The notes below the pieces were generated by a model. The model was not told the DNA's origin and did not search any database. It saw only the letters and a program-made list of their open reading frames with translations. From Phenylobacterium sp. (GTDB lineage Bacteria; Pseudomonadota; Alphaproteobacteria; Caulobacterales; Caulobacteraceae), in NCBI RefSeq assembly GCF_016793285.1, contig NZ_JAEUMO010000119.1, positions 1-46,482 of the forward strand: a stretch of DNA of 46,482 nucleotides. Direction: 5' to 3'. Made by a program: the position numbers and the translations under genes. Each line of letters begins with the position of its first letter. Within the stretch, counting starts at the first letter, position 1. Below are positions 1 through 46,482 of this stretch, in pieces.

Positions 1-4524
<4,524 letters not shown>

Positions 4525-4558
4525 CAGTCGTCTCTCATAGTCAGCAGGTCGGGCAGCC

Positions 4559-4574
4559 GGCCACACGCGTGGCC
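4559..4574 (-). promoter_or_regulatory. Hairpin in the gltB leader
   Basis: GGCCAC and GTGGCC form a perfect 6-bp stem around ACGC, 35 bp upstream of the gltB start. No T-run follows, so it is not a classical terminator. It could be part of a leader control element or simply a GC-rich palindrome. Confidence 0.3.
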
Positions 4575-4630
4575 GCCCGGAACTCGCGGGCTATTACGCG
4601 GTAGAAATGACCCTTGTCGACGGACAAATT

Positions 4631-4666
4631 GGCGCTTCCCGGGAAGATCATTCCCGGATGGGCGCC
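4631..4666. promoter_or_regulatory. Palindromic element between gltB and the VOC gene
   Basis: A perfect 10-bp palindrome, TTCCCGGGAA, lies at 4636-4645. A second TTCCCGGA follows at 4651-4658, and outer arms GGCGC (4631-4635) and GCGCC (4662-4666) flank the pair. The symmetry resembles an operator in the gltB promoter region. The regulator is unknown. Confidence 0.3.
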
Positions 4667-4688
4667 AGGGCGGCAACGCGCGTGCGAA

Positions 4689-4708
4689 GGCGGTCCCGGG
4701 GGACCGCC
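4689..4708 (-). terminator. Hairpin downstream of the VOC gene
   Basis: GGCGGTCC and GGACCGCC form a perfect 8-bp stem with a 4-base loop, 14 bp past the VOC stop codon. No T-run follows on the minus strand, so intrinsic termination is uncertain. The position, ending the TonB receptor-VOC unit before gltB, fits a transcript end. Confidence 0.4.
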
Positions 4709-4721
4709 CCGCAAACCGGAG

Positions 4722-5300
4722 TTACTCCGCAGGCTCCGGCATGCGGCGCTTCAACGGCACCGGATTGCCCTTCTCGTCCATCGGATCGACGAGCAGGTCC
4801 TCGGGCGTGAAGGGCCGGGTCAGCGCGGCCAGCTCCAGCTTGATGCCGTTCGGATCGGTGAAATAGACCGAGCGGATCCAGGTGTGCTCGGTCGGCTCGG
4901 CCGGGTGGCCGTCGGGACCGTCCGAGTGGTTGATGACGTGGCACTCGACGCCCTTGGCCCGCAGCCGCGCCACCGAAGCGTCGAACGCCTCGGGCTCGAT
5001 GTTGATGGCCAGGTGGTTCATCGAGGCGACGGCCGACATCATCCCGTCCTTCGCCACGTCGAGCGGCTGCGAGGCGATTCCCGGCGAGAACGGGGGCGGC
5101 TCCCGGAACCAGAAGAAGGCGATCAGGGCGCCGCCGCCGCAGTCGAAGAAGAAGTGCTGGTGGTCGCGCACCGCCATGGAGCGGACGAGCGGCATCTCCA
5201 GCACGTTCTCGTAGAAGTCGACCGTCTCGGCCATGTCCTTGCAGACAAGGGCCACGTGATTGACGCCGGAGTACCGGAACGCCTTTGCGGGCTGCGTCAT
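4722..5300 (-). CDS. VOC (glyoxalase/extradiol dioxygenase) superfamily protein
   Basis: This 192-residue protein has two beta-alpha-beta-beta-beta modules of the vicinal oxygen chelate fold. Probable metal ligands are the His in VNHVALVC near the start, the His in NHLAIN in the middle and the Glu in GIKLELA near the end, so the metal site looks intact. Members include extradiol ring-cleavage dioxygenases, lyases and isomerases; the substrate cannot be read from sequence. I chose the ATG at 5298-5300 because GGGAG lies about 8 bases upstream; a GTG at 5309 is possible. The gene follows the TonB receptor by 34 bp on the same strand, so the two are probably cotranscribed. Its neighbours suggest a role in breaking down the compound taken up by the receptor. 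Confidence 0.85.
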   Translation of the reverse strand: MTQPAKAFRYSGVNHVALVCKDMAETVDFYENVLEMPLVRSMAVRDHQHFFFDCGGGALIAFFWFREPPPFSPGIASQPLDVAKDGMMSAVASMNHLAINIEPEAFDASVARLRAKGVECHVINHSDGPDGHPAEPTEHTWIRSVYFTDPNGIKLELAALTRPFTPEDLLVDPMDEKGNPVPLKRRMPEPAE

Positions 5301-5334
5301 CTTTTCCACTCCCTTCGGGCGGCCCTCAGGACCG

Positions 5335-7698
5335 CTATCGGAACGTCACCGCCAGCTCGACCCCATAGACCTTGGGGTCGGCATAGTAGTTCGCATTGAA
5401 CAGGCCGGCGATGGGGTTGGCGTTGATCAGGTGGGTCTTGTTGGTCACGTTCTTCATGAACGCCGAGACCCGGTAGCGGTCCTTGGGATCCTCGTAGGTG
5501 AGGTCCGCGTCCCAGACGGCGTAGCGGCCCTGGAAGCCCTGCGGCGCGTTGGTCAGGTTGGTGAAGTGCGCGCCTTCGTACGACCAGGCCACATGCGGGG
5601 TCAGGACACCGTACTCGCCCAGGTCGATCGAGTAGGCGCCTTCGAGCTTGGCGGTCCACTTCGGCGCGCGCGGCGGGATCAGGTAGCAGGGGTCGCTGGA
5701 GTCGGCGTGGTCCTGACGGATCGGCACGCCCGCGACCGCGCCGTTACAGACGTGGCCCGGGAAGTTGTAGCTCAGCGCCGAGACGAAGCTGGTGTAGCGG
5801 GCGTGCAGGTAGCCCACCGAGGCGTTGAGCTCGAGGCCCGGGATCGGCAGCGCCGTCACCTTGCCCTCGACCCCCTTGGCGCGCTCGAAGGCGTCGTTGG
5901 CGACGAACGACTGCTGGCCGCTGCCGCCCGCGACCGGACGGAACGCGCCGACCTGCAGGTTCGAGTACTTGTTGTTGAACACCGTCACGTTGACGCGCAG
6001 GCGGTTGTCCAGCCAGTCCGACTTCACGCCGGCTTCCATCGCCTTCACCGACTCCGGCTTGTAGGGGTCGAGTTGCGACAGCGTCGTGGCCGAGGCCGAG
6101 AAGCCGCCGGCCTTCTTGCCGGTCGAGTAGCTGGCGTAGGCCATCAGGTCGTCGCTGAACTCGTAGCGCGCCGAGAGCCGGTAGATGATGTCGTCCCAGG
6201 TCTTCTGGTTCGAGATGGCCGGGGTGACGATGTTGGTCGCGTCGTAGGGGTAGTTCAGGTTGCGCAGCGACGGATAGTTGGTGATGCGCTTGCGCTCGGT
6301 CGTGTAGCGGGCGCCGGCGGTCAGGATCAGGTTGTCCATGACCCGGTAGTCGGCCTGGGCGAACGCCGCGAGGCTGCGGGCGTAGGTCCGGGTCGCCAGG
6401 TTCTGCAGCGTCACGGGCGTCGTCGCCGCCGTGTTGGCGAAGAAGCTCGGGCCCAGGATGTTGGTCTGGTCGTTCTTGTGCCGCGTCGAGAAGTAGAAGA
6501 CGCCGCCCTGCCACTGCAGCGGCGACTCCGCGTCGTTCCCCTGGAGGCGCACTTCCACGCTCTGCTGGCTGCGGCCGGTGTGGATGTTCGACGTGAAGTA
6601 GTTCAGGTCGGTGGCGTCGAAGTCGGCGATCTGCAGCGACCGGTACTTCAGGTACGTCGAGATGGTGGTGAGGTCGAAGCCCCAGGGCGTGCGGTAGTGG
6701 GTGTCGAAGATGAAGCCCTTCTGGTCCAGGTTGTCGGCGCCGTCGGTGTCGCGGCGGACCGTGCGGATGTCGGTGGGGCCGCCCGGATAGCCGACGCCGG
6801 GACGCCCGGCGACCGGCGAGTTCGGCGTGATCGGGCCGCGCGTGTAGAGCGCGTCGGTCGGGCCGTTGCCGTTCTGGCCCACGGGCACGTCCTGGCGCTG
6901 CTTGGTGTAGAACGCCGTGAACATGAGCGTCAGGTCGTCGACCGGCTTCCACTGGATCTTGCCGCGGATCGCCTGGCTGTTGTCGCCGCCGACGCGGGTG
7001 TCGCCCTGCCGCTGGGTCGTGACCGGATCGACGTAGAGGTTGCGGAAGAAGCCGTCCGACTTGCGGGTCTCGGCCGCGATGCGGACCGCCAGCGTGTCGG
7101 TGATCGGCAGGTTGGCCACGACGTTGGTGTTGAACCGGCCGTAGTTGCCGGCCCTGAGCTTGCCAGAGACCTCGTAGTCCGGGGTCGGGTTGTTGGTGCG
7201 GATGTTGATGACGCCGCCGGTGGTGTTGCGGCCGAACAGGGTCCCCTGCGGCCCCTGCAGGATTTCGATCTGCGACACGTCGTAGGTGTTGAGCAGCGTG
7301 CCGGCGTTGGTGAAGTAGGCGAGGCCGTCGATCGCGACGCCGACCGGCGGCTCACCGCCGTCGATGCCCGAGAAGCCGATGCCGCGCGAGTAGACCACCG
7401 CCGACGAACGGCTGACCGAGCCCACGCCCTCGATGGTGAAGTTCGGCGCCGCGCGGGTGAAGTCCGCCAGGTTGTTGAGGAAGGCGCGCTGGATCTGCGC
7501 CTCGCCGATCGCCGTCACCGAGACCGGCACGTCCTGCACCGACTCCGCCCGCCGCTCGGCGGTGACCACCAGGGTCTCGATCTCGGTGGCGACCCGCGGG
7601 CCGTCGTCCGTCTGGCCGTCCTGCGCGTAAGCCGCGCCGCTCCCGACCAGGGCCGCAACCATGGCCGCGCCGGCCAGCAGCTTGCCTCTTCCCGTCAT
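5335..7698 (-). CDS. TonB-dependent outer-membrane receptor
   Basis: This 787-residue receptor would move a specific ligand across the outer membrane using TonB energy. It begins with a signal peptide (MTGRGKLLAGAAMVAALVGS, cleavage near AYAQ), then a TonB-box-like segment (ETLVVTAERR) and a plug domain (DVPVSVTAIG; FGRNTTGGVINIRT). The rest is a long beta-barrel of alternating aromatic strands ending in VELAVTFR; the terminal Phe is one residue from the end. The ATG at 7696-7698 is preceded by GGGGGA and places the signal peptide first; a longer reading adds 23 residues with no signal character. The type is common in sphingomonads and Caulobacter, where such receptors carry plant or aromatic compounds as well as siderophores. 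The LysR gene and an ATTTGCC box lie upstream. Confidence 0.95.
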   Translation of the reverse strand: MTGRGKLLAGAAMVAALVGSGAAYAQDGQTDDGPRVATEIETLVVTAERRAESVQDVPVSVTAIGEAQIQRAFLNNLADFTRAAPNFTIEGVGSVSRSSAVVYSRGIGFSGIDGGEPPVGVAIDGLAYFTNAGTLLNTYDVSQIEILQGPQGTLFGRNTTGGVINIRTNNPTPDYEVSGKLRAGNYGRFNTNVVANLPITDTLAVRIAAETRKSDGFFRNLYVDPVTTQRQGDTRVGGDNSQAIRGKIQWKPVDDLTLMFTAFYTKQRQDVPVGQNGNGPTDALYTRGPITPNSPVAGRPGVGYPGGPTDIRTVRRDTDGADNLDQKGFIFDTHYRTPWGFDLTTISTYLKYRSLQIADFDATDLNYFTSNIHTGRSQQSVEVRLQGNDAESPLQWQGGVFYFSTRHKNDQTNILGPSFFANTAATTPVTLQNLATRTYARSLAAFAQADYRVMDNLILTAGARYTTERKRITNYPSLRNLNYPYDATNIVTPAISNQKTWDDIIYRLSARYEFSDDLMAYASYSTGKKAGGFSASATTLSQLDPYKPESVKAMEAGVKSDWLDNRLRVNVTVFNNKYSNLQVGAFRPVAGGSGQQSFVANDAFERAKGVEGKVTALPIPGLELNASVGYLHARYTSFVSALSYNFPGHVCNGAVAGVPIRQDHADSSDPCYLIPPRAPKWTAKLEGAYSIDLGEYGVLTPHVAWSYEGAHFTNLTNAPQGFQGRYAVWDADLTYEDPKDRYRVSAFMKNVTNKTHLINANPIAGLFNANYYADPKVYGVELAVTFR

Positions 7699-7812
7699 GT
7701 TTCCCCCGCTCTTCGGCGTATGTCGTTCATCGGCTTCTTCGCGACGCACCTGCGCCGACTGAGCCATCGGGGGACACTAGGCGAGCGCCGGGAGCGCTCG
7801 GAGATGCGAAAA

Positions 7813-7830
7813 ATTTGCCCTGCGGAAAAT
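7813..7830. promoter_or_regulatory. Putative operator upstream of the TonB receptor (ATTTGCC box)
   Basis: The 18-bp sequence ATTTGCCCTGCGGAAAAT is an imperfect palindrome with ATTT/AAAT ends and internal CC/GG. It lies 115 bp upstream of the receptor start, in the 177-bp gap before the LysR gene. ATTTGCC recurs in three other intergenic regions of this island, so it is a candidate binding site for one shared regulator. Confidence 0.45.
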
Positions 7831-7875
7831 GCAGTTTGACGGAATCAACGTCCTGAAATCACAGATGATTTCCAG

Positions 7876-8814
7876 CTACGTCGCAGGCCGGAAGTCGCGG
7901 CCGAGCGCATCCAGTTCGTCGAACAGCCATGACCGGAAGGCCTTGAACTCGGGCCGTTCTGCGAACTCCTCGCGACAGATCAACCAATACGAGCGTTTCG
8001 AGGTGACCGCCAGGTCGAAGGGCGCCACGAGCAGACCCTGCTGCATCCAGTGGTCCACGAGGGGCGATCGGCCCAGGTCCACGCCCACGCCGTGGATGGC
8101 GGCGGTCATCGACATGTTGAAGAGATCGAAGCGCCGGGCGTCCTCCAGGCTGAGCCCGCTGAGGTCCGCGCCCTGCTCGGCCGCCGCCGCGATCCAGTCG
8201 CGCCAGCCCTCGGGCGCGACGGTGGCGTCGAGGAGCGGATGCTTGATCAGGTCGGCCGGCTCCAGGATGGCGTCGGGGCCTTCCAGCAGCGTCGGCGAGC
8301 AGACCGGGAAGTGGATCTCGTGCGCCAGTTTCTCGGCCCAGAGGCCGGGAAACTCGCCCGCCATGCCGGCGCCGCGGATCGCCACGTTGGCGCCGGTGCG
8401 CTCGAACTCGATCGGCCCGTACCACTTGTTGAGGGCCTTGATCTCCAGGATCACGTCGGGGTTCGCCGCGTAGAATCGGTGCAGCCGCGGCACGATGAAG
8501 TCGGTGGCGAACGACACCACGCTGTCCAGCACCAGGTGGCGGCCCGACTCGGGATGCTTCAGGCGCCGCGAACTCTCGTGCAGGGCATCGAAGCTGGACG
8601 CCACCTGCGCCAGGTACTCCTGGCCCTTGAGCGAGAGGGTCAGGCCACGGTTCGAGCGGATGAACAGGATGACCCCGAGATCGGCCTCCAGCACCCGGAT
8701 CTGGTGCAGGATCGCCGCGCGCGTGACGTTCAGCTCGCGCGCCGCGCCGGCGACGCCGAAGCGGCCGACCGCCTCGAAGGCCCGAAGCGCCGTGAGGGGC
8801 GGAAGCCAATCCAT
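7876..8814 (-). CDS. LysR-family transcriptional regulator (GcvA-like)
   Basis: This 312-residue protein has an N-terminal winged helix-turn-helix at about residues 6-65 (LTALRAFEAVGRFGVAGAAR; NVTRAAILHQIRVLEADLG; GLTLSLKGQEYL). A two-lobed effector-binding domain follows, with an FDLFNMSMTAAIHGVGVDLG segment typical of the GcvA/AmpR subgroup. The family acts as tetramers that bind T-N11-A-type sites and respond to a small pathway molecule. The ATG at 8812-8814 has GGGAGGA about 10 bases upstream. The gene lies among the receptor, ABM, MFS, WrbA and GlcG-like genes and is their most likely local regulator. No ATTTGCC box is visible upstream of the gene itself. Confidence 0.93.
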   Translation of the reverse strand: MDWLPPLTALRAFEAVGRFGVAGAARELNVTRAAILHQIRVLEADLGVILFIRSNRGLTLSLKGQEYLAQVASSFDALHESSRRLKHPESGRHLVLDSVVSFATDFIVPRLHRFYAANPDVILEIKALNKWYGPIEFERTGANVAIRGAGMAGEFPGLWAEKLAHEIHFPVCSPTLLEGPDAILEPADLIKHPLLDATVAPEGWRDWIAAAAEQGADLSGLSLEDARRFDLFNMSMTAAIHGVGVDLGRSPLVDHWMQQGLLVAPFDLAVTSKRSYWLICREEFAERPEFKAFRSWLFDELDALGRDFRPAT

Positions 8815-8910
8815 GACCGTGTCGCGTCCTCCCGCCCCGCTGCGGGCGCCCGTGGGGCCGAAGGGAACCCCGCCTGCCGCGCAACGGTCAAGCCACCGCG
8901 GTCGAAAGCC

Positions 8911-9201
8911 TCAGCAGGCGTCGAAGATCTCGAAACCAAGGCGCTCGGCGACCAGCGGCCCGATGCGACCGCGATTCTCGACCATGTGCGGCGCGTCGCG
9001 ATGCGTCGCCAGGTCGGCCTCGCCGTCGTAGAGCTCCATGACGACGTAGACGTCCTTGTCCTCGCGCGAGCGGACAAGCTGGTAAAGCTTGTTGCCCGGC
9101 TCGTTGGCGCGCACGCCCGCCGCCTGCACGGCGAAGGCTTCCTCGAACGCCGCGCCCTTGCCCGGATGGACCTTCAGGCGGACGACCAGACCGATCCCCA
9201 T
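8911..9201 (-). CDS. Antibiotic biosynthesis monooxygenase (ABM) domain protein
   Basis: This 96-residue protein has the dimeric ferredoxin-like ABM fold: VVRLKVHPGKGAAFEEAF opens it, and a KLYQLVRSREDKDVYVVMEL strand pair follows. Members include quinol monooxygenases (YgiN type), which act without a cofactor, and heme-degrading enzymes. With a quinone reductase, VOC and CMD proteins nearby, quinol or aromatic oxidation is plausible but unproven. I chose the ATG at 9199-9201 because GAGGAG lies 10 bases upstream; a GTG at 9210 would sit almost on top of it. The gene follows the MFS gene by 30 bp and is probably in its operon. Confidence 0.85.
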   Translation of the reverse strand: MGIGLVVRLKVHPGKGAAFEEAFAVQAAGVRANEPGNKLYQLVRSREDKDVYVVMELYDGEADLATHRDAPHMVENRGRIGPLVAERLGFEIFDAC

Positions 9202-9231
9202 CTCTCTCACGCTCCTCGTTGCGATGTCGGT

Positions 9232-10599
9232 TCAGGCCCCTTGCGGGGCCGCATGCAGCGCCGCGGCGCGGGCCAGGCTGTCCCTCAGCCCGGCGCGGCC
9301 GATGGCCAGGATGGTCACCACGACCGGCGTGACGATCACGCTGGCGGTGGCGAGCGACAGGCCCACCGCGTGCTCGTCGCGGTAGACGTAGTCGGTGATC
9401 AGGGCCACGACCGTCGGGCCGGACGCCACGCCCAGGACGTTGGCGACGAAGCTGAAGCTGGCCGAGAGCTGGCCGCGGAGCTGGTTGGGCGCCACCATCT
9501 GCAGCGAGCCCGCGATCAGCGACAGCGGCAGGGTGCCGATGAAGGTCGACAGCGTCAGCAGGCCCAGCGCCACCTCGTCGGACGGCGACAGCACCGCGCC
9601 GATCAGCAGCACCATGTTGGCGCTCATCGTGACCATCGGCATGAGGAAGTAGACGTCCTTCACGCCCCGCTTCTCTTCGAGCCACTCGGCGAGACGGCCG
9701 CCGACCAGGGCGCCGGTGAGGCCCATGACGGCCATGATGCCCCCATAGACGTAGCCGATGTCCTGCGCCGCCCAGCCGTGTACGCGCATGAAGAAGGTCG
9801 GCATCCACGCGGCGCTGCCGAACCCCAGCATGCTGGAGAGCGAGAAGCCCGCGAAGTGGCAGATCAGCATCCGCCTGTTGGCCCCGAAGAAGGCGGCGAA
9901 CTGCGAGCGCCGTGCGGCCTTCTCGTCGGCCGACGGCTCGGGCGCGAGGCCCTTGCGGGCCGGCTCGCGGATGAAGAGCGCCGGAATGGCGAAGAGCAGG
10001 CCGCCCAGGCCCACGAAGACGAACGTGAGCTGCCAGGGCCGCAGGACGCCCACGCCCGGGAGGTCCACCGGCGGCAGCATGGCGACGAAGTGGATGGCGA
10101 GGCCGCCGACCACCAGCGCGAGGCCCGCGCCGACGTACTGCGAGCCGGTGTAGATGCTGATCGCCCGCGTGAGCCGCTCGCGCGGGAAGGTGTCGGTCAG
10201 GATCGAGAGCGCCGAGGGGTTGAGGCTCGCCTCGCCGATGCCCACCGAGATCCGCGCCAGGAACAGTTGCAGGAAGTTCTGCGCCAGACCGCAGGCGGTC
10301 GTGGCCATGCTCCAGAACAGCGCGCCGATCAGGATGATGTGCTTGCGGTTGCGCCGGTCCGCCAGCCGCCCGAAGAACAGCCCGAAGACGACGAAGAAGA
10401 TCACGAACGCCGCGCCGGCCAGCAGGCTGACCTCTGTGTCGGTGAGCTGGAAGTCGCGTTTGATGGGCGCGAACAGCAGGGTCAGGATCTGCCGCTCGAC
10501 GTAGCTCACCATGTTCACGAGGCTGAGCGCGGCGACGACGAACCAGATGTAGCCGGCCTGGGGGGACGACGCCGCCTTGGCGGCCGCTGGCGCGGTCAT
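9232..10599 (-). CDS. MFS transporter (spinster-like)
   Basis: This 455-residue inner-membrane carrier has about 12 hydrophobic segments. Family hallmarks are YVERQILTLLFAPIKRDF after the first segment, GRLADRRNRKHIILIG in the loop between segments 2 and 3, and GIGEASLNPSALSILTD in segment 5. Proteobacterial members of this family are often linked to aromatic or hydroxylated-acid catabolism. The ATG at 10597-10599 has GGGAGGGAAG in the right place. An ABM gene follows at 30 bp, and a 171-bp upstream region carries two spaced GGATTTG repeats. It probably imports the island's substrate or exports a product. Confidence 0.93.
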   Translation of the reverse strand: MTAPAAAKAASSPQAGYIWFVVAALSLVNMVSYVERQILTLLFAPIKRDFQLTDTEVSLLAGAAFVIFFVVFGLFFGRLADRRNRKHIILIGALFWSMATTACGLAQNFLQLFLARISVGIGEASLNPSALSILTDTFPRERLTRAISIYTGSQYVGAGLALVVGGLAIHFVAMLPPVDLPGVGVLRPWQLTFVFVGLGGLLFAIPALFIREPARKGLAPEPSADEKAARRSQFAAFFGANRRMLICHFAGFSLSSMLGFGSAAWMPTFFMRVHGWAAQDIGYVYGGIMAVMGLTGALVGGRLAEWLEEKRGVKDVYFLMPMVTMSANMVLLIGAVLSPSDEVALGLLTLSTFIGTLPLSLIAGSLQMVAPNQLRGQLSASFSFVANVLGVASGPTVVALITDYVYRDEHAVGLSLATASVIVTPVVVTILAIGRAGLRDSLARAAALHAAPQGA

Positions 10600-10653
10600 C
10601 GGTAGCTTCCCTCCCCTATTTTGGCGCGATGCTAGGTTCGGCGTCGGCCCGTG

Positions 10654-10727
10654 GGCATAGCCAAAAAATGCCGCCCCGCGACAAACCGGATTTGTGGCGC
10701 ATGGCTCGGATTTGCCGCAGGCCAGGT
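10654..10727. promoter_or_regulatory. Putative promoter/operator region of the MFS-ABM operon
   Basis: GGCAT and ATGCC arms at 10654-10672 enclose 9 bp. ACAAA-N5-TTTGT lies at 10681-10695. GGATTTG occurs at 10688-10694 and again exactly 20 bp later at 10708-10714. The second copy extends to GGATTTGCCGC (10708-10718), an 11-bp match to 12013-12023. This is AT-rich against its surroundings and suits a multi-site LysR operator. Confidence 0.45.
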
Positions 10728-10770
10728 TCTCTTCCTCTCCAACGCAGACGCCGCCGAACCTGGAGTCGAA

Positions 10771-11376
10771 CTAGTCGCTCAGCCCCCGCGCCGCGCGCAG
10801 CGCCCCGGCCACGCGGGCGACGCGGGCGCCCTGGTGGCGGGCGACCTCCAGGTCGTTCTCCGTCGGCGCGCCCACCGACGAGGAGCCGTAGGGCGTGCCG
10901 GCCGCACGCGACAGGGGCGCGCCGTAGCCGTTCGGCACGATCACGAAGCCGAGGTGCGACAGGGTGGGGTAGAACGAAAGGATCGTGGCCTCGGTCCCGC
11001 CGTGCAGCGTGCCGGTCGAGGTGAAGGCGGCCCCGGCCTTGTCGTTCAGCTTGTTCTGGACCCAGAGCGCGCCCAGCCCCTCCAGGTAGGCGCGCAGCTC
11101 GCTGGCCGGCGAGCCGAACCGCGTCGGCGCGCCCAGGATGATCCCGTCGGCCCATTCCGCGTCGGCGAGCGTCGGCGCCTCGTAGGCGGCGTTCATGCGG
11201 GCGGCGTTGTCGGTCCATCCGGGGGCCAGCGCCATCACCTCGGGCCCGACGAGCTCGCGGGCGCGGCGCAGCCGGACCCGGGCCCCCGCCGCCTCGGCCC
11301 CCTCGCCGATCGCCTTCGCCAAGGCCTCAACCGATCCGCCACGCGAATAGAACGCGACCAGGATGTTCGCCGCCAT
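10771..11376 (-). CDS. WrbA-like flavodoxin, NAD(P)H:quinone oxidoreductase
   Basis: This 201-residue flavoprotein probably reduces quinones by two electrons using FMN and NAD(P)H, avoiding semiquinones. The FMN phosphate loop is seen near residue 10 (YSRGGSVEALAKAIGEGAE). The flavodoxin motifs GAPTRFGSPASELRAYLEG and STGTLHGGTEATILSFYPTL follow, as in WrbA. I chose the ATG at 11374-11376, which has GGGGAGGGA upstream; 7 extra residues are possible. The gene is divergent from the GlcG-like gene across a 157-bp region with ATTTGCCGC and related repeats, so both are likely controlled together. The context suggests detoxifying or recycling a quinone made in the pathway. Confidence 0.88.
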   Translation of the reverse strand: MAANILVAFYSRGGSVEALAKAIGEGAEAAGARVRLRRARELVGPEVMALAPGWTDNAARMNAAYEAPTLADAEWADGIILGAPTRFGSPASELRAYLEGLGALWVQNKLNDKAGAAFTSTGTLHGGTEATILSFYPTLSHLGFVIVPNGYGAPLSRAAGTPYGSSSVGAPTENDLEVARHQGARVARVAGALRAARGLSD

Positions 11377-11434
11377 CGGCCGTCCCTCCCCCTGCAAAGG
11401 CGCCGATCCTCGACCGCGGCCGACCGCTCCGCCA

Positions 11435-11474
11435 GCGGCAAATAATTTGTCGGTGGCCGCAAATCTTTTGGCGG
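11435..11474. promoter_or_regulatory. Putative shared operator in the WrbA/GlcG divergent promoter
   Basis: On the minus strand 11435-11443 reads ATTTGCCGC, the core found upstream of the MFS and CMD genes. ATTTG at 11445-11449 pairs with CAAAT at 11460-11464, a 20-bp inverted repeat with a 10-bp spacer. CCGC/GCGG arms at 11457-11460 and 11471-11474 add further symmetry. The region lies between two divergent starts. Confidence 0.45.
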
Positions 11475-11533
11475 GTTCGCCGGTATCCCGGGTCCGCTAG
11501 AGCGGAAGCCAGAGAAACCGGGAGGAACCGCCC

Positions 11534-11956
11534 ATGGGCGCCAGGACGATCAGCAAGGCCTCGATCACCGCCGAGGCCGCACAGGCCGTCATCGCCGCCG
11601 CCGAGGCCAAGGCCGTCGAGATCGGCGTGCCGATGGTGATCGCCGTCGTCGACGAATCGGGCGTGCTGAAGGCGTTCTGCCGCATGGACGGCGCCCCGCT
11701 GCTCAGCGTCGATATCGCCCAGGACAAGGCCTACACCGCCGCTGCTTTCGGCATCTCCACCGACACCTGGCACAACTTCATCAAGGACGACCCGCCGCTG
11801 CTGCACGGCATCGTCAAGACGCCGCGCCTGATCGTGTTCGGCGGCGGCTACCCGCTGCAGGTCGACGGCGCGAACGTCGGCGGCATCGGCGTGAGCGGCG
11901 GTCACTACGAGCAGGACATGGTCGTCGCCCAGGCGGGCGTCGCGGCGCTCGGCTAG
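11534..11956 (+). CDS. GlcG/HbpS-family protein
   Basis: This 140-residue protein has the small alpha/beta fold of the GlcG/HbpS (PduO C-terminal-like) family: paired N-terminal helices, VIAVVDESGVLKAFCRMDGA, the conserved DIAQDKAYTAA helix and a glycine-rich end (GGYPLQVDGANVGGIGVSGG). Some relatives bind heme or cobalamin; others sit in glycolate, diol or aromatic operons with undefined roles. No signal peptide is visible, so it is cytoplasmic. The ATG has a strong GGGAGGA site 8 bases upstream. The function here is unknown. Confidence 0.85.
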   Translation: MGARTISKASITAEAAQAVIAAAEAKAVEIGVPMVIAVVDESGVLKAFCRMDGAPLLSVDIAQDKAYTAAAFGISTDTWHNFIKDDPPLLHGIVKTPRLIVFGGGYPLQVDGANVGGIGVSGGHYEQDMVVAQAGVAALG

Positions 11957-12011
11957 CCGAGCCGGCCGCCGCGGCGCGGCGTCAGGGCAACAAAATTTCA
12001 CGCCCGGCAAT

Positions 12012-12075
12012 GGGATTTGCCGCCAGATCCCACGCCAAACCAAATTGCCTGCGGGCCAAATATTTCTGCTTTGGC
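12012..12075. promoter_or_regulatory. Putative operator cluster upstream of the CMD-like gene
   Basis: Three symmetrical elements are packed into 64 bp of AT-rich sequence. GGGAT/ATCCC arms (12012-12031) enclose ATTTGCCGC at 12015-12023. ATTGCCTGCGGGCCAAAT (12044-12061) resembles the box at 7813-7830. A perfect inverted repeat GCCAAA-N9-TTTGGC spans 12055-12075. The last ends 53 bp before the CMD start. Confidence 0.45.
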
Positions 12076-12128
12076 GAGGGCGCGGCCGGGTCACTAGCGT
12101 TCAGCCCGACGAAGTCCAGGAGCACCCG

Positions 12129-12764
12129 ATGCCGAGAGTGAAACTCGTGCCGCGCGAAGAGGCCACAGCAGACGTCAAGGCGCTGTACGATCAGATCTTC
12201 GGCGCGGCGCGCGATCCCGTCGCCCAGCCCGGCACGGCGACCGGCACGCCGGGCAACTGGTGGACCGCCTGGGCGAACGTCCCGGGCATTCTGAAGGCCT
12301 TCAGCGCCTTTCCGATGGCCGAAGCCTCGCTGGACCCGCATCTGCGGGAACTCGCCATCCTGCGCACCGGCTACGGCCGCGGCAGCCATTTCGTCTTCTC
12401 CCAGCATTGCAAGGCCGCCCGGCGTCTGGGCGTGCCGGAGGAGAAGATCGAGGCCGTGCCCTACTGGCAGGTGGTCGATCTCTACTCGCCGACCGAGCGG
12501 GCGGTGCTGGCCTACGTCGACGGGCTCATCCTGCAGGACGGCCGGGTCCACGACCGGCTCTTCGAGATCCTGCGCAAGCACCTGTCGGACGACCACATCC
12601 TGATGCTGAGCTACTTCGTCAGCATGTACAGCCTGCACGCCACGACGACGAAGGCGCTCAGGCTCGAATACGACGACGTGCCCGAGCGCGTGGTGGAGAT
12701 CCCGGCGCCGGAAAGCCCGGCCGCGTCGCCGACCGTCCAGGACTGGAAGCGCTACGCCGGATAG
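12129..12764 (+). CDS. Carboxymuconolactone decarboxylase/AhpD-like protein
   Basis: This 211-residue all-helical protein belongs to the CMD superfamily. The core motif is LRELAILRTGYGRGSHFVF, then QHCKAARRLGV, with the conserved His. Only one Cys is present there, so the CxxC pair that gives AhpD its disulfide reductase activity is missing. It is therefore more likely a decarboxylase- or lactonase-like member than an AhpD peroxidase partner. The ATG at 12129 has AGGAGC upstream; a longer in-frame reading would run into the promoter repeats. The upstream ATTTGCC cluster links it to the island's regulon. Confidence 0.87.
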   Translation: MPRVKLVPREEATADVKALYDQIFGAARDPVAQPGTATGTPGNWWTAWANVPGILKAFSAFPMAEASLDPHLRELAILRTGYGRGSHFVFSQHCKAARRLGVPEEKIEAVPYWQVVDLYSPTERAVLAYVDGLILQDGRVHDRLFEILRKHLSDDHILMLSYFVSMYSLHATTTKALRLEYDDVPERVVEIPAPESPAASPTVQDWKRYAG

Positions 12765-12787
12765 GCGCCGGCCAGGCGCACGGCGCC
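12764..12787. terminator. Hairpin between convergent CMD and LytTR genes
   Basis: GGCGCCG (12764-12770) and CGGCGCC (12781-12787) form a 7-bp stem with a 10-base loop, starting at the CMD stop codon. It sits in the 52-bp gap between two convergent genes and could serve both. There is no T-run on either side. Confidence 0.3.
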
Positions 12788-12816
12788 GCGATCCCCGCTC
12801 CGTCGTCGCCTGAGGC

Positions 12817-14256
12817 CTACCGCGCCGACGTCCGCGCAGCGACCTGCGGCGGGTCCAGCGCGTCGCGCAGGGCCGCGAGCCGCGAGCGGCTGACCGGCAG
12901 CGCCGCCCCCTCGCTCATGTGCAGGCGCCAGCGGGCGCCGTCGCGCTCCAGCCGCTCGGCGTGGGCGAGGTTGGCGATGGCCGAGCGGTGGACGCGCACG
13001 AAGCCCGACGGCAGCTCCGCGCTGAGCTGCTCCAGCCGCGCGTCGTGCAGGAGGCTGCGGCCGCCCGCGAGCCGCAGCTCGGCATAGTCGTCGGCGCCCA
13101 GGATCGCGACGATGTCCCCGAGCGGCGTCAGCTCGACGCCCCGGGCCGTGGCGACGGTCAGGCGGTCGGGGCGGCCGGCGGCGCGCGCGAGCGCGGTCTC
13201 GCGGGCGCGGTCGTCGCGGCTCACCCGCACGACCTCGGCGACCAGCAGCGGGATCAGCAGGGTCGCGGCCAGCAGGAAGAAGTTGAGGTCGAGCAGCCAC
13301 GACGGCGAGATCGCCGCGACCGCAGCGAACAGCGCGAGATAGGCCAGCACCGGCGCCGCTCCGGGCCGCCCTGCCCGCACGCCGATCGCCGCCGCCGCGC
13401 CGGCGACGGCCACGCCCGCGACCAGCGCCCAACCGGTCCTCTGGTCGAAGCCCGCATGCAGCAGCGAGGCCGCGACCGATGGGACCGCCACGGCCAGCAG
13501 GAGGTTGCGCCGCCGCGGCGCGAACCGGACGGCGGCGTAGGCGACGAGCAACAGGGCGAAGGCCGCCGCGAGCATCCAGATCGCGCCCACCCGCCAGGCG
13601 TGGAGCGGATACGGATAGGCCACGAGGTTGCGCAGGTTCTCGACCAGCGCCTGCGCGGCCGCGACGCCGGAGAGCGCCGCCAGCATCAGGCTCGAGCCCG
13701 TGCGGCGCATGGCGTAGACCGCGCCGAATCCGAACGCAGCGGCCGCCAGCGCGCCCGCGGCCCCGAAGGTCAGCGCCAGCATGCCGAGGGGATAGGCGTA
13801 GCGCCCGATCCACACCCCTCCGACCGGGTGGGCGAAACGCAGACCGGCGTGGTGCGCCGACATGCGCACGACGAGCTCGTTGCGGCCATCGCCGCGCCAG
13901 AGCGACGGGTCGATCGGGATCGCGGCCTGGTAGAGCCCGGGATGCTCCTCCGCCGCCGTCGCGCCGGGCCGGCCGTTGGCGCCGATCCGCACGCCGTTGA
14001 ACCAGGCCTCCGTCGACATCGCGCCGGCGACCAGCAGCGTCGGCGTCGCGTCGTTCGGTCCGCGCGGCCCCACCGGCGCCCGCATCCAGCGTTCGCGGCC
14101 CTGGGGATCGACCTCCCGCGGACCGGCGACCGGGCGGCAGTCGTGCAGGCCGGCAGGGCCGGTCCCGGCGCACAGCTCCCACGGCCCGACGCGCGCGGCC
14201 TGCGCCGCGGTCGCCCAGGCCGTCGCCAGCATCGCCACGAGGACCGCCCGCCACAT
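12817..14256 (-). CDS. Membrane-anchored LytTR-domain transcriptional regulator with periplasmic and 7TM sensor regions
   Basis: This 479-residue protein has a signal peptide (about 1-20). A periplasmic beta-sandwich-like region follows, in the style of DISMED2/galactose-binding folds (TEAWFNGVRIGANGRPG; SLWRGDGRNELVVRMSAHHA). About seven hydrophobic segments follow, then a C-terminal LytTR DNA-binding domain from about residue 362 (DIVAILGADDYAELRLAGGR; LPSGFVRVHRSAIANLAHAE; LPVSRSRLAALRDAL). No receiver or kinase domain is present, so sensing and DNA binding would lie in one membrane protein. The ATG at 14254-14256 starts the signal peptide. It is divergent from a Tat-exported hydrolase, and three direct repeats lie between the two genes. 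The ligand is unknown; the periplasmic domain suggests a carbohydrate or peptide. Confidence 0.9.
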   Translation of the reverse strand: MWRAVLVAMLATAWATAAQAARVGPWELCAGTGPAGLHDCRPVAGPREVDPQGRERWMRAPVGPRGPNDATPTLLVAGAMSTEAWFNGVRIGANGRPGATAAEEHPGLYQAAIPIDPSLWRGDGRNELVVRMSAHHAGLRFAHPVGGVWIGRYAYPLGMLALTFGAAGALAAAAFGFGAVYAMRRTGSSLMLAALSGVAAAQALVENLRNLVAYPYPLHAWRVGAIWMLAAAFALLLVAYAAVRFAPRRRNLLLAVAVPSVAASLLHAGFDQRTGWALVAGVAVAGAAAAIGVRAGRPGAAPVLAYLALFAAVAAISPSWLLDLNFFLLAATLLIPLLVAEVVRVSRDDRARETALARAAGRPDRLTVATARGVELTPLGDIVAILGADDYAELRLAGGRSLLHDARLEQLSAELPSGFVRVHRSAIANLAHAERLERDGARWRLHMSEGAALPVSRSRLAALRDALDPPQVAARTSAR

Positions 14257-14275
14257 GGCGCCACTCTACGGCGCC

Positions 14276-14328
14276 GTTCGCCGATCCGCGCTCCGGTTCG
14301 CCGATCCGGCGGCGCCGTTCGCCGATGC
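14276..14328. promoter_or_regulatory. Three direct repeats, putative LytTR binding array
   Basis: GTTCGCCGATCC occurs at 14276-14287 and 14296-14307, and GTTCGCCGATGC at 14317-14328, with periods of 20 and 21 bp. LytTR regulators characteristically bind pairs of direct repeats spaced about two helical turns apart. The array sits in the 111-bp divergent region between the LytTR gene and the hydrolase. Confidence 0.5.
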
Positions 14329-14367
14329 GGGGGCGCGCGAGACGGCGACCCGGGCTCTGCTGGCGGC

Positions 14368-15786
14368 ATGGACATCCGCACCCTTTCCCGCCGCGGCGTG
14401 CTCGCCGCCGCCGGCCTTGCCCTGCCCGCCGCCGCCTTCGCCCAGACGGCCGGCCCGTTCCGCTTCAGGGGCTGGCGCGGCCAGGAGGTCGACGCCGAGC
14501 GCGGCGTCTTCGAGGTTCCCGAGGACCGGCGCGATCCGAAATCCCGCAGGATCCCCGTGAGCTACGTCCGCTTCCGCTCGACCGCCGCCAGACCCGGCCA
14601 CCCCATCGTCTACCTGGCCGGCGGACCGGGCGGCACGGGTTCGGGCACGGCGACGGGCCCGCGGTTCCCGATCTTCCTGGCGCTGCGCGAGGTCGCCGAC
14701 GTGATCGCCTTCGACCAGCGGGGCACAGGCGCGAACGGCCGCATCCCGCGCCGGCCGACGCCGAAGGGTCCGCTGCCGCCCCTGACCCGCGAGGGCCTCA
14801 CCGCCGCCACCCGCGCCGAGGCCCAGGGCGCCTGGGCCGACTGGACGAAGGCCGGCGTCGCCATGCGCGGCTACAACACCGACGACAGCGCCGACGACCT
14901 GGAGGACCTCCGCGTCCATCTCGGCGCCGAGAAGATCCACCTGTGGGGCATCAGCTACGGGAGCCACCTGGCGCTGGCCGCCCTCAGGCGGCACGGCGAC
15001 CGGATCGGCGACGTCGTGCTGGCGAGCCTCGAGGGCCAGGACCAGACGGTGAAGCGCCCGGCGCGGATCGACGGCTACCTCGACCGGGTCGACCGGCTGC
15101 TCGCCGCCGACAGGGACGTCCGCGCCGCCGTCCCCGACCTGCCGGCGCTCATGCGGCGCGTCCACGCGCGGCTGGAGGCCGACCCGGCGACGCTCACCCG
15201 GCCCGACGGCACGACCTTCCGGCTCGGCGGCTTCGCCATGCAGATGACGGCCGGGGCGCTGATCAAGAACCCCGACACGCTCGCCATGATCCCGCGGCTG
15301 TACGTGGGGCTGGATGGCGGCCGGACCGAGGTGCTGGCGCCGCTGATCGGCGCGCTCGGGGCCCCGATCACGGTCGACGGCATGCCGACGGCGATGGACC
15401 TCGCTTCCGGCGTCTCCAGGGGCAGGCTCGCGATGGTCGAGCGCGAGGCGAAGACGGCTGTGCTGGGCGACGCGCTGAACTTTCCGATGCCGCACCTGCT
15501 GGGCGCGATCCCGGGCATGGACCTGGGCGACGACTTCCGCCGCCCGATCCGCATCCCGCACCGCGCGCTGCTGATCGCGGGCTCGCTGGATGGCCGCACG
15601 CCGCTGGCCGAACAGGCCGAGGTCGCCGCCCAGTTCCGCAACAAGGCCCAGGTGCTGGTCGAGAACGCCGGCCACGACGTCTTCGAGTCCCATCCCGAGG
15701 TCGGGCCGCTCATCGTCCGCTTCTTCCGGGGCGAGCGGGTGGGCGACACCCGGCTCAGCCTGCCGCCGCCGAAGTTCCGCGTCTGA
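14368..15786 (+). CDS. Tat-exported alpha/beta hydrolase (prolyl aminopeptidase-like)
   Basis: This 472-residue hydrolase starts with a twin-arginine signal (SRRGVLAAAGLALPAAAFAQ). The oxyanion motif is AGGPGGTG and the family motif is DQRGTG, as in proline iminopeptidase/tripeptidyl peptidase-type serine hydrolases. The catalytic triad is readable as Ser196 (GISYGSH), Asp408 (GSLDGRT) and His436 (NAGHDVF). It probably cleaves N-terminal residues from peptides, or an ester, in the periplasm. The ATG at 14368 begins the signal peptide; no clear ribosome-binding site is visible, so a leaderless or weakly translated message is possible. It is divergent from the membrane LytTR regulator and probably its target. 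Confidence 0.9.
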   Translation: MDIRTLSRRGVLAAAGLALPAAAFAQTAGPFRFRGWRGQEVDAERGVFEVPEDRRDPKSRRIPVSYVRFRSTAARPGHPIVYLAGGPGGTGSGTATGPRFPIFLALREVADVIAFDQRGTGANGRIPRRPTPKGPLPPLTREGLTAATRAEAQGAWADWTKAGVAMRGYNTDDSADDLEDLRVHLGAEKIHLWGISYGSHLALAALRRHGDRIGDVVLASLEGQDQTVKRPARIDGYLDRVDRLLAADRDVRAAVPDLPALMRRVHARLEADPATLTRPDGTTFRLGGFAMQMTAGALIKNPDTLAMIPRLYVGLDGGRTEVLAPLIGALGAPITVDGMPTAMDLASGVSRGRLAMVEREAKTAVLGDALNFPMPHLLGAIPGMDLGDDFRRPIRIPHRALLIAGSLDGRTPLAEQAEVAAQFRNKAQVLVENAGHDVFESHPEVGPLIVRFFRGERVGDTRLSLPPPKFRV

Positions 15787-15847
15787 CCGCCTTGCCGCGG
15801 CGCCGGACCCATGCTTGACCCGCGGCCCCAGACCCGCGGAGGCTTCG

Positions 15848-16684
15848 GTGACCCTCGAGACCGTTTCGACGACGAAGGCCTTCGGCGGCGTCCAGGGCGT
15901 CTATCGCCACGAGAGCCGAGAGACGAAGACGCCGATGACGTTTTCGGTGTTCGTCCCGCCGCAAGCCGGGCCGCGGCCCGTGGTCTGGTACTTGTCGGGC
16001 CTGACCTGCACCCACGCCAATGTGACCGAGAAGGGCCAGTTCCAGCGGGTCTGCGCCGAGCTGGGCCTGATCTTCGTCGCCCCCGACACCAGCCCCCGCG
16101 GCGAGGGCGTGCCGGACGACCCGCAAGGCGCCTACGACTTCGGCCTGGGCGCCGGCTTCTACGTCGATGCGACCCAGACGCCGTGGGCCGCGAACTACCG
16201 GATGGAGAGCTATGTCGTCTCCGAACTGCCCGAGGTGGTCGCCGCGGCCTTCGCGGTCGACATGGCCCGCCAGGGGTTGACCGGCCACTCCATGGGCGGC
16301 CACGGGGCGCTCACCCTGGCGCTGCGGCATCCGGGCCGCTGGGCGAGCGTCTCGGCCTTCGCGCCGATCGCCTCGCCGATGCGCTGCCCCTGGGGCGAGA
16401 AGGCGCTGGGGGGCTACCTCGGCCCGGACCGGGCGGCCTGGCGGCGCCATGACGCCACCGCGCTGATCGAGGACGGCGCACGCCTGCCGGACCTCCTGGT
16501 CGATCAGGGCGAGGCCGACGGCTTCCTCGAAAGCCAGCTCAGGCCCGAGCTGCTGGAAGCCGCCTGCCGCGACGCCGGCATCCCGCTGACGCTCCGCCGC
16601 CAGCCCGGCTACGACCACAGCTACTACTTCATCGCCTCGTTCATGGAGGACCACCTGCGCTGGCACGCCGAACGGCTCGGCTGA
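15848..16684 (+). CDS. fghA: S-formylglutathione hydrolase
   Basis: This 278-residue esterase hydrolyses S-formylglutathione to formate and glutathione in the glutathione-dependent formaldehyde pathway. Its length matches the family (about 280). The nucleophile is Ser148 (TGHSMGGHGA); the acid lies in VDQGEADGFL and the His in GYDHSYYF. YLSGLTCTHANVTEKGQFQR and APDTSPRGEGV are family-specific. The GTG at 15848-15850 has GGAGG 6 bases upstream, and an earlier start would not fit. The usual partner, glutathione-dependent formaldehyde dehydrogenase, is not in the window, but an NAD-dependent formate dehydrogenase operon lies 4 kb downstream and would oxidise the formate. Confidence 0.95.
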   Translation: MTLETVSTTKAFGGVQGVYRHESRETKTPMTFSVFVPPQAGPRPVVWYLSGLTCTHANVTEKGQFQRVCAELGLIFVAPDTSPRGEGVPDDPQGAYDFGLGAGFYVDATQTPWAANYRMESYVVSELPEVVAAAFAVDMARQGLTGHSMGGHGALTLALRHPGRWASVSAFAPIASPMRCPWGEKALGGYLGPDRAAWRRHDATALIEDGARLPDLLVDQGEADGFLESQLRPELLEAACRDAGIPLTLRRQPGYDHSYYFIASFMEDHLRWHAERLG

Positions 16685-16766
16685 CCGCGCGGCGCACGCC
16701 GCCCTTCCCCGGGGCGGCGACCTGGGCCACGGTGGCGGCGTCGAGTCCGCAGGAGGGGAGAACCGC

Positions 16767-18821
16767 GTGGCCGAGCCCTATGACGTGATCATCGTCGGCT
16801 CCGGGGCCGGCGGCGGGATGAGCGCCTATCACCTGACCAGGTCGGGCATGAAGGTCCTGATGCTCGAGGCGGGGCGCAACTACGACCCCGTGGCCGAGAC
16901 TCCGATGTGGAACATCAACGCCGAAGCGCCGCTCCGCGGGGCCTCGACGCCCGACAAGCCCTTCGGCTTCTACGACGCCACCGTCGACGGCGGCTGGGAG
17001 GTGCCGAACGAGCCCTACACCGTCGCCGAGGGGTCGGAGGCGTTCACCTGGTGGCGGCCGCGCATGCTGGGCGGGCGGACCAACCACTGGGGCCGCATCT
17101 CGCTCCGCTTCGGCCCGATGGACTTCAAGCCGCGCTCCCGCGACGGCCTGGGCTACGACTGGCCCATCACCTACGCCGACCTCGCGCCCTGGTACGACAA
17201 GACCGAGAAGCTGATCGGCGTCTCGGGCGCCGCCGCGCCCCGCGGCCTCACCAACACCCCCGACTCGCCGCCCGGCTGCCTGATGCAGAACCCGCCGGCC
17301 CGCGCCTTCGAGACCTTCTACGCCCGCGGCTTCGAGGCCATGGGCATCCCGGTCGTGCCGATGCACGCCGCGGTGGTCACCCAGCCGATGGAGGGGCGCA
17401 ACCAGTGCGTCTTCGCCACGCCCTGCGGCCGCGGCTGCGCGATCGGGGCGAACTTCCAGTCGACCACGGTGCTGATCCCGCCGGCCAAGGCGACCGGCAA
17501 CCTGACGATCACCTGCAACGCACTCGTCTACCAGGTCGACGTGGACGCCGCCGGCAAGGCGAAGGGCGTCACCTGGGTCGACCGCGTCACGGGCAAGCAC
17601 CACTCGGCGACGGCGCGGGCCGTCGTGCTGGCGGCCGGCTCGGGCGAGACCGCGCGCATCCTGCTCAACTCCAGGAGCGCCAAGTTCCCGGACGGTCTCT
17701 GCAACGACCACGGCATGGTCGGCCGCTACCTCATGGACTCGGTCGGCCTGAACGTGACCGCCCAGTTCCCGTCGCTGGAGGGCCTGCCGCCCACCAACGA
17801 CGACGGCATGAGCGTCGAGCACCTCTACGTGCCCTGGTGGGGCTACGACAGGCACAGGGAACTGGGCTTCCCGCGCGGCTACCACATCGAGCTGGGCGGC
17901 GGCCGCGGCATGCCCTCGATGGGGGCGGCCCGCCTGCTGGCCGAGGACGACATGAGCGTGGGCGACGACCTGCGCGCCAACCTGCGCCGTCGCTACGGCA
18001 GCCTGATCAGCTTCAACGGCCGCGGCGAGATGATCCCCAACGACGATTGCTACTGCGAGCTGGACCCGGCGGCGAAGGACAAGTGGGGCATCCCGGTCCT
18101 GCGCTTCCACTGGAAGTGGGGCGAGCACGAAACGAGACAGGCGGCCCACATGGTCACCACCTTCCTGGAGGTGATCGACAAGCTGGGCGGCAAGCCCATC
18201 GGCAAGGTCGAGCGCGACGGCAAGAAGGCCATCTCCAAGGGCGGCGAGATGATCCACGAGGTGGGCACCGTGCGGATGGGCGCGTCGCGCGTCCTGGCCG
18301 AGGGCGACCTCAGCGTGGGCGACGACCTGCGGGCCAACCTGCGCCAGCGCTACGGGAGCCTGATCAGCTTCAACGGCCGCGGCGAGATGATCCCCAACGA
18401 CGACTGCTACTGCGAGCTGGACCCCAAGGTGAAGGACAAGTGGGGCATCCCCGTCCTGCGCTTCCACTGGAGATGGGGCGAGAGCGAGACCCGGCAGGCG
18501 GCGCACATGACGACCACCTTCCTGGAGGTGATCGACAAGCTCGGAGGGAAGCCTCTCGGTACGCCCGAGCGCGATGGCCGGAAATCCATCTCCAAGGGCG
18601 GCGAGATGATCCACGAGGTCGGGACCGCCCGCATGGGGGCGTCGGCGAAGGACTCGGTGGTGAACCAGTACGGCCAGAGCTGGGCCGTGCCGAACCTCTT
18701 CGTGATGGACGGCGCGGTCCTGGTCTCCAGTCCCGACAAGAACCCGACCCTGTCGATCATCGCGCTGGCCTGGCGCTCGGCCGACAACCTGGCGAAGCTC
18801 GCGAAGGAGGGCGCGCTGTGA
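16767..18821 (+). CDS. GMC-family flavoprotein oxidoreductase with an internal tandem duplication
   Basis: This 684-residue FAD enzyme oxidises an alcohol or sugar hydroxyl and resembles the large subunit of gluconate 2-dehydrogenase-type and glycoside 3-dehydrogenase-type complexes. The dinucleotide fold is at the start (VIIVGSGAGGGMSAYHL). A Cys-rich stretch (CVFATPCGRGCAIG) lies near residue 215. The C-terminal active site has the His in HEVGTARMG and the Asn in DKNPTLSI. Residues 391-509 are repeated as 510-628; without the extra 119 residues the protein is 565 long, near the family norm. Only the second copy runs directly into the final NPT motif. The GTG at 16767 has AGGAGGGGAG upstream. 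The next gene overlaps by 4 bp (GTGA). Confidence 0.93.
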   Translation: MAEPYDVIIVGSGAGGGMSAYHLTRSGMKVLMLEAGRNYDPVAETPMWNINAEAPLRGASTPDKPFGFYDATVDGGWEVPNEPYTVAEGSEAFTWWRPRMLGGRTNHWGRISLRFGPMDFKPRSRDGLGYDWPITYADLAPWYDKTEKLIGVSGAAAPRGLTNTPDSPPGCLMQNPPARAFETFYARGFEAMGIPVVPMHAAVVTQPMEGRNQCVFATPCGRGCAIGANFQSTTVLIPPAKATGNLTITCNALVYQVDVDAAGKAKGVTWVDRVTGKHHSATARAVVLAAGSGETARILLNSRSAKFPDGLCNDHGMVGRYLMDSVGLNVTAQFPSLEGLPPTNDDGMSVEHLYVPWWGYDRHRELGFPRGYHIELGGGRGMPSMGAARLLAEDDMSVGDDLRANLRRRYGSLISFNGRGEMIPNDDCYCELDPAAKDKWGIPVLRFHWKWGEHETRQAAHMVTTFLEVIDKLGGKPIGKVERDGKKAISKGGEMIHEVGTVRMGASRVLAEGDLSVGDDLRANLRQRYGSLISFNGRGEMIPNDDCYCELDPKVKDKWGIPVLRFHWRWGESETRQAAHMTTTFLEVIDKLGGKPLGTPERDGRKSISKGGEMIHEVGTARMGASAKDSVVNQYGQSWAVPNLFVMDGAVLVSSPDKNPTLSIIALAWRSADNLAKLAKEGAL
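17937..18650 (+). repeat. In-frame tandem duplication of 357 bp inside the GMC gene
   Basis: The two units are 17937-18293 and 18294-18650, exactly 119 codons each. The proteins differ at about 13 of some 112 aligned positions. The DNA is identical over 46 bp (18001-18046 against 18358-18403) but clearly diverged, including silent changes, toward the 3' half (for example around 18190-18250 against 18547-18607). The gradient suggests recombination between two related genes, or gene conversion, rather than a simple copying error. Confidence 0.93.
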
Positions 18822-19435
18822 GCGAGACCTTCAAGCCCTACGTCTCCAGGATCGACCGCCGCACGGCCATCGCCTGGATCGGCGCGGTCGGGGCCGCCAC
18901 CGGGGCCGGCGTGGTCGTCGCCGGCTGCGCGCCGGGCGAGAAGCCGGCCGCGGGCTACGGCACGGACCCCAGGCTGGTGAAGCCCGAAAAGGCGCCCTGG
19001 CCACGCCTTCTGTCGAAGCAGGAACTGCAGGCCGCCGCGCTCCTCTGCGACTTCATCCTGCCGGCCAGCGGGACCGCGCCCGCGGCCACGGCGCTGGGCG
19101 TGCCCGACTTCATCGACGAGTGGGTGAGCGCGCCCTACCCCGACCAGTTGAAGGACCGCCCGATCATCCGCGACGGCCTGAAGCCGCTGATCAAGGCGAT
19201 GGGCGATTCCGGGAAACGCGCGGCCTGGCTGACGGCCCTCCCCGAGGCCACGGACGAGACGACCAGGACCTTCTTCAGGCGCTTCCGCTATCTCGTGGTC
19301 GGCGCCTACTACACGACGCAGGAAGGTTTCCGGGACATCGGCTACATCGGCAACGAGAGCCGTGCCGTCGACCCCGGCCCGTCGGCCGAAGCGAAGGCGG
19401 CCGTCGAGCAGGCCTTGGTGAAACTCGGGCTCTGA
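18818..19435 (+). CDS. Gluconate 2-dehydrogenase subunit 3-like Tat lipoprotein
   Basis: This 205-residue protein is the small partner of the GMC dehydrogenase. It has a twin-arginine-like leader (DRRTAIAWIGAVGAATGAG) followed by a lipobox-like VVAGC, so it is probably exported folded and anchored by lipid. The mature part carries the subunit-3 signature: LSKQELQAAALLCDFILPAS, FIDEWVSAPYPDQ, and YYTTQEGFRDIGYIGN near the end. In known complexes this subunit carries the flavoprotein across or stabilises it; electrons then go to a cytochrome c, which is not encoded here. The GTG at 18818 overlaps the GMC stop codon, so the two are translationally coupled. Confidence 0.9.
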   Translation: MSETFKPYVSRIDRRTAIAWIGAVGAATGAGVVVAGCAPGEKPAAGYGTDPRLVKPEKAPWPRLLSKQELQAAALLCDFILPASGTAPAATALGVPDFIDEWVSAPYPDQLKDRPIIRDGLKPLIKAMGDSGKRAAWLTALPEATDETTRTFFRRFRYLVVGAYYTTQEGFRDIGYIGNESRAVDPGPSAEAKAAVEQALVKLGL

Positions 19436-19445
19436 AGGAGCGGTG

Positions 19446-20129
19446 ATGAAGGCGTTCGCGTTCGGTGTGGTGCTGGCGGTCCTCGCCACGGGAGCCCTCG
19501 CTCAGCCGATGAACTCGCTCACCCCTGCCGAGAAGGGCGCCGGCTGGTCGCTGCTGTTCGACGGCGCGACGACGGCCGGCTGGCGCGGCTTCAGGGCCCC
19601 CGCGCCGGACTCAGGCTGGCATGTGACCGACGGCGCCCTGAGCCCGGACCCGAAGACGTCCAAGGACATCATGACCAGGGAGACGTTCGGCGACTTCGAG
19701 CTGGCGTTCGAATGGAAGATCAGCCCCAGGGGCAACTCCGGCGTCATGTACCGGGTGACCGAGGACGGCGAGGAGACCTACTGGAGCGGGCCGGAGTACC
19801 AGGTGCTGGACAACAGCCGAGGCGAGCCGCCGCGGCAGCGCGCCGGCGCGCTCTACGACCTCTACGAACCGGCGGGGGCCGTGACGAAGCCGGTCGGCGA
19901 GTACAACCAGGGCCGCATCGTGATCCGCAAGGGCCACGTCGAACACTGGCTGAATGGCGCGAAGGTGGTCGAGTACGACCTGGGCTCCGACGACTTCAAG
20001 GCCCGCGTGAACCGCAGCAAGTTCAGGGCCTGGCCCATGTTCGCGCAGGGCGCGCGCGGCCACATCGCACTGCAGAACCACGGCGACGACGTCGCCTACC
20101 GCAACATCAGGATCAGGCGGCTGGACTGA
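19446..20129 (+). CDS. DUF1080 protein, 3-keto-disaccharide hydrolase family
   Basis: This 227-residue secreted protein has a signal peptide (MKAFAFGVVLAVLATGALAQ) and one concanavalin-like beta-sandwich. DUF1080 hallmarks are GWSLLFDGATTAGWRGF at the start, FELAFEWKISPRGNSGVMYR, SGPEYQVLDN, and GHIALQNHGDDVAYRNIRIR at the end. The family was renamed after members were shown to act on 3-keto-glycosides. The ATG at 19446 has GGAG 7 bases upstream; a GTG three bases earlier is possible. It follows the subunit-3 gene by 10 bp. Together the three genes suggest oxidation of a glycoside at C3, then cleavage of the keto-glycoside in the periplasm. Confidence 0.9.
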   Translation: MKAFAFGVVLAVLATGALAQPMNSLTPAEKGAGWSLLFDGATTAGWRGFRAPAPDSGWHVTDGALSPDPKTSKDIMTRETFGDFELAFEWKISPRGNSGVMYRVTEDGEETYWSGPEYQVLDNSRGEPPRQRAGALYDLYEPAGAVTKPVGEYNQGRIVIRKGHVEHWLNGAKVVEYDLGSDDFKARVNRSKFRAWPMFAQGARGHIALQNHGDDVAYRNIRIRRLD

Positions 20130-20161
20130 CGTTCGTGGCGTGGGAGCGTTAGGTTGATCCC

Positions 20162-20986
20162 ATGACGGCCCGCCCCCTGCCCCCGCCGGTGACGCCCCTG
20201 CCCGGGCGCATGTGGCGTGCCGACGGCGTCGGCGACATCACGCGCGACGTCCCCGCCGAAACGGCCATCGCGCTGTCGTTCGATGGCGAGCCCTATGCCG
20301 TGGTGATGGCGACGCCGCGCGACGTCACCGAACTCGCCATCGGCTTCACGGTGAGCGAGGCGATCGCCGCCTTCGCCGACATCCGCGACGTCGCCGTCGA
20401 GGTGCATGAACTCGGCATCACCGCCGACGTGCGCCTGGACGGCGCCGCAGCTCCCGCGCGCGCCCGCTCGATCGAAGGCCGCACGAGTTGCGGCCTCTGC
20501 GGCGTCGAGCGGCTGGAGGACGCCATGCGGCCCACGCCCCGCGTCGCGGCCCGCCTGGACATCGCGCCCGAGGCGATCCAGCGCGCCACCGCCGCGTTCG
20601 ACGGCGCCCAGCCGCTGGGCCGCGAGACCCGCGCCACCCATGCCGCCGCCTTCGCCGCGCCCGACGGGCGCGTCCTCCTCGTGCGCGAGGACGTGGGCCG
20701 CCACAACGCGCTCGACAAGCTGGGCGGCGCCCTGCTGGCCGCGGGCATCGACCCCGCCACGGGCTTCATCCTCATCACCAGCCGGTGCTCGTTCGAGATG
20801 GTCGAGAAGACCGCGCGCCTGGGGGCGCCCATGATCGTGGCCATCTCGGCTCCGACGGCGCTCGCCATCCGCCGCGCCGAGGAGGCCGGCCTGACGCTCG
20901 TGGCGCTCGCTCGCGCCGACGGCCACACCGTCTTCAGCGCGCCCTCAGACGAGCCGGCCGACCGCCTCCCGCGCGACCGGATCTAG
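20162..20986 (+). CDS. fdhD: Formate dehydrogenase accessory sulfurtransferase
   Basis: This 274-residue protein moves sulfur to the molybdenum cofactor before its insertion into formate dehydrogenase. The essential CxxC is C110 and C113 (TSCGLCGVER). Other family features are VTELAIGFTVSEAI, LLVREDVGRHNALDKL and ITSRCSFEMVEK. Its start ATG at 20162 lies 32 bp after the DUF1080 gene. It is transcribed towards the formate dehydrogenase operon, and its last 42 bp overlap the end of fdsD on the other strand. In many fds operons this gene sits between fdsA and fdsD on the same strand. Confidence 0.95.
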   Translation: MTARPLPPPVTPLPGRMWRADGVGDITRDVPAETAIALSFDGEPYAVVMATPRDVTELAIGFTVSEAIAAFADIRDVAVEVHELGITADVRLDGAAAPARARSIEGRTSCGLCGVERLEDAMRPTPRVAARLDIAPEAIQRATAAFDGAQPLGRETRATHAAAFAAPDGRVLLVREDVGRHNALDKLGGALLAAGIDPATGFILITSRCSFEMVEKTARLGAPMIVAISAPTALAIRRAEEAGLTLVALARADGHTVFSAPSDEPADRLPRDRI

Positions 20987-21160
20987 CCCCTCGCCGCCGG
21001 CGGCGCGCCAGGCCACGATCTCGGCGCGCATCTGGGGGTCCCAGAAGCTCTTCAGGTGCTGGGCGACGCCCGCGGCGGCGTCGCCGGGCTGGTCGTCGAA
21101 GAAGCGGGCGATCTGGTTGGCCATGTAGATCAGCCGGTCCGGCCGCGCCGCCGCGCTCAT
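20945..21160 (-). CDS. fdsD: Formate dehydrogenase delta subunit
   Basis: This 71-residue protein matches the small delta subunit/assembly factor of NAD-dependent formate dehydrogenase. Family features are DRLIYMANQIARFFDD, AGVAQHLKSFWDPQMRAEIV and a C-terminal LDPVAREAVGRL. It is needed for making or stabilising active enzyme in relatives. The ATG at 21158-21160 overlaps the fdsA stop by 4 bp (ATGA), so translation is coupled. Its 3' end is antisense to fdhD. Confidence 0.93.
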   Translation of the reverse strand: MSAAARPDRLIYMANQIARFFDDQPGDAAAGVAQHLKSFWDPQMRAEIVAWRAAGGEGLDPVAREAVGRLV

Positions 21161-23997
21161 TCGGCCGGCTCCGGCGCGATCCGCCGGCTGCGGGCGCTCA
21201 TCGCCTCGTAGCGTTCCTGCCAGTCGGTGGGCCCGTTGGACGGCGCGACCTGCACGGCGGTCACCTTGTACTCGGGGCAGTTGGTCGCCCAGTCGGAGTA
21301 GTCGGTGGTGACCACGTTCGCCTGCGTCGAGGGGTGGTGGAAGGTCGTATAGACGACGCCCGGCGCGACCCGGTCGGTGATCCGCGCCCTGAGCGTGGTC
21401 GAACCGGCGCGGCTGGCCAGTTGCACCCAGTCGCGCTCGCGAACGCCGCGCTCCTCGGCGTCGTGCGGATGGATCTCCAGCACATCCTCCTCGTGCCAGA
21501 CGACGTTTTCCGTTCGCCGCGTCTGGGCGCCGACGTTGTACTGGCTGAGAATCCGGCCGGTGGTCAGCAGCAGCGGGAAGCGCGGGCCCACCTTCTCGTC
21601 GGTGGCGAGGTACTCGGTGACCACGAACTTGCCCAGCCCTCGGACGAACCGCTCCAGGTGCATCACCGGCGTACCGGCGGGCGCCGCCGCATTGCAGGGC
21701 CACTGCACCGAACCTTCGCGCTCCAGGAGGTCGTAGGACACGCTCGCGAACGTCGGCGTGAGCCGGGCGATCTCGTCCATGATCTGCGAGGGGTGCTCGT
21801 AGGCCATCGGATAGCCCAGCGCGGTCGAGAGTTTCTGGGTGATCTCCCAGTCCTCGAAGCCGTTCTTCGGGGGAATGACGCGGCGGACGCGCTGGATGCG
21901 CCGCTCGGCGTTGGTGAACGTCCCGTCCTTCTCCAGGAAGGTGGAGCCCGGCAGGAAGACGTGACCGTAGTTCGCGGTCTCGTTCAGGAAGAGGTCGTGG
22001 ATCACGACGCACTCCATCGCGGCCAGTCCGGCGGCGACGTGCTTCGTGTTCGGGTCCGACTGCAGGATGTCCTCGCCCTGCACGTAGAGCGCCTTGAAAC
22101 GTCCGGCGACGGCGGCGTCCAGCATGTTGGGAATACGCAGGCCGGGCTCGGGGTCGATAGGCGCGCCCCAGGCGGCCTCGAACAGCGCCCGCGTCGCCTC
22201 GTCCGAGACGTGGCGATAGCCGGTCAGCTCGTGCGGGAACGAGCCCATGTCGCAGGCGCCCTGGACGTTGTTCTGGCCGCGCAGCGGATTTACGCCGACG
22301 CCCGGCTTGCCCAGGTTGCCGGTGGCCATGGCGAGGTTGGCGATGGCCATCACCGCGGTCGAGCCCTGGCTGTGCTCGGTCACGCCCAGGCCGTAGTAGA
22401 TCGCCGCGGCGCCGCCGGTGGCGTAGAGCCGCGCAGCGGCGCGCAGCTCGCCCGCGGGCACGCCGGTCACGGCCTCCGTGGCCTCCGGCGAATGCTCCGG
22501 CCCGGCCACATGCTCGGCCCAGGCCTGGAAGTCCTCGATCGCGCAGCGCTCGCGCACGAACGCCTCGTCGATCAGCCCCTCGGTCACGATGACGTGCGCC
22601 AGCGCTACCAGCACCGCCACGTTCGTCCCGGGCCTCAGCGCCAGATGGTGCGCCGCCCGCACATGCGGCGTCCGCACGAGGTCGATGCGGCGCGGGTCGA
22701 TCACGATCAGCTTCGCGCCCCCGCCTCCTTCGCTCAGGGCCCGCAGGCGCTGCTTCATCCGCGAGGCGAACACCGGGTGTCCGTCGGTCGGGTTCGCGCC
22801 GATCACCACGATGACGTCGGCCTGCTCGACGCTGTCGAAGTCCTGCGTGCCGGCCGAGGTCCCCAGCGTGGTTTTCAGGCCATAGCCGGTGGGCGAGTGG
22901 CAGACGCGGGCGCAGGTGTCGACGTTGTTCACCCCGAACCGCGCCCGGATCATCTTCTGGACGAGATAAGTCTCTTCGTTGGTGCAGCGCGACGAGGTGA
23001 TGCCGCCGATGGCGTGCGCCCCGTACCTGGCCTCGATGCGTGCGAACTCGGCCGCCGTGTGGGCGATGGCCTCGTCCCAGGAGACGGTGCGCCACGGCTC
23101 GCCGATGGAGGTCCGGATCATCGGCTCGAGCACGCGCTCGCGGTGGCTGGCGTAGCCCCAGGCGAAGCGACCCTTCACGCAGGAGTGGCCGTGGTTGGCC
23201 TTGCCGTCCTTCCACGGGACCATGCGGACCAACCGGTCGTCACGCAGCTCCGCCTTGAAGGTGCAGCCGACGCCGCAGTAGCCGCAGGTCGTCACCTCGG
23301 ACCGGTCCGGCGGCCCGACCTCGAGCACGGCCTTCTCGACCAGCGCCTCGGTCGGGCAGGCCTGGACGCAGGCTCCGCACGATACGCACTCCGACGACAG
23401 GAACAGCTCGTCCTGGCCGGCGGACACCTTCGAGGCGAAGCCGCGGCCCTCGATGGTGAGCGCGAGCGTCCCCTGCACCTCGTCGCAGGCCCGCACGCAG
23501 CGCGAGCAGACGATGCACCTGGCCGGATCGAAGACGAAGTAGGGGTTGGACTCGTCGCACGGCAGGCCGTCGTGCGCGGCGCCGCCGGCGTAGCGGCTCC
23601 CGCGCACGCCCAGAGCCGCGGCCTGGGCGCAGAGCTCGCACTCGCCGCGGTCCGGGTGTGCGGCATGGTCCGAGAGGTAGAGTTCGATCACGTTGCGGCG
23701 GACGCGGTCGAGCTGCGCCGAGCGCGTGCGCACCGCCATGCCCGGCGCGACCGGCGTGGCGCAGGCGGCGGGCGTCCCGGCGCGGCCTTCGATCTCCACC
23801 AGGCACAGCCGGCACGAGCCGAAGGCGTCCAGGCTGTCGGTGGCGCAGAGCTTGGGGATCGCGATCCCGGCGACGGCGGCGGCGCGCAGGATCGAGGTCC
23901 CCTCGGGCACGGTCACTGCGGCGCCGTCGATGGTCAGGCCGATCGGTTCGCCGACCGTTTCCGGCGTGCCGAGGTCGAATTCGAGGACGCGGGCCAT
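21157..23997 (-). CDS. fdsA: NAD-dependent formate dehydrogenase alpha subunit (molybdenum, iron-sulfur)
   Basis: This 946-residue catalytic subunit oxidises formate to CO2 at a bis-MGD molybdenum centre. From the start: a 2Fe-2S domain (FGSCRLCLVEIEG), a His/Cys cluster (HPDRGECELCAQ), two 4Fe-4S sites (CIVCSRCVRACDE; CVSCGACVQACP), then CGYCGVGCTFKAE. The molybdenum ligand is Cys366 followed by His367 (CARVCHSPTGYG), and the conserved Arg/Gly pocket and C-terminal MGD domain (VVYTTFHHPSTQANVVTTDY) are present. It is a cysteine enzyme; no selenocysteine codon occurs. It lies 4 bp downstream of fdsB. Confidence 0.97.
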   Translation of the reverse strand: MARVLEFDLGTPETVGEPIGLTIDGAAVTVPEGTSILRAAAVAGIAIPKLCATDSLDAFGSCRLCLVEIEGRAGTPAACATPVAPGMAVRTRSAQLDRVRRNVIELYLSDHAAHPDRGECELCAQAAALGVRGSRYAGGAAHDGLPCDESNPYFVFDPARCIVCSRCVRACDEVQGTLALTIEGRGFASKVSAGQDELFLSSECVSCGACVQACPTEALVEKAVLEVGPPDRSEVTTCGYCGVGCTFKAELRDDRLVRMVPWKDGKANHGHSCVKGRFAWGYASHRERVLEPMIRTSIGEPWRTVSWDEAIAHTAAEFARIEARYGAHAIGGITSSRCTNEETYLVQKMIRARFGVNNVDTCARVCHSPTGYGLKTTLGTSAGTQDFDSVEQADVIVVIGANPTDGHPVFASRMKQRLRALSEGGGGAKLIVIDPRRIDLVRTPHVRAAHHLALRPGTNVAVLVALAHVIVTEGLIDEAFVRERCAIEDFQAWAEHVAGPEHSPEATEAVTGVPAGELRAAARLYATGGAAAIYYGLGVTEHSQGSTAVMAIANLAMATGNLGKPGVGVNPLRGQNNVQGACDMGSFPHELTGYRHVSDEATRALFEAAWGAPIDPEPGLRIPNMLDAAVAGRFKALYVQGEDILQSDPNTKHVAAGLAAMECVVIHDLFLNETANYGHVFLPGSTFLEKDGTFTNAERRIQRVRRVIPPKNGFEDWEITQKLSTALGYPMAYEHPSQIMDEIARLTPTFASVSYDLLEREGSVQWPCNAAAPAGTPVMHLERFVRGLGKFVVTEYLATDEKVGPRFPLLLTTGRILSQYNVGAQTRRTENVVWHEEDVLEIHPHDAEERGVRERDWVQLASRAGSTTLRARITDRVAPGVVYTTFHHPSTQANVVTTDYSDWATNCPEYKVTAVQVAPSNGPTDWQERYEAMSARSRRIAPEPAE

Positions 23998-24001
23998 GGC
24001 G

Positions 24002-25474
24002 CTACGTTCCTCCGCCGTCGGGGCGGAATGCGAAGTCCTCCGGGAAATGCCGGATGGCGCTCATCACCGGATAGGGTGTGAACCCGCCGAGCGCGCAGAG
24101 CGAACCAAATTTCAGTGTCTCGCAGAGGTCCTCGACCAGGGCGAGGCCGCCGGCGACGTCGACGCCCGCGCGGACCCTGTCGAGCGTCTCCACCCCGCGC
24201 GTCGAGCCGATACGGCAGGGCGTACACTTGCCGCAGCTCTCGATGGCGCAGAACTCCAGGGCGAAGCGAGCCTGGGCCGCCATGTCGACGGTGTCGTCGA
24301 ACACCACGATGCCGCCGTGGCCGATCAGCCCGTCCCTCGCCGCGAAGGCCTCGTAGTCGTAGGGCGTGTCGAAGAGGGCCGGCGGGAAGTAAGCGCCCAG
24401 CGGGCCGCCGCACTGCACCGCGCGGACGGGCCGGCCGGTGGCCGCGCCGCCGCCGATGTCTTCGACGATCTCGCGCAGGGTGAGCCCGAACGGCGCCTCG
24501 TAGAGCCCCGGCCGCGCCACGTTGCCCGCGAGCTGGATCGGCATGGTCCCGCGTGAACGGCCCGTGCCGAGCGCCGCATAGGCCTCGCCGCCGTTCAGGA
24601 CGATCCACGGGACGGTCGCCAGGGACAGCACGTTGTTGACCGCGGTCGGACGCCCGAACAGCCCGCGGTGCGCCGGGAGCGGCGGCTTGGCCCGCACCTG
24701 GCCGCGCCGGCCCTCGAGGCTCTCCAGCAGCGCCGTCTCCTCGCCGCAGACGTAGGCCCCGGCGCCGACCCTTAGTTCAATGTCGAACGATCCCAGCAGA
24801 CCCTTTGTCCGCGCCGTCTCTATGGCCGCTGCGAACGTCGCGTTGGCGTGCGGATACTCCGAGCGGGAGTAGACGAAACCCTTGCCCGCGCCGACCGCGA
24901 AAGCGGCGATCGCCAGGCCCTCGATCAGCGCGAACGGATCTCCCTCCATCAGCATGCGGTCGGCGAAAGTGCCCGAGTCGCCCTCGTCGGCGTTGCAGAC
25001 GACGTACTTGTGCTCGCCCGCCGCCTCGCGGACCGTCCGCCACTTCACGCCGACCGGGAAGCCGGCGCCGCCGCGGCCGCGCAGGCCGGAGGCGGTCACC
25101 GCCGCGATCAGGGCGTCCGGCCCCATCTCGCGGGCCCGCGCCAGGGCGTCGAACGCCGGCGCCACGAGCGGATCGACGACGCCGCAGCGGGCGAACGTCA
25201 GCCGGTTCTGCGCCGCCAGCCACGGGTGAGCGGCCATGTCGCCGAGCGCCAGCGGGCTGCCCCCGGCCAGGATCGCGGCCACGTCGCCGGGCGTCGCGGG
25301 CCCGAAGGCGCGGCGGCCCTCCGGCGTCTCGACCTCCACCAGCGGCTCCAGCCAGAAGAGGCCGCGCGAGCCCGTGCGCACGACTTCGCAACCCGCCGCC
25401 ACGAAGGCGTGGGCCACGGCTTCGGCGCCGACGGCCAGGGCCGCCGAATCCCTGGGTACGTAGACGCGCGTCAC
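24002..25474 (-). CDS. fdsB: NAD-dependent formate dehydrogenase beta subunit (NAD/FMN-binding)
   Basis: This 490-residue NuoF-like subunit takes electrons from the alpha subunit and reduces NAD. The NAD/FMN site is GLRGRGGAGFPVGVKW and VVCNADEGDSGTFADR, with GAYVCGEETALLESLEG after it. The 4Fe-4S motif is ESCGKCTPCRIGS near the end. A weakly conserved thioredoxin-like segment precedes the NuoF core. The GTG at 25472-25474 overlaps the fdsG stop (GTGA), which fixes this start over longer readings. Confidence 0.96.
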   Translation of the reverse strand: MTRVYVPRDSAALAVGAEAVAHAFVAAGCEVVRTGSRGLFWLEPLVEVETPEGRRAFGPATPGDVAAILAGGSPLALGDMAAHPWLAAQNRLTFARCGVVDPLVAPAFDALARAREMGPDALIAAVTASGLRGRGGAGFPVGVKWRTVREAAGEHKYVVCNADEGDSGTFADRMLMEGDPFALIEGLAIAAFAVGAGKGFVYSRSEYPHANATFAAAIETARTKGLLGSFDIELRVGAGAYVCGEETALLESLEGRRGQVRAKPPLPAHRGLFGRPTAVNNVLSLATVPWIVLNGGEAYAALGTGRSRGTMPIQLAGNVARPGLYEAPFGLTLREIVEDIGGGAATGRPVRAVQCGGPLGAYFPPALFDTPYDYEAFAARDGLIGHGGIVVFDDTVDMAAQARFALEFCAIESCGKCTPCRIGSTRGVETLDRVRAGVDVAGGLALVEDLCETLKFGSLCALGGFTPYPVMSAIRHFPEDFAFRPDGGGT

Positions 25475-25944
25475 CGCGCGTCCACCGCGTCCGCCAGGCG
25501 GCGCGCGTCCAGCCGCCCGACCGGCTCGCCGTCCACCAGCGCCGCCGGCGCCACCGCACACAGGCCGAGGCAGTAGACCGGCTCCACCGTCACGGCGCCG
25601 TCCGGCGTGGTCCCGCCCCATTCGAGCGCGAGCCGCGCCAGCAGGTCGGCCGCCGCCGCCTCGCCGCCCATCGACTGGCACGCCTCGGCCCGGCAGAGCC
25701 GCACCACCCGCCGCCCCGCCGGCGCGTCGCGGAAGTCGTGGTAGAAGCTCACCACCCCGTGGACCTCGGCCCGCGTCAGGTTCAGCGCCTCGGCCACCAC
25801 CGGGACGGCGGCCGGCGGCACGCAGCCGAACTGCGCCTGTATCGCGTGCAGGATCGGCAGCAACGGCCCCTCCAGGCCGGCGTGCGCCGCCACGATCTGG
25901 CGGACGCCATCCGGGCTCCAGTCCGAGGTGGGGCCATCGCTCAT
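25471..25944 (-). CDS. fdsG: NAD-dependent formate dehydrogenase gamma subunit (2Fe-2S)
   Basis: This 157-residue NuoE-like subunit carries a 2Fe-2S cluster that links the other subunits. Cluster ligands are a C-x4-C (LCRAEACQ) and a C-x3-C (VYCLGLCAV). The N-terminal helical part (PLLPILHAIQAQFGCVPP; VVSFYHDFR) is typical. The ATG at 25942-25944 has GGAG upstream. The VOC gene ends 19 bp before it on the same strand, so the fds operon may be transcribed from the promoter upstream of that gene. Confidence 0.95.
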   Translation of the reverse strand: MSDGPTSDWSPDGVRQIVAAHAGLEGPLLPILHAIQAQFGCVPPAAVPVVAEALNLTRAEVHGVVSFYHDFRDAPAGRRVVRLCRAEACQSMGGEAAAADLLARLALEWGGTTPDGAVTVEPVYCLGLCAVAPAALVDGEPVGRLDARRLADAVDAR

Positions 25945-25963
25945 GAGGGGCTCCGGCGCGGCC

Positions 25964-26719
25964 CTACGCTTTCACGAGCTCCACACGCGTCCCGCAGAGT
26001 TTCACCGTCCCGTCGGCGTCCACAGCGCCGCGAGCCTTGGCCCGCGCCCTCACCGCGTCGGGATCGCGGACCTTCACGTCGAAGGCGCGCAGGCCCTCGC
26101 CGCGCCCGTCGCTCACCGGCACGAAGCGGATCTCGCCGCCGTCGACGCCCACGATCCACCGCCCGTCGCGGTAGCTCACGGGCCGCTGCATCACCTCGCC
26201 CCAGCGGGTGGCCATGGCCTCGGGGTCGTCGCCCTGCAACTCGGCGCCGACGATCTCCAGCGAGATGTCGGTCCTCACGTTCGTCTGCCAGTCGGGACCG
26301 CCCCACTCCCAGCGCTCCTTCGGCGTCATCGCGTCCAGCGACAGGATCGCGCCGCCCACGTCGCGCGGGTGCAGGTGGCTGCAGGCGACCTTGCCGTCGT
26401 CGCGGTCGGTTTCGTGGACGATGCGCACGCCGATGTCGGCCACGTGACGGCGCGCTGCGGCCATGTCGTCGACCTGCATGATGACCATGTAGCCGCCGTC
26501 GCCGCCGCGCTTCTCCAGCAGCCGCCCCGCGGTCGTTCCCGCCTGAACCGGCGCCACGACTTCCAGGAAGGTGTCCCCCACCGGCCAGACCGCATTGTGC
26601 AGCCCGAAGTGGCCGACGCCGGGATCCGGATAGTCCTTGCCGAGGCCCAGGACGTCGACGATCTCGGCCTTGGCCCTGTCGAGGTCCTCGCCCACCAGGG
26701 CGATCTGGCGAATACGCAT
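25964..26719 (-). CDS. VOC superfamily (glyoxalase-like) protein
   Basis: This 251-residue protein resembles the glyoxalase-like VOC group: MRIRQIALVGEDLDRAKAEI at the start, GHFGLHNAVWPVGDTFLEVV, and a second half beginning near WQTNVRTDISLEIVGAEL. It begins with Gln-Ile-Ala where classical members have a metal His, so the metal site may be altered. The ATG at 26717-26719 has GGGAGGA upstream. It is divergent from a crotonase gene across 118 bp and directly precedes fdsG. The function is unknown; it is not a known part of formate dehydrogenase. Confidence 0.85.
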   Translation of the reverse strand: MRIRQIALVGEDLDRAKAEIVDVLGLGKDYPDPGVGHFGLHNAVWPVGDTFLEVVAPVQAGTTAGRLLEKRGGDGGYMVIMQVDDMAAARRHVADIGVRIVHETDRDDGKVACSHLHPRDVGGAILSLDAMTPKERWEWGGPDWQTNVRTDISLEIVGAELQGDDPEAMATRWGEVMQRPVSYRDGRWIVGVDGGEIRFVPVSDGRGEGLRAFDVKVRDPDAVRARAKARGAVDADGTVKLCGTRVELVKA

Positions 26720-26837
26720 GGCGTCCTCCCGTTCCTTTGCCGGCGACTACAGGGGGCGACCCCGCGTCGGTCAAGCGGACTTCCTTCCGCGCGCGGCAAC
26801 GGCGTAGGGTCGCGCCAACAACGAAGGGAGCCCGACC

Positions 26838-27659
26838 ATGGCCGCGATCGACACCGGCACCAACGACCTCATCGCTGATCTCGACAGCGGCGTCCTGACC
26901 ATCACGCTGAACCGTCCCGATGCGCGCAACGCCATGAGCGACGACATGAACCAGGCGCTGGCGCGCACCCTGGCCGACGCCGAGTTCAATCCCGACGTGA
27001 AGGTCGTGGTGCTGACCGGGGCCGGGAAAGGCTTCTGCGCCGGCGGCGACGTGAAGGGGATGAACAGCCGCAACGACGGCGGCGGTCCCGGTCTCGGCAT
27101 CGACGCGGCCATCCACCGTCAGCGGGTCAACCAGCGGGCCACCGCCGGCAAGCTCTTCAAGATGCCCAAGCCGACGCTGGCCGCCCTGCCGGGCGCAGCG
27201 GCCGGCGCGGGCCTGGGCCTGGCGCTCGCCTGCGACCTCAGGATCATGGCCTCGAGCGCCATCATGACCACCGCCTTCGCCAAGGTCGGCTTCTCGGGCG
27301 ACTACGGCGGCACCTACTTCCTGACCCAGCTCGTGGGCTCGGCCAAGGCGCGCGAGATGTACTACCTCTCCGACCGGATCGACGCGCAGGAGGCCCTGCG
27401 GCTCGGGCTCACCAACTGGGTCTGCGAGTTCGACGAACTGGCCGCGAAGACCCGCGAGATCGCGCTGCGGCTGGCGAACGGCCCGACCATCGCCTACCGC
27501 TACATGAAGGAGAACCTGAACCGCGCCATGGCCGGCGACTGGGACGACTGCCTGGACCTGGAGGCCACCCACCACGTCCACTGCGGCCAGACCGCCGACC
27601 ACAAGGAAGCCGCCAGGGCCTTCGTGGAGAAGCGCGAGCCGGTCTTCACGGGCCGCTGA
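26838..27659 (+). CDS. Crotonase-superfamily protein, probable enoyl-CoA isomerase (PaaG-like)
   Basis: This 273-residue protein has the crotonase fold: LDSGVLTITLNRPDARNAM, the oxyanion-hole segments FCAGGDVKGM and AAAGAGLGLALACDLRI, and GDYGGTYFLTQLVG. Where hydratases carry glutamates (GCEL and QPE) this protein has GLGL and KVG, so both hydratase glutamates are absent. The Asp in SGDYGGT aligns with the catalytic Asp of PaaG-type isomerases. An enoyl-CoA or ring-epoxide isomerase is therefore likelier than a hydratase. The ATG has AAGGGAG upstream. A terminator-like hairpin follows. Confidence 0.9.
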   Translation: MAAIDTGTNDLIADLDSGVLTITLNRPDARNAMSDDMNQALARTLADAEFNPDVKVVVLTGAGKGFCAGGDVKGMNSRNDGGGPGLGIDAAIHRQRVNQRATAGKLFKMPKPTLAALPGAAAGAGLGLALACDLRIMASSAIMTTAFAKVGFSGDYGGTYFLTQLVGSAKAREMYYLSDRIDAQEALRLGLTNWVCEFDELAAKTREIALRLANGPTIAYRYMKENLNRAMAGDWDDCLDLEATHHVHCGQTADHKEAARAFVEKREPVFTGR

Positions 27660-27666
27660 AGCTCCC

Positions 27667-27699
27667 GAGCCTCCGCGGAAGCGGGGGCTCCGTCATTTT
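27667..27699 (+). terminator. Rho-independent terminator after the crotonase gene
   Basis: GAGCCTCCGC and GCGGGGGCTC form a 10-bp stem (one G-U pair) around the loop GGAA at 27667-27690. CGTCATTTT follows. It starts 8 bp past the stop codon in the 97-bp gap before the convergent MFS gene. Confidence 0.65.
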
Positions 27700-27756
27700 G
27701 GATACGCGGTTCATCGAATCGGAGGGCGCCGCTCCGCGGCCTCCCCCGACGGGACC

Positions 27757-29322
27757 TCAGTACGCCGGCTCGCCGACGGCGATGGCGCGGTCGACCTTGC
27801 TGGCCTCCAGCCCCGCCATCTTCCGGCTGACCAGCCACAGGCAGAAGAGCGACACCGGCGGCATCAGCAGCAGGCTGAACACGCCCATCTGCAGCGAGCC
27901 CGTCACCGTGGCCACCTTGCCCGAGGCGTAGGGACCGATCGCGAGGCCCACCATGGTCGAGCCCAGGACGTAGGTCGCCGAGACCGTGCCGTTCATCCGC
28001 GGCAGCACGAAGTCCTGGTAGGCGGCGACCGTCGAGCCCACCCAGGCCGAGCTGGTCATGGCGACGATCGGGTTCACCCACGCGTAGCTGCCGAAGTCGG
28101 GCCGCGTGAACATCAGGACGATCAGCGGGAAGGTCGTGACCGACGACAGCATGCAGACGAAGAGCCGGCCGCGCGGGTCGCGGGACTTCCAGGCGTCGGA
28201 GATCCGCCCGCCGGCGATGACGCCGACCGCCGAGGCGATGGCGCTCGGGATGCCCAGCGCCAGCCCGGCCTCGTGCGGCGTGACCCCGAACGTCCGGATC
28301 GCGTAGGGCGCGGCCCAGAAGCCGAACCCGTAGGTGACGGTGGCGAGGCCGCCCATGCCCACGATGCAGAGCAGCACCTGCGGCGTCCCCCAGATCAGCT
28401 CGTGGGTCGGCCGGTCGGTGGCCTTCAGCGACTGCACCCAGGAGAAGACCGCGTAGCAGCCCATCGCGTAGGCGATCCACTGGGCGTAGTCGCCGGTGAG
28501 CAGGATCAGCCCCGTCGCGGCGGCGGCGATGACCGCGGCGGCGATCAGGTTCTGCTTCAGCCCCTTGTGGCGCGCGACGCTGATCAGTGTGAACGGCGGC
28601 AGGATGGCGGCGAACTCGCGCAGGAAGATGCCCCAGGCGCCGGGCTTGGCGACCGGCATCGGCTCACCGCGCGGCCCGGTGCGCGGCGGCTCGCGCAGCG
28701 TCCAGACCCAGGCGGCGACGACGAGGCCCGGCAGGCCCACGGCCAGGAACGTCGCCTGCCAGCCGGCCAGCGCGAACGGGCCGCTGCCGTTCGGGAATGC
28801 GGCGTTCCAGGCGTCCGTGATGGCCCCGCCCAGCGGCAGCGACAGGCCCGAGCCCACGTAGAGCCCCGCCGAATAGATCGCCGCGGCCAGCGCGCGCCGC
28901 TCCTTCGGGAAGTAGTCGGCCAGCATCGAGAAGGCCGCCGGCGAGGCGCTGGCCTCGCCCACGCCGACGCCCACGCGGGCCACCGCCAGTTGGGCGTAGG
29001 TGGTGGAAAAGCCCGAGAGCGCGGTCATCGACGACCAGACGGCGAGCCCGATCGCCATGAGCCGGCCGCGATACCAGATGTCCGCCAGCCGCCCGAGCGG
29101 GATGCCGAACAGGGTGTAGAAGATCGCGAACGCCGTCCCGTACAGGAAGCCCAGTTGGGCGTCGGTGAGGCCGAGGTCGCCTTTGATGTCCTCCGCCAGG
29201 ATCGACAGGATCTGCCGGTCGACGAAGTTCAGCATGTAGACGACGACCATCACGCCGAGCGCGTACCAGGCGTAGACGCCCGGTCCCTTCGCGCGCGGCG
29301 GCTCGACTGCGGCGTCCGCCAT
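27757..29322 (-). CDS. MFS transporter (spinster-like), third gene of the SDR-FAH operon
   Basis: This 521-residue inner-membrane carrier has about 12 membrane segments. Family motifs are NFVDRQILSILAEDIKGDLG, GIPLGRLADIWYRGRLMAIG and GVGEASASPAAFSMLADYFP. It belongs to the same family as the carrier at 9232-10599 but is clearly diverged and has a longer middle region (about 215-310) with extra hydrophobic stretches. I chose the ATG at 29320-29322, 8 bases after GGGGGGA; a GTG six bases upstream is possible. It follows the FAH gene by 54 bp, so it probably imports the sugar acid used by that operon. Confidence 0.92.
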   Translation of the reverse strand: MADAAVEPPRAKGPGVYAWYALGVMVVVYMLNFVDRQILSILAEDIKGDLGLTDAQLGFLYGTAFAIFYTLFGIPLGRLADIWYRGRLMAIGLAVWSSMTALSGFSTTYAQLAVARVGVGVGEASASPAAFSMLADYFPKERRALAAAIYSAGLYVGSGLSLPLGGAITDAWNAAFPNGSGPFALAGWQATFLAVGLPGLVVAAWVWTLREPPRTGPRGEPMPVAKPGAWGIFLREFAAILPPFTLISVARHKGLKQNLIAAAVIAAAATGLILLTGDYAQWIAYAMGCYAVFSWVQSLKATDRPTHELIWGTPQVLLCIVGMGGLATVTYGFGFWAAPYAIRTFGVTPHEAGLALGIPSAIASAVGVIAGGRISDAWKSRDPRGRLFVCMLSSVTTFPLIVLMFTRPDFGSYAWVNPIVAMTSSAWVGSTVAAYQDFVLPRMNGTVSATYVLGSTMVGLAIGPYASGKVATVTGSLQMGVFSLLLMPPVSLFCLWLVSRKMAGLEASKVDRAIAVGEPAY

Positions 29323-29376
29323 CGTCACTTCCCCCCAGGTTCTCTCTTCTTCTTGGCGCGGACAGTGCGCGAGGCG

Positions 29377-30219
29377 TCAGACGGAGTCCACGATCCGCTG
29401 GCGCTGTTCGCCCAGGCCGTCGATGCCCAGGGTCACCGTGTCGCCGGCCTTCAGGAACCGCGGCGGCTTCATGCCCAGGCCCACGCCGGCCGGCGTGCCA
29501 GTCATGATCACGTCACCCGGCGAGAAACTCATGAACCGGCTCACGTAGCTGATCAGGAACGGGACCTTGTGGATCATCTTGGCGGTGGACGAGTCCTGCA
29601 CCCGCTCGCCATTGACGTCGCACCAGATGCCGAGCGCGTGCGGGTCCGGCACCTTGTCCCGCGTCACCAGCCAGGGGCCGATCGGCCCGAAGCCGTCGCA
29701 GCCCTTGCCCTTGTCCCAGGTCCCCGTGCCCTCGAGCTGCCACTGCCGCTCGGAGAGGTCGTTGGCGACGCAGTAGCCGGCCACGTGGTCCAGCGCGTCG
29801 GCCTCGTCGACATAGGCCGCGCGCTTGCCGATCACCACGCCCAGCTCGACCTCCCAGTCCATCTTCACCGAGCCGCGCGGCAGCGGCACGTCGTCGTTCG
29901 CGCCGGTGGGCGCGCTGGCCTTCAGGAAGACCACCGGCTCGGCCGGCGCCTTGCCGCCGGTCTCGGCGGCGTGCTCCGCATAGTTCAGGCCGATGCAGAC
30001 GATCTTGCCGACGCCGCCCACGCACGGACCCAGTCGTGTCGCCGGATCGACGCTGGGGAACTGGGCGACGTTGAGGTCGCGCACCCGCGCCACGGTGGCC
30101 GCGGCCAGCGCAGGTCCCGCCCAGTCCTCGATCTCGCTGGAGAGGTCGCGCCAGACGCCCCAGTCGTCGATCGCGCCGGGCTTCTCGCGCCCCGGCTCGC
30201 CGAACCGGATCAGTTTCAT
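29377..30219 (-). CDS. Fumarylacetoacetate hydrolase family protein, possible 2,4-diketo-3-deoxy-sugar-acid hydrolase
   Basis: This 280-residue metal-dependent hydrolase cleaves carbon-carbon bonds in diketo acids. The start MKLIRFGEPGREKPG and the core VGKIVCIGLNYAEHAAE are typical. The metal-binding acids lie in MDWEVELGVVIGK, then GYCVANDLSERQWQ and MTGTPAGVGLG. The start and size resemble the diketo-3-deoxy-L-fuconate hydrolases of the non-phosphorylated L-fucose route. The ATG at 30217-30219 has GGGAG upstream. The SDR gene ends 13 bp before it, as in that pathway, where the SDR makes the diketo acid. The substrate is inferred from the pairing only. Confidence 0.9.
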   Translation of the reverse strand: MKLIRFGEPGREKPGAIDDWGVWRDLSSEIEDWAGPALAAATVARVRDLNVAQFPSVDPATRLGPCVGGVGKIVCIGLNYAEHAAETGGKAPAEPVVFLKASAPTGANDDVPLPRGSVKMDWEVELGVVIGKRAAYVDEADALDHVAGYCVANDLSERQWQLEGTGTWDKGKGCDGFGPIGPWLVTRDKVPDPHALGIWCDVNGERVQDSSTAKMIHKVPFLISYVSRFMSFSPGDVIMTGTPAGVGLGMKPPRFLKAGDTVTLGIDGLGEQRQRIVDSV

Positions 30220-30232
30220 CCCCGACTCCCCA

Positions 30233-30964
30233 TCAGGCGGCCCACCCGCCATCGATCACATGCGCCTGCCCCGTCGTGAAGGCCGCTTCGTCGCTGGCGA
30301 GGTAGACGGCGAGATGGGCGATCTCGTCGGCGGTTCCCAGCCGGCCCATCGGCTGGCGGGCGATGAAGGCGATCCGCGCCGCCGCCTCGTCGCCCGTGGC
30401 CTTCAGCCGCTCGGTCAGCGACGGGGTATCGACCGTGCCCGGACAGATGGCGTTGCAGCGGATGCCCTGCGTGACGAAATCCGCGGAGACGGCCTTGGTG
30501 ATCCCGATCACCGCCGCCTTGGTGGCCGAGTAGGCGAAGCGGTTGGGGGCCGCCTTGATCGACGACGCCACGGACGAGACGTTGACGATCGAGCCTGCTC
30601 CGCGCGCCAGCATCCCCGGCAGGAACGCCCGGATCGTCCGCACCATCGAGGTGACGTTGAGGTCCAGGGCGCGGGCCCAGTCGGCGTCGGACGTCTCCAG
30701 CACCGAGCCGTTCGGCACCCAGCCGGCTGCATTGAACAGGATTTCCCGGTCGGGCCACCTCGCCGCGGCCGCGATCACCGCGTCGGGATCGGTGACGTCC
30801 AGCCGCTCGGCCGTCACGCCGTCCAGTGTCGCGAGCGCGGCCTCGTCGATGTCGCTGGCGACCACGTGCGCGCCCTCCCGGGCGAAGGCGAGCGCCGTGG
30901 CGCGGCCGATGCCGGCGCCGGCGGCGGTGACGAAGGCGCGCTTGCCCGAGAGACGTCCGCTCAT
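30233..30964 (-). CDS. SDR-family dehydrogenase, possible 2-keto-3-deoxy-L-fuconate dehydrogenase
   Basis: This 243-residue classical short-chain dehydrogenase has the NAD site TAAGAGIGRATA near residue 14 and Asp38 (ASDID), which favours NAD over NADP. The catalytic residues are the Ser in NVSSVASS and Tyr-Lys in FAYSATKAA. The C-terminal FTTGQAHVIDGGWAA is standard. SGRLSGKRAFVTAAGAGIGR and the LDVTDPDAV segment resemble the 2-keto-3-deoxy-L-fuconate dehydrogenase/BDH2 group. With the FAH gene 13 bp downstream it would oxidise a 2-keto-3-deoxy sugar acid to the diketo form. It is the first gene of the SDR-FAH-MFS unit. Confidence 0.92.
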   Translation of the reverse strand: MSGRLSGKRAFVTAAGAGIGRATALAFAREGAHVVASDIDEAALATLDGVTAERLDVTDPDAVIAAAARWPDREILFNAAGWVPNGSVLETSDADWARALDLNVTSMVRTIRAFLPGMLARGAGSIVNVSSVASSIKAAPNRFAYSATKAAVIGITKAVSADFVTQGIRCNAICPGTVDTPSLTERLKATGDEAAARIAFIARQPMGRLGTADEIAHLAVYLASDEAAFTTGQAHVIDGGWAA

Positions 30965-31049
30965 CGCCGTGCAGGGTAACGGCGTGCGTCGGGCCCCGCC
31001 ATGCCTGAACCGCCCTTTTCTGGCCGGGAGCCCCCACTGAGCCGAATGT

Positions 31050-31982
31050 CTAGTCGAAGACGTTCCAGTCCGTGCGCCGGACCAGCTTCTCCAGCGCCAG
31101 CGTCCCCACCTGGGAGTTGCCCACCTCGTTCAGGCCCGGCGACCAGACGGCGATGGCCGCCTTGCCCGGCACGATGGTCAGGATGCCCCCGCCGACGCCG
31201 CTCTTGCCGGGCAGCCCGACCTGGAAGGCGAACTCGCCCGAGGCGTCGTAGTGGCCGCAGGTCAGCATGATGGCGTTGATGCGCCGCACGTGCTCGGCCG
31301 AGGCGATGCGCTCGCCGGTGATCGGGTCGACGCCGGCATTGGCCAGGAACAACCCCGCCCGCGCGAGCTGGCGGCAGGTGATCCGGATGGCGCACTGGCT
31401 GAAGTAGGTGGCGAGCGAATTCTCCACCGAGGCGTGGATGTTGCCGAACCCCTTCATGAAGTTGGCGAGGCTGAAGTTGCGGAACCCGGTGGCCGCCTCC
31501 TGCTCGGCGACCTCGCGGTCGACGTCGATGGTGTCGTTGTCGGCGAGCCTGCGGAAGAAATCGCGGATCTCGGCGATGGCGACATCCGGCTGGCGCTGCG
31601 ACAGCACCGCGTCGGTCACCACGATGGCGCCGGCGTTGATGAAGGGATTGCGCGGCACGCCCTTCTCGGCTTCGAGCTGGACGATGGAGTTGAACCGCGA
31701 CCCCGACGGCTCGCGGCCCACGCGGCGCCACAGCGCATCGCCGTGCTTCTCGAGCGCCATGGTGAGCGTGAAGACCTTGGAGATGCTCTGGATCGAGAAC
31801 GGCATCCAGGCGTCGCCCACCTCGGCCGCCTGCCCGTCGCAGGTGACGATCGCCATGCCGAAACGGCGCGGATCGACGCGCGCCAGCGGCGGGATGTAGT
31901 CGGCGACAGCGCCCTCGCCGCGGTGCGGCTCCACCTCGCGCGCCACCTCGGCGAGGATGCTCTGCAGATCCGGCTCGGCCAT
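31050..31982 (-). CDS. glsA: Glutaminase
   Basis: This 310-residue serine-dependent glutaminase converts glutamine to glutamate and ammonia. The catalytic SxxK is in [31 protein letters not shown] and [10 protein letters not shown] form the substrate site, and [17 protein letters not shown] is diagnostic. The length is that of the family (about 308). I chose the ATG at 31980-31982, which begins [10 protein letters not shown]; the open frame continues upstream without a start of family type, and the ribosome-binding site is weak. It lies 74 bp after the PLP decarboxylase gene on the same strand and may be read from it. Confidence 0.95.
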
Positions 31983-32056
31983 TCGCGGACGGTAAGCGCC
32001 GCCGCGGCGTCGGTCCACTGGACCCTGGTCGGGAAGCCGAAGGACCGTCGAAGGCT

Positions 32057-33271
32057 CTAGCCGAGCAGCCGTTCGGTCAGGTCGCCGCGCATGCAGTGGT
32101 TGGAACTCATCGAGGCGCCGTAGCCGCCGGTGTTCAGGAAGGCGATGCGGTCGCCGCCGGCCATCGGCGGCATGCGGTGACTGCGGGCCCAGACGTCCAG
32201 CGCCTCGTTGATGTTGCCCGACACGGTCACCGGCCGCCAGGCGCGTTCGTCGAACGTCGACGGGACGCAGGCGATCGGCTCGCAGGGGCGGTCGTAGTGC
32301 GCCGGCTCCGGATGCAGGTTGAAGCCGCCGTTCACCTGCACGAACTCCACGTCGCGCTTCACCTCCACGTCGGTCGCCTCCAGCACCAGGAGGCCGGCGT
32401 CCTTGACGATGTAGTCGCCCGGCTCGACCGCCAGCGTCACGTCGCGGCCGGCCAGCCGCCGCTTCAGCACCGCCGCCCAGCGCCCCAGGTCCAGCGGCGC
32501 GTCGGTCGCCGTCTGCGGCAGGCCCAGGCCGCCGCCGATGTTCACCGTCGTCGCGTCGGGCAGGTCGTCCAGGAACGACAGACCCTCGGCGATGGCGGCC
32601 TCCCAGCTCGCGAGCTGGGGGTCGAGCCAGCCGCAGCCGACGTGGAAGTGCAGCGTCCGGATCGTCAGCCCATGCGCCCGCGCCGCCTCCAGCGCCGCGC
32701 CCCACTGCTCGCGGTAGATGCCGAACTTGGTGACGTCCGCGCCCGCGTAGATCAGCCGCTCGCTGTAGCCGACCCCGCGGGCGGGGTTCACGCGCACGCC
32801 GATGGCGCGGCCCGGCGCGCGCTCGCCGATGCGGCGGATCATGCCGACGGTGTCGCAGTTGATGTGCAGGTCCGGCTGGGCGAGCAGCCGGTCGAGATCG
32901 CGGTCCGAGACGCCGGTGCCGGTGAAGCTGATGTCCCTCGCCGCGAACCCGCTGCCCAGCGCCCTGTCCATCTCGTTCGGCGAGCAGATGTCGAGGCCGC
33001 ACTGCCCGCGCAGGCGCGCCAGCAGCGGCTCGAAGCGGTTGCACTTCATCGCGTAGTAGACCCGCCCCGTCCGGCCCGTCTGCGCCAGCGCCGCCTTCAG
33101 CCGCGCCAGGTTCGCCGCCACCCGCGCGGCGCTGTAGAGGAAGAGCGGCCCGCCCGCCTCGTCGTAGGCGCCCGCCACATCGCAGCCCGCCAGGTGCAGC
33201 CGGCCGTCCACGTAGCCGAGGTCGTCCCGCACCCACCACGGCGGCGCCGCCGCAGCGCGCGGCGCGCTCAC
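32057..33271 (-). CDS. Type III PLP-dependent decarboxylase (ornithine/diaminopimelate decarboxylase fold)
   Basis: This 404-residue enzyme has an alanine-racemase-like barrel and a C-terminal beta domain. Lys76 (YYAMKCN) would bind [15 protein letters not shown], the phosphate loop NIGGGLGLP and [11 protein letters not shown] follow, and the end has [15 protein letters not shown]. It is close to neither classical LysA nor eukaryotic-type ornithine decarboxylase in the last region, so the amino acid decarboxylated is uncertain. The GTG at 33269-33271 overlaps the SET gene stop by 4 bp, which fixes the start and couples the two. The pair suggests a small-molecule pathway rather than housekeeping lysine synthesis. 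Confidence 0.9.
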
Positions 33272-33714
33272 GACAGGCCCTTGAGGTGGGCTTGCCCCTC
33301 GACGTTCGGAGGCTCCGCGCGGCCGGTGACCCAGCGGCGGCACTGCGGCGCGCCGCAGTGGCAGGCGAATTGCCTGAACAGCCGGTCCTCGGTGGCCGCG
33401 TAGTCGATGGTCAGCAGTTCGCCCGCCGGCATGTCCTTCAGCGCCACCAGTTGGAATGCGCGCATGTCGAGCCGGCAGTTCGGGGCGCACGCGTGGCTGA
33501 GATAGCCGATGAACTCGGTGTCGGCGATGTGGTTGGTCTCGTCGACCTGCAGGCTGTGCTGGCTGATCTCGGGACCGATCTCGCCGGTGAAGACGTGCAG
33601 CACCTCGCCCCGGCTGCGCGCGACGATCGTCTCGACGCCCAGGCCCCGCGCGTCGTCGGGCCGGCAAATCCGCAAGGTCTCCGCCGGCGACCGCGCCACC
33701 GCTTCGCTCCGCAC
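33268..33714 (-). CDS. SET-domain methyltransferase with post-SET cysteines
   Basis: This 148-residue protein is a compact SET domain that would methylate an amine, usually lysine, with S-adenosylmethionine. GRGLGVETI-type N-terminal strands lead to [17 protein letters not shown] (residues 68-83), matching the NHSCxPN pseudoknot motif, then [13 protein letters not shown] (98-110). A post-SET zinc motif follows at C118, C120 and C125 (ACHCGAPQC). No chromatin-targeting domain is present. The GTG at 33714 has GGAGG upstream. Bacterial SET genes are uncommon, and this one is coupled to a PLP decarboxylase, so the substrate may be a free amino acid or polyamine as well as a protein. Confidence 0.9.
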
Positions 33715-33762
33715 CGTCGCCTCCGCCCAGGATGAAGGGTCAGCCTAGGGCCGGAAACACGA

Positions 33763-34167
33763 CTAAAGTCCTACGGCCTTCGAAAGCCGCAGGTGGTTGC
33801 GGCCTGGCCGCCGCTCATAGGCCACGCCGTCCATCAGCTTCATGACCATGTGGATGCCGAGCCCGCCGACGTGGCGATGCTCGAGTTCCGCGCCGGTATC
33901 GGGCTCGGGCGCGCAGGTCGGATCGAAGGCCGGTCCGTCGTCGCCGACTTCGACGGTCACGCTTCCGTCGGCCACCCGCGCGGCCACTTCGACCGTCGTC
34001 GCGCCGCCGTGGCCGAAGGCGTTGGTCACCACCTCGTCGAGCGCCACGCTCACCGCCGCGATCGCCGCCGCCGGCACGCCGCGCGCCGACAGGCCGGACT
34101 CGATGTCGTCCAGCAGCGCCGGGAGGGCCTCGCGGCCGCCGAGCGTGCGGGAGATGTCCGGAAGCAT
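33763..34167 (-). CDS. RsbW-like serine kinase / anti-sigma regulatory ATPase
   Basis: This 134-residue GHKL ATPase would phosphorylate a STAS antagonist and hold a sigma factor or other target. The N box is ALDEVVTNAFGHG, with catalytic Glu45 and Asn49. The G1 box is VGDDGPAFDP (Asp77) and the G2 box is HVGGLGIHMVMKLMD. The length suits a stand-alone kinase. It is divergent from the STAS gene across 90 bp. The partner sigma factor is not in the window, so the switch may control another protein. Confidence 0.92.
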   Translation of the reverse strand: MLPDISRTLGGREALPALLDDIESGLSARGVPAAAIAAVSVALDEVVTNAFGHGGATTVEVAARVADGSVTVEVGDDGPAFDPTCAPEPDTGAELEHRHVGGLGIHMVMKLMDGVAYERRPGRNHLRLSKAVGL

Positions 34168-34257
34168 GCCGGGCCCCTGATGACCGATTTCCGAGCTTAG
34201 CCGCGTGGAAAATTAGCTCAATCTCCCCGATAATCGCGCGACGGCTGGAGAGCGTTG

Positions 34258-34590
34258 ATGCACATCGGTGAAGAAACCCGCGGCGGCACGCTGGTGATGG
34301 CGCCGTCCGGCCGCCTCGATTCGGGCTCGGCGGGCGTGCTCGAGGCCGTGCTGCCGGGCCGTGTGCAGACCCACGCCAAGGTCGTGCTCACCCTCGCCGA
34401 GGTGCCCTATGTCTCCTCCGCGGGCCTGCGCGTGCTGCTGATCGGGGCCAAGGCGGCGAAGGCCCAGGGACACCGGCTGGTGCTGACGGGCCTCTCGGAG
34501 TCGGTGCGCGAAGTGTTCGACATCTCGGGGTTCAGCACGATCTTCGCCATCGAGCCCGACCTCGACTCAGCTCTGGCCGCCCTCGCGTGA
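34258..34590 (+). CDS. STAS-domain anti-sigma factor antagonist (RsbV-like)
   Basis: This 110-residue STAS protein would bind the RsbW-like kinase when unphosphorylated and free its target. The phosphorylation motif is PYVSSAGLRVLLIGAKAA; Ser54 is the expected site, and the usual preceding Asp is Ser53 here. The rest (GTLVMAPSGRLDSGSAGVLE; LVLTGLSESVREVFDISGF) is standard. I chose the ATG at 34258 over a TTG three bases earlier; GGAG lies 8 bases upstream. Its last 24 bp overlap the end of the pseudo-RsbU gene on the other strand. RsbU at 39954 is the obvious phosphatase for it. Confidence 0.93.
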   Translation: MHIGEETRGGTLVMAPSGRLDSGSAGVLEAVLPGRVQTHAKVVLTLAEVPYVSSAGLRVLLIGAKAAKAQGHRLVLTGLSESVREVFDISGFSTIFAIEPDLDSALAALA

Positions 34591-35802
34591 GGGCCTGAGC
34601 ACCGCGACCATCCCCGTCGCCTCCAGAAGCGCGGCCAGGTCGTCCAGCACCGCTTCGGGCGCGAGGCCCGGCGTCTGCCGGGCATAGGCCGCCGCGCGGG
34701 CGTCGTTGTCGCCGTCCAGCAGGCCCAGGGTCTGCGGCGGCGGGCTCCCCGCGGTCCAGGCCGTCCAGGCGACGCGGTCGAGCCCGAACGCCGCGCGGCC
34801 CTGCTCCGCCCGCGCCGCCGGATCGCCGTCCAGCAGCGCCCGCTCGAAGAAGCCCCGCGCCGCCAGCGCCATCGCCAGCGCCTCCGCCGCCCCGTCGCCC
34901 GCGGCTTCGCCCAGCGCCAGCGCCGCGCGGTCCTCCACGACGCACAGCGCCGCGAACGCCCCCGCCGGCGCCGCCCCCAGCGCGCGGACCGCTACCCTCA
35001 CGCCCGCCGCCGTCGCCACGACCGGCGGCAGGGCCTCGGCGCGATAGGCCGCCACCGCCACCGCCTCCGTCCGTCGACGGTCGTTCAGCGCCAGTTCGCG
35101 CGCGCTGCGCGACAGCCGCCCCGAGACGCTGGTCCGCATCAGCCGCACGGCGTTGGCGAGGTCCCGCGTCTCGCGGATCGACAGCGCCGCGGCCTCCGCC
35201 GCCGCGTCGTCCGACGCGATCAACGCGCTGTTGACCGCAAGCTCGCGGTCGATCCGCCCGGCGACCGACAGAGCCAGCGCCAGGCCCACGGCGCCCGCGC
35301 CCGCCACGACGCCGGCGATGATGCGCCGCAGCTTCGCGAGCCGGGCGTAGAGCGGCTCGGCGTCGATCTCGGCGATCACGTAGCGGCCCCGTTCGGCCGG
35401 GGCGACGGCGGTCGCGATGCGGCGGCCGTCGAGGGCGGTCCGCACCGGCAGCACGGTCGCCGCGGTCGGCATGCCGATCCGGCGCTTCGACACGTGCGGC
35501 GCACGCCCGGCGATGGCCGTCTCGGTCCCTTCCGGGTCCACGACGTACAGGCCCTCCAGCCCTTCGATGCTGGCGGCCGCTTCGGCGAGGGCGGCGGCCC
35601 GGCGCGGATCGGCCAGCGTCACGGCGAGGTCGTCGGAGCCGGCGGCGAAGGCCGCCGTCGTGACCGCGGCGGCGATCGCCTGTCCCTCCAGCCCGCGTCG
35701 CGCCTCGGTCTTCTCCCAGACGTAGAGCAGCGCGCCGTTGACCGCCGCGAGTGCGAGGAACAGCGGCACGACCAGCAGGAGGAAGGTGCGCCGCACGGTC
35801 AT
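34567..35802 (-). CDS. Membrane sensor with degenerate PP2C/SpoIIE-like domain (pseudo-RsbU)
   Basis: This 411-residue protein has a membrane helix (TFLLLVVPLFLALAAVNGAL), a periplasmic domain (about 30-170), a second helix (IIAGVVAGAGAVGLALAL) and a HAMP-like linker. The C-terminal region aligns with the PP2C domain of the RsbU at 39954. RsbU has GGDLYD with metal Asp340; here it is PAGAFA with Ala282. RsbU has GDVSGKG with Asp358; here it is GEAAGDG with Glu299. The later DG and DD motifs are not recognisable. It should not be an active metal phosphatase and may instead sense, titrate or scaffold. Its ATG overlaps the stop of the cNMP-like gene (ATGA). The PP2C kinship is read by eye and should be tested. 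Confidence 0.75.
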   Translation of the reverse strand: MTVRRTFLLLVVPLFLALAAVNGALLYVWEKTEARRGLEGQAIAAAVTTAAFAAGSDDLAVTLADPRRAAALAEAAASIEGLEGLYVVDPEGTETAIAGRAPHVSKRRIGMPTAATVLPVRTALDGRRIATAVAPAERGRYVIAEIDAEPLYARLAKLRRIIAGVVAGAGAVGLALALSVAGRIDRELAVNSALIASDDAAAEAAALSIRETRDLANAVRLMRTSVSGRLSRSARELALNDRRRTEAVAVAAYRAEALPPVVATAAGVRVAVRALGAAPAGAFAALCVVEDRAALALGEAAGDGAAEALAMALAARGFFERALLDGDPAARAEQGRAAFGLDRVAWTAWTAGSPPPQTLGLLDGDNDARAAAYARQTPGLAPEAVLDDLAALLEATGMVAVLRPSREGGQS

Positions 35803-36188
35803 GCGCCGGCCTTCCCGGCCATGTCGCGCAGGCCGAGGACGAACTCCGGGCACTCGCGCGCGATCGTGAAGACGTGCGGCTTGGCGATCACGAGCGCCTC
35901 CAGGCCCTCCGGTCCGGCGACGTAGTCCCGGGCGGCGGCGAGGCCGAAGAGCAGGCCCGCGGCGTCGAACACCGGCGGGGCGGCGCCGGCGCCGGTTCGC
36001 GCGCCGCCCGAGAGCCGCGCCACCAGCACGTCGGCCACCTGTCCGGCCGGCAGGATCACCCCGCCTGCGGGGTAGCTGCGCAGCCGCGCGTGGTCCGCGA
36101 TCAGCAGCAGTTCGGCGTCGTCCAGACGCGAGAACGGCTCCAGCGCCCGGAGCGCGAACAGCGTGCGGACGACCCCGGCGCCGATCAT
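35799..36188 (-). CDS. Degenerate cyclic-nucleotide-binding-like protein
   Basis: This 129-residue protein resembles the Crp beta-barrel: LEPFSRLDDAELLLIADHAR, then YPAGGVILPAGQVADVLVARL. The phosphate-binding cassette should read FGE...R-A; here it is LLFGLAAARDY followed by GPEGLEALV, without the Glu and the Arg-Ala pair. Binding of cAMP or cGMP is therefore doubtful. There is no helix-turn-helix. It overlaps the sensor gene upstream and pseudo-RsbU downstream by 4 bp each, so the three are made together. Confidence 0.7.
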   Translation of the reverse strand: MIGAGVVRTLFALRALEPFSRLDDAELLLIADHARLRSYPAGGVILPAGQVADVLVARLSGGARTGAGAAPPVFDAAGLLFGLAAARDYVAGPEGLEALVIAKPHVFTIARECPEFVLGLRDMAGKAGA

Positions 36189-37210
36189 CGCGGGCCCGCC
36201 AGCATTTCGGTGTCGGCCGCCAGTTCAGGCCGCCCGGCGATCCGCCGCGCCAGCACCGCCCGCGCGCGGGCCTGCAACAGGGCTTCGACGCCGTCGCCGC
36301 CCTCCGCTGCGCCGAGCGCCTGGCGGATCGCCTCGACGCCGCGCGCCCGATCCTCGGCCAGGGTGCGCGCGCGGGCGGCCCGCATCGCGGCCACCAGCTC
36401 ATCGGCGAGCCCGGCCAGCGCCGCGCGCAGCCGCACCACCTCGCGCGGCGCTCGGCGTTCCACCGGCGGGGCGCGGTCGCCGGTGGCGATGCGCAGCGCA
36501 TCGGCCTTCAGCCCCTCGATCGGCTGCGCCACCCGGCGCAGGATCGCCAGGATCACCAGCGCGCTCGCCAGCAAGGACGCGAGGCCGATCATCGCGCTCG
36601 CCAGGACCGCGTTCTGGGTCGCCACCTGGATCACCGAGATGTTCACGTCGGCGCCCGCCGTCGCGGTGATCCGCCCCTCGGCCCCGCGCACCGGCGCGGC
36701 GGCGGTCTTCAGGAGGCCCCACTGCTCCTGGTACTGGATCGGCGAGGCATAGATCGCCCCGGTCGTCTGCGTGGCCTTCAGGCCGGCCAGGGTGTCGTCG
36801 GGTAGGTCGTCGGGCGAACCGATGGTCGAGTGCTCCTCGCCCTCGGTCGCGTCCAGCACGTAGAGCACGTCCCGCGGCCCGCCGATGGCCTGCGTGTAGA
36901 GGTAAGTCAGCCCCAGCTCGCGCCGGATGCGCCGCATCGGCTCGACGTTGCGCCGATAGCCCTCGCCGGCCTCGATGGCCGCCGCGTCGGCGTCGGGCCT
37001 CGCCATCGCCAGCAGGGCGTCGTGATCGACCGGGTCGATCAGGACGCCCGTGAGCGCGCTCACCGTCGCTAGCCTGCGCGAGAAGCCGTCGAGGATGGTG
37101 TCGTACAGTCGCACGTAGACCAGCGCGCCCAGCGCCACCGCCACGATCACGATGGCCGGGGTGAGGGTGCGCCAGAGCAGCGCCTGGATCGGGGTTCCGT
37201 CAGGCCGCAT
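36185..37210 (-). CDS. Membrane sensor protein with HAMP-like linker and no output domain
   Basis: This 341-residue protein has an N-terminal helix (ALLWRTLTPAIVIVAVALGA), a periplasmic domain of about 160 residues, a second helix (ASAMIGLASLLASALVILAI) and a HAMP-like segment (RVAQPIEGLKADALRIATGD). An Ala/Arg-rich helical tail follows. The periplasmic part (LGLTYLYTQAIGG; RDVLYVLDATEGEE) resembles the sensor domain of the RsbU at 39954 (ADLAYVYTYMKFGD). No kinase, cyclase or phosphatase domain follows. It overlaps NTT-HEAT by 11 bp and the cNMP-like gene by 4 bp. It could pass a signal through direct contact with pseudo-RsbU. Confidence 0.8.
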   Translation of the reverse strand: MRPDGTPIQALLWRTLTPAIVIVAVALGALVYVRLYDTILDGFSRRLATVSALTGVLIDPVDHDALLAMARPDADAAAIEAGEGYRRNVEPMRRIRRELGLTYLYTQAIGGPRDVLYVLDATEGEEHSTIGSPDDLPDDTLAGLKATQTTGAIYASPIQYQEQWGLLKTAAAPVRGAEGRITATAGADVNISVIQVATQNAVLASAMIGLASLLASALVILAILRRVAQPIEGLKADALRIATGDRAPPVERRAPREVVRLRAALAGLADELVAAMRAARARTLAEDRARGVEAIRQALGAAEGGDGVEALLQARARAVLARRIAGRPELAADTEMLAGPR

Positions 37211-39830
37211 AGCTGCGTCCGTCGCGCGCCTTCAGCATCGCGAGCGCCAGGTCCGGGTAGCGCGAAGCGACCTCGTCGATATCGGCCCGCGAGAGCCACC
37301 ACGACCCGCCGGCCACCGCTAGCTCGGTCGGCCGCCGGCCCTGCGCCGCGGGCGTCGCACGCCCGGCGAGCGCGGCCAGCGCGCCAAGCGTGGCGGGCTC
37401 GAAGTCCGGCTGCGCCGTCAGCGCGCCGACCAGGTCGACCAGTGTCGGCCCCGCCGGCGCCAGGCCCAGGAGAATCGAGATGCTGCGGCGCAGAGCCGGC
37501 GCCATGTCCGGGCCGAGCGCCGGACGAAGCCGCGCGGCCAGCGCTTCGGGCGGCAGCAGGCGGGTCATGGCCTGCGCCGCTGCGGCGGCCTCGAAGGTCC
37601 GGCCGCTCGCCACGGCCTCGTCGCAGACCTGCAACAGGTCGATCGCCGGGGCCTGCCCCGGATCCCGCCGCGCCACCAGCGGCTCCAGCCGCCGCCAGGT
37701 CGCGTGGTCGACGCCGCTCGCGATGGCCTCGATGGCATTGCCGCGCACCTTCGGGTTGGCCGAGTGCAGCGAAACGATCAGGAGGTCGAAGTCGGGAAGC
37801 TGACCGCCCAGCGCCAGCAGCTCCAGCACGAGGTCGACCGACGATCCGATGCGCTCGCGGCAGGCCCGGGCGAGGAGCCGCGCGGCGGCGTCGGTCCCGG
37901 CGCCGGCCTCGAGCGCCTGGGCGGACTCCAGCCTGCGCGCCGTCGCCGCCAGTTCCTCGCGCACCAGCCGGTCGAGCTGCGACAGGAACTGCGCCTGGCT
38001 GAGCGCCGAGAGCGCCCGCGCCGCCAGGGCCCGCGCCCGATAGGGCAGTTCGTCGGAACCCAGCGCCTGCGCCAGCCGCGGGATCGCCGCCTCACCCAAT
38101 CCGGCCAGCAGGTCCTCGGTGATCCTGATTTCCCGCGGGCTGAGCTCCGCCGCCGCCGGCAGGATCTGCGGGATCGCCTCGACGTCGCCGATCGCGGCCA
38201 GCAGCTTCAGGATCGTCTCGCGGCTGGCCCGGTCCATCCGCGGCAGGTGGGCGACCAGCGGCGCCACCAGGTGGATGTCGCCGCGGCCCGCGACGCTGGC
38301 GAGCGAACTCACCGCGTAGCGGCGGACCGACGGCGAGGGATCGCCGAGCTTCACGGCGAACATGTCGGTCGCGGCCGAGATTTCGGAGTCGATCTGCGCC
38401 GGCGCCTGCGAGGTGAGGGTGCGGCTCTGCAACAGGCCCCGCGCCGCGGCCGCCGCGCCCGAGTCCGGCTCGCGGGTCTTGGCCTCCAGCAGGGCCACGG
38501 CGGCCTCGTCGAACCGCGGCGTGCGCGCCGCCGGGTCGCCGAAGTGGAGCCAGCCGCGGCGCATGTTGGCCTCCATGGCGGCCGGATAGACGTGGCGCAA
38601 CGCCACCACGACGCCGATCAGCGCCGCACCGAGCAGCACGCCCACGCCCGCGAGTTCGCGCGCGTCGAGCGCCTTGGCGGCCAGCAGCAGGAAGCCGCCC
38701 GCGACCAGGCTGGCCAGCGGCTCGGCCAGCCCCTCGACCATCGTGCGGAACGGCCGCTTCGCTGCCGACGGCGTCGCGTTGAACAGCAGGTTCTGGTTGT
38801 TGTATTCGATCGAGGTCAGCACGCCGTGATAGGCGAAGAAGGCCGCCAGCGCCGCGACCTCGCCCCCCGCCAGGAAGAAGTAGGCGAAGACCGCGAAGTA
38901 GGTCGCCGGCAGGATCAGCGCGACGTTCCTCACCCCCGCCCGCCCCACCAGCCGGTTGAAGACGAAGAGGCAGACGATCAGGTTGAAGACGCTGGTCGCC
39001 GCATAGAGCCCGCCGAACAGGCTGGCGAGTTCGGCTTCGCTCCGCCCCTTCTGCAGCACCGACGAATACTGGAACTCGATGAGGTTGGTGAGCAGCAGCG
39101 TCACGAACAGCGTCGCCGTCAGCATCAGGGCGTAGGGCGAGCCCCGGAACGTCCGCAAGACCAGGAGCAGTTGCTGGGCCACGCTGCGGCTCTCGGCGTC
39201 GAGGTCGGCGTCGCTGTCGGCGATCCGGACGAACCGACGGCGCAGCATGATCGCCACCGGCGCCGTCAGGCCCGCGATCGCCGCCCAGGCCGCCAGGAAC
39301 CCCGGCAGCGATACGACGCCCGCCAGCCCGGAGACGATCAGCGATCCGAGGGTGACGCCCAGGGCGCAGAAGGCGGCGAACAGCGGGAACAGCCGCTTGG
39401 CGTCCTGGATGTCGAAGAACGCGTCCGTGAAGTTCCAGAACAGAGTGTAGAGTCCAATGTACCACATCGCGAGGTACAGTTTCAGCGCGTAGTAGATCGC
39501 GACCTGCTCGCGCGGCCCCGTCTCCAGCAGCCAGGCGAAGGCGAGTCCGCCCGCCGCCAGCAGGACCAGCGTCACGTCCACCACCCGGTCGAACGGGAAG
39601 CGCACCTGGAGGAACGAGAAGAGCGCGGTGTAGACGACCATCACGACCGGCGTGAGCAGGAAGATCACCGGCAGCTTCGCCGGCCCAACATGCGTCAGGA
39701 ACGCCGCGTCGCCGGCCGCGAAGCCGATACCCAGCCCGGTCTGCAGCATCAGCCCGAACAGGCCGAACCGGAGGAGCTTGCCCCACTCCCCGCGCTCGAC
39801 CCGGAAGAGGCGGTTCAGCACCTCGGCCAC
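37200..39830 (-). CDS. NTT-type nucleotide-transporter-like membrane domain fused to HEAT repeats
   Basis: This 876-residue protein has about 12 membrane segments in residues 1-420 of the ADP/ATP translocase (Npt/Tlc) type: FFDIQDAKRLFPLFAAFCALG, shortened here to its core IQDAKRLFPLF, and TSIEYNNQNLLFNATPSAAK are distinctive. Residues about 440-876 are helical HEAT-like repeats (PSPSVRRYAVSSLASVAGRG; IGDVEAIPQILPAAAELSP; NPKVRGNAIEAIASGVDH). True NTTs exchange nucleotides in obligate intracellular bacteria; the HEAT-fused type occurs in free-living bacteria and its role is unknown. The start is a GTG at 39828-39830 with AGGGGGA upstream. It heads the operon of sensor, cNMP-like and pseudo-RsbU genes. 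Confidence 0.88.
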   Translation of the reverse strand: MAEVLNRLFRVERGEWGKLLRFGLFGLMLQTGLGIGFAAGDAAFLTHVGPAKLPVIFLLTPVVMVVYTALFSFLQVRFPFDRVVDVTLVLLAAGGLAFAWLLETGPREQVAIYYALKLYLAMWYIGLYTLFWNFTDAFFDIQDAKRLFPLFAAFCALGVTLGSLIVSGLAGVVSLPGFLAAWAAIAGLTAPVAIMLRRRFVRIADSDADLDAESRSVAQQLLLVLRTFRGSPYALMLTATLFVTLLLTNLIEFQYSSVLQKGRSEAELASLFGGLYAATSVFNLIVCLFVFNRLVGRAGVRNVALILPATYFAVFAYFFLAGGEVAALAAFFAYHGVLTSIEYNNQNLLFNATPSAAKRPFRTMVEGLAEPLASLVAGGFLLLAAKALDARELAGVGVLLGAALIGVVVALRHVYPAAMEANMRRGWLHFGDPAARTPRFDEAAVALLEAKTREPDSGAAAAARGLLQSRTLTSQAPAQIDSEISAATDMFAVKLGDPSPSVRRYAVSSLASVAGRGDIHLVAPLVAHLPRMDRASRETILKLLAAIGDVEAIPQILPAAAELSPREIRITEDLLAGLGEAAIPRLAQALGSDELPYRARALAARALSALSQAQFLSQLDRLVREELAATARRLESAQALEAGAGTDAAARLLARACRERIGSSVDLVLELLALGGQLPDFDLLIVSLHSANPKVRGNAIEAIASGVDHATWRRLEPLVARRDPGQAPAIDLLQVCDEAVASGRTFEAAAAAQAMTRLLPPEALAARLRPALGPDMAPALRRSISILLGLAPAGPTLVDLVGALTAQPDFEPATLGALAALAGRATPAAQGRRPTELAVAGGSWWLSRADIDEVASRYPDLALAMLKARDGRSYAA

Positions 39831-39839
39831 GCGTTGTCC

Positions 39840-39932
39840 ATCCCCCTGGTCTGATCCCCCTGGCCGCGAATCGCCTCAACTGGCGCGGGAGCAACGCTTC
39901 CTTATAGACTAGCTTCCTATCCCCCAGGGGGA
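39840..39932. promoter_or_regulatory. Repeats in the NTT-HEAT/RsbU divergent promoter
   Basis: ATCCCCCTGG occurs at 39840-39849 and 39854-39863, and ATCCCCCAGG at 39919-39928. The last is part of a palindrome, TCCCCCAGGGGGA (39920-39932). The first copy also supplies the ribosome-binding site of NTT-HEAT on the minus strand, so not every copy need be an operator. Confidence 0.35.
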
Positions 39933-39953
39933 GAGGGCGGGCGGCTGATCGGA

Positions 39954-41585
39954 ATGGTCGACGAGAGCGCAGAGGTCGAGCGCCGGCGCCTGCGCTTCGG
40001 ACTGAAGGCGCAGCTCCTGCTGCTGCTGTTCGTGCTCAACCTGGTGGCCGCGTCGGTCTACTCGGCCGTGCTCTTCAACATCGACAGGGCCGCCATCCTC
40101 GACGGCATCGACGGGCGACTGCGCACCGCGGTCCTGGCCGTGAAGGAGATGGCCGACGACGGCTATCACGCCCGCATCACCGGTCCCGACTCGATCCCCT
40201 GGCAGGAATACGACCGGCTGCAATACCGGCTCTCGCGCTTCGCCGAGGGGGCCGACCTCGCCTACGTCTACACCTACATGAAGTTCGGCGATCAGATTCG
40301 GACCGTGTCGACCAGCGCCACGCGCGACGAGATCCAGAACCGTAAGCAGGTGAAGTTCTTCACCCTCTACGACACCGCCCCCAAGCCGCTCTACGCCAGC
40401 TTCGCCGACGGCAAGGTCCGCTTCGACGAGTACCGCGACAGCTTCGGCCGCTTCCGTTCGATCTACCTGCCGGTCCGCGGCGTCGACGACCGGACCTACG
40501 TGGTCGGCGCCGACATCGACCTGGCCTTCGTGCGCGAACAGACCACGAAGGCGCTGGAGACCTCGATCCTGATCGGGGCGGGCATGTTCGCGCTTTCCAT
40601 GGCGCTGGGCTGGCTCCTGGTCGACCGCATCGTCCAGCCGCTGGCGCGGCTCACCCTCTTCACCCGCAACATGGGGCAGCGGAACTTCCAGCCCGACGAG
40701 AGCGAAGCCGCGGCCATGCAGCGGATCGGCACGACCCGCTCGGACGAGGTCGGTAGCCTGGCCGAGGCCATGACCGCCATGATCTCGCGGCTCCAGCGCT
40801 ACCTGGTCGAGATGGAGCAGGCGACCGCGGCGCGCGAGCGGGTCGAGGGCGAACTCTCGGCGGCGCGCGACATCCAGGTGGGCATGCTGCCCCGCCGCTT
40901 CCCGCCGTTCCCGGCCCGGCGCGACATCGACATCTACGCCCTGCTGGAATCGGCCAAACAGGTGGGCGGCGACCTCTACGACTACGTGCTGGTCGACGAG
41001 CACCGCCTGTTCTTCGTGGTGGGCGACGTCTCGGGCAAGGGCGTGCCGGCGGCGCTCTTCATGGCCATGACCACCACGCTGTTCAAAGCCACGGCGCTGA
41101 GCGCGGCGACCATCGGCGACGTGATGACCCGCGTGAACGTGGAGCTGTCCCGCGACAACGCCGCCCAGATGTTCGTGACCGCCTTCGCCGGCGTCCTCGA
41201 CCTGCGCACCGGCCGCGTCGACTACGCCGATGGGGGCCACGAGCCGCCCTTCCTGCGCCGCGCCGGCGGCGCGATCACCCGGCTGCCGAAGGCCAGGGGC
41301 CTGGCGCTGGGCGTGGTCGAGGAGGCGGAGTTCGAAACCGCGAGCTGCCAGCTCGGCGCCGGCGACGCGCTGATCCTCTTCACCGACGGCGTCTCGGAGG
41401 CCACCAACGCCGCCGAGGACCTCTACACCATCGCCCGCATCGAGGCCGCGCTCTCCACCGCCCGCCCGGACTCCAGCGCCCGCGGTATCGCCGAGGGCCT
41501 GGCCGAAGACGTCCGCGTCTTCGTGGGCGAGGCGCCGCAGGCCGACGACGTGGCCATCCTGGTGGTGCGGTACGAAGGCGCGTAG
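39954..41585 (+). CDS. Membrane-bound RsbU-type PP2C serine phosphatase with periplasmic sensor and HAMP domain
   Basis: This 543-residue protein has a membrane helix near residues 20-40 (LLLLLFVLNLVAASVYSAVL), a periplasmic sensor domain (about 45-195), a second helix (ILIGAGMFALSMALGWLLV), and a HAMP domain (RIVQPLARLTLFTRNMGQRN). A coiled-coil linker (LSAARDIQVGMLPRRFPPF) and a SpoIIE-type PP2C domain follow. All metal and catalytic motifs are present: Asp340 (GGDLYD), Asp358 (GDVSGKG), FTDGVSEATN and DDVAILVVRY. It should dephosphorylate the STAS protein encoded 5.4 kb away in response to a periplasmic signal. It is divergent from NTT-HEAT. The ATG at 39954 has only a weak ribosome-binding site. 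Confidence 0.95.
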   Translation: MVDESAEVERRRLRFGLKAQLLLLLFVLNLVAASVYSAVLFNIDRAAILDGIDGRLRTAVLAVKEMADDGYHARITGPDSIPWQEYDRLQYRLSRFAEGADLAYVYTYMKFGDQIRTVSTSATRDEIQNRKQVKFFTLYDTAPKPLYASFADGKVRFDEYRDSFGRFRSIYLPVRGVDDRTYVVGADIDLAFVREQTTKALETSILIGAGMFALSMALGWLLVDRIVQPLARLTLFTRNMGQRNFQPDESEAAAMQRIGTTRSDEVGSLAEAMTAMISRLQRYLVEMEQATAARERVEGELSAARDIQVGMLPRRFPPFPARRDIDIYALLESAKQVGGDLYDYVLVDEHRLFFVVGDVSGKGVPAALFMAMTTTLFKATALSAATIGDVMTRVNVELSRDNAAQMFVTAFAGVLDLRTGRVDYADGGHEPPFLRRAGGAITRLPKARGLALGVVEEAEFETASCQLGAGDALILFTDGVSEATNAAEDLYTIARIEAALSTARPDSSARGIAEGLAEDVRVFVGEAPQADDVAILVVRYEGA

Positions 41586-41631
41586 GCCATTCGGCTTGCC
41601 GGCCCCGGACCCGACCCGAGCGCCGAAGGGG

Positions 41632-42216
41632 CTAGCGCGGCCGGCGGATCATCGGATGGAGGCCCGGGAAGTCGCCCGGCTGGACGAAACCCATCACCTC
41701 GAAGCCGAAGCGTTCGTAGAGCGGCACGTTCCTGGGGTTCGAACTCTCCAGGTAGGCGGTGGCGCCCGCTTCGTCGATGCGCCGGAGCGACTCCTTCAGC
41801 ACCGCCGAGCCCCAGCCACGGCCCTGTTGCGCAGGGTCGACGCCGATCATCGCCAGATACCAATGCGGCTCGGCCGGGTGGTACTGCTCCATGGCGTCGC
41901 CCACCTCGCCCAGGGTGGGCAGCTTCTCCTCGCGCGCCATCTCGCCGACCACCCCGAGCATGGAGTCTCGGTCCGGGCCGACTCCGGGGGGCAGCCACAA
42001 CGCCGCCGCCGCGCCATCCTCGGCAAGCCAGGCGGAGCCCAGGTCCACCGCCGCGCCGCCCATGCCGCCCGCGAACCGGTGGAACCCGCGCAGGAGCTTG
42101 TCCGGCGTGTCGAGCACGAAACGCAGGCACGGGTCGCCGGCGAAGGCGAGCATCAGGGTGTCGAGGACGGCCGCCTTGTCGTCCGTCGCCGCCAGTCGGA
42201 TCTTGTGTCGGTTCAT
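41632..42216 (-). CDS. GNAT-family N-acetyltransferase
   Basis: This 194-residue protein has the GNAT acetyl-CoA site GVDPAQQGRGWGSAVLKESL, followed by AYLESSNPRNVPLYERFGFE, the classical motif A and B pair. The N-terminal half (MLAFAGDPCLRFVLD; LWLPPGVGPD) is typical of small-molecule acetyltransferases in this group. The ATG at 42214-42216 overlaps the upstream cyclase-like gene stop by 4 bp (ATGA), so the two are coupled. The acceptor is unknown. Confidence 0.92.
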   Translation of the reverse strand: MNRHKIRLAATDDKAAVLDTLMLAFAGDPCLRFVLDTPDKLLRGFHRFAGGMGGAAVDLGSAWLAEDGAAAALWLPPGVGPDRDSMLGVVGEMAREEKLPTLGEVGDAMEQYHPAEPHWYLAMIGVDPAQQGRGWGSAVLKESLRRIDEAGATAYLESSNPRNVPLYERFGFEVMGFVQPGDFPGLHPMIRRPR

Positions 42217-42998
42217 CCCAGCCTCACCGGCGGCCGTTCGCGGCCGTGCACTTTCTTCAGATACAAGCGCATGTCCTCGATGGTCGCGGCAAGCTCGCCG
42301 GCGCCGGCCGGCTCGGAGGCCGTGGCCTTCGCCAGCACCGGATCCTGCTCGACCTCCCAGGGCAGGAACCGCATCGCGCCGCCGGCCTCGAGCATCCAGA
42401 CGATGGGGTAGGAGCGGCCGAACATGACCCCCTTCAGCGCCTCGCGGCCCATCAGGTAGAAAGCGGCCGTCGCGGCGTTCTCCGCGCCCAGCACCGCCTC
42501 CAGCACGTCGAGCGAGACCACCATCACGCCCGGCCGCGCGAACTTGGCGATCCGGAAGCCCAGGTCGATGTCGGGCCCGATGAAGTCGACATGCTCGCCC
42601 GAGCCGCTCGACAGTTCCGGGATCTCGATCTCGATGTTCTGGTCGTCGAATTCCGCCAGCCAGGCCGTGCCCTTGAGCCTGAGCGGCAACTGCTGGAAGT
42701 GCCGCTCCTCGTAGAGCGCCATGGTCTTCAGGACGGACGTCAGGATCGTCGTCAGCTCCTCGGCCCCGCCCGGCTCGCAGACGAACACCACCTCGTCGCC
42801 CATCACCTTCCAGACCGAGATGGCCGGCGTCGCGTCGTCCTCCAGGAAGGCGTGGCCGATCTGGCCCGCGACCATCAGCGGGAAGCTCGTGAAGAAGGCC
42901 TTGAAGATGCCCAGCCACGCCTCGGCGCCCTGGCCGGTGAAGCGCGCCTTGAACTCGGTCGAGCCCACCATGTCGACGGACAGGAACAGCCGCGCCAT
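42213..42998 (-). CDS. Class III adenylate/guanylate cyclase-like domain protein
   Basis: This 261-residue protein is a cytoplasmic class III cyclase-like domain. Metal ligands are Asp9 (LSVDMVGST) and Asp68 (VMGDEVVF). The segment GPDIDLGFRIAKFARPGVMV aligns with the last conserved helix, where active cyclases have N-x3-R; Asn is not evident but the Arg is present. An insert (about 95-135) separates the halves. Activity is uncertain; it may be a sensor or an allosteric partner. I chose the ATG at 42996-42998 because earlier TTG or GTG codons lack family-like sequence. It is coupled to the GNAT gene. Confidence 0.8.
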   Translation of the reverse strand: MARLFLSVDMVGSTEFKARFTGQGAEAWLGIFKAFFTSFPLMVAGQIGHAFLEDDATPAISVWKVMGDEVVFVCEPGGAEELTTILTSVLKTMALYEERHFQQLPLRLKGTAWLAEFDDQNIEIEIPELSSGSGEHVDFIGPDIDLGFRIAKFARPGVMVVSLDVLEAVLGAENAATAAFYLMGREALKGVMFGRSYPIVWMLEAGGAMRFLPWEVEQDPVLAKATASEPAGAGELAATIEDMRLYLKKVHGRERPPVRLG

Positions 42999-43124
42999 CG
43001 TCCACCCCGCAACCCGCTTGCCGACGCGCAATTGAGCAGGCGTCGCGCCCGACGCCAAGGCGGGATGACTTCCCGGAACCTATGGTACGGTCGCCGCGGG
43101 GATGGGGAGCCGGGGCGCGAATCG

Positions 43125-45620
43125 GTGGCGGACGACAACTCCACGGCAGGGACGCGGCGCGGCGCCGACCAGCTCAGGAGCTGGCTCGACGGCTATCGCA
43201 CCCTGCCCGGCGTGCCCGACGAGCTGATGGGCCTGGGCGGCCGGCCCGCCGAGCACTGGATGGGTTTCCTGCGCGAGATCGCCGGTGCGGCGTCCGACGA
43301 CCGCTTCGACATGGCCGCGCGCCATATCCGCGACTCCGGCGCCTCGTACCGCATCTACGGCGAGGAGGCCGAGCGCAGTTGGCCGCTCGACCCGCTGCCG
43401 TTGATCCTCAGCCAGGGCGAGTGGGACGAGATCTCCGCGGGCGTGATCCAGCGCGCCGAGCTGATGGAAGCGATCCTGCGCGACGTCTACGGCGAGGGCC
43501 GGCTGGTAAGCGAGGGCGCCCTGCCCGCCGCCGCCGTGACCGGCAGCCCCGACTTCCTGCGCGCGATGCGCGGCGTGAAGCCGCCCGCCGGCCGCTACCT
43601 GCAGATCTACGCCGCCGACCTGGGCCGTGGTCCCGACGGCCGCTGGTGGGTCCTGGAGGACAAGGCCCAGGCCCCGTCCGGCGCGGGCTATGCGCTGGAG
43701 AACCGCCTCGTCGTCAGCCGGGCCTATCCGAACCTCTACACCAGCCTGAACGTCCACCGGCTGGCGCCCTTCTTCGACGCCCTGCGCCGCGGCCTCGCCG
43801 CCAGCGCAGAGCGCGACGAGCCGCGCATCTGCCTCCTGAGCCCCGGCCCGTTCAGCCAGACCTACTTCGAACAGGCCCACCTCGCCCGCTATCTCGGCTT
43901 CCTGCTGGTCGAGGGCGACGACCTCGTGGCCCGCGACGGCAAGGTCTGGGTGCGCACCATCGCCGGCCTGAAGCGCGCCGACGTCATCCTGCGCCGCGTC
44001 GACAGCGACTTCCTCGATCCGCTGGAGCTGAACGCCACTTCGCACCTGGGCGTGCCCGGGATGCTGGAGGCCATCCGCTCGGGCGGGGTGACGGTGCTCA
44101 ACATGCCCGGCGCAGGCGTCGTCGAGTCGCGGGCCCTGATGGGCTTCTCGGCCCCGCTCTGCCGCCGGCTGCTGGGCCAGGACCTGAAGCTGCCCAACAT
44201 CGCCACCTGGTGGTGCGGCCAGCCGCGCGAGCAGGCGCTGGTCGAAGCCGAACTCGAGCACATGGCGATCGCTCCGGCGTTCCCGGGCCCCGCGGGGCCG
44301 CTCACCGGCCCGCGCCTGTTCAGCGACCTTTCGCCCGAGCGGAAGAGCGAACTGCGGGCGCGCCTGGCCGACCGGCCCGGCGACTTCGTCGGCCAGGAGG
44401 TGGCGCAGCTCTCGACCATGCCGGTGCTGCGGAACGGGCGGCTGGAGCCGACGCCGTTCGTGCTGCGGGTGTTCTGCGCCGCCACGCCGGAAGGGCTGCG
44501 CGTGATGCCGGGCGGCTTCTGCCGCACGTCCGACGGCGCCGACGTCCGCGCCGTCTTCATGGGCGAAGGCGCACGCACCACCGACGTCTGGATCGTCGAC
44601 GACAAGCCCGTCGAACGCATGACGCTGATCCAGGCCGGCGAGGACGTGAAGGTGCGCCGCATCCTGGGCCACCTGCCCAGCCGCGCCGCCGACAACCTGT
44701 TCTGGCTGGGCCGCTACCTGGAGCGCACCGAGGCCACGGCGCGGATGGTCCGCGCCCTCTGCTCCAGCGTGATGGACTCGGAATCCTCGCTGCACGGCCG
44801 GGGGCAGACCTTCGAGGCGCTGCGCGAGATCCTGGTCGACTGGGGCGCGCTGAAGGGCGACGGCGGCCTGGCGGCCGACGCGGCGAAGAACAGCCTGCAG
44901 GACGCTTCGGCCTGGGGTTCGGTGATCAACCTCGTCCGCTCGGCCAAGCGCACCGCGTCCGGCATGCGCGAACGCCTCAGCGCCGACTTCTGGGGCCTGC
45001 TCGTCGACCTCGAGGCCGACCTGGCGGGCGGCGCGGGCTCCATCCACAACGAGGCCGAGGCCCTTGAGCAGGTCGAGAACGCGCTGCGCCACCTCGCCGG
45101 CCTCTCGGGCCTCGCCCAGGAGAACATGAACCGGGTCGCCGGCTGGCGCTTCCTCGACATGGGCCGGCGCATCGAGCGCGGCGCCAACACCTGCCAGTTC
45201 GTCCGCACCCTGGCCCACGACGAGGCCTCGATCGACGACCTCGACCTGCTGCTCGACCTCAACGACAGCCAGATCACCTACCGCGCCCGCTACATCATCG
45301 GCCTCGCGCTGAACCCGGTGCGCGACCTCGTCATGCTCGACCCGTTCAACACCCGCTCGGTGGCGTTCCAGGTCCAGGCGCTGAAGGAACACATCGCCGT
45401 CCTGCCGACCCTGCAGGAGGACGGCATCGCCGAGGCCCCGTCGCGCATCCTGCTGCCGCTGGCCGCCGAACTGGAGACCGAAGACGCCTCGGCGCTCTTC
45501 GCCGACAATGTGACGCGCTACGAGGAGACGCTGTTCAGCCTCGCCAACGCCATCGCCGACCGGTTCTTCCTGCAGGGCGCCAACGCCGTGCCGACGGTCA
45601 AGCTGGTCGGGCTGGCATGA
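43125..45620 (+). CDS. Fused circularly permuted ATP-grasp (DUF404/407) and alpha-E (DUF403) protein
   Basis: This 831-residue protein joins two families often encoded as neighbours. Residues about 1-480 are the permuted ATP-grasp ligase: GVIQRAELMEAILRDVYG, WVLEDKAQAPSGAGYALENR, ILRRVDSDFLDPLELN, and SFVLRVF-like PTPFVLRVFCAATPEG. Residues about 510-831 are the all-helical alpha-E domain, beginning LPSRAADNLFWLGRYLERTE and containing MNRVAGWRFLDMGRRIERG. ATP-grasp enzymes of this sort are predicted to form peptide or amide bonds. The GTG at 43125 is my choice; an in-frame ATG at 43065 would add 20 residues. It overlaps the transglutaminase-like gene by 4 bp. Confidence 0.93.
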   Translation: MADDNSTAGTRRGADQLRSWLDGYRTLPGVPDELMGLGGRPAEHWMGFLREIAGAASDDRFDMAARHIRDSGASYRIYGEEAERSWPLDPLPLILSQGEWDEISAGVIQRAELMEAILRDVYGEGRLVSEGALPAAAVTGSPDFLRAMRGVKPPAGRYLQIYAADLGRGPDGRWWVLEDKAQAPSGAGYALENRLVVSRAYPNLYTSLNVHRLAPFFDALRRGLAASAERDEPRICLLSPGPFSQTYFEQAHLARYLGFLLVEGDDLVARDGKVWVRTIAGLKRADVILRRVDSDFLDPLELNATSHLGVPGMLEAIRSGGVTVLNMPGAGVVESRALMGFSAPLCRRLLGQDLKLPNIATWWCGQPREQALVEAELEHMAIAPAFPGPAGPLTGPRLFSDLSPERKSELRARLADRPGDFVGQEVAQLSTMPVLRNGRLEPTPFVLRVFCAATPEGLRVMPGGFCRTSDGADVRAVFMGEGARTTDVWIVDDKPVERMTLIQAGEDVKVRRILGHLPSRAADNLFWLGRYLERTEATARMVRALCSSVMDSESSLHGRGQTFEALREILVDWGALKGDGGLAADAAKNSLQDASAWGSVINLVRSAKRTASGMRERLSADFWGLLVDLEADLAGGAGSIHNEAEALEQVENALRHLAGLSGLAQENMNRVAGWRFLDMGRRIERGANTCQFVRTLAHDEASIDDLDLLLDLNDSQITYRARYIIGLALNPVRDLVMLDPFNTRSVAFQVQALKEHIAVLPTLQEDGIAEAPSRILLPLAAELETEDASALFADNVTRYEETLFSLANAIADRFFLQGANAVPTVKLVGLA

Positions 45621-46482
45621 ACTACAAGCTGCGCCACCGCACGACTTACAGCTACGACGACGACGTCAGCTTCGCCCGCTGCGTGCTGCGGCTGACGCCG
45701 CGCTCGTCGCCGACCCAGACGGTGCTGGAGAGCGAGGTGACCGTCACGCCCACGCCGTCGGCCGAACTCGACCGCATCGGACCCTTCGGGGCGCGTATCC
45801 TCACCGTCACCGTCGACAAGCCGCACAAGGCCCTGGTGATCGAGGCGAACTCGCGGATCGACGTCCACGTACCGCCGTCGGGCGATCCGCAGCAGAGCCC
45901 TCCGTGGGAGCAGATCCGCGGCGCCGCGCTCGCGGCCTCCGACCTCAGCCCGGACAGTCCCGCCGCCTATCTCTTCCCGACGCAGCGGACGCCGATCGTC
46001 CCCGAGATCACCGAGTACGCGCGGACGAGCTTCCCGCGCCACCGTCCCATCGTCGCGGCGATCGACGAGCTGAACCGGCGCATCCACGGCGAATTCCGCT
46101 ACGACCCCGGCGCGACCGAGGTCTCGACGCCCGTCGTCCAGGCCTTCGCCGCCCGCCACGGCGTCTGCCAGGACTTCGCCCAGATCATGATCTGCGGCCT
46201 GCGCGGCCTCGGCCTTCCGGCGGCCTACGTCTCGGGCTACCTGCGCACCATCCCGCCGCCCGGGCAGCCGCGTCTGGAAGGCGCCGACGCCACCCACGCC
46301 TGGGTCTCGGTCTGGTGCGGCGACGCGCTGGGCTGGGTCGGCGTCGATCCCACCAACGCCATCCTGGCCGGCAACGACCACCTGGTCCTGGCCGTGGGCC
46401 GCGACTACGCCGACGTCGCCCCCATCGACGGCGTCATTCTCGCCTCCGGCGCCCAGACCCTGAAGGTCGAGGTCGACGTGAT
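45617..46482 (+). CDS. Transglutaminase-like protein, cut by the right edge
   Basis: The visible 288 residues begin MNYKLRHRTTYSYDDDVSF, the N-terminal bacterial transglutaminase beta domain (RCVLRLTPRSS). The catalytic triad is readable: Cys in RHGVCQDFAQI, His in DATHAWVSVW and Asp in GVDPTNAI. Such proteins act as cysteine peptidases or amidases as often as cross-linkers. The ATG at 45617 overlaps the ATP-grasp/alpha-E stop (ATGA). Pairing with ATP-grasp/alpha-E is a known association, predicted to build or trim a peptide. No signal peptide is visible. The last few residues lie outside the window. Confidence 0.94.
   Translation, partial: MNYKLRHRTTYSYDDDVSFARCVLRLTPRSSPTQTVLESEVTVTPTPSAELDRIGPFGARILTVTVDKPHKALVIEANSRIDVHVPPSGDPQQSPPWEQIRGAALAASDLSPDSPAAYLFPTQRTPIVPEITEYARTSFPRHRPIVAAIDELNRRIHGEFRYDPGATEVSTPVVQAFAARHGVCQDFAQIMICGLRGLGLPAAYVSGYLRTIPPPGQPRLEGADATHAWVSVWCGDALGWVGVDPTNAILAGNDHLVLAVGRDYADVAPIDGVILASGAQTLKVEVDV

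Follow-up and report, generated by a model that had tools for sequence, protein, structure and literature searches.

An NTT-HEAT membrane module linked to an RsbU-STAS-RsbW partner switch in Phenylobacterium and distantly related bacteria

Described NTT-HEAT fusions and partner switches

Fusions of NTT domains to HEAT repeats, with a cyclic-nucleotide-binding domain (cNBD) either fused as well or encoded just downstream, were described by Major, Embley and Williams in 2017 (PMC5381601). Oomycetes have them, as do many bacteria, Chlamydia among them, but at that time no function was known (PMC5381601); our search of the open-access literature since 2017 found no function for them. Chlamydia trachomatis has one such fusion, listed as uncharacterised (PMC5381601), as well as an RsbU (CT588) with an inactive paralogue, CT589 (PMC4552016), and a hypothetical protein of 954 amino acids, CT590 (PMC1403754). 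In Bacillus subtilis, RsbU is activated by dimerisation of its linker, and the same has been predicted for HAMP-linked relatives (PMC12143880). There the activator is a partner protein, RsbT, and the available part of that paper does not mention a pseudo-RsbU.

Here we describe a locus in a window of 46,482 nucleotides (the whole stretch of DNA analysed, a contig of Phenylobacterium sp.). As in the fusions of PMC5381601, an NTT-HEAT gene lies next to a separate cNBD-like gene, whereas the sensor, pseudo-phosphatase, RsbU, STAS, RsbW, decarboxylase and SET genes found with it here are not mentioned in the available part of that account. Among the NTT-HEAT loci that we compared, only one clade has the accessory genes. 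Like Rsb systems, the locus combines an active-looking PP2C phosphatase, a STAS protein of predicted phosphorylatable type and a GHKL kinase; unlike them, it also has a membrane module encoded by four genes and made in part from Rsb-type components that are inactive, and no sigma factor was detected in the 21 genes scanned of the window's 28 other predicted genes. CT588 and CT589 of C. trachomatis resemble the window in that a membrane RsbU has, adjacent by locus number, a membrane paralogue with no metal residues in its PP2C domain; unlike in the window, RsbW (ct549) and the RsbVs (ct424 and ct765) lie elsewhere by locus number. We found no open-access paper on the combination of NTT-HEAT, sensor, pseudo-RsbU and partner switch. 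That the cluster is kept together in distantly related bacteria suggests one signalling system, not described before.

Gene content of the Phenylobacterium locus

All seven partner-switch and operon genes lie at 33763-41585, so that every gene of the locus originally predicted, in which partner-switch genes bracket an overlapped four-gene operon, is present in the window. The operon lies on the minus strand and encodes NTT-HEAT (37200-39830), an output-less sensor (36185-37210), a cNBD-like protein (35799-36188) and a pseudo-RsbU (34567-35802); consecutive genes overlap by 11, 4 and 4 bp, in agreement with the 4-11 bp first noted. The pseudo-RsbU gene also overlaps, tail to tail and by 24 bp, with the STAS gene on the plus strand (34255-34590, from a TTG start at 34255 or an ATG at 34258). 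RsbU is encoded on the plus strand (39954-41585) and RsbW on the minus strand (33763-34167). By these coordinates, RsbU and the NTT operon have a divergent gap in common (39831-39953), as have STAS and RsbW (34168-34254). With script-chosen starts, the exact 4-bp overlap recurs in 32 of 41 loci for sensor/cNBD and in 33 of 41 for cNBD/pseudo-RsbU (counts that include L030, L048 and L051, repeats of L012, L011 and L013), which is more than chance. Gene order is maintained despite median per-gene identities of only 36-66% across 30-32 alphaproteobacterial loci. A stress-sigma promoter was considered for a GGAA-N14-19-CGTT match upstream of NTT in the window and dropped: among 34 NTT/RsbU regions 3 have the motif, where shuffled sequences give 0.68 on average and 3 at most, and among 32 STAS/RsbW regions none has it, three duplicate loci being included. 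Reading the regions across loci revealed no clear common motif.

RsbU is predicted to be an active membrane-bound phosphatase that joins a sensor in the periplasm to HAMP and PP2C/SpoIIE domains (SpoIIE 168 bits; HAMP 22.7 bits, below the cut-off of 25). Its D340 and D358 are invariant, and D478, D531 and D532 are conserved at 90% or above (alignment A4, n=18); we take these five to be the PP2C metal residues, and the metal site thus appears intact. The STAS anti-anti-sigma-type protein (STAS 61.5 bits) also scores above the TIGR00377 cut-off. Of 33 family rows, duplicates being counted, 32 have the motif SSAGL and one reads MASAGL; the serine of this motif is predicted to be of the phosphorylatable type. 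RsbW (HATPase_c_2 85.6 bits) belongs to a family with GGLG[ILV] in 33/33 rows and the N-box pattern in 27/33, so that the ATP-site motifs of a GHKL kinase are present. We found no target for RsbW. At another locus, L104, a sigma-factor gene lies with FecR and TonB-receptor genes 2.4 kb from RsbU.

In the four-gene module, NTT-HEAT is predicted to join an NTT-derived membrane domain to HEAT repeats (HEAT 24.1 bits, cut-off 23.5; TLC 19.1 bits, below the cut-off of 21), and the NTT profile matches the ADP,ATP carriers 9j3n (1.1e-17) and 9j3j (3.6e-14). In NTT-HEAT, uncharged residues stand opposite the Lys of the carrier motif RDTKD (in a weak alignment of 6.4 bits) and opposite the Glu of AELWG, and the Glu of EVTWKS is retained as E252; we presume that RDTKD, AELWG and EVTWKS correspond to K155, E245 and E385. 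A cNBD barrel is absent from the C-terminus in six aligned alphaproteobacterial sequences and present in L052, L054, L055 and L056, and what remains at this end of the window protein resembles a relic of a cNBD once fused there.

The sensor is a membrane protein whose periplasmic domain matches the RsbU sensor domain (hhalign probability 99, E 1.6e-18), so the two appear to have a periplasmic domain type in common. HAMP is found in 21 of 22 family members; the window sensor itself reaches 15.8 bits, below cut-off, with one further match at chance level. The idea that the sensor ends in a vestigial PP2C domain found no support (hhalign probability 7 and 2). Neither the cNBD-like protein nor the pseudo-RsbU of the window has a Pfam match at E<=1. 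Compared by sequence only, the cNBD-like family profile matches cGMP-kinase cNBDs in the PDB (E 9e-22), and PF00027 is detected in 4 of 16 members, the window's not among them. The Gly-Glu and Arg that we take to be the phosphate-binding cassette are not conserved in this family (alignment A6, n=16), which marks the cassette as degenerate. In the Sphingopyxis MAG L038, sensor and cNBD-like protein share one open frame, which may be a true gene fusion or an error of assembly.

The pseudo-RsbU consists of a membrane anchor, an ectodomain, a HAMP-like linker and a PP2C-like domain without a metal site. No family member (0/26) matches Pfam SpoIIE, and a narrow SpoIIE profile gave a probability of only 16; a 30-sequence SpoIIE profile matched with E 2.1e-4 and probability 46, against E 0.2-0.5 for controls. 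The sequences align in register with the SpoIIE motifs, as in VVGRISGKG of L079 against VVGDVSGKG of the window RsbU. The first metal Asp is missing in 25 of 26 members (L056 has an Asp there) and the second in all 26. The ectodomain shows no clear match to that of RsbU (probability 30). Support for the PP2C assignment is moderate, and the protein is probably an eroded RsbU-type phosphatase.

Further linked genes, overlooked in the original prediction, encode a PLP decarboxylase, a SET protein (or elsewhere a methyltransferase) and a cyclase-like protein. The small SET-domain protein (33268-33714, minus strand, SET 27.1 bits) is encoded downstream of RsbW on the same strand, and SET genes are present in 30/33 alphaproteobacterial loci. 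The decarboxylase, of ornithine/diaminopimelate type (32057-33232, minus strand; the start at 33232 is taken from codon usage and the frame is open further upstream), scores 193 bits with NCBIfam lysA, below the cut-off of 297.9; its family occurs in 30/33 alphaproteobacterial loci and in L052, L074, L079 and L094. It is not a member of the exosortase-associated decarboxylases (TIGR03099, 139.5 against a cut-off of 478.45). The cyclase-like gene near RsbU (42213-42998, minus strand, start from codon usage, frame open to 43058) is likewise found in 30/33 loci. Its motifs, SVDMVGST ... KVMGDEV, are invariant in 10/10 sequences, including motif-like Asp 29 and Asp 88 (longer-frame numbering); there is no Pfam or NCBIfam match, the best PDB profile match is 1ybt at E 0.022 only, and the cyclase assignment is weak.

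Distribution of the cluster

Conserved linkage in several genera had been named beforehand as the test of a single system, and such linkage was found. In all 33 alphaproteobacterial loci found via NTT-HEAT the sensor, cNBD-like and pseudo-RsbU genes are present, with the SpoIIE phosphatase (RsbU) in 32 and STAS and RsbW in 30. The carriers are Phenylobacterium, another member of the Caulobacteraceae, Novosphingobium, Sphingopyxis, Sphingomonas and Rhizorhabdus, and a complete block is found on an 850-kb plasmid of Sphingomonas paeninsulae. L026 retains RsbU and lacks STAS, RsbW, SET and decarboxylase though 5.4 kb follow. Among 100 Phenylobacterium genomes, 14 have a strong pseudo-RsbU match, with NTT on the same contig in 14/14, once as an NTT end piece; a further 26 of the 40 genomes with any match were set aside, since their matches were weak and mostly to the HAMP region.

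The four-gene core also occurs in Verrucomicrobiota and in the cyanobacterial phylum. It is found in 7 of 10 clade loci outside the alphaproteobacteria, L059, L080 and L081 being cut by contig ends; RsbU is present in 2 of these 10 and STAS and RsbW in 1, with several contigs short. The verrucomicrobial locus L074 has, on one strand, STAS, RsbW, a decarboxylase-methyltransferase fusion, NTT, sensor, cNBD-like protein, pseudo-RsbU and RsbU, with 4-bp overlaps running from NTT to RsbU, and in L052 pseudo-RsbU is followed directly by RsbU. L053-L056 and L079 have the core without RsbU, STAS or RsbW within the contig sequence examined, which for L054 reaches some 10 kb beyond the core on the upstream side and 6 kb on the downstream side, and for the others is shorter on one side. 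The genomes that carry L054, L055, L056 and L079 have SpoIIE genes at other sites, and one of them (G996) has a sensor resembling that of RsbU, so a distant RsbU may serve as partner there.

In a tree of the NTT domains (n=57, from a locus table of 61 that excludes the three duplicates, with L046, L056, L059 and L081 omitted for length), those of four-gene-core loci form one well-supported clade (100/99), and its joining to remote NTT-HEATs is weak, with long branches. L056 and L081, which belong to the same genome, probably represent opposite ends of a single NTT gene. Class-level NTT matches beyond the carrier's own genome (n=7, 21-26% identity) were discarded, their open frames of 451-495 amino acids being too short for a HEAT arm. 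At the 18 NTT-HEAT loci outside the clade, no sensor, pseudo-RsbU, STAS or RsbW was detected at the thresholds used, and one had a PP2C neighbour. Detection at remote loci is weak, since sequences of this clade make up most of the STAS and RsbW profiles and the methyltransferase profile was built on L052, L074 and L079 themselves. Two apparent neighbours of remote loci were rejected: next to L077, the supposed sensor proved to be a HAMP protein that also contains HisKA and HATPase_c, and next to L075, the supposed decarboxylase has arginine decarboxylase helical-bundle domains. NTT-HEAT in general is therefore not tied to partner switching. To be found usually without a partner switch is thus true of the protein family (0/18 outside the clade) and not of this operon; the clade is mostly tied to partner switching, outside the alphaproteobacteria less so.

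A candidate membrane input to the switch

We put at about even the chance that the cluster is one system, in which a dedicated four-gene membrane module feeds an RsbU-STAS-RsbW partner switch. The conserved serine of STAS would receive a phosphate from RsbW, which membrane-bound RsbU would remove. As a receptor of transport type, NTT-HEAT would relay its conformation through the HEAT arm, and the output-less sensor and pseudo-RsbU may form pairs with RsbU, or compete with it, by way of HAMP and linker helices, thereby setting RsbU activity; the linker dimerisation of RsbU (PMC12143880) offers a physical route for such control by HAMP/linker paralogues. The cNBD-like protein would be a scaffold and not a cAMP receptor. 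We infer such a complex, its effect on RsbU, an output target and a ligand, which may be a small amine or amino-acid derivative tied to the decarboxylase and the SET or methyltransferase genes; such a metabolite seems more likely than a nucleotide.

A different reading, possible but doubtful, is that the core works as a regulated transporter and moves what the decarboxylase and the methyltransferase or SET protein make or use, the switch controlling only the expression or activity of the cluster, with sensor, cNBD-like protein and pseudo-RsbU gating the transporter and not RsbU. In its favour, L052, L074 and L079 have genes for a decarboxylase and a SAM methyltransferase together with the core, and in two of these three neither STAS nor RsbW is seen; decarboxylase and SET genes adjoin the remote NTT-HEAT of L094 and SET genes those of L082-L084, where neither STAS nor RsbW reaches threshold; and a SET gene is present in 10 of 17 NTT-HEAT genomes searched, at the NTT-HEAT locus in 7 of those 10. 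However, neither enzyme was found in the sequence examined of L053-L056, and the sensor and, probably, the pseudo-RsbU are made of RsbU-type parts, which indicates RsbU as their partner.

NTT-HEAT might instead be a true nucleotide transporter or receptor, forming with the cyclase-like neighbour and the cNBD a cyclic-nucleotide circuit that feeds the switch. NTT homology, the presence of the cyclase-like gene with the block, a class III cyclase with an FHA domain near the remote NTT-HEAT of L094 and the fused cNBD retained in several relatives are all consistent with this. Canonical NTT nucleotide transport requires four charged residues (PMC10654386), however, and two of the carriers' charged positions are uncharged here (one in the weak alignment), though E252 is kept; the cNBD cassette is degenerate, the fused barrel absent in the six aligned sequences and the neighbour's cyclase assignment weak. 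The original idea of a complex that reads a nucleotide thus finds no support, and we consider such a circuit improbable. It is more improbable still that the genes have unrelated functions and are found together only because a mobile island carries them. The distribution is patchy (2 of 139 genomes in the family of a Sphingomonas carrier, that carrier counted; 14 strong of 100 Phenylobacterium) and one copy is on a plasmid, so the conserved order could reflect island transfer; pairwise distances track those of NTT in part (lowest r 0.41, for the decarboxylase, and highest 0.82, for pseudo-RsbU, with no background control). Against this, the 4-bp overlaps are conserved across phyla, the same gene sets recur in differing arrangements (L052, L074 and L079), and SET and decarboxylase genes are inverted in L164 yet still adjacent.

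Returning to the membrane module as input to the switch, its boldest form, which we offer tentatively and think rather unlikely, is a widespread transceptor-type switch: NTT-HEAT, a former transporter, would sense a metabolite of the decarboxylase and methyltransferase and drive RsbU through hetero-assembly with the dead RsbU and the output-less sensor, and the chlamydial region of RsbU, dead RsbU and CT590 would be a relative. If this were true, chlamydial kinship included, CT589 and CT590 would gain a function. A clade of NTT-HEAT proteins that shares one operon with a sensor of RsbU type and a likely pseudo-phosphatase, in alphaproteobacteria nearly always with a complete switch, gives these fusions a concrete, testable role as a switch input, and the environmental carriers Phenylobacterium and Novosphingobium make it accessible to testing. 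If the proposal is right, control over a partner switch would here lie with a transporter-like protein and with a dead copy of the switch's own phosphatase.

Organisation of the block and its protein parts

The seven genes of the original prediction, and their overlaps, were all confirmed in the window. The core operon, encoding NTT-HEAT, an output-less HAMP sensor, a cNBD-like protein and a PP2C-like protein (pseudo-RsbU), runs on the minus strand from 39830 down to 34567, and a gap of 123 bp separates it from the divergent gene for the SpoIIE phosphatase RsbU (39954–41585, plus strand). At the other end of the operon the STAS gene (34255–34590, plus strand) overlaps the 3′ end of pseudo-RsbU by 24 bp. 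It is divergent, across 87 bp, from the RsbW gene (33763–34167, minus strand), which is followed on the same strand by genes for a small SET-domain protein (33268–33714) and a PLP-dependent decarboxylase (from 32057 to around 33232). In L104, the annotated copy on a plasmid, RsbW overlaps SET, and SET the decarboxylase, by 4 bp each. Beyond RsbU lie a short gene with no Pfam match (41632–42216, minus strand) and a cyclase-like gene (42213–42998, minus strand). No sigma factor was found among the 21 of 28 other predicted window genes that were scanned with Pfam. The STAS/RsbW gap (window 34168–34254) and its alphaproteobacterial counterparts contain a recurrent stretch around TTTCCAC, a 7-mer that 14 of 29 loci share; GATTAAGCT-like letters often come after the stretch, which may be a promoter.

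The residues needed for function are retained in RsbU, STAS and RsbW. The periplasmic domain of the sensor is an RsbU sensor domain (hhalign probability 99, E 1.6e-18); it carries an insert in three Verrucomicrobia (L053–L055) and in Leptolyngbya, with repeat-type Pfam matches above cut-off in Leptolyngbya only. The NTT domain matched solved ADP,ATP carriers at 1.1e-17 and 3.6e-14, and the cNBD-like family matched solved cNBDs at 9e-22, its binding cassette not being conserved. NTT-HEAT itself keeps a whole C-terminal cNBD in L052, L054, L055 and L056, and the cNBD barrel is absent from all six alphaproteobacterial sequences aligned. In L038, from a Sphingopyxis MAG, the sensor frame continues into the cNBD-like protein, a possible natural fusion.

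Pseudo-RsbU had been predicted to be a dead RsbU. The loss of metal positions stood (Asp 1 in 25/26 members, Asp 2 in 26/26; VVGRISGKG in L079 compared to VVGDVSGKG in the window RsbU), whereas the RsbU-type homology proved moderate. The C-terminal domain aligned to a profile of 30 SpoIIE domains with a score of 34.4 (E 2.1e-4, probability 46), whereas the controls, four further families plus the same profile reversed, scored 12.0–14.0; the probability was 16 with a narrower RsbU profile. None of the 26 members matched Pfam SpoIIE and the ectodomain matched that of RsbU with a probability of only 30. Since the profile alignment and lost metal positions are set against these missing and weak matches, we regard pseudo-RsbU as a probable dead RsbU.

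Distribution and conservation

NTT-HEAT relatives of the window kind are rare. Counting the window's own genome, matches were found in 7 of 99 genomes of the family (at E≤1e-3; four strong), 3/299 of the order, 8/385 of the class (only its own strong) and 5/398 of the Pseudomonadota (two close). With the centre genome likewise counted, the family of a Sphingomonas carrier gave 2 of 139, and three close matches each were among the 5 of 240 in the Verrucomicrobiota and the 9 of 146 in the cyanobacterial phylum. Only one of 72,556 plasmid records matched, and one scan of genome contigs reduced 112 pattern matches to 37 confirmed, in 36 loci.

We compared 61 loci, all found through NTT: 33 alphaproteobacterial, 10 further ones of the same kind and 18 outside the clade of window-type NTT domains. 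This clade (39 tree rows) has support of 100/99, with weak placement relative to remote NTT groups; the row nearest to the window comes from a Phenylobacterium MAG (L021), with an NTT domain 93% identical. The predicted linkage held in most alphaproteobacterial loci and was not seen outside the clade at the thresholds used. Sensor, cNBD-like protein and pseudo-RsbU are present in 33/33 alphaproteobacterial loci, a SpoIIE phosphatase in 32 (the exception, L046, is a 4-kb fragment), and STAS with RsbW, SET with decarboxylase, and the cyclase-like gene in 30 each. STAS and RsbW are missing from L021 and L046, at contig ends, and from L026, where 5.4 kb of sequence follows. Among the ten further loci, of which seven entered the tree and two (L056 and L081) probably represent opposite ends of a single gene, the whole core is present in seven, L059, L080 and L081 being cut by contig ends; RsbU occurs in L052 and L074, STAS with RsbW in L074, and decarboxylase with a SAM methyltransferase in L052, L074 and L079. 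At the thresholds used, the 18 outside loci, some on short contigs, yielded no sensor, cNBD gene, pseudo-RsbU, SpoIIE, STAS or RsbW, but a divergent PP2C gene in L094 scores 31.5 bits with Pfam SpoIIE (above its cut-off of 25). SET is present in four of them (L082 and L083 near-identical) and decarboxylase in two, that of L075 being of arginine-decarboxylase type.

The strongest single locus is L074, from a Verrucomicrobiota genome, where STAS, an isoamylase-like gene, STAS, RsbW, a decarboxylase-methyltransferase fusion, NTT-HEAT, sensor, cNBD-like, pseudo-RsbU and RsbU lie on one strand, with 4-bp overlaps all along from NTT to RsbU. L079, from the cyanobacterial phylum, reads methyltransferase, sensor, cNBD-like, pseudo-RsbU, NTT, decarboxylase, contig end. 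In L164 (4049–5829) SET and decarboxylase are inverted relative to RsbW and still adjacent. In sphingomonad copies the cyclase-like gene has a Gcw_chp/TorF-type porin gene upstream of it (L104:8738–9385, plus strand, Pfam-tested; by inspection also in L031 and L037), and this gene may belong to the block as well.

Candidate signal and mechanism

A SET gene was found in 10 of 17 chosen NTT-HEAT genomes, at the NTT-HEAT locus in seven (in six the genome's sole SET match) and away from it in G738, G740 and G996. The seven include remote NTT-HEATs lacking a partner switch (L082–L084, L094), and in L094 a decarboxylase also adjoins NTT-HEAT. The association of NTT-HEAT with SET, and sometimes decarboxylase, is therefore wider than its tie to partner switching. 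This leads us to prefer a metabolite to a nucleotide as the candidate signal, and on the same grounds metabolite transport remains a serious rival reading of the block.

Other neighbours were also observed. In the Verrucomicrobia L053 (16854–19278) and L054 (16877–22844), a class III aminotransferase gene (Pfam-tested in L054) and, by inspection, NRPS-like genes are on the minus strand and convergent with the core operon. In L052 (4438–7868) acyl-carrier and thioesterase domains and an apparent AMP-ligase fragment lie upstream of the genes for decarboxylase, methyltransferase and NTT, a hint of a pathway for a small molecule. In L094 (11605–13497, plus strand) genes for a phosphatase of PP2C type and for an FHA-class III cyclase diverge from a remote NTT-HEAT gene, downstream of which come decarboxylase and SET. 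In L077 (7083–13141, minus strand) the gene for another remote NTT-HEAT comes after those for a HAMP histidine kinase and an ABC substrate-binding protein, and this may be a receptor pairing of another kind.

NTT-HEAT fusions with a downstream cNBD gene have been described (PMC5381601), and among the open-access PMC papers listed none dealt with their combination with a partner switch. A likeness to the window's RsbU, pseudo-RsbU and NTT-HEAT is seen in Chlamydia, which has RsbU (CT588) with a dead paralogue (CT589; PMC4552016) and, in C. trachomatis, one NTT-HEAT (PMC5381601). Our guess for the latter is CT590, reported to have 954 aa (PMC1403754) and to give fewer progeny when disrupted by a transposon (PMC6686042).

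In Bacillus subtilis, dimerisation of a linker switches RsbU, and modelling predicts that HAMP-linked phosphatases behave likewise (PMC12143880). The output-less sensor, with its RsbU-type ectodomain and HAMP, and the probable dead RsbU would be obvious candidates for pairing with RsbU or displacing it. In this scheme NTT-HEAT would provide the ligand response, and its HEAT arm the contact. We infer this mechanism from the parts and their linkage. Counting against it, the core lacks nearby partner-switch genes in L053–L056 and L079, although the genomes of L054, L055, L056 and L079 have SpoIIE genes at other sites. The block is real, conserved and functionally suggestive, and by the mechanism proposed it may represent a new form of partner switching.
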